A DNA stretch of 35,112 bases, from assembly GCA_003169195.1 (NCBI GenBank), contig PMQB01000201.1:1-35112 (forward strand). Direction: 5' to 3'. The translations under genes were made by a program, and so were the position numbers. Origin of the DNA: Bryobacterales bacterium (GTDB lineage Bacteria > Acidobacteriota > Terriglobia > Bryobacterales > Bryobacteraceae). The notes beneath the pieces are model-generated. The model was not told the DNA's origin. It worked only from the letters and a program-made list of their open reading frames with translations, and made no database searches. Positions 1 through 35,112 of the stretch are shown one piece after another; positions within the stretch are counted from its first letter, which is position 1; each line of letters opens with the position of its first letter.

Positions 1-54
1 GATCGTCTTCTCGATGGCCAAAGGCATTCCGGACGACACCAATTATTCTCGCAA

Positions 55-528
55 TCAAGCGGCCTTGCGGTTCAACTCGGGTTTAAGCAGCGCTTTCGTC
101 CACTCTTGTCCGCTACCAACGCCACGCTTGTCGAAATGGTACGCCTCGGGAGCTTTGGAAGCGGCAGGCGTTGACTCCCGATAAAGCTCGGCTTGGCGCG
201 TCCGGCGACGATCAAGTCGCGCAGACACGAGTTGTGTTTTTTCACCGGCGTTTGAAATCGATAAACGGCACGCGCAAATATTCTGCTTAGCCCCCGCGAT
301 AGGGGCCGATATGGCGTACCCGTATGCGGCACCAGCCACCTTCTTGTTCATGCTCAAGCACAGGCCGGTTAAGCCATGCGCGCAATTGAGACAGAACCCG
401 GAGGCGATATTGACCAAATTGCAGCGGTGGTAATTTTTGTTATTGCGTCAGTGGGGCCTTCGATCTTTGGAATCGGGAACCTCTTCCACGGCCACTTCAT
501 TCTTGCCTTTGTAGACAACTGCTTTCAC
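55..528 (-). pseudogene. Remnant of glutathione-independent formaldehyde dehydrogenase (zinc-dependent ADH family)
   Basis: Minus-strand pieces in different frames match the family in order: GTG start at 528 with upstream GAGAGGTG, 'VKAVVYKGKNEVAVEEVPDSK', then after a 1-nt shift 'IEGPTDAITKITTAAI', then 'VNIASGFCLNCAHGLTGLCLSMNKKVAGAAYGY' (structural zinc region), 'IGPYRGG*AEYLRVPFIDF' (in-frame TAA where Q is expected), 'TPVKKHNSCLRDLIVAGRAKPSFI', and 'KAPEAYHFDKR..WTKALLKP'. Large internal sections, including the catalytic CGSD/GHE region, are missing. Confidence 0.85.
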
Positions 529-732
529 GTTTCACCTCTCCCTGTTGCGACGAGAGAAAGCGATGGTTCTGTGACCTCCCACAATTACGCGAATTCAGCC
601 CGTAACAATTGGGAGTGCCATTGTGGGATATCGCGGTTGAGTGAAACACGAGCGACAGGAGTGAACACGTCAGGAAGGAGTTTTACCGATGAGAGACGTC
701 AGCGGAGAGTCTTGCAGGAAGGACGGTTTGAT

Positions 733-771
733 GAAGCGGGCCACGTTGGAAAACCCAGCGTGGCCCGCTTC
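733..771 (-). terminator. Strong hairpin, probable terminator of the PEP-CTERM/S53 transcription unit
   Basis: 13-bp perfect inverted repeat GAAGCGGGCCACG / CGTGGCCCGCTTC with a short loop, 18 nt beyond the stop of the minus-strand CDS at 789. The U-tract is weak on both strands. Confidence 0.65.
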
Positions 772-788
772 TATTTTAGAGAGTGAGT

Positions 789-1445
789 TTACTTAGCGAG
801 AGACCGGCGGGACCGTAGGAACAACAAGCCTGCCAGTGCCGCGCCAGCGGAAAAGAGAGTGGAGGGTTCCGGCGCCAGCGCCACGCTGGCGTCGTCGAAC
901 GACCAGTAATTGTCGTCATTCTCAAACGAGAATTGAACGGTTGTGGTGGCCGAAGTCGCCATTTCTTCGAAGCTATATTCGACAAAGGACCCGACTGATC
1001 CGGGTGCGGCAACAGTGGGCGAAAGGGTGAGTAGTGTTGTTCCCCCAAACGTGGCACTGAAGGCATGGTTATAGCCGGCAGTGGGAGCCGTATCCTGCTC
1101 TAACCAAAACGAGATCAAATAATCTAATCCAGGCGTGGTGTTTATGGTCTGGCTGAGGGTGACGGGTGCCTTGCCAACAAAGAAATCCTGGCTCACGTAG
1201 GCTCCGTAGTTCCCGCTATTGGCGTCAAATGAGTCGACGCCATAGTAATTACCACCGGGATTCGCAGTGTTGCCGCCAACTGTCCAGCTGCTAAAACTGC
1301 CCGTCTCGAATCCGCAGTTATTCACCAGGTTCGAATGACCGTAGACTAACGCGCTGCATACATCGGCCTTGGCTTGCGGTGCGCTAGATAGTAAACCGCA
1401 AGCAATCAAAGCTAAAAAAGTAAAAAGTTTTCGCATATTGTTCAT
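789..1445 (-). CDS. PEP-CTERM sorting-domain exported protein
   Basis: N-terminal signal peptide (MNNMRKLFTFLALIACGLLSSAPQAKA) and C-terminal 'APEPSTLFSAGAALAGLLFLRSRRSLAK', a PEP motif + TM + Arg-rich tail. Confidence 0.88.
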   Translation of the reverse strand: MNNMRKLFTFLALIACGLLSSAPQAKADVCSALVYGHSNLVNNCGFETGSFSSWTVGGNTANPGGNYYGVDSFDANSGNYGAYVSQDFFVGKAPVTLSQTINTTPGLDYLISFWLEQDTAPTAGYNHAFSATFGGTTLLTLSPTVAAPGSVGSFVEYSFEEMATSATTTVQFSFENDDNYWSFDDASVALAPEPSTLFSAGAALAGLLFLRSRRSLAK

Positions 1446-1469
1446 TAGTAGGTATCCTCTTTTTAATCG

Positions 1470-4271
1470 CTACTGCTGTTGCTGTTGCCAGGCGGCTGAA
1501 TAAACTAAGTTGTAGGCGTTGACGGTGCCGAGGCCGGTAGCGAAATCCCAACCGGTTCCGGCGGGATAAGCTTGCGGGGTCAGGCTGGTGACGCCGTTAA
1601 TGATAGAAGCGCACGTGGCTGCGGGCGATCCACCGCCGCCGGAGAGAGTGCAGGTTGGATCGGAAGTATAGTTTGTGCCGCCGGCTGTGAGTGTAATGCC
1701 TGTGACGCCCACGCCTTCGGTTGCTGTGCAAGTGGCTCCGGTTCCCGCTCCAGTGAACTCGGTGAGGGTACAGGTTGGGGCCGAAGTATAGCCGCTGCCG
1801 GGGCTTTCGAGAACGACGGTGATGACGCCAGCGGAGCTGATGGACGTAGCGCAGGTAGCGCCGCTCCCGCCGCCGCCCGTGAGTTTGCAGCCGAGTGAAT
1901 CGGTGCTGGCGTAACCTGTGCCATTAGCCGTTTTTGTGAGAGCGGTGACAACGCCGGAGATAGAAGCAGTGCAGGCGGCATTGCTGCCGGCGCCGCCCGT
2001 GAGCGCGCAGGTAGGAGCAGAGGTGTAGGAGATCGTCCCGCCGCCCGGAGCCGTTACGTTCAGATTCGTCACCGGGCCGGGTCCGGCTAAACCGGGGAAG
2101 GTCATGGGCGCGGCGGACATTACGCCGTAATCCGTTGTTTTACCAGTGGCCGATGGGCGGTAGCAGTCGTATAGCCGAGCAGCGGAACCGGTGCCGGTTG
2201 TGGCGCAGGGCAAGAAGATGGAGCCTTGGGTCACATCGTTGAACACGCAGGTGGAACCAATGGCATTGCCCAAGCTGGAGTTGCAGTTTGGATTGCCCGT
2301 TGCGCCATACTCGGTATTGGCGATGGCGTAGTAGACGGTGTTGGCGTTGCCCCAGCGTTCGCCGGTTTTCTGATTGACGAGTGCTTGGATACCGGCCCAA
2401 ATGGGCGACGAGACCGAGGTGCCGCCGTAACCGGGCCACTCGGAGACGGGGTTGCTGCAAGGAGTGGCAGCACCCTCACTGACTTCCGTGGCGTTCGGGT
2501 TCGACATGCAGATGACATAGAAATGGTTCCATGCGCCGGCGGCGGCCATGAGGGCTACATCGGGGATGTCGCGCACGCCGTCGTTCGGATTGCCGACAAC
2601 GGATTGCCATGTGGGCTTGGCGTATCCGGCGCAGGTGCCGCCTGAATGTGGAGCACCGGAAGTGGTGGGCGCGCCGGTGGCGCAGTTACTGGGTCCGCCG
2701 CTGCCGGAACCGGTTGTGAGAAGGTCGGAAGTACTAACGAACGGCCATGTATTGCAAACGCCGATACCGCTCGGACCGTAGCCATTGACAAGGCTGGACG
2801 AACTGTAGGTGCTCAGAAAATTAATGATGAGATTGTCGGCGCACGATTGGTTCCAGGGGATTTCGGGGATGTACGATTTCGCTGAGCCGTAATTGGCGGT
2901 GTTGGTGGCGCTCCAATAAGTAGTTTCTGTACCTGCGTAGGAGTCCCCGAAATCCGTTCCACCGACGGAGATGTTGTAGGGCGTAGAGGTAAAGCCGCTG
3001 ACCGTGATGCCTTTGGTGGAGTCGGCACCATTGGCATTGGAACTGGCCGGACCCTCGTCGCCGGATGATACGAATACCGAGACACCCTCAGCTACTGCTT
3101 GCTGATAGGTGCTGTAGTATGCGGCGTTTGCGGTTGCGCCATTCTGGGACTCGGACTCGCCGTAACTAATGCTGACGATCGACGGCCCGGTGGTGTTTGC
3201 GCCCGGGGCATTGAGGAGATTTTGAAGGGCAATCAGACCGCCGAAAGTGGTTCTGGTGTCTCCACAGACGGCCACTTGGATGGCGGCATTGGGTGCGGCC
3301 GCACTGGCCCATTCCATGTCAATCGCGACTTCATCGTCGGTGCCATCGCTCAGGTCGCCCGGATCGGTACAGTTGTTCGCGCCGGTGGGCGGGGCTGGGT
3401 GAGTCTGGCTGATAGAACCATATGGATAGGGGCGGGACAAGCCTGCCACTTTGCGGAACGAATTCCAGTCGCCGAGACTATAAGCATCCTCATCTTCGAT
3501 CACTACGATGGTTTGGCCTTTGCCGGAGATGCCAGCACTGAAAAGCGGATTGATGTTATAGATGGTGGCGAGGTCAGCGGGCATGAGCGCTTCGCAATTC
3601 GTAGAAGCGTCGCGGAGACCAGTCAGAAATCCGCAGTTACCACCAATTGTGAACTGCGTGCCGGGGCGCTTAAGAGATTGTCTCGCCATTTTGCGCGGTT
3701 TGAAGTCATTGAGGGACACGACGCCCTTTACCAAACTGGACAGTTCGGAGGGAATCTCGGGATCGCTCATATTTGCGATATGGGTCTCGCCATTGACGGA
3801 GAGTTGGTGAATCTCGGTGCGGAAGCTTTCGCGCACTTGGCCTGAGGTGCCGGAGAAATCAACCAGCATGTGGTTTGGATAGACGGAATTGACGGTGAAG
3901 CCGTGAAATTGCAGCCAGCGAGTTACTTTCTCAACGTCGGATTGGGCGACGCCGTAGTTCTGGCCGAACTGGTCGGGCGTGATCCAATGATGAAAACTGG
4001 CCGACTTGGGGTTATGCAGTTGATCAATCAAGGTAACCAGCGCTTTTTCCTGCTCGGGAGCGCGCTGGAGAAGGAGAAACATGTGATCGATGGGGTATGA
4101 ATCGTCCAGCCGGCCACGATCGTTTTCGGCGTTCGCTTCGGGTCGGGTGTTGCCCCGAAGCGTCACAGTGTTATTCTTTTCATCAATATTCTGAGCCGTG
4201 CCGATGCTGACGAATACCATCACAGCGATCAGGCTGGCGAAACTGAAACTAAAACCGCGCTTTGACATCAC
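1470..4271 (-). CDS. S53 family (sedolisin/pro-kumamolisin) serine-carboxyl peptidase with an inserted repeat region
   Basis: Signal peptide, pro-kumamolisin-like prodomain (HHWITPDQFGQNYGVAQSDVEKVTRWLQFHGF), catalytic 'EVAIDMEW', 'VSSGDEGP', 'GGTSVSSPIWAG', and C-terminal 'FNDVTQG' and 'GWDFATGLGT'. Confidence 0.93.
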   Translation of the reverse strand: MMSKRGFSFSFASLIAVMVFVSIGTAQNIDEKNNTVTLRGNTRPEANAENDRGRLDDSYPIDHMFLLLQRAPEQEKALVTLIDQLHNPKSASFHHWITPDQFGQNYGVAQSDVEKVTRWLQFHGFTVNSVYPNHMLVDFSGTSGQVRESFRTEIHQLSVNGETHIANMSDPEIPSELSSLVKGVVSLNDFKPRKMARQSLKRPGTQFTIGGNCGFLTGLRDASTNCEALMPADLATIYNINPLFSAGISGKGQTIVVIEDEDAYSLGDWNSFRKVAGLSRPYPYGSISQTHPAPPTGANNCTDPGDLSDGTDDEVAIDMEWASAAAPNAAIQVAVCGDTRTTFGGLIALQNLLNAPGANTTGPSIVSISYGESESQNGATANAAYYSTYQQAVAEGVSVFVSSGDEGPASSNANGADSTKGITVSGFTSTPYNISVGGTDFGDSYAGTETTYWSATNTANYGSAKSYIPEIPWNQSCADNLIINFLSTYSSSSLVNGYGPSGIGVCNTWPFVSTSDLLTTGSGSGGPSNCATGAPTTSGAPHSGGTCAGYAKPTWQSVVGNPNDGVRDIPDVALMAAAGAWNHFYVICMSNPNATEVSEGAATPCSNPVSEWPGYGGTSVSSPIWAGIQALVNQKTGERWGNANTVYYAIANTEYGATGNPNCNSSLGNAIGSTCVFNDVTQGSIFLPCATTGTGSAARLYDCYRPSATGKTTDYGVMSAAPMTFPGLAGPGPVTNLNVTAPGGGTISYTSAPTCALTGGAGSNAACTASISGVVTALTKTANGTGYASTDSLGCKLTGGGGSGATCATSISSAGVITVVLESPGSGYTSAPTCTLTEFTGAGTGATCTATEGVGVTGITLTAGGTNYTSDPTCTLSGGGGSPAATCASIINGVTSLTPQAYPAGTGWDFATGLGTVNAYNLVYSAAWQQQQQ
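1572..2036 (-). repeat. Four degenerate ~40-aa tandem repeats coded within the S53 gene
   Basis: Units: TISYTSAPTCALTGGAGSNAACTASISGVVTALTKTANGTGY / ASTDSLGCKLTGGGGSGATCATSISSAGVITVVLESPGSGY / TSAPTCTLTEFTGAGTGATCTATEGVGVTGITLTAGGTNY / TSDPTCTLSGGGGSPAATCASIINGVTSLTPQ. Each has two Cys at similar spacing. Confidence 0.85.
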
Positions 4272-4562
4272 CTTATCTCCAATGCTTTTGCTTTAAATCG
4301 AAAAACGAATTGAACTTTTAATGCGTGTGTACAGAGTTCGACCGCGCAGCAATCGCCGCGTAGAGGACAGGCCAGCTACCGCTGGACTAACTAAAATTCA
4401 GGATGTGGCCGTAGTATACCAACGGTATGAACTCGGCGGCATCTACGGAAAGTACTGTCGGTTTATTCGGGTAAAGATGCTTCCGGGCGCAGAAACGAAG
4501 GGATTCCGCCTCAGCTCGTCGCAAGAATTGTCAGTGCTACCTTCGATTTGGATAGATAAACC

Positions 4563-5333
4563 ATGGTTATTGGTAGTTGGAACGTAAACTCGATCCGCGC
4601 TCGACTCGATCATGTCAAGAGCTGGCTCGCTGATCGTAAGCTGGACGTCTTGCTGCTGCAGGAACTCAAGGGTACAGAGTTTCCACTGGAGCCATTCACT
4701 GAGTTGGGTTACATAGGTACGGCGGTCACGCAAAAGGCGTACAACGGCGTCGCGATCCTGGCGCGTCACCCGATCGAAGTGGTGAGCACCACGCTGGCCG
4801 GCGACGATGAGGATAGTCATGCGCGTTTTTTGGAGGTGATGATCAACGGCATGCGGATTGTCGATATCTATGCTCCCAATGGCAACCCCGTGGGCAGTGA
4901 CAAATTTGCTTACAAGCTCGCGTGGCTGCTTCGGCTTAAGAAGCAGATGGAGATTTGGCTAGCCAGTAACACACCCACGGCTGTTGGCGGAGACTTCAAC
5001 ATTATCCCGGAAGACATCGATTGCCATAAGCCCGCTTCGTGGATGGGCGATGCTTTGTTTCAACCTGAGCCGCGGGCTTGTTATCGCGCCATGACGGGGC
5101 TCGGTTATGTGGATGCGTTCCGATTCTTGCATCCAGGCGAAGGGGGGCAATTCACATTTTGGGATTACTTCCGAAATGCGTTCGAACACAACCGAGGTAT
5201 TCGCATTGACCACTTTCTGTTGTCGCCCGGACTTGCTGGGAAACTTACGGCTTGCGAAATTGACAAAAGCCCGCGGGGACGGGAAAAGCCTTCCGATCAC
5301 ACACCGATTCTGGTTCATTTGAACGATCGATGA
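4563..5333 (+). CDS. xth: Exodeoxyribonuclease III
   Basis: 'SWNVNSIRARLDHVKSWL', 'LLLQELKG', 'NGVAILARHP', 'GGDFNIIPEDID', 'RIDHFLLS', 'SDHTPI': ExoIII/AP endonuclease motifs. Confidence 0.93.
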   Translation: MVIGSWNVNSIRARLDHVKSWLADRKLDVLLLQELKGTEFPLEPFTELGYIGTAVTQKAYNGVAILARHPIEVVSTTLAGDDEDSHARFLEVMINGMRIVDIYAPNGNPVGSDKFAYKLAWLLRLKKQMEIWLASNTPTAVGGDFNIIPEDIDCHKPASWMGDALFQPEPRACYRAMTGLGYVDAFRFLHPGEGGQFTFWDYFRNAFEHNRGIRIDHFLLSPGLAGKLTACEIDKSPRGREKPSDHTPILVHLNDR

Positions 5334-5335
5334 TT

Positions 5336-6425
5336 TCAGCTGGCTTTTTCCAACAATCGGAGCAATAGTTTTTCTTCGGCCTTGGTTCTGCCGCCTGCCT
5401 GGCTCACCGCTTTTTGGTAAAGGGATGCTAATCTCCCGTTCTCATATTCGGAGAGCACAAGCGGATGAATATAAAACTTCCGGCAAGTGGCCGGCTTGTT
5501 ACCGAGTTCTTCCGCCACTTGCTGGACCGCTTTGGCCACGCGCTGTTTTAGCGTACCTTCTTCCTCATTCATGCCAATCAGACTGGTGATGGCCAGACAA
5601 CTGCCGTTCCAAGTCCTGAAATCCTTGGCGGTAATGTTTTCGCCGGTCGTCGCCAGCAGATATTCGTTCACGTCACCGGAATCCAGGGCGTGAATGTTGC
5701 CTTCGCTGTCTTTGTACTGGAACAACTCGGAGCCGGGTATGCAGCGGCACTTTTTGATGATCATGGCCAATCGCCGGTCGCAGAGGGTGATATCGTGATC
5801 CACTTTGCTCTTACCGCGAAAACGGAAGTGGATGTGCTCGCCCAAAATTTCGACGTGGCGGTTACGCATGGTGGTCAAGCCGAACGACTGGTTGGCCTTG
5901 GCGTATTCGTCGTTGCCGATGCGGATGGAAGTGGCTTTGAGGAGTCGTACCACGGCGGCAATGAGCTTGCGCTTTTCGAGTCCCTTGCGGCGCAGATCCG
6001 ACTCCACGACGGCATGGATGCGCGGCAACGCTTTGCCAAAGTTGAGCAGTTTATCGAACTTCACGGCGTCTCGAACGGCTCGATAATCGGCGTGATAGCG
6101 GTACTGTTTGCGGCCGCGCGCATCAACGCCTGTGGCTTGAAGATGGGCATCCTCTCTGTTGCTGATCCAAACGTTTTGCCAAGCGGGTGGAATGACTAAG
6201 CGCCGGATGCGAGCGAGTATCTTGCGGTTGCGAATGATTCGGCCGTTGGGCGTCGAGGTATTTGAAGCCCTTGCCCGCGCGAATGCGTCGCAACCCTGGT
6301 TCGTTGGATGTGACATAGCGTAAACCCGCGTGACGTGCCGCCTTTGCGGAAAGATGCGACACGAGGGTGCGCTGTGCCGGCCGTGGATGCAAACTTGGGC
6401 TTGCCACGTTTTGATGTTTGGACAA
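5336..6425 (-). CDS. DNA topoisomerase IB, split by an apparent 1-nt frameshift near 6248-6250
   Basis: The 5336..6316 frame has 'RLVIPPAWQNVWI', 'GRKQYRYHADYR', 'IRIGNDEYAKANQSFGLTTMRNRHV', 'FRTWNGS'. The N-terminal part 'AARHAGLRYVTSNEPGLRRIRAGKGFKYLDA' is in the overlapping 6123..6425 frame. Removing one C from GACGCCCAACGGC joins them as '..FKYLDA-NGRIIRNRKILARIRRL..'. TTG start at 6425 is uncertain. Confidence 0.85.
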
Positions 6426-6462
6426 AGATAGGCGCGAGAATGCTACTTAGTATTTCTGCGCA

Positions 6463-8016
6463 TTATGCGGCGCTGGCTTTTAAACCGGCGCTTTTTTTCA
6501 GCACAAATGCAAGTGGGGCGCAAATGGCCAACAGCAAGGCGAGATATCGAAAGTCATCTACGTAAGCCCACAGTTGTGCTTGTTTGTTCAGAGCTGTGTT
6601 GGTGAGAGCGTAAGCACGAAGCATGGCTTTTTCGGGACCGGCATGCAATGACATCATTTGGGTAGCGTTTAGGAGGACACGATGCAAAATGGGATTGGCG
6701 TTTGAGAGGGAATGGACGATCTCATTGCGATGAGATTGTTGATGGCGCTGTGCGATGGTGTTCGCGGCTGAAATGCCGATGCTGCCGCCAATATTTCGCA
6801 GCAAGTTGAATATGCCGCTGGCATTGCCAATCTGAGCTGGCGGGAGTGTTCCTAGAGCGACATTTGACAAAGGCACAAATGTGAGGCTCATGGCGGCGCC
6901 GCTAATAACAATGGGCCAAATCAGTGAGTAAGGTGCGATATCGAGCGTGACGTTCGCGGTCCATAAGCTGGCGGCTGCCAATAGGCTAAAGCCGAGGAAG
7001 ACAATTTTTCGGGCGTCGACCTTAGACAAGATGAGGCCCACGGTAAAGGCAGCCACGATGGAGCCTAATCCACGCGGAGCCACTGAAAGGCCGGCATGAG
7101 TGGCGTCGTAGCCCAGCAGCGTTTGGAAGAACAACGGCAGGACGGTGGTGATGCCATAGATACCCGCGCCCAAAACGAAAATCAACAGCGAGCCGAGGGC
7201 CAGATTTCGGTTGCACAGTGCGCGGATATCGACAAGCGGTTTGTCGTGAAGCAGTTCGCGGGCAATGAAGAGCAAGAACGTAATTACGAAAATGGCGAAC
7301 GCCCAGCGGATCTTCGTGCTTCCAAACCAATCGTCTTCCTGGCCTTTGTCGCATACGAACTGTAAGCAGGACGACCAGAGGGCCAGAAAGCCTAAGCCCA
7401 CGCCGTCAAGCCGCGAGGGTTTGGCATTTTTGATGTAGGGTGGATCTTCCAGGAAGCGGCTCTGCAACAACAGCGCCAAGAGTCCGATGGGAATGTTGAT
7501 GTAGAAGGCCCACCGCCAAGAGGCAGCATCGGTGAGCCAGCCGCCCAAGGTGGGGCCGACCACGGGTGCCACCACCACACCTAATGCGAAGAGTCCGAGC
7601 GCTTGCCCGCGCTTTTCTGGTGGGAAGCTTTCGATTAAAATGGCTTGCGAGATAGGTTGCAGCGCTCCGCCTCCCGCTCCTTGCACGGCGCGCGCGATGA
7701 GAATAAAGGCGAGGCTGTGCGCGATTCCGCAGGCGAATGATGCCGTGGTAAACACCACAATGGATGCCATGAGAAACCGTTTGCGGCCGAACTTTTCAGA
7801 GAACCAATTGCTGGAAGGTAGGAATACGGCGTTGGCAATCAGGTAGACAGTGAGCACCCACTCCGCCTGGTTATTTGTAGAAGAAACACTGCCGGCAATG
7901 TAGGGCACTGCAACGCTGGCAATGCTGGTATCAATGACTTCCATGAAGGTAGCCAGCATGACCGCGATTGCAATCAGCCATGGGCTATGACTGGGCTTCC
8001 AGTTTTGATCTGCCAT
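6463..8016 (-). CDS. DHA2-type MFS multidrug transporter, EmrB/QacA-like
   Basis: 14-TM-like hydrophobic pattern, 'WVLTVYLIANAVFLPSSNWFSEKFGRKRFL', 'RAVQGAGGGALQPISQAILIESFPPEKRGQALG', 'VVGPTLGGWLTDAASWRWAFYINIPIGL'. Confidence 0.93.
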   Translation of the reverse strand: MADQNWKPSHSPWLIAIAVMLATFMEVIDTSIASVAVPYIAGSVSSTNNQAEWVLTVYLIANAVFLPSSNWFSEKFGRKRFLMASIVVFTTASFACGIAHSLAFILIARAVQGAGGGALQPISQAILIESFPPEKRGQALGLFALGVVVAPVVGPTLGGWLTDAASWRWAFYINIPIGLLALLLQSRFLEDPPYIKNAKPSRLDGVGLGFLALWSSCLQFVCDKGQEDDWFGSTKIRWAFAIFVITFLLFIARELLHDKPLVDIRALCNRNLALGSLLIFVLGAGIYGITTVLPLFFQTLLGYDATHAGLSVAPRGLGSIVAAFTVGLILSKVDARKIVFLGFSLLAAASLWTANVTLDIAPYSLIWPIVISGAAMSLTFVPLSNVALGTLPPAQIGNASGIFNLLRNIGGSIGISAANTIAQRHQQSHRNEIVHSLSNANPILHRVLLNATQMMSLHAGPEKAMLRAYALTNTALNKQAQLWAYVDDFRYLALLLAICAPLAFVLKKSAGLKASAA

Positions 8017-8025
8017 GCGTGGTCT

Positions 8026-9456
8026 CTACTGCGTGTTAATCCAGACCTTCGGCTCTACCGACATGCCGGGATGCAACCGCTCAGCATGCGGCTGGCCGGG
8101 TTTGAAGCGGATGCGAACCTGCAGACGTTGCACCACCTTTACGTAGTTGCCGGTGGCGTTTTCCGGAGGGAGCAGGCTATACGTTGCGCCGGTGGCTCCG
8201 GGCAGTGCTTCCACGTAGCCATTGAAATCCTGGGAGAGCGCGTCTACGTAAATTGTTACCGATTGGCCCGGGTGCGTATTGCGGATCTGCGTCTCTTTCA
8301 TGTTGGCTGTTACCCAGATATCGTCAGTCTGGGTTATGGCAAACATTTCTTGGCCAGGGGCAACGTGCTGGCCGACCTCAACGGTTTTGTCTCCCACGAT
8401 GCCATCGCTGGGTGCAAGGATCTTGCAGTAAGTGAGATTAAGGGCGGCCTGCTCCACCTGAGCTTTGGCGGCTTGCACGTTGGCAACGCGTGTAGCGACG
8501 GTGGCGTTTTGCACCGCGACGTTTCGCGGCAGATTGCTTTTCGCTTCCAGGTAGCGTTGACGCGATTGGTTGAGCGCCGCCACTCGTTGTTCTACGTTTT
8601 TAGAGGCGGCCTCGGCGCTGGCGCGGCGGGATACTACCAATGCTTCGTCGGCGCGGGCAGCCGTTGTTTTCTGGTCATACTGTTCGCGCGAGACCTCTTG
8701 CTTGCCCACTAATTGGCGATAGCGCTCTTCTTCGCGTTCAGCATTCGCTGCGTTCGCTTCCGCTTGCTTGAGATCGGCTGCCGCCGATGCGGCCGTTTGC
8801 TGCGCGCCGGCGAGCGCGGCTTCGGCACCCGCTATGTCCAGATTCGCGTTTGCAACCTGCGTTTGCTGCACCGTCGCGGTGATCGGCACGTTGGGAGATT
8901 GCGCCCGCAAGGCGGCCTCGGCTTGGGCCAAATTGGCGTTGGCCTGAGACAGCGCGACTTTGTAGTCTCGCGGGTCAAGATCCACAAGCACCTGACCCTT
9001 TGTTACGTGCTGGGTATTCTGCACGTAAACTCCCACAATGTCGCCGATGATGCGGCTGCTGATGGGGTCAGTATGGCCGTCTACCTCGGCGTCGTCGGTG
9101 CTTTCATAGCTGTTCAGGTATTGCAGAAGGAGGTATCCGGCGATGAGCAAGACCACAAACCCGATAATTAGTAACACAGTTGCGATGGGATGAGACTTGA
9201 CCCAAATCCGCGCCCGCTGCGATGCGGGCATTTTGGGTTTATCGTCCTTTTTCTGATCCTTGTCTTTATCCTGTTTGTCCTTTTGCTGTTTGTCTGATTG
9301 ATCGTCGGATTTCTTGTCGCCGTTCTCGTTGCCTTTCTTCTCGGCGAGTTCGCGGCGAAGATCTTCCTGCTGGCGGCGCAGCAGGTCTATCTCAGTCCGG
9401 AGACGGATCTGCTCGTCGTGCAAAGTTTGGGTCTGTTCCACGGTGGGTTCAGCCAT
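8026..9456 (-). CDS. HlyD/EmrA-family periplasmic adaptor (membrane fusion protein)
   Basis: Single TM near the N-terminus, 'STDDAEVDGHTDPISSRIIGDIVGVYVQNTQHVTKGQVLVDLDPRDY', long coiled-coil, 'LTYCKILAPSDGIVGDKTVEVGQHV'. Confidence 0.93.
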   Translation of the reverse strand: MAEPTVEQTQTLHDEQIRLRTEIDLLRRQQEDLRRELAEKKGNENGDKKSDDQSDKQQKDKQDKDKDQKKDDKPKMPASQRARIWVKSHPIATVLLIIGFVVLLIAGYLLLQYLNSYESTDDAEVDGHTDPISSRIIGDIVGVYVQNTQHVTKGQVLVDLDPRDYKVALSQANANLAQAEAALRAQSPNVPITATVQQTQVANANLDIAGAEAALAGAQQTAASAAADLKQAEANAANAEREEERYRQLVGKQEVSREQYDQKTTAARADEALVVSRRASAEAASKNVEQRVAALNQSRQRYLEAKSNLPRNVAVQNATVATRVANVQAAKAQVEQAALNLTYCKILAPSDGIVGDKTVEVGQHVAPGQEMFAITQTDDIWVTANMKETQIRNTHPGQSVTIYVDALSQDFNGYVEALPGATGATYSLLPPENATGNYVKVVQRLQVRIRFKPGQPHAERLHPGMSVEPKVWINTQ

Positions 9457-9458
9457 GG

Positions 9459-10979
9459 TTACTTTCTCAAAAACTGCTTGATGCTGGACTCGGTATTGCC
9501 GATGGCTCGAGCGAGCGAGACTTTCGCTAGATTGTGATCGAAGACGGCGCTGATGTAATCGTTTTCTGCCTGCACCACCGACTGTTGGGCCTGCACCACT
9601 TCAATCGTGTCGGCAATGCCTGCTGTGAAACGATCGCGCGCCTGATTCAGGGTGTCGTGCGCCAAGTCAACATTGCGACGCGCTAACTCAACTTGGTCGG
9701 CTGCGGCGCCGAGATCAATGTAGGCTTCCCTCACATCTTGATCGATGCGGCCCTGAACGTCCGACAGTTCGGCCCGCCGTGCTAGCAGCGAGGCATTTGC
9801 TTGCTCGATCTCGCCTCGAATGCGACCGCCTTCGTAAAGTGGGAGAGTCAACGTTCCAGACACGCTAAACACCGAGTGCGCTTCGGTGGTGGGGCGCAAT
9901 CCCGAGGCACCGTAATCGGCTGTGAGTGTTAGATTCGGCAAACGTTCCGAACGCGCCGCTTGCAGAGACTGCTCTGCTGCATGGACACCTGCCGCAGCGG
10001 CTTTCAGATCGGATCGACCTTGCTCCGCCGCCGCGAGCGCTTGCTCTAGAGTGAAGTTGGGAATTGCAGCGAACGGAAAATAATCTGTGATGGCAAACTG
10101 TTGACCGGGCGGCAGACCAATGAGCCGCGCCAAAGCGAGTTTCTGGCGGTCCACTTCGGCTCTCAAGGAACGTAAGCGTTGCCGATCGGTATCCAACTGG
10201 ACCTCAGAGCGAGTGGCATCAATACGGGCATTCAATCCTGAGTTGAGACGGTCGGTTGCTTGTTGAAAGACGGCTTGGGAACTATCCACCTGCGCTACCG
10301 CAGCCGCTGTGCGGGCGAGCACCGCCACAATTTGCAAGTAGGAGCCGGCTACGGCGAGCACAACCAGATCACGGCTATCGCGAGCGGAGAAGGAAGCACT
10401 CTTGCTGATTTCGCTGCTGCTTCGATAATTGTGCAGGCGTACGAGATCAAACACACTCTGCCGTAAGCGGGCCACGCGTACGTCGAAAAAGTTGAATGGA
10501 CCTACTGCCAGGGGAAAGTTGGGCTCCAAGACCCCAGCCGTGCGCAGATTTAACTGCTCCACCGTTTCGCTGGCCACCGTATTGAGGTTCGGCAATAACT
10601 GGCTTCGCGCGACACGGGCCTGTCCCCGCGTTTGTTGAAAGGCCTGCGATTCAGTGATAGCGCCCAGATTCAGGCGCAATCCCATGGTTACAGCCTTATC
10701 CAGAGTGAGCGCCAGCGTGCCGCTCGTAGCTGTGCCACTTGCTGCACTGCCAGTGTAGGAACCCTGCACACTAATTGAACTATGAAGTACATCGACTGGA
10801 TCTCCTGCGGTTGTATTGCCGGTGGATTGATTGACAATAACCATGCCCGGTTGTGAGGCGCGTCCCGACAGGGGAACTTGGGACGCAGTAGAAACACCGG
10901 GGGTTTGCTGTGCAGGCGATTGCGCCAAAACGAACGAAGATGACGTAATGCACACTACAAACCAACAGCGCTTCCTCAC
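9459..10979 (-). CDS. TolC-family outer membrane efflux protein
   Basis: Signal peptide, paired TolC repeats ('LTLDKAVTMGLRLNLGAITESQAF', 'QARVARSQLLPNLNTVASE', 'RSERLPNLTLTADYGASG', 'DTLNQARDRFTAGIADTIEVVQAQQSVVQAENDYISAVFDHNLAKVSLARAIG'); 2-nt spacing from the adaptor gene. Confidence 0.92.
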   Translation of the reverse strand: MRKRCWFVVCITSSSFVLAQSPAQQTPGVSTASQVPLSGRASQPGMVIVNQSTGNTTAGDPVDVLHSSISVQGSYTGSAASGTATSGTLALTLDKAVTMGLRLNLGAITESQAFQQTRGQARVARSQLLPNLNTVASETVEQLNLRTAGVLEPNFPLAVGPFNFFDVRVARLRQSVFDLVRLHNYRSSSEISKSASFSARDSRDLVVLAVAGSYLQIVAVLARTAAAVAQVDSSQAVFQQATDRLNSGLNARIDATRSEVQLDTDRQRLRSLRAEVDRQKLALARLIGLPPGQQFAITDYFPFAAIPNFTLEQALAAAEQGRSDLKAAAAGVHAAEQSLQAARSERLPNLTLTADYGASGLRPTTEAHSVFSVSGTLTLPLYEGGRIRGEIEQANASLLARRAELSDVQGRIDQDVREAYIDLGAAADQVELARRNVDLAHDTLNQARDRFTAGIADTIEVVQAQQSVVQAENDYISAVFDHNLAKVSLARAIGNTESSIKQFLRK

Positions 10980-11050
10980 TCACTGTTGATGGAAAGATCT
11001 AGCTAATTTGACACTTGGGAATAATTCGGGATCTAGAAGAGAGTAAGTCT

Positions 11051-11521
11051 TTAAGTCTTCTTGACAAATACCAGCGTCTCGTCATCGCCGGCTGGATCAT
11101 AATGACTGATCGTCATTGTCATCGTTTGTTTGTCTGGGCCGATCTCGAACTTCCATGCCGAAGTGACATCGCCGACGGGACCGCTTTCTTTGGTGGCATT
11201 GAGCGAGGGTCCGTTATACCAAGCGGTGAGTTGCGATTTGTGATCGCCTTCGGCAAAGTCACACGGTTTACCATCGAGCTTGCTGGTGAATTCGGAAAGC
11301 ACTTCCTGGCCGTCTTTCTTAATGGTTTTCATGCTCATTTTAATGCCGTTGGTGACGATGGTCACAGTGAGAGTTACTACGCGGCCGTCACTTACGTGAC
11401 TCTTAGCGGCGTCCATTTGCCAAGAACCTTCATAACTCTTCTGCTGCCCTAAACCGAGCGCGGCGAAGATTAACGAAAGTGCACACGCTTTTGCTAACAA
11501 CTTCACTACAGTTGACACCAT
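11051..11521 (-). CDS. Small exported protein of unknown function (lipocalin-like size and pattern)
   Basis: ATG at 11521 preceded by AAGGAGAT; signal peptide 'MVSTVVKLLAKACALSLIFAALGLGQQ'; 'YEGSWQMDAAKSHVSDG'. The ORF track extends to 11563 but the RBS supports 11521. Confidence 0.75.
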   Translation of the reverse strand: MVSTVVKLLAKACALSLIFAALGLGQQKSYEGSWQMDAAKSHVSDGRVVTLTVTIVTNGIKMSMKTIKKDGQEVLSEFTSKLDGKPCDFAEGDHKSQLTAWYNGPSLNATKESGPVGDVTSAWKFEIGPDKQTMTMTISHYDPAGDDETLVFVKKT

Positions 11522-11596
11522 GGTCGGATCTCCTTGCCTTTGGTCTGATTGAAGTTCTATCACTAATAGAGGAGTTGTGCAAGGACTGATTTGTAT

Positions 11597-14074
11597 TTAT
11601 ACCGGCTTCAGGACATAAACGGCGCCCGCTCTTAGCGAAAGGTTCATTCGCCCGTTGAGAAACGGAACATCGATAGGTCGGCCTGATTCGGTAACGGAAA
11701 CGCCCGAAATGCCAATCGGCAGCTCGACGATTTGCTGCCTTGTCAGTTGCGGGTGCAAGGCGATCTGGGTTAGCTTGCGTTCTGCCCAAACGAGGCTGAC
11801 TTCGAGGACGCCGCGGGCGCGCAAGCCGCTCACGCTGCCCTTTGGCCATGCCTCCGGCAAAGCAGGGAGGACGCGCAGGACATCTTCATGGCTTTGTAAC
11901 AGCATTTCCGCTAATCCGGCCGCTCCGCCGAAATTTCCATCGATTTGAAATATCCATCCATCGCCAGCAGGGTGGGTGTCGAAGAGGTTTGGCCCAGTGC
12001 TGTGCTGCAGCAAGCGGCAGAGAGATTCGTGAGCAAGCGCACCGTCCTGCAGTCTGGCCCAGAGGCAAATGACCCAGGCGCGACTCCAGCCGGTGTAGCC
12101 GCCGCCCGCTGCCAGTCGTCGCTCCAACGAAACTCGAGCGGCCTTCCAGAACTCGGCTTTGGTGTGTGGGGTTAGTTCACTGCCTGGATAAAGCGGATAC
12201 AAGTGCGACATGTGCCTTTGCCCCGGAGTGCTTTCGGCAAAGTCTTCCGACCATTCTTGTAGCTGGCCAAACTTGCCAACTTTATAAGGTGGCAATAACT
12301 CTAGTTTGCTGTGCAGCGTCTGCTGAAATGACTCGTCCACGCCTAAGAGTTTCGCCGCTGAGGCGCAGTTGCTGAAGAGCTCGCGGAGCAATGCGATGTC
12401 CATTGTGCAGCCCGCACTGGTTACGCAGCGTTGGCCGTTGGGCGCCAGGAAATCATTTTCAGTAGAGAAGGAAGGGCAGGTTGTGAGGCTGCTGGCAGCG
12501 TTGGGAATGAGCCAGGCCACATAAAACTCGGCGGAACTCTTTAGTAATGGATAGGCGCGTTGGAGAAACTTTTCGTCGTGCGTGAACAGGTAATGTTCCC
12601 ATAGATGGGCGCAGAACCATGGCCCACTCATTTGCCAGTTGGCCCAAGTGGGATCGCCTTTGCCGAAGTCTCCGACCGGTGCGGCTTGACGCCATAGGTC
12701 CACATTGTGGTGTGAAACCCAGCCGTGCGCCTTGTAGTTGATCTCAGCCGTCTTGCGCCCCGTCTTGCTCAAACCGTCGATCAGATCGAAGAGCGGTTCA
12801 TGACACTCACTCAAGTTGCAGGTTTCGGCTAGCCAATAGTTCATCTGGACATTGATGTTTGCCGTCCAATTGCTGCTCCAGGGCGGGCGGATCTGGTCGT
12901 TCCAAATGCCTTGTAAGTTGGCCGGCTGCGAACCCGGACGGGAACTGGCGATCAAGAGATAGCGGCCATATTGGAAATATAGAGCCAGCAGATGCTGATC
13001 TGTTTCGTCAGTTGCAAAGGATTTCAGACGCTCGTCGGTGGGGCGACTGGCATTGTTCGTCCCTCCCAAATCTAAAGTCACGCGGCGGAATAAAGCTTGA
13101 TGATCTTTGATATGACTGGCGAGCAGTTCAGCGGTGGATCTTTTCGCAACACTGCGCAAGCGCTCAGCGCACATGTTGCCAATTTCCTCGGAGCTCCGAT
13201 CAGGCATTTGTTCGAATCCGCGGTAACCCGTGGCAGCGGTTAGCAGAATCGTAACTTCGGTTGCGGATGAAATGTGAATGCCACCGTCGTCGGCTATGAC
13301 CTTGCCGCCTTGGTGGCGAACCTGCAAACGGCTTTCGAAACGCATGCCGTGACCTTCTGCAGCGTCGTAAATAACTGGGTTCGCGACGTCTAAATAATTC
13401 GGTTGCACGCGCGACGGAGCTTTTCCATTCAGCCGAAGTACATCGCTTCCCATCGCTTCGCTGTTCGAATGCAGAAGGCTGTCGAGTCTAATGTCCAAGT
13501 TAAGCTTTCGGGGCCGGTTCGCGGTTAATCTTACGACTAAGACTTGATCAGGCGCTGAGCAAAAAACTTCGCGGGTGTATATCACCCCGGCTGCCGTGAA
13601 GCTTACTCGCGCAACGGCGGAATCCAGATCCAATTCGCGGCGGTAATCTGTCGTCTCAGGTAAGCCGGTAAACTTCAGGTGCAAATTGCCGAGCGGCTGG
13701 TAGGACTCGTTGTAGGGTCCTTGCATGCGGCGGCACGCTATATCCGCGTCTTTGTAGTGTTTTTCTTCCAGGACCAGCTTGCGGATCTCGGGCAGCGCTT
13801 CACTGGCATGTGGATTGTTCCAATCACGCGGAAAGCCCGACCAAAGAGTGTCTTCGTTCAGTTGCAGGCGCTCTTCGGTGACGCCGCCGAATACCATCGC
13901 GCCCAGACGCCCATTACCAACGGGCAGTGCGTCGGTCCAAATTTTCGCTGGTTGTTTGTACCAAAGAGTCCACTCGCTTGCGTCGGTCTTTTGTTGTGTT
14001 TTAGCGAATAGCTTGGCGGCGGTCAATGCCGCTGGTACTTGTTTGATGAAACGTCGTCGCGAAGGGTGCTTCAT
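11597..14074 (-). CDS. Glycoside hydrolase family 95-like (alpha-L-fucosidase family), Tat-exported
   Basis: '[41 protein letters not shown]', '[30 protein letters not shown]', '[49 protein letters not shown]'. ATG at 14074 gives '[24 protein letters not shown]', a twin-arginine signal. Confidence 0.9.
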
Positions 14075-14105
14075 GCTGAGCCGTCCGAATTGTATCGAAC
14101 GGAAA

Positions 14106-15125
14106 CTAACTTCCGACGAGTTGTGCGTAAAGGCTTCGGGCAATGCCCACGTCGGTGGTCCCCTTTACGATGGCGCGGCCATCCGGGAAAAACGTCACAT
14201 CATACTTCGGTACCGACAGACGCAAGGCGAATTCGTTGACGCGGACGACGCCCCTGGGACGGAGCCGCTCTGCCAACGCCTGCAAATCCAAGGGACGGGC
14301 GTTGTCATGTAATTGCACGGCGTTTCGCCCACATAGGCTCACTGGTGTGCGCTTGCGACCTTCGAGATATTGAAACTCGCCGGCAGCGCAAACGCGGCAG
14401 GCTGGATCAGCCGGACCTGCGACGACACGCTTGTACGTACCTTGCCAAACATCCATAGTGTGAATGAAGGAGGCAAAATCGTCCCAACCGGCGAGCAACC
14501 GCATAACTAGCGCCACCTGCAAGGCAGCCACCGAAGCTGTCACGGGCGCGATCACGCCGTTTACATCGCAGGTGGGCTGAATGCCGGGGGGCGGCTCTGG
14601 ATAGACACAAGCCAAACAGGGCCCTTTTAGGGGGACAATGGGCATGACCACGCCATAACTACCCACGGCGGCCCCATAAATCCAGGGCCGTTTCGATTTG
14701 ACGCTAAGATCATTGATGAGATATCGCGTCTCAAAATTGTCCGTGCCATCGAGAATGATGTCGAAATCTGCTGTTAATTCTTCAGCGTTCGACGGCGTCA
14801 TATCTTTGACCAGCGGCTCAATTAGAACGTGAGAATTGATTTGTTGCAAACGCCGTGCGGCCGCCATCGCTTTGGGAGACTCATTTTGAGCATCAGACTC
14901 GTCGTAGAGCCACTGTCTTTGCAGATTTGTGTAGTCCACGTAATCGCGATCAATCAGCCGCAGACGGCCGACGCCGGCGCGAGCCAGGGCCTCCGCTTGA
15001 AAGCTTCCTAGTGCGCCGCAGCCGACAATACAGATCGATGCTTGCCCGATCCTTTCCTGTCCAGCCACGCCCAGACCAGGGAAGAGGATCTGCCGCGAAT
15101 AGCGTTCGTTCTCGGCGGCTGTCAT
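14106..15125 (-). CDS. moeB: ThiF/MoeB-family adenylyltransferase
   Basis: '[65 protein letters not shown]', '[16 protein letters not shown]', two CxxC pairs ('CLAC', 'CRVC'). ATG at 15125 with upstream AGGA. Confidence 0.9.
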
Positions 15126-15142
15126 ATAAGACGATCCTAGCA

Positions 15143-18097
15143 ATGCTGGCGTGTCTTCCGGTGTTTGCCCAGCAGTCAAGCCCAACGCTTTTGCAGGAAG
15201 CTTTGAAATACGAAGGCCGCACGGTGGTGAGCTTGGAATTCGAACCTGAGGACCAACCGCTGGCCAAGGCGGATCTTACGAAACGAGTTCCGCTGCATGT
15301 AGGCGAGCCGTTTCACGAACAGTATCTGCGAGCAGCATTGCAGAATCTTTATTCCTCTGGCCGTTATGCGGATTTGGCGGTGGATGCACGCGACGAAGGT
15401 GCCGGGGTGGCGTTGCGTTTCGTTACCCAGCGCGCGTACTTTGTGGGGAGAATTGAGGTTCTGGGCGTGAAACAGCCGCCGAATGAAGGTCAGTTGTTGA
15501 GTGCTGCTAAATTGCGAACCGGCACTCTTTACTCTGCTGCCGACCAGAACCAAGCGATTGAATCGCTGCAGATCCTTTTGCGGCAAAACGGTTTCTACGA
15601 CGCCGACGTAAAGGCCGAGGTTGAATACGAACCGGAATGGGAAGAAGCGCACGTTAGCTTCAACATAGAGCCGGGGCAGCGCGCGCGTTTGGAAATGCCG
15701 GCCATTAGCGGCAATACAAGTAGATCAAACGCCAGTATCGTGCGCGCCACGCATTGGAAGCGGCTTTATGGTTTTTTGGGCTTGGGTTGGCAGCCGGTTA
15801 CGAGTGCGCGCGTCATTACAGGTTTGGATAATGTCCGCCGCTACTATGAGAAGCGTAATTTGTTGCAATCGAAGGTAACGCTGAGCCGCTTAGACTATCA
15901 CGAGGACTCCAACACCGTTGAGCCTTACATCGATATCAAAGAAGGCCCGCGCGTGGCTGTCGTCGTACAAGGCGCTCATATTGCCCAAGCCAAGCTGATT
16001 GAGCTGGTTCCGATGTTTCAAGAGCACTCTATTGATTCGGACTTGGTGACCGAGGGCGATCACAATATTGAGCAGTATCTGGAATCGCAGGGTTACTTTG
16101 AAGCGGAAGTCTCGCACTCCATCACCGATGGAAAAGACGCTAGCGAACGAATTGTGACGTATATAGTGGAACGCGGCAGCCGGCACAAACTGGTTTACCT
16201 GGGAGTTACGGGCAACCATTATTTCCCGGATGAAATGATTCGCGAACGTCTGCAGATTGAACCGGCCCGATTGCCGCGCTATCCGTATGGCCGATTTAAC
16301 GAATCGTATTTGCGACAGGATGTGCAGGCGATTCAAAGCCTATATGTCTCAAACGGTTTTCGCGATGTGAAAGTCACTTCGCGGGTAGAGGACGATTATC
16401 ACGGTGGCTCGAACCATCTGGCCGTGTACATCGAAATCGTAGAGGGGCGGCAATGGTTTGTGAGCGATTTGAAGTTGGAAGGCGCGGTGGAAACTGACCG
16501 GAAAACAGTGGAAGACCTGCTTGCTTCGTCAAAGAATCAGGTCTACAGCGATGCGAGCGTTTCGCTTGATCGTGAAAATGTTTTGAATTACTACTATGGC
16601 CACGGCTATCTGAATGCGGCTTTCGATTACTATCCCACGCCATCTCCCGAATCGTCACGCGTAGACCTTCGATACGTAGTGAAGCCAGGTCCGCAGACCT
16701 TTGTGCGGAATGTTTTGGTGACCGGATTGGATACAACGAATCCGAAGCTGGTGTTCGAACGGATGGAATTGAAGAGCGGCGAAGCGCTTTCTTTAGCGAA
16801 GGAAATTGATAGTCAGCGGCGGCTGTATGACCTCGGCATTTTTTCGCACGTGACCACGGCCGTGCAGAATCCGACGGGCGATGAAGAAGATAAATATGTT
16901 CTTTTCGACGTGGACGAAGCGCGCCATTATTCGTTTACATTTGGATTTGGCGCGCAGATCGCGCGGATTGGCGGTGGCATTACGAGCCTGGACAATCCCG
17001 CTGGCAGTACGGGCTTTACGCCGCGCGTGGCCGTGGGCCTCAGCCGTAACAATCTTTTCGGTTTAGGACAGACGCTGGGCCTACAAACGGCCGCCTCTAC
17101 CATTGAGCAACGCGCTGCTCTGACCTACTTCATTCCGCATTTCATTTCGAACGATAAATTGAGCTTGACGACATCGGTTCTGATTGAGAACTCCAATGAC
17201 ATTCGCACTTATACGGAACATCGGCGTGAAGGATCAATTCAGCTTTCGCAGCGGCTTTCGCGTGCGTATACCTTTCAATACAGAATTGCTTATCGGAATA
17301 TCACGCTCTCAAATCTGAAAATCGATCCGAATGTGGTGCCAGTGTTGGCGCAACCAGAAACGGCCGGCGTGGCTAATTTTACGATCATCCAGGATAAGCG
17401 TGATAACCCGACCGATGCGCATCATGGCGTCTACACAACTCTTGATCTTAGTTATGCCCCCGGCTTTTTGGGCACGCAAACCCACTTCGCCCGGGGTTTG
17501 TTTCGCAATTCGACGTATCACTTGTTCGGTCGCGATTTGGTCTTCGCCCGCAGCACGCAATTCGGGCTAATTCAGCGGACTGGAGGCAAAAATGATTCTG
17601 CTATCAACGATAGCAACCCTATTCCACTGGCTGAGCGCATCTATTCGGGCGGTTCTACTTCGCTGCGTGAATTCCCGGATTTCCAGGCTGGACCACGAGA
17701 TCTGACAACAGGGTTTCCGATTGGCGGTAACGCGCTTTTTGCGAATACATTTGAGCTGCGATTCCCTTTGCTTGGTGACAACTTGGGAGGCGTATTGTTT
17801 CACGACGCAGGGAACGTTTACAGTTCGATTCAAGATTTCAGCCTGCGCTTTCGGCAACATAACTTGCAGGATTTTAACTATACCGTGCAATCGGTCGGAT
17901 TTGGGTTCCGTTACCGGTCGCCGATTGGTCCCATTGGGTTGGATTTTTCCTTCAGTCCTGACGCGCCGCGCTTTTATGGGTTGAAGGGTACTGAGCAGCA
18001 ACTGTTGGATTGCCCGACATCAAAGATCTGCTTGCCCTCGGTGACGCAGAAAGTCAATGCCTTCCAATTTCACTTCTCGCTGGGGCAGGCGTTCTAA
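15143..18097 (+). CDS. Omp85/BamA-family outer membrane assembly protein with multiple POTRA domains
   Basis: Serial POTRA-like units and a C-terminal barrel with 'LAERIYSGGSTSLREFPDFQAGPRD..GGNALFANTFELRFPL' and a terminal F ('FQFHFSLGQAF'). The start is uncertain: ATG 15143 gives a very short signal peptide; CTG 15119 would give '[19 protein letters not shown]'. The upstream ORF extension to 14855 is antisense to moeB. Confidence 0.92.
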   Translation: MLACLPVFAQQSSPTLLQEALKYEGRTVVSLEFEPEDQPLAKADLTKRVPLHVGEPFHEQYLRAALQNLYSSGRYADLAVDARDEGAGVALRFVTQRAYFVGRIEVLGVKQPPNEGQLLSAAKLRTGTLYSAADQNQAIESLQILLRQNGFYDADVKAEVEYEPEWEEAHVSFNIEPGQRARLEMPAISGNTSRSNASIVRATHWKRLYGFLGLGWQPVTSARVITGLDNVRRYYEKRNLLQSKVTLSRLDYHEDSNTVEPYIDIKEGPRVAVVVQGAHIAQAKLIELVPMFQEHSIDSDLVTEGDHNIEQYLESQGYFEAEVSHSITDGKDASERIVTYIVERGSRHKLVYLGVTGNHYFPDEMIRERLQIEPARLPRYPYGRFNESYLRQDVQAIQSLYVSNGFRDVKVTSRVEDDYHGGSNHLAVYIEIVEGRQWFVSDLKLEGAVETDRKTVEDLLASSKNQVYSDASVSLDRENVLNYYYGHGYLNAAFDYYPTPSPESSRVDLRYVVKPGPQTFVRNVLVTGLDTTNPKLVFERMELKSGEALSLAKEIDSQRRLYDLGIFSHVTTAVQNPTGDEEDKYVLFDVDEARHYSFTFGFGAQIARIGGGITSLDNPAGSTGFTPRVAVGLSRNNLFGLGQTLGLQTAASTIEQRAALTYFIPHFISNDKLSLTTSVLIENSNDIRTYTEHRREGSIQLSQRLSRAYTFQYRIAYRNITLSNLKIDPNVVPVLAQPETAGVANFTIIQDKRDNPTDAHHGVYTTLDLSYAPGFLGTQTHFARGLFRNSTYHLFGRDLVFARSTQFGLIQRTGGKNDSAINDSNPIPLAERIYSGGSTSLREFPDFQAGPRDLTTGFPIGGNALFANTFELRFPLLGDNLGGVLFHDAGNVYSSIQDFSLRFRQHNLQDFNYTVQSVGFGFRYRSPIGPIGLDFSFSPDAPRFYGLKGTEQQLLDCPTSKICLPSVTQKVNAFQFHFSLGQAF

Positions 18098-18732
18098 TGA
18101 GGCTGTCCTGGCTCTTTATCTGTTTGGCGGTTTTGTTCAAGGGTGAGGTCATCGACCGTTTGGCTATTGCCGTAGGCAACCAGGTGATTACGGAACTGCA
18201 ACTTGATGAGGAGTTGCGGGTGACTGCCATGCTGAACCACAAGCCGGTGGTGCGGAGCCTGGAGGAACGGCGTGAGGCGGCGGACCGGCTGGTGGAGCAA
18301 TTGCTGATTAAGCTGGAAATGCAATTGAGCCGCTATGCTCTGCCGGATGCGAGCGAGGTGGACAGATACTACCAGCAGATTGAAGAAGCGAGCGGCGGTG
18401 CGGCAGAACTCAGTAAAACGCTGAGCAGCTTCCATCTCACCGCGGCGGTTTTGCGCAGCCATCTGGAACTGCAACTGACGGAATTGCAATTTATTGGGGT
18501 TCGCTTCCGCCCGGATGTGAACGTTTCGGATGGAGATGTGGAGGCGGCTTATCAACGCCAGGTGGAGGCGTGGCGAAAATCTCATACCGGGCAGCCGCCT
18601 ACCTTTGAGGCCTCTCGTGAACCGCTGCGCGCGATGCTAGTGGAAGAGCGGACGGATGCCGCGCTCAATACCTGGTTGGGCGAGAGCCGGAAGCGCGTGG
18701 CTTTGATCTATTTCGATAAAGGGCTGGAATAG
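18097..18732 (+). CDS. SurA N-terminal-domain-like periplasmic chaperone lacking a PPIase domain
   Basis: ATG overlaps the upstream TAA (TAATG); signal peptide; 'VIDRLAIAVGNQVITELQLDEELRVTAML', 'RREAADRLVEQLLIKLEMQ', SurA_N-like. No parvulin motif is visible. Confidence 0.75.
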   Translation: MRLSWLFICLAVLFKGEVIDRLAIAVGNQVITELQLDEELRVTAMLNHKPVVRSLEERREAADRLVEQLLIKLEMQLSRYALPDASEVDRYYQQIEEASGGAAELSKTLSSFHLTAAVLRSHLELQLTELQFIGVRFRPDVNVSDGDVEAAYQRQVEAWRKSHTGQPPTFEASREPLRAMLVEERTDAALNTWLGESRKRVALIYFDKGLE

Positions 18733-18734
18733 AC

Positions 18735-21700
18735 ATGAAAAGTAGACGCAAAACAATTTGGAAAATTGCCGGCATTACGGTGGGCGTTTTGTGTCTATTG
18801 GCCGCGGCGTTTCTTGTTGTTCTGCAGTCCTCGTGGTTTCGTAATGAAGTGCGTAAACGCATTGTGACGCAGGTGGAAACGGCTACGGGCGGCAAGGTGG
18901 AGATTGGCGCATTCGATTACGATTGGCGGAAGCTCACGGCCGATTTACAAGGCTTTGTGATTCATGGCACGGAATCTCCGCCGGCGGCGCCGCTGCTACG
19001 GGTGGAGCGATTGCTGATTACGGTGAGGGTCTTCTCGATTCTAAAGCGCACGGCCGACTTTTCTTCCATCATTTTGACTCGTCCACAAGTCAATCTGATT
19101 GTGGCGGCCGATGGATCAACAAATCTTCCTACGCCGCCGCTGACACGGAAGAAAAATCCCAATCCGATTGAGGAATTGTTCGCGCTGAAGCTGAATCACT
19201 TCATCATTACCGATGGGTTGGTGGTGGTGAATGATCAACGGATTCCGGTGAATGTGCGCGGCGAAGGCGTGGCGATGGTGGCCAGCTATTTCAAAGCGGG
19301 TCCTAGCTACGGTGTGTCGATGTTTTCGCGCCAAGTTGACTTAGGCTTCGGCGATATGCTGCGCGGTCCTTTGCAACTCAATGTCCAAGCTTCGCTCGGC
19401 CAGGATCGTATTTTGATTCGCAATGTGGCGTTCACTGGCGCTGATTCTCGATTGCTTGGGAGTGGCATACTCGAACATTTCGCGCATCCGCGGGTTGATT
19501 TTCAAGTTGATGCCGCTTCAGCCACGAAAGAAATACTGCCTGTTGTTAGGGTGACAAACATACGAGGAGGCAAGCTGGCGGTGCATGGCGCTGGTCACTA
19601 CGATGAGAGCGCTGGCTGGTCTTTTAGCGGCAAAGCCGAGGCGCAACAAGCTGCCTTTGAATCACAAGCGGTGACGTTGAAGAATATTAACGCTGCGGCG
19701 GACGTGGACGCCAAACGAAGCGGCGTGGTTTTGCATCGCGTTGTTGCCACTACCCGCGGCGCTAAATTTACGGGCGAAGCTGCGATCAAGAATTACCGCA
19801 ACTTGTCTTTCGATGGGAATCTCAATGGTCTTACGCTCAACGAGGCAGCATCGTTCTTTACGAACAAGCCTCTGCCTTGGCAAGGAGCCGCAAGCGGCCG
19901 CGTACATGGCTCCGGCGTTCTTGGTGCACGGGCCAATGATTTTGCAGTGCAGGCCAATCTGTCTATTGTGTCCTCGCCTACGGGCATTCCTGTTTCCGGA
20001 GTAGTTGATCTGAGTTATCTGCAAAAAACGAATTCACTCGATTTTGGTCAATCACATCTTAACTTTCCTCACTCGTCTCTTTCGTTTGCGGGCTCGCTGA
20101 GCGGGCAGAATCAGGTGACGGTGGACAGTAGCGATTTGAATGACTTGCAACCGATTGTGAGTCTGCTAAACCTAACCATGCCCAGCGACGCGTGGCCAGT
20201 GTTGTTGCAGAATGGCAGCGCGCATTTTGATGGCACGGTTAGCAATTTGTTAAGCAGTCCTACATTCGATGGCCAAGCTGCTGCTACGGCCGTGCGCGTA
20301 GAAGGACAGGTAATTGACCGACTTACGGCGAAGTTTAACGCCAGCGGCAATGGAATTGATTTTGCGTCACTCGATTTGCGGCAAAACGACACACGGCTAA
20401 ATGGCACAGGCCTGATTGGGTTTACGAATTGGAAGGTGCAGCCGGATTCGCCGCTACGCGCCGCTGTGGCTATTCATGGGGTTGACGTGGGTAAACTGGC
20501 GGCACAAATTCCGAAAATTGAGCTGCCGATTATTCATGGCATTGCCTCCGGCTCGTTGCAGTTACGCGGTACTTTCAGCCAGCCGGAAGGAAGAGCGCAC
20601 ATTGCCAGCGATAGTTTGGACGCATATGGTGAGCGCCTGAACCAAGCCCAATTCGACGCTGACCTAACGGGAGACCATTTGCATGTTTCCAATGGACGTG
20701 TAGTATCGGGCGCGGCTGTGCTCGGTTTTTCAGGCGACTATGAACATCGGTCGGGGACGTGGAGTAGCGGGCAAGCGCGTGTGAAGGTGGACAGCAATGG
20801 GTTTCCTCTTGCGAGCCTTTCGCCGGTACGTAAGTTCGAGCCGGCTTTAAATGCGCAGGCTGAGGTTCACTTTGAAGGCGCCGCAACGGTTGCGCCAGGA
20901 AAGTTTGAACCTACGGGCGCTACCGGCACGATTGAGCTGTCGAATGTTACGTGGAACAAAGTGCCTTACGGGAGCTTGACGTTGCAGAGCGAAACACACG
21001 GGCAATCGGTGGAGGCGGTGATCAGTGGGGATTTGCGCAAGAATCCGCTGCACGGAACGGGCACTCTGGACTTAGGGCCCGGCAATCGAACGCGCGTCGA
21101 AATTAATTTGGGCCGTGTCACGTTGACCTCGCTCTATTCGCTTACCGGAGCAGAGAAGCCGCCACTCTTCGATGGGTTTATGGCCGCGCAAGTGCGCATA
21201 GACGGGCTGTTACAAGATCCTTCGCAGATGCGCGTTTCGTTCCGGTCAGATCAATTGCAGCTTTCGTCGCAATTGAATCAGAATCTGCTTGAGAAATCGA
21301 AAGGCCCTGTCGTTTCGCTGCATAACTCGGGCCCGCTGCTGATTGATTTCTTCAAAGGCGTGGCCACGGTGCGTAGTCTTCGTATCGAAGGCGATCAAAC
21401 CAGCTTAGCCATAACAGGCACAATTCCTTACAACGAACGCAAAGCTATGGATTTACAAGTGGCCGGCTCAGTCAATTTGCAGGCCTATCATTTGTTTGAT
21501 CCCAATGTGGAATCGTCGGGCATTTCTATAATTTCGGCTGCTGTGGGTGGAACTTTGCACGACCCCACAGTGAATGGGACGCTCGAAATCAAAGACGGCA
21601 CCTTCTTTCCGGAGAACATACCGAACGGACTGAGCGCGGTGAACGGCACTTTGAGTTTTACGCGCAATCGAGCCACGCTTCAGAAAATGACGGCCAAATC

Positions 21701-22739
21701 GGGTGGCGGCGAACTGGCGTTGGGCGGATTTCTGAGCTTCGGCGGTGGTGGACCACTTGTCTATCACCTGGAAGGCTCGGCCGACAACGTGCGCGTTCGC
21801 TACGCGGGCAGCATCAGCGTGACGGCCAGTTCAAAACTGCGCCTCAGCGGCAGTAGTACGAACAGCTTGCTGTCTGGGACGCTCACGATATCGCGAGTCG
21901 TTTTCAATGCAAACACCGATGTGGGAAATATTCTGGCTGGCTTAAGCGCCGCCAACGCCGCGCCTGGGAATGAAAACGAATTTCTGAGCGGGCTGCATTT
22001 GGATGTTGTCATCGAAAGCGCGCCGAATCTGCAGTTGAGTACGTCGCTGAGTCGCGATGTGGAAGCGGAGATCAATCTAAACCTGCGAGGCACGCCGGAA
22101 CACCCGGTATTGTTGGGTAATCTAGCAGCAAACCAGGGCGACATTCAAGCATTCGGCACTCGCTATAGTATTAACCGCGGCGAAATCTCCTTTGCTAATC
22201 CCGTTAAGGTTGAGCCTGCGCTGGATCTCGATCTGGAGACGCGCGCGCGCGGCGTTACCGTGGATATCACAATTTCCGGTACGTTCAGCAAACTGAATAT
22301 TGCTTATCGATCCGACCCGCCCTTGCAGCCGCGCGAGATTATCGCTTTGCTGGCCGTTGGCCGGGCACCCGAATCGATTGATGCCACCCGCAATCTTCGG
22401 ACGAACGATACCAGTACTTTGCAGTCGGGTGCGAACTCACTGCTTGGTGCGGCAGTAACATCTCCCGTGACGAATCGCTTGTCGAAACTGTTTGGCATTT
22501 CGAATATCCGGATTGATCCATTGGTCCAAGGTATTACGAACACACCGCAGACCCGTGTCACACTGGAACAGCAGATCTCGCGCGACATCACCATTACCTA
22601 CATCACCAATTTGTCGCAAACCTCGGAGCAGATTTTCCGTTTCGAATGGGCGTTCAGCCGGCAGTTTTCGGTGGTGGCACTACGTGATGACAACGGCGAA
22701 TTCGGTATCGATTTCCAATACAAGAAGCAGTTTAAGTAG
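18735..22739 (+). CDS. TamB-family translocation/assembly protein (DUF490)
   Basis: N-terminal TM anchor, AsmA-like start ('VEIGAFDYDWRKLTADLQGFVIHG'), long beta-repetitive body, TamB C-terminus ('LLGNLAANQGDIQAFGTRYSINRGEISFANPVKVEPALDLDLETRARGVTVDITISGTFSKLNI', 'LKSDPPL'-like 'YRSDPPLQPREIIALLAVGR'). Confidence 0.93.
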   Translation: MKSRRKTIWKIAGITVGVLCLLAAAFLVVLQSSWFRNEVRKRIVTQVETATGGKVEIGAFDYDWRKLTADLQGFVIHGTESPPAAPLLRVERLLITVRVFSILKRTADFSSIILTRPQVNLIVAADGSTNLPTPPLTRKKNPNPIEELFALKLNHFIITDGLVVVNDQRIPVNVRGEGVAMVASYFKAGPSYGVSMFSRQVDLGFGDMLRGPLQLNVQASLGQDRILIRNVAFTGADSRLLGSGILEHFAHPRVDFQVDAASATKEILPVVRVTNIRGGKLAVHGAGHYDESAGWSFSGKAEAQQAAFESQAVTLKNINAAADVDAKRSGVVLHRVVATTRGAKFTGEAAIKNYRNLSFDGNLNGLTLNEAASFFTNKPLPWQGAASGRVHGSGVLGARANDFAVQANLSIVSSPTGIPVSGVVDLSYLQKTNSLDFGQSHLNFPHSSLSFAGSLSGQNQVTVDSSDLNDLQPIVSLLNLTMPSDAWPVLLQNGSAHFDGTVSNLLSSPTFDGQAAATAVRVEGQVIDRLTAKFNASGNGIDFASLDLRQNDTRLNGTGLIGFTNWKVQPDSPLRAAVAIHGVDVGKLAAQIPKIELPIIHGIASGSLQLRGTFSQPEGRAHIASDSLDAYGERLNQAQFDADLTGDHLHVSNGRVVSGAAVLGFSGDYEHRSGTWSSGQARVKVDSNGFPLASLSPVRKFEPALNAQAEVHFEGAATVAPGKFEPTGATGTIELSNVTWNKVPYGSLTLQSETHGQSVEAVISGDLRKNPLHGTGTLDLGPGNRTRVEINLGRVTLTSLYSLTGAEKPPLFDGFMAAQVRIDGLLQDPSQMRVSFRSDQLQLSSQLNQNLLEKSKGPVVSLHNSGPLLIDFFKGVATVRSLRIEGDQTSLAITGTIPYNERKAMDLQVAGSVNLQAYHLFDPNVESSGISIISAAVGGTLHDPTVNGTLEIKDGTFFPENIPNGLSAVNGTLSFTRNRATLQKMTAKSGGGELALGGFLSFGGGGPLVYHLEGSADNVRVRYAGSISVTASSKLRLSGSSTNSLLSGTLTISRVVFNANTDVGNILAGLSAANAAPGNENEFLSGLHLDVVIESAPNLQLSTSLSRDVEAEINLNLRGTPEHPVLLGNLAANQGDIQAFGTRYSINRGEISFANPVKVEPALDLDLETRARGVTVDITISGTFSKLNIAYRSDPPLQPREIIALLAVGRAPESIDATRNLRTNDTSTLQSGANSLLGAAVTSPVTNRLSKLFGISNIRIDPLVQGITNTPQTRVTLEQQISRDITITYITNLSQTSEQIFRFEWAFSRQFSVVALRDDNGEFGIDFQYKKQFK

Positions 22740-22745
22740 GCACCT

Positions 22746-23045
22746 ATGCGTCTCCGCGCCGAGAAGAACAAACTCAAAATCGAGCACAGTATTATTGACG
22801 GGCTGCGGCCTGTACTAGAGCGCCTGCTGCGCGATAACGAGGAGATCCGCAGCATCATTCCGGGTGTGATTCGCCAAGTGCGCGACGCCAAAGGCCTTCC
22901 TGCGATTCGCATTACAGTGCCAACGACTAATGGCTGGAAAGGGATTGCGCTAAGCGCGGGTGCCCGCCAAGAACTTTTTATCAGCACTGCGGCCGGCAAA
23001 GACGAACTGGCCGCCATGATCAAAGCCGCCTTGGATAATGGTTAG
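22746..23045 (+). CDS. Small conserved-looking protein (possibly DUF2103-like)
   Basis: Starts 6 nt after the tamB stop; 'KIEHSIIDGLRPVLERLLRDNEEIRSIIPGVIRQVRD'. The family assignment is a recollection, not a search. Confidence 0.65.
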   Translation: MRLRAEKNKLKIEHSIIDGLRPVLERLLRDNEEIRSIIPGVIRQVRDAKGLPAIRITVPTTNGWKGIALSAGARQELFISTAAGKDELAAMIKAALDNG

Positions 23046-23069
23046 ATTACGCGTAATTTTGCCATCACG

Positions 23070-24932
23070 GTGACTCTTTTTTGTTGTGCGCCCGTTCTGT
23101 TTGCGGGAAGCGTGACGTTCAACAGAGACCTCGCTCCTGTTGTGTATTCGCGATGCGTAGCATGTCACCACCAAGGCGGCAGCGGGCCCTTTCCGTTGAT
23201 CAGCTATGAAGACGTAGCGAAACACGCTGCACAGATCGTAACCGTGACATCGAGCCGCTACATGCCGCCTTGGCCGCCTGAGCACGGCTATGGCAAGTTT
23301 GTGGGTGATCGAAGCCTGACGGCGGAGCAGATTGCTTTGTTTGCGCACTGGGTGGAGCAAGGCAAGCCGCGCGGCGAATCGGCCGATTTGCCGCGGGCAC
23401 CGCGCTTCACCAGCGAGTGGCAAATGGGTCCGCCGGATTTGATTTTACGGATGGCCGAGCCTTTCCACGTGCCCGCGGACGGCGGCGATATCTTTCGCAA
23501 TTTCGTTTTGCCGAGCGGAGTTAATCAAGTGCGTTATGTGCGTGGTTTCGAACTGCGCATGAGCAATCCGCGCGTAGTGCACCATGGCAATGTGGTGTTG
23601 GACCGCACGCATTCCCTGCGAAAGCGCGACGGTCAAGACGGCCAGCCCGGTTTCGCTGGCATGGACGTGATTACCGAGGCGGCGGCCGACAATTTCGAGC
23701 CCGATTCGCACTTTCTGTTTTGGAAACCGGCCACGGTATTACGTCTTGAGCCGGATGACATGTCATGGCGACTTGATCCTGATACGGATCTGATCGTGAA
23801 CCTGCACCTTCGACCCATGGGAAAGGAAGAGCAACTGCAAGCGGAAGTGGGTATCTATTTTGCCGACCATCCGCCGACTCGGCATCCAATGCTCGTACAA
23901 CTGGAGCACGATGGTGCCTTACGCATTCGGCCTGGGACAAAGGATTTCGTGGTGACGGATGAATTGACTCTGCCCGAGGATGTTCAGGTGCTTGCGATCT
24001 ACCCGCACGCCCACTACCTGGGCAAACAGGTGGAGGCGTGGGCCACGTTGCCCAATGGCGAGCTACGCTGGCTGATCCGCATCAACGACTGGGATATCAA
24101 CTGGCAGGCAACTTACGATTACGGGACGCCCATTGATCTTCCCAAAGGGACGAAGCTCAACATGCGCATTCGCTATGACAACACGGCGGAGAATCCGCGG
24201 AATCCCAATCGCCCTCCCAAGCTTGTGGTGGCCGGCAATCGCAGCGAAGATGAAATGGGCCATGTCTGGCTGCAGTTGCTCCCGAAACAGAATGCCAGTG
24301 GCGAAGATCCGCGCATGGCGATTCAGGAGGCGGTGATGCGTCGCCGGTTAGAAAAGTATCCTGCTGATTTTCTCGCTCATTACAATCTGGCAGCTCTGCT
24401 GCAGATGCGCGGCAAATATGACGAAGCCGCGACTGTTTATCGCGCCGCTCTCAAAGCTGAACCAAGGAATGTGACTGCGCATAACAGCTTGGCAACAGTT
24501 CTGCTCCTGCAAGATAAGATAGCGGCGTCGATCGCCGAGTTTCGCGCCACTTTGCAATTGGATCCGCACTATTTGAATGCGCGTTATAACCTGGCGCATA
24601 CGCTGGCGACGAGCGGAGACTTGGCCGGAGCGCGCGAAGAATACACGCTGTTTTTGAACGAGAAGCCGGATGATGCGGACGCCCAGGCCGGCTTAGGCAC
24701 TATTGATTTCAAGCAGAGCAACTATGTGGATGCGCTGGTGCACTTTCGAGAAGCGGCGCGGCTCGATCCGCAAAATGCCGATATTCAAACAAATCTAGGA
24801 ACGCTGCAGGCGATCAAAGGTGATTTGCCAGCCGCCAAGAATGCCTTCGAAAACGCGCTACGTCTCAATCCGGCCAACCAAGCAGCGCGCGCGAACTTGG
24901 ATCGGGTAAACGCGCAATTACGGGGAAGGTGA
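23070..24932 (+). CDS. c-type cytochrome-like domain + PHM-like copper monooxygenase domain + TPR domain fusion
   Basis: 'CVACHH' (CxxCH) followed by 'MPPWPPE'; PHM-like ligand motifs 'RVVHHGNVV', 'VNLHLRPMGK', 'YPHAHYLGK', 'DEMGHVWL'; then 4-5 TPR units ('ADFLAHYNLAALLQMRGKYDEAATVYRAALKAEPRN' and following). GTG start at 23070; an alternative ATT at 23046 is possible. Confidence 0.85.
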   Translation: MTLFCCAPVLFAGSVTFNRDLAPVVYSRCVACHHQGGSGPFPLISYEDVAKHAAQIVTVTSSRYMPPWPPEHGYGKFVGDRSLTAEQIALFAHWVEQGKPRGESADLPRAPRFTSEWQMGPPDLILRMAEPFHVPADGGDIFRNFVLPSGVNQVRYVRGFELRMSNPRVVHHGNVVLDRTHSLRKRDGQDGQPGFAGMDVITEAAADNFEPDSHFLFWKPATVLRLEPDDMSWRLDPDTDLIVNLHLRPMGKEEQLQAEVGIYFADHPPTRHPMLVQLEHDGALRIRPGTKDFVVTDELTLPEDVQVLAIYPHAHYLGKQVEAWATLPNGELRWLIRINDWDINWQATYDYGTPIDLPKGTKLNMRIRYDNTAENPRNPNRPPKLVVAGNRSEDEMGHVWLQLLPKQNASGEDPRMAIQEAVMRRRLEKYPADFLAHYNLAALLQMRGKYDEAATVYRAALKAEPRNVTAHNSLATVLLLQDKIAASIAEFRATLQLDPHYLNARYNLAHTLATSGDLAGAREEYTLFLNEKPDDADAQAGLGTIDFKQSNYVDALVHFREAARLDPQNADIQTNLGTLQAIKGDLPAAKNAFENALRLNPANQAARANLDRVNAQLRGR

Positions 24933-25460
24933 TATCCGCTTAGCGAATCCTTCCGGTGCGCTTTGATCGTGCACGTCAAGACTCGTTATGCGCCAAGTGC
25001 CGCGTATCCTTACGACGACGAAACTTTCGGCCTGCCACAAGGGGGAAATGCGAGACCCATCCAGCAATCCAATACCTTCTTCGTAATATGTGCAGACCTG
25101 GACTCTCGCAACATCCGGCACAGGAAATTGCAATGAACGGATTTCAAACGTTGGTGTGAATCGCTGGCGGTCAATCGCTTCAAATCCGTCGTTCCAGATT
25201 TGCGCCTGCTTACGCTTTTCGAATGCACGATGCAGTTCGCCGAAGCGGTCGACCAGCGTAAATGAATCGTTCTCAAGGGATGCCATCGCGTCGGCATCTA
25301 AATGCTGATAAGCCTCATGCCAACGTGTGACCAACTGGTGTACCAGGCAATAACTGCGCGCAGCCGGTGTATCGGATTTCGCTCCCATTACTTGAACGCA
25401 GAAAGCCGAAATGAATAAGGAACTGACGGGAGTAAGACAACCGTATAGTTTTTTTCTCAT
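24918..25460 (-). CDS. NTF2/SnoaL-like (DUF4440-type) exported protein
   Basis: AGGAG just upstream of ATG 25460; hydrophobic N-terminus; 'VTRWHEAYQHLDADAMASLENDSFTLVDRFGE..', 'ESFVVVRIRGTWRITSLDVHDQS'. Confidence 0.75.
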   Translation of the reverse strand: MRKKLYGCLTPVSSLFISAFCVQVMGAKSDTPAARSYCLVHQLVTRWHEAYQHLDADAMASLENDSFTLVDRFGELHRAFEKRKQAQIWNDGFEAIDRQRFTPTFEIRSLQFPVPDVARVQVCTYYEEGIGLLDGSRISPLWQAESFVVVRIRGTWRITSLDVHDQSAPEGFAKRISPSP

Positions 25461-25488
25461 CGCTTTTCTCCTCAGGCATTCAAATCTC

Positions 25489-25908
25489 TTAACGGGAGGA
25501 AACTATAGCCACAACGGTGTAGAGTTTCGGATCGGATGTTCCGACACCGTGCGCTCCTGCGAAGTTTTGCCCCGCATTTTGTGTTGCATTCCGCCAAGCT
25601 TCACCGCTGGTCCATTCGGCAATGTTGATGAGTGTACGGTTGTCTTTGGAGCGATGAAGTGCCGCTCCAAACACATCCGGTATCTGTAACCAGTAGTTCT
25701 CTGCACCCCGCATCCAGAACGAAGTTAGCTGATCAATTTTGTCGGGATCGGTCGAAATTATGTTGATCAGAATTGCCCGCGACTCAGGATTTCTGAAGGT
25801 TAGAGCATCACGTCCATCATGCGAGGACAGATAAGCAACGGAGAACCTCGATAGTCGGCGTCGTAGCCACCAGACTTCGTCATTCAGAGCCGACGCCCAA
25901 GTATTCAA
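25489..25908 (-). CDS. Antibiotic biosynthesis monooxygenase (ABM)-like protein
   Basis: 'ILINIISTDPDKIDQLTSFWMRGAENYWLQIPDVFGAALHRSKDNRTLINIAEWTSGEAWRNA' fits the ABM ferredoxin-like fold pattern. The start codon is uncertain. Confidence 0.65.
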   Translation of the reverse strand: MNTWASALNDEVWWLRRRLSRFSVAYLSSHDGRDALTFRNPESRAILINIISTDPDKIDQLTSFWMRGAENYWLQIPDVFGAALHRSKDNRTLINIAEWTSGEAWRNATQNAGQNFAGAHGVGTSDPKLYTVVAIVSSR

Positions 25909-25941
25909 AAGCCAGCAAGGCCCCGCGTGAAGGAAACGGAA

Positions 25942-26820
25942 TCAGCGATGCTCCATGCCCTTCAGCTTTTCGAGCACCGCGCGCCCTTCGTCTTTCTGCC
26001 CCGCTGCTATCAGCGTTTGGCCCAGCAGATAGGTGGCGGCATAATTATTCGGATCGAGCGTCAAGGCGTGCCGCAAAATGCCTTCCGCATTCACGTAATT
26101 CGCGGTCTTGAAATAGCACTTACCGAGCACAATGTAGGGTCCACTGAAATCGGCATTTAGCCAAATGGCTCGTTCCAGATTCGGAATGGCGACGGGCCAT
26201 TTTTCTTGCCGTGCCAAAATCTCCCCAAGCCGGTACCAGGCCATAGAGAAATTCGGATTGATCTCAATCTCCTTGCCCATTTCGGCGAGTCCTTCATCGA
26301 GCGACGCGTGAAAGACGGCGATTTCCCCAAGCATGAAGTGCGCGCCCGGAAGTTTCGGGTCGAGCGCGAGTGCCTTTCGCGCTTGGGCCAGCGCATCTTC
26401 TTCGTATTCGCGCTTCAACATGAGTTCCGCCGCAAGCAGATGCGCGGCGGGCGAACTGGATGGCACCGCAAACAGACGCGCAAAGGCGATTTCTGCCTTA
26501 TCAACATCGCGCGTTTGCATGTAAGCGTTGCCCAACATGTAATTCACTTCTACGTTAGGCACGGTTTTCTCAAGCCACAAGATCGCCTTGGCAGGCTGCA
26601 GTAAAGAGAAATAACTCTGGCCGATGTACAGGGTGGATTGCGCGTAGGCCGCCGAATGCGGATCTTCGCTTTGCACTGCTTTTTCCAAAGCGGCAATCGC
26701 TTCGGGATATTTCTTTTGATCGTAAAAATCGGTACCTTGCTTGTGCAAGTCGCTTACCGTTTCGGCGTAACAAAAACGCGGCGCGACGAACAACAGCAAT
26801 ACCAGCCATCGAGAATTCAA
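25942..26820 (-). CDS. Exported TPR-repeat protein
   Basis: Tandem TPRs ('KLPGAHFMLGEIAVFHASLDEGLAEMGKEIEINPNF', 'FSMAWYRLGEILARQEKWPVAIPNLERAIWLNADF'). TTG at 26820 with AGAGG upstream gives the signal peptide 'MNSRWLVLLLFVAPRFCYA'; the ORF track extends to 26913. Confidence 0.82.
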   Translation of the reverse strand: MNSRWLVLLLFVAPRFCYAETVSDLHKQGTDFYDQKKYPEAIAALEKAVQSEDPHSAAYAQSTLYIGQSYFSLLQPAKAILWLEKTVPNVEVNYMLGNAYMQTRDVDKAEIAFARLFAVPSSSPAAHLLAAELMLKREYEEDALAQARKALALDPKLPGAHFMLGEIAVFHASLDEGLAEMGKEIEINPNFSMAWYRLGEILARQEKWPVAIPNLERAIWLNADFSGPYIVLGKCYFKTANYVNAEGILRHALTLDPNNYAATYLLGQTLIAAGQKDEGRAVLEKLKGMEHR

Positions 26821-26931
26821 ACTCTGCGACCTCTTTTTCGGATTGTCCCACGCCCGATCAGCAAAGAAAAAGGCTACCGCGCGGGGAAGGCGCGGCAGCC
26901 AGAAATGCTTCAAAATGAATCGAAAGAGCGA

Positions 26932-27945
26932 TTAGTGATGCTCGTGGTCGCGTTCGCCGCCGCGGTGTTCGTCACGCCCAGAAGGACCTTCGCGGCGCTG
27001 CGGAACATAGCCATGTGATTCTGTACGATGCTCTGCGAACGGAATCGGGCGATTGTAGCGCCCACGATCCACCCACCCGCGATTCCAGGGATTGCCGCCG
27101 ATGAGGATCGAATGCTCACGCCAACCGAATCCGACGCCAGGTCCCCAGCCCCATGGACCGAAGTAGCCGCCGACAGAGATGGCTGGGCCAAAGCTGAAGC
27201 CCGCGAAAAATCCGCGCCGGGGGGCTACAAAGAAAATCTGCGGATTGTAATAAGGCACGTAGTAGTCAGGCCCCAACGGATCGATCTGAATCAACCCTGG
27301 CCCCGCGACTTCCACGCGCTCATAGCGGGTGAACTGCGGATCTTGCAGATACCCTTCCTGCTGGGCGCGGGCACGCAGACGTTGTATGGCATCCATCACT
27401 TCTGGACGTTCTCCCAAAACGGCATCGCCGAGTTGCTCCGTCCACTGCATATATTGCGCCATCTGGCTCAACACTTGCGGGAAGGGAATCAACGAAAGAA
27501 CGCTGACATCCCAAGGCAGATTATCTTCGCGAATGGCTGCTGCTAACGCTGCGCCATGCAGATAGGCATGTTGATTAGCCCAACCAGCGGCTGCTGGAAT
27601 TTGTTGATAAACCGTGGCTGCCGTCAACACGTGTGCCAACAGGTTGTCTGGATAAAGGGCGATAGAAGCCACCATCTGCTCTAGCTGTTGCGGAGGAAAC
27701 GCGGGTGGCTGCCCCGCACCCACTACCGGATACTGCGGTGCTTGCGAAGGCGGATATTGCTGTTGTGGATATTGTTGCGGATACTGGGTCTGCCCTTGCG
27801 CCGGATACTGCTGTTGATCTTGCGGGTAAGGCGGTTGTTGCTGCGGCTGCGGTGGATACTGGCTTGGCGGATATTGCTGGCTAAAACCAATCGAAGCCAG
27901 TGCCACTCCCACAACCACAGCTATGAGTGCTCTGTTTTTATTCAT
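26932..27945 (-). CDS. DUF3300 domain exported protein with P/Q/Y-rich N-terminal region
   Basis: 'QLEQMVASIALYPDNLLAHVLTAATVYQQIPAAAGWANQHAYLHGAALAAAIREDNLPWDVSVLSLIPFPQVLSQMAQYMQWTEQLGDAVLGERPEVMDAIQRLRARAQQEGYL' is the DUF3300 signature; PQ-rich stretch of ~50 aa after the signal peptide. Confidence 0.9.
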   Translation of the reverse strand: MNKNRALIAVVVGVALASIGFSQQYPPSQYPPQPQQQPPYPQDQQQYPAQGQTQYPQQYPQQQYPPSQAPQYPVVGAGQPPAFPPQQLEQMVASIALYPDNLLAHVLTAATVYQQIPAAAGWANQHAYLHGAALAAAIREDNLPWDVSVLSLIPFPQVLSQMAQYMQWTEQLGDAVLGERPEVMDAIQRLRARAQQEGYLQDPQFTRYERVEVAGPGLIQIDPLGPDYYVPYYNPQIFFVAPRRGFFAGFSFGPAISVGGYFGPWGWGPGVGFGWREHSILIGGNPWNRGWVDRGRYNRPIPFAEHRTESHGYVPQRREGPSGRDEHRGGERDHEHH

Positions 27946-28114
27946 TGTCTAAATCCTCTCGTCAGTTGTTTGGACGACGGGTGTCATCCAAAGGATACCG
28001 TTCTATGGCCACAAACAAATTAAACTCTTTTAGCGCTCGCTAGCCAGAAACAGGGATACTAATTGAATCATAGGACGCCATGCGTGGCGTACCATAAAAT
28101 CTATCCGACCCAAA

Positions 28115-30940
28115 GTGCCCGAAATGCGCAGAAACTCTACCTCTACCCAAATCTCGATTCTTACGATCTTTATCCTTACTTTGTCTTTCGTCGTTTTCTG
28201 GCCAAGCGCGTCCGCGCAAACGCCACAACAAGCGGCGCGCATTGATCCAAACGCACAAGCCATTGATGAAGATCGCGGAGCCTCCGGCCTTTCGCGCGCC
28301 TTAGCCGCCATTCGTACCCGCGCCAGTATCCTGATGATCACTGCGCATCCCGATGACGAAGATGGCGGCATGCTGGCTGCGGAAACGCGCGGACGGGGCA
28401 CACGGGGCGCGCTGCTCACCTTGACCCGCGGCGAAGGCGGCCAGAATGCCATGTCTGTCGATATGTACGACGAACTGGGCTTGGTGCGCACGCAAGAATT
28501 GCTACAGGCCGATCGCTATTACGGTGTTGATCAATATTGGGGCAGCGTCATTGATTACGGCTTCTCCAAAACGCGCGAAGAAGCGATTGAGAAGTGGGGC
28601 TACGATCGAGTACTGTCGGATGTCGTGCGCGTGGTGCGCATGACGCGTCCGCTTATCCTGACTTCCAGTTTTGTCGGTGCGCCCACCGATGGTCACGGCA
28701 ATCACCAGGTGGCCGGACAGATGGCGCAGGAAGCTTTCAACGCCGCCGCCGATCCTAAGTGGTTTCCGGAACAGATTCGAGAAGGGTTGCGTCCGTGGGC
28801 TCCGGCGAAGGTGTATGCGCGCGTGCCCTTTTTCGCTCCCACCAAAGACAAAACCATCTACGATTACGCGACCGACAAGTACGTCCCCATTCGCTTTCGC
28901 AACTACGTAGACAACTCCTGGATCAACGAACGTCCCGCCACCAATCTGGAAATTCCGGAGGGCCGTTTCGATCCCACCGTTGGTCTGACCTATATGCAGA
29001 TTGGCCGCACCGGCTGGGGCTTTCAAAAGACTCAGAACGGCGGCGGCACCACTCCGCCGGAAGGCATCTACAGCGCTACCTATCATCGCTATGGATCGCG
29101 TGTTGATGGAGCAGCCAAAGACAGTACGTTCTACGACGGCATCGACATTTCATTAGCGGGCATCGCTTCACTTGCCCAGGGCGACACTGCCTTTCTGAAA
29201 CACGGATTGCAGGGCATTTCACAAGCGGCGGACGAAGCTTCCGACAAATACCGCCCTGCCAACCCCTCGCAAATTGCGCCATTCTTGGCCGATGGGCTCA
29301 AACAGACACGCGACTTGCTGGGTGCGGTGAATAGTAGTTCTTTGGCCGAGCCCGGCAAGAGCGATGTAGCGTTCGAACTTAGCGTCAAGCAGCAGCAATT
29401 TGAAAAGGCGCTGGCGCTGGCTTTGGGCATTTCGTTTGACGCGGTTGTCGCGCCCGATAAGGAGCCGGATAATCGCTTCGGTGGTGGGCAGGCGGTCACA
29501 TTCACCATCGCCATCCCAGGGCAAAAATTTGCTGTGCAAGCGAGTCTGCACAACAATGGTGCGCAAGATGTTGCAGTGGAAGATATTGCGGTTGTGCCGT
29601 CCGATGGAAAGGGCTGGGTGATCAAGACGGACAAGCCAGCGGCTTCGGCGCTCGCTGCCGGTACCGAAAGCAAGCTGAAATTTTCGATCGTCGCGCCCGA
29701 AGATGCCACGCTAACCAAGGCCTACTTCACCCGCCCGAACCAGGAACAACCCTATTACAACCTAACCGACGAACGCTTTCGCAACTTGTCGTTGGCACCT
29801 TATCCGCTGAGCGCAGCTGTTCGTCTCAACTTCAACGGTGTGCCGTTTTCGCTGCGCCGCGTTGTTTCTGCAAATCAGCGGTTGGAAGGCATTGGCATTG
29901 TGGAAGATCCACTGCTTGTAGCGCCGGCATTATCGCTTTCGGTTACACCGTCGGCCGGCGCCGTGCCTCTTACCTCCACGTCGTTCACTTTCACTTGCGG
30001 ACTTCGCAGCAACGTGAAAGGGCCCGCGAAGGGTTCGGTTCGCTTGCGCCTACCAGCCGGTTGGGAGTCTTCGCCCGCCCAAGCGCCTTTCTCATTCGCG
30101 CGCGATGGCGACAGCGAAACCATAACCTTCGAAGTCACGCCGCATGGTTTGAAAGCGGGCGATTACGAAATCCGCGCAGTCGCCGACTACGACGGCAAGA
30201 CCTATGAAGAAGGCTTTCGCTTGGTTGGCTATGCCGGTTTACGCCCGTACCCCAGCTATCATGCCGCTACCTACAAAGCGGTCGGCGTGGATGTGAAGAC
30301 TGCACAAAATCTGCATGTGGGCTTCCTTCCGGGTACAGGTGACGACGTGCCCCGCGCTCTTGAAGACCTGGGCGTTCAACTGCAAACGCTATCTGCTTCC
30401 GATATCGAAACGGGCGACCTCTCCCACTTTGACGCTATTGTTCTCGGCGTTCGCGCTTATGCAGTGCGGCCGGAATTGCGTGCGGCCAACGGCCGCCTGC
30501 TGAGCTACGTGAACAACGGCGGCGTTCTTATCGTGCAGTACAACGTGCAAAACTTTGATCCCAATTACGGCCCTTACCCACTCACCGTTGGTAACGCGCC
30601 GCGCGTAGTGGACGAAACGTCCGAAGTGAAGATATTGGAGCCGCAGAATCCCCTCTTCAATTGGCCCAACAAAATCACGACCGCCGATTTTAGCGGTTGG
30701 CAAGAAGAGCGCGGTCACGGTTTTCTGCAGAAGTGGGACGAGCATTATCTGTCGCTCATCGAAACACATGATCCTGATCAGGATCCGCAAAAAGGCGGCC
30801 TCTTGCTGACACGCTATGGCAAGGGTTTCTACGTTTACAATGCGTTCGCACTATACCGCCAGCTTCCGGAAGGTGTGCCGGGCGCGTATCGTATTTTGGC
30901 CAATCTCGTCAGCTTGGGCAAGAATCCCGGCTGGCGTTGA
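28115..30940 (+). CDS. PIG-L/LmbE-family deacetylase with long C-terminal extension
   Basis: 'ILMITAHPDDEDGGMLAAETRGRGTRGALLTLTRGEGGQNAM' (AHPDDE) and 'GHGNHQVAGQMAQEAF'; C-terminal Rossmann/GATase1-like 'FDAIVLGVRAYAVRPELRAANGRLLSYVNNGGVLIVQYN'. The start may be ATG 28124. Confidence 0.9.
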   Translation: MPEMRRNSTSTQISILTIFILTLSFVVFWPSASAQTPQQAARIDPNAQAIDEDRGASGLSRALAAIRTRASILMITAHPDDEDGGMLAAETRGRGTRGALLTLTRGEGGQNAMSVDMYDELGLVRTQELLQADRYYGVDQYWGSVIDYGFSKTREEAIEKWGYDRVLSDVVRVVRMTRPLILTSSFVGAPTDGHGNHQVAGQMAQEAFNAAADPKWFPEQIREGLRPWAPAKVYARVPFFAPTKDKTIYDYATDKYVPIRFRNYVDNSWINERPATNLEIPEGRFDPTVGLTYMQIGRTGWGFQKTQNGGGTTPPEGIYSATYHRYGSRVDGAAKDSTFYDGIDISLAGIASLAQGDTAFLKHGLQGISQAADEASDKYRPANPSQIAPFLADGLKQTRDLLGAVNSSSLAEPGKSDVAFELSVKQQQFEKALALALGISFDAVVAPDKEPDNRFGGGQAVTFTIAIPGQKFAVQASLHNNGAQDVAVEDIAVVPSDGKGWVIKTDKPAASALAAGTESKLKFSIVAPEDATLTKAYFTRPNQEQPYYNLTDERFRNLSLAPYPLSAAVRLNFNGVPFSLRRVVSANQRLEGIGIVEDPLLVAPALSLSVTPSAGAVPLTSTSFTFTCGLRSNVKGPAKGSVRLRLPAGWESSPAQAPFSFARDGDSETITFEVTPHGLKAGDYEIRAVADYDGKTYEEGFRLVGYAGLRPYPSYHAATYKAVGVDVKTAQNLHVGFLPGTGDDVPRALEDLGVQLQTLSASDIETGDLSHFDAIVLGVRAYAVRPELRAANGRLLSYVNNGGVLIVQYNVQNFDPNYGPYPLTVGNAPRVVDETSEVKILEPQNPLFNWPNKITTADFSGWQEERGHGFLQKWDEHYLSLIETHDPDQDPQKGGLLLTRYGKGFYVYNAFALYRQLPEGVPGAYRILANLVSLGKNPGWR

Positions 30941-31006
30941 TAACTTTTCCAGATTTCGCAGCGAATTGGTGAGTAGAGCAATCTAACCGAAAGGGTGCGT
31001 AACACA

Positions 31007-31657
31007 ATGTTCAGTCGAAAAGTATTTGGTTTTGTTGGATCATTTCTGGCGGGAGCAGTGCTGCTCTCTGCCGCGGCGAAGGTTTTCCCTGAACCGGCCG
31101 TGGATGTTCCTGCCTCCGGCGGCGAGCAAACCGCTGTCTTTGCAGGCGGCTGTTTCTGGGGCGTCGAAGGTGTTTTTGAGAAATTAAAGGGCGTGAAGTC
31201 GGCCGTCGCCGGCTATTCCGGAGGCGAAAAGGCCACGGCTCACTACGAAGTCGTCAGCGAGGGCAATACCGGCCATGCCGAGTCGGTGCAAGTCACGTTT
31301 GATCCGAAAGAGATCACCTACGGCCAGTTGCTGAAGATCTTCTTCTCCATCGCGCACAATCCTACCGAAAAGAATCGCCAGGGCCCCGACACCGGCACGC
31401 AATACCGCTCAGTGGTTTTCTATGCCAACGACGAGCAGAAAAAGGCAGCGGATAGCTACATCAAACAGCTGGACGAAGCCGGCATTTTTCCGAAACCGAT
31501 TGTCACTCAGGTTGTGCCGCTGAAAGCCTTCTATCCGGCCGAAGCCTATCATCAACACTACATGGAGAACAATCCGTTCCAACCGTACATCGTCTACAAC
31601 GATCTACCGAAAGTGAACGCGTTGAAGAAGCAGTACCCTGAACTCTGCAAGCGCTAA
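31007..31657 (+). CDS. msrA: Peptide methionine sulfoxide reductase MsrA with N-terminal signal
   Basis: 'AVFAGGCFWGVEGVFEKLKGVKSAVAGYSGG', 'HAESVQVTFDP', 'GTQYRSVVFY', 'AEAYHQHYMENNPFQPYI'; hydrophobic N-terminus. Confidence 0.95.
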   Translation: MFSRKVFGFVGSFLAGAVLLSAAAKVFPEPAVDVPASGGEQTAVFAGGCFWGVEGVFEKLKGVKSAVAGYSGGEKATAHYEVVSEGNTGHAESVQVTFDPKEITYGQLLKIFFSIAHNPTEKNRQGPDTGTQYRSVVFYANDEQKKAADSYIKQLDEAGIFPKPIVTQVVPLKAFYPAEAYHQHYMENNPFQPYIVYNDLPKVNALKKQYPELCKR

Positions 31658-32130
31658 GGCTTCGGTTTGTCGGTCTTAGCCTCGCTTGATGGTGGCGGCG
31701 CTCCCTCCGGCGTCGTCACCTCCAGCAGTCTCACAATGCGTGGACTGTGATCGTACTGGCTCAGTTTCCGTTCCTCACTCATCAAGTTCTTCCACTTGGC
31801 CTGCAGTTGATAATCCACTGAAAAACTCAAATCTTCAAATTTGTATCGGCCGTCTTTCTTGGTGAAAAATTCGTGACGCTCTTTGGTTTTCTGATCAACC
31901 AGTGTGACCAATGCGCCATCCAGCGGTTGGCCTGAATCGTCCACCACTTGGCCTGTGACGGTGCGCGTGGTGGGATTCTTTTCCTTCTTCGGGTTCAACG
32001 GCCGGTGGTTGTCTAGAAACACCGGGGCGTTGCCTTCGGGCGTCGGCCCGGGCGTTGGATTGCCCGACTGGCCAAGTGCGCCTAAGGCAATCACAAATCC
32101 AGAGACAAGAACTCGCATACTCAGTTTCAT
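31654..32130 (-). CDS. Exported carboxypeptidase regulatory-like domain protein
   Basis: 'VTGQVVDDSGQPLDGALVTLVDQKTKERHEFFTKKDGRYKFEDLSFSVDYQLQAKWKN' is typical of CarboxypepD_reg; signal peptide. Confidence 0.82.
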   Translation of the reverse strand: MKLSMRVLVSGFVIALGALGQSGNPTPGPTPEGNAPVFLDNHRPLNPKKEKNPTTRTVTGQVVDDSGQPLDGALVTLVDQKTKERHEFFTKKDGRYKFEDLSFSVDYQLQAKWKNLMSEERKLSQYDHSPRIVRLLEVTTPEGAPPPSSEAKTDKPKP

Positions 32131-32177
32131 AGAACCCTGTCTTAAATCGTATCAACTCTTTCGCGTTACCATTTTGT

Positions 32178-32984
32178 ATGTCCTTCTCTCAGAGTCGCGT
32201 GCTGGCGTTTGAGAGCCGCCGCGCCGTAGAGATGGCGGAACTCATCCGGCTAAACGGTGGCCAGCCGTTTGTCGCGCCTGCTTTGCGCGAGGTGCCTTTG
32301 GCAGAAAATTCGGCCGCCTTCGCCTTTGCTGCTGAACTCTACGCGGGCCACTTTGAGATGATGATTTTCATGACGGGTGTGGGCGCGCGCTTGTTGCAGC
32401 GTGTCTTGGCCACTCGCGAGCCCGAGCATTTCTTCCCCGAAGCCTTGCGCAAGTTGACCATCGTGGCACGCGGCCCTAAACCAATGTCTGTCTTACGAGA
32501 GTGGCAAGTGCCTGTCGCCATCGCTGTGCCTGAACCCAATACCTGGCGCGAACTTTTGCAATCGGTGGCCGCATCGCCGGAGAAATTGGTTGCTGTGCAG
32601 GAATATGGACGGCCTAATCAGGACTTGCTCGCAGGGCTGGCGGCGCAAGGGCGCAAAACAACGAGCGTACCGGTATACCAGTGGGCCCTTCCCGAAAACA
32701 CCGAACCGCTGGCAGATGCGCTGACTCAACTCATCGCCGGACGTTTTCATTCTGCCCTTTTCACTACCGGCGTTCAAATTGATCACTTTCTCGATTTCGC
32801 GGCCCAGCAAGGCCAACGCCAGGAAGCCATCGACGCGCTTTCCCGGATTTTTGTTGCCTCCATCGGCCCCACTTGCAGCGAAGCGCTCCAAGCCCACGGG
32901 CTACGGCCGCGGTTTGAACCCAGTCATCCCAAAATGGGCCTGCTGGTCCGCGAAGCCGCCCTCCAGTTCCCGGCGCTTGTCTAA
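32178..32984 (+). CDS. hemD: Uroporphyrinogen-III synthase
   Basis: 'RVLAFESRRAVEMAELIRLNGGQPFVAPALREVP', 'FMTGVGARLLQRVL', 'LVAVQEYGRPNQDLLAGLAAQGRKTTSVPVYQWALPENTEPL', 'IGPTCSEALQAHGLRPRFEPSHPKMGLLVREA'. Confidence 0.9.
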   Translation: MSFSQSRVLAFESRRAVEMAELIRLNGGQPFVAPALREVPLAENSAAFAFAAELYAGHFEMMIFMTGVGARLLQRVLATREPEHFFPEALRKLTIVARGPKPMSVLREWQVPVAIAVPEPNTWRELLQSVAASPEKLVAVQEYGRPNQDLLAGLAAQGRKTTSVPVYQWALPENTEPLADALTQLIAGRFHSALFTTGVQIDHFLDFAAQQGQRQEAIDALSRIFVASIGPTCSEALQAHGLRPRFEPSHPKMGLLVREAALQFPALV

Positions 32985-33005
32985 ACTGATACCCTCAAAG
33001 CGGAT

Positions 33006-33467
33006 ATGACGTGTCCTTTCTGCGGGTTCCGCGAAGACAAGGTGATTGACTCGCGTGAAAGCAAGGAAGGGGATTCCATTCGGCGTCGCCGGCAATGTCT
33101 ATCGTGTGAACGTCGCTTTACGACGTATGAGCGCTGTGATGAAGTCCCCTACATGGTGGTCAAAAAGGACGGACGCCGAGAAACGTTCGACCGCCAAAAG
33201 GTCCTAAACGGGCTGCTGCGTGCCTGTGAAAAACGTCCCGTGAGCATGGGAAAATTGGCGGATTTGGTGAATCTTATCGAGTCATTGCTATTTGAGAGCC
33301 CCGATCGCGAGATCTCTACTACTCAGATCGGGGAGGAGCTAATGACTAGCCTGAAAGCACTAGACAAGATCGCTTACGTGCGTTTTGCCTCTGTTTACCG
33401 CGACTTCCAGGACGTGGATGAATTCCTCCGCGAACTTAATAGCATATCCTCCACTCGGAAGATATAG
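33006..33467 (+). CDS. nrdR: Transcriptional repressor NrdR
   Basis: Zinc ribbon 'MTCPFCGFREDKVIDSRESKEGDSIRRRRQCLSCERRFTTYER' plus ATP-cone 'VVKKDGRRETFDRQKVLNGLLRACEKRPVS', 'FASVYRDFQDVDEF'. Confidence 0.97.
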   Translation: MTCPFCGFREDKVIDSRESKEGDSIRRRRQCLSCERRFTTYERCDEVPYMVVKKDGRRETFDRQKVLNGLLRACEKRPVSMGKLADLVNLIESLLFESPDREISTTQIGEELMTSLKALDKIAYVRFASVYRDFQDVDEFLRELNSISSTRKI

Positions 33468-33527
33468 CCTAAGTATTACTCGGAGGTCTGGGTAATTCTT
33501 TCCCTACCGTTTCTGGGGCGTAAACTG

Positions 33528-33544
33528 AAGTGCTTTCAGCACTT
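33528..33544 (+). terminator. Possible intrinsic terminator after nrdR
   Basis: Perfect 7-bp inverted repeat AAGTGCT-TTC-AGCACTT followed by ATGTTTTG, 60 nt after the nrdR stop. The U-tract is imperfect. Confidence 0.5.
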
Positions 33545-33592
33545 ATGTTTTGTGAAACCAATCACTTTGGGTGTCATCTGAGTAAATAGGGC

Positions 33593-33621
33593 TTAACTTC
33601 AGAACGATTCCCGGCTATAAT
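33593..33621 (+). promoter_or_regulatory. Putative sigma70 promoter for rpoD
   Basis: -35-like TTAACT (33593-33598), 17-nt spacer, consensus -10 TATAAT (33616-33621). Confidence 0.6.
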
Positions 33622-33627
33622 AGGGTC

Positions 33628-33880
33628 GCGTAATTATTACAGTCGTAGAGGCTTGGCCTGTTCCGTTGTAAGGGCGTGAGAAGAGTGTGACTCTCATCGC
33701 AATTCTTTGGCGAAGTTCGTCCTAGCTTCCGAAGAGAAGAATGTAAGGCGGTTGCAGACTAATCCTCGCGGTTTGCTGTAATCCGCGTCTAAGAATATAG
33801 AAGCAAGTGCGGGAGTGTGACTTTCGCGCGAAGGTTGTGTCAAGAATTTATGGGGCGGCAACTAGAGGTGATTAGCTAAG
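33628..33880 (+). other. Long structured 5' leader of rpoD (candidate cis-regulatory RNA or sRNA)
   Basis: About 250 nt between the putative TSS and GTG 33881 with three consecutive hairpins: 33674-33700 (GCGTGAG/CTCATCGC), 33703-33738 (TTCTTTGGCGAAG/CTTCCGAAGAGAA), 33748-33786 (GCGGTTGCAG/CTGTAATCCGC). No convincing ORF. Confidence 0.5.
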
Positions 33881-35112
33881 GTGGACCAATTCGAAGATCA
33901 ATTTCTAGCCGACGGGCCAGAACCGCTTGGGGGAATCCCGTTTGACGAGGAAGCCAATTTCTTTCATCCCGAAGAGGTTCAGGATGACGAGTTCCACGGT
34001 GCCCAGCAGGTAGAAGAGTCGATTTATACCGATGACCCAGTACGCGTGTACTTGCGCGAAATGGGATCGGTGCCGCTTTTGACGCGCGAAGGCGAAGTGA
34101 CGCTGGCGCGGAAAATGGAACGCGGCAAAGTGCGCATGCAGAAGGCGATCAGCCGGTCGCCACTGATTCAGGCGCTGGTGGGTGAATTTTGCGATCTCAT
34201 TCGCAAAGGTGCCGAAGAAGTCGATAGTTATGTAGATTTCGGGCCTTCCGATATTGAAGAAGGCAGTGCGGCGGATATCAAGCGGCGCAACGAAATGGCC
34301 GAAATGTTTTTTGCGTTCCAGGCTTCCGTGAAAAAGCTGCAACAGACGCAAGACAAATATGCGGCTGTGCCATCGGCAAACAAGAAGCTTCGCAAAAAGT
34401 GGGCCGGGAAAGTGGCTCGCGCTTTGGTGGAAATGTCAAAGGCGCTGCGTGCCATTCCGTTCAATCTGGCGCGCTGGAAAGAGTTTGTTCGGGTCATTGA
34501 GCGCAACGCCGACGAAATGTCGCTGCTTGATGCCGAAGTCAAGAAACTCGAAGCCCGCAATTCGGCAGCAGCCGTCGCTCGCGTCAAGGAACTGAAGCGC
34601 GAACTAAAGAAAAAAGAGACAGAAGCGGGTGCTTCGCTTCCCGATCTGAAGCATAGCCTGCACGTCATCCGGCATGGCGAAATCGAAGCGGAACGAGCCA
34701 AGAAGGACTTGGTGGAAGCCAACCTCCGCTTGGTGGTTTCGGTGGCGAAAAAGTACGTCAACCGTGGCTTGCACCTGCTGGATTTGATCCAGGAAGGCAA
34801 CATCGGCTTGATGCGTGCGGCCGACAAATTCGAATACCGGCGCGGTTATAAATTTTCAACTTACGCCACGTGGTGGATACGCCAGGCGATCACGCGCGCC
34901 ATTGCCGATCAATCACGCACCATTCGTATTCCCGTTCACATGAACGAGAGCATGAACAAGTTCCTGCGCGCCACGCGTGAGTTGGAAAAAGAACTGGGCC
35001 GCGTACCTACGAACGAAGAAATCAGCCGGCGCATGGACATTCCCGTGGAGAAAGTCCAAAAGCTCAAGACGATTTCGCGCGATCCCGTATCGCTCGAAAC
35101 GCCAGTAGGCCG
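33881..35112 (+). CDS. rpoD: RNA polymerase primary sigma factor (3' end outside window)
   Basis: Absent from the supplied ORF track because no stop lies in the window. GTG start; '[30 protein letters not shown]' (region 1.2), '[82 protein letters not shown]' (region 2), '[17 protein letters not shown]' (region 3). Confidence 0.96.

Follow-up and report, generated by a model that had tools for sequence, protein, structure and literature searches.

Introduction

What does a bacterial protein do when one polypeptide carries a c-type heme motif, a copper domain of the PHM/DBM type and a row of TPRs, and does the position of its gene behind bamA and tamB say anything about its substrate? The question is raised by a window of 35,112 nucleotides from a Bryobacterales bacterium (GCA_003169195.1, contig PMQB01000201.1), which is the whole stretch of DNA analysed here. 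The open reading frame in question lies on the plus strand (23070..24932, 620 aa) and is real. Peptidylglycine alpha-hydroxylating monooxygenase (PHM) and dopamine beta-hydroxylase (DBH), which in animals serve hormone amidation and noradrenaline synthesis, are the standard examples of uncoupled two-copper hydroxylases, known mainly in eukaryotes. One study of double jelly-roll proteins calls PHM widespread in eukaryotes (PMC8812541). The three-part protein proposed in the preliminary description (a CVACH heme motif, the PHM/DBM copper set and TPRs) is confirmed by Pfam, by conservation and by the AlphaFold2 model.

Start codon and export

The listed GTG at 23070 makes a poor start for this protein. 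It is absent from the nearest orthologue (L058, 85% identical), and translation from it would leave a truncated signal peptide. No ATG, GTG or TTG that gives a full signal peptide was found in the window gene or in L058. An ATT at position 23046, directly after the stop codon of the upstream DUF2103 gene, would yield the full signal peptide, and L058 has ATC at this place. Because the GTG is unconserved and truncates the signal peptide, the real start is probably the non-standard ATT, as far as the two sequences can tell. Read from this likely ATT, with the start codon thus inferred, the probable signal peptide region is ITRNFAITVTLFCCAPVLFAGS (23046..23114, plus strand). We read the protein as exported, and its likely location is the periplasm.

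The copper domain retains the fold and metal sites of PHM

The middle of the protein (about residues 118–408; 23421..24293, plus strand) forms a PHM/DBM-like double jelly-roll according to the AlphaFold2 model, Foldseek and hhalign. Pfam recognizes the Cu2_monoox_C domain in the window protein (27 bits against a cut-off of 23) and finds no match there to the N-terminal Cu2_monooxygen model. The AlphaFold2 model, computed from residues 15–620 with 58 homologues, has a mean pLDDT of 92.6 and a pTM of 0.86, and it contains the two jelly-rolls expected of a PHM fold. Compared with the PDB by Foldseek, this part of the model gave a whole series of PHM entries, the best at E 8.1e-12, as well as human DBH (4zel, E 4.9e-11). 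These matches span about 320 columns at 14–17% identity with an rmsd of 5–9 Å, so the two jelly-rolls may pack differently from those of PHM. PHM was missed when the cytochrome–copper region was searched against the PDB as a sequence profile, and came up only through the comparison of folds and the direct alignment of profiles. When the family profile was aligned with rat PHM by hhalign, using a PHM sequence verified against its PDB chain, the E values were 1.5e-8 (local) and 6.9e-11 (global).

The full PHM/DBM ligand set claimed earlier from the sequence is borne out by the global alignment, in which all six copper ligands are paired. All six codon positions lie on the plus strand. For the CuH site, H171-H172 (23580..23585) correspond to PHM H107-H108 and H246 (23805..23807) to PHM H172; for the CuM site, H313-A-H315 (24006..24014) correspond to PHM H242-x-H244 and M396 (24255..24257) to PHM M314. 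The paired motifs of the family and of rat PHM are VHH and VHH, LHL and VHY, HAHYLGK and HTHHLGK, and DEMGH and DEMCN, respectively. Thus, the double jelly-roll, the order and register of the six ligands, and the DEM and HxHxLGK motifs are common to PHM and this family. Conservation among orthologues holds as well: H171, H172, H246, H313, H315 and M396 are invariant in 59 of 59 aligned homologues. Together with the heme-domain residues C29, C32, H33 and M65, they are also invariant in a wider, order-wide alignment (n = 18) that extends to a second family of the order and to a paralogue without TPRs in the same genome. From these sequences and the model, both the CuH and the CuM site are predicted to be loaded with metal.

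The PHM substrate pocket is replaced

Although the fold and metal sites of PHM are kept, its substrate pocket, read from the alignment, is not. In rat PHM, we take R240 (carboxylate-binding), N316 and Y318 to be the residues that hold the peptide substrate; at their positions, every one of the 59 homologues has Tyr, His and Trp, and the position of PHM Q170 is Asn in the same alignment (n = 59). The cysteines of PHM are also missing, as the copper part lacks Cys altogether in 52 of the 59 homologues and has one or two in the remainder. The family thus differs from PHM in its fused c-type heme and TPRs, in its lack of disulfide cysteines and in its substrate residues. DBH carries a DOMON domain and disulfides in addition to the same catalytic fold, whereas the window protein has the cytochrome and the TPRs instead. 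These differences bear on one possible reading of the protein, a bacterial peptidylglycine hydroxylase that makes amidated peptides. The fold and ligand set are those of PHM, as such an enzyme would have them, but the absence of the PHM substrate residues and disulfides makes peptide amidation unlikely. Moreover, no gene resembling the lyase (PAL) was seen among the window genes searched or the recurrent neighbours identified. We consider this reading highly improbable.

A fused c-type cytochrome domain

The N-terminal part of the protein (residues 15–97; 23112..23360, plus strand) is identified as a c-type cytochrome domain by conservation and by cytochrome profile matches. It contains the heme motif C29-V-A-C32-H33 (23154–23168) and the likely distal ligand Met65 (23262–23264), both on the plus strand, and none of these four residues (C29, C32, H33 and M65) varies among the 59 aligned homologues. 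The CxxCH motif directly follows the first helix, and the family has a Met in an MPP motif that aligns near the axial Met of cytochrome c6; both features are shared with class I c-type cytochromes (c6, cbb3-type). Here, the counterpart is a fused domain whose Pfam score falls below the cut-off: the window protein scores below threshold for Cytochrome_CBB3, but this model is matched at E≤0.01 by 49 of the 52 N-terminal domains of homologues. The PDB sequences nearest to the domain profile are nearly all cytochromes c, each match being individually weak (E 0.06–1). A Foldseek search with the isolated cytochrome domain model gave no significant structural match. Judged from these sequence features, heme is very likely attached to the N-terminal domain, and the c6 alignment makes M65 the likely axial ligand.

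A probable His/Met heme c constantly accompanies the complete CuH/CuM pair, which suggests the heme as a stand-in for ascorbate, and direct delivery of electrons from the fused heme to copper is plausible from this anatomy. A structural or sensory heme, with the copper enzyme reduced by another donor (ascorbate-like or quinol), is the alternative to this deduced electron route. It fits less well with a heme domain that is fused in every aligned family member, the TPR-less one included, and we regard it as rather unlikely.

The C-terminal TPRs

Strong Pfam TPR matches cover the C-terminal part of the window protein (residues 415–620; 24312..24929, plus strand), and its matches in the Foldseek comparison with the PDB were TPR proteins. 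The number of repeats, first put at four or five, is five in the AlphaFold2 model, which shows them as tandem 34-residue helix pairs with one extra helix flanking either end. Short family members have no TPRs, so the repeats appear dispensable for the chemistry.

The bamA–tamB neighbourhood reflects a relocation

In the window, the gene follows the order bamA–surA'–tamB–DUF2103, all on the plus strand. By Pfam and neighbourhood comparison, bamA (14855..18097) and tamB (18735..22739) are neighbours in the window clade only. The same is true of the short surA-like frame between them (18010..18732), which has no Pfam match and whose listed start, inside bamA, is uncertain. The DUF2103 gene (22746..23045) belongs to the older bamA–surA'–tamB cluster and is an inconstant neighbour: of the ten same-genus genomes described below, one (G002) lacks it, and in another (G011), about 1.4 kb separate it from the cytochrome–PHM–TPR gene.

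This position had been taken as a hint that the protein modifies surface or outer-membrane proteins, a linkage expected to recur in other genomes. It does recur in ten genomes of the same genus, where tamB is found a short way upstream of the orthologue, and the heme–copper regions of these and of the window protein are 64–84% identical. In five of the ten, those with contigs reaching far enough, bamA is also visible. The linkage nevertheless occurs only within a single clade of this genus, and other members of the genus have the gene away from the cluster. In the tree, the tamB-linked copies form a single clade (support 100/100, eight rows tested), and copies linked to a redoxin-like gene are among the rows that lie closest to this clade. 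The bamA–surA'–tamB–DUF2103 cluster was seen directly without the gene in G024 (L156), and tamB–DUF2103 adjacency without it was found, by coordinates, in several more genomes of the bacterial family. Conversely, the orthologue in G008 (L041) adjoins a ThiF/MoeB-like gene, with no bamA or tamB beside it. The four-gene cluster behaves as a single block, present without the cytochrome–PHM–TPR gene in G024 and absent beside it in G008. Because the linkage is restricted to one clade, and because the cluster occurs without the gene and the gene without the cluster, the placement behind bamA/tamB is a lineage-specific relocation. Co-transcription with the cluster may occur in the window clade.

If the enzyme served only to modify outer-membrane proteins and were co-expressed with BAM/TAM, this could explain why tamB adjacency is retained in the window and in ten genomes of the genus. 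Constant linkage to bamA/tamB, as such a role would imply, is not what the comparison shows, and the same exceptions in both directions speak against it; we consider this role very unlikely. Synteny and the tree led us to reject a functional linkage to BAM/TAM, and modification of outer-membrane or surface proteins is unsupported. Two further genes lie downstream in the window: a TPR protein on the minus strand (25942–26913), relatives of which recur near the copper family in other genomes, and a 941-aa PIG-L deacetylase fused to NPCBM-associated repeats (28115–30940).

A redoxin-like gene is the recurrent neighbour

Across the wider family, a different gene recurs. Among 70 other loci with enough upstream sequence, 37 have a gene for a thioredoxin-fold, redoxin-like protein adjoining the family gene. 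It lies upstream on the same strand in 35 of these 37, within 220 bases in 34 of the 35, and seven such genes overlap the family gene by 4 bases. Whole-genome matches gave a similar picture, with 15 of 19 compared redoxin–family pairs adjacent on the same strand. The redoxin-like protein has the motifs DCPISNRY, TPEAAVF and GRID..Y and a VGC near its end, with a conserved Cys in DCPISN and a second Cys near the C-terminus. One example, an uncharacterised partner, is encoded at L066:9441-9950. This gene of the Redoxin/AhpC-TSA superfamily is thus adjacent in about half of the relatives and encodes a separate protein; no redoxin–copper protein fusion was found in 13 long or paralogous loci. In the window clade the redoxin neighbour is absent, and the window genome has a single redoxin-like frame, unlinked and with a sequence gap. 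Other genes found repeatedly in the vicinity of the family encode CRTAC1-type (FG-GAP, ASPIC/UnbV), TPR and Oar-like outer-membrane proteins.

A thioredoxin-fold neighbour with these two cysteines raises the alternative of a copper-handling or cytochrome-assembly factor, in which the PHM fold and the redoxin-like partner would carry copper, the TPRs would dock a client and no hydroxylation would take place. The many paralogues per genome are compatible with such a factor, as are the TPRs, which cytochrome assembly proteins commonly contain. On the other hand, both mononuclear sites are complete and invariant, catalytic-type Met included, and a pure chaperone would need neither a CuM/CuH pair nor a fused heme. 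We give copper handling without catalysis a minor but real chance.

A large family in Acidobacteriota

Members of the family were found in 49 of 60 relatives, with up to 17 matches per genome. In a profile search of 247 genomes sampled across Acidobacteriota, 53 had members, often with many paralogues, the paralogue counts being lower bounds. The host is itself an acidobacterium of soil: all but two of the 80 nearest loci come from records that carry the name Acidobacteriota or that of one of its subgroups, and the closest are labelled Bryobacterales; no relative was found among plasmid records. Three forms occur: short proteins without TPRs (about 420–460 aa), cytochrome–copper–TPR proteins (mostly 550–760 aa) and proteins with an extra N-terminal region. 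In L138, L139, L140 and L141, roughly 280–330 extra residues stand N-terminal to the heme domain, and a single 1389-aa open frame (G265:C35:347288-350230) contains two tandem cytochrome–copper units. In the members read, the heme domain always accompanies the copper domain, whether TPRs are present or not. The cytochrome–copper region is not covered by any NCBIfam model, and most members therefore probably bear no annotation beyond that of a TPR or cytochrome protein. No published study of the family was found in the open-access literature searched.

Proposed function

The explanation that we favour, by a little better than an even chance, is a two-copper monooxygenase with the PHM/DBM fold, exported and probably located in the periplasm, that receives electrons via its own heme c. 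Electrons from a periplasmic respiratory or redox pool would reduce the His/Met heme c, possibly with the help of the redoxin-like partner that is usually encoded upstream in relatives; this partner might supply electrons, deliver copper or shield the site. The heme would then pass electrons to CuH and on to CuM, where two His and one Met would activate O2 and hydroxylate a C–H bond of the substrate, a reaction proposed from the anatomy of the protein. The substrate would be something other than a peptide with a C-terminal glycine, and the TPRs may serve as an accessory arm that docks a partner or substrate protein.

In its broader form, the proposal is of an unstudied, large bacterial family of PHM-type hydroxylases in soil Acidobacteriota. 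The place of ascorbate would be taken by a fused heme c, supplied with electrons either from the respiratory chain or from a dedicated thioredoxin-like partner, and the substrates would be periplasmic or extracellular; the chances of this being right fall somewhat short of even. If it is true, a bacterial family that has many copies and carries its own heme donor would offer a tractable test of how electrons enter and cross between the two copper sites. It would also point to an oxidative chemistry so far overlooked in a phylum that ranks among the most abundant in soil, and it would bear on the origin of the eukaryotic PHM and DBH enzymes.
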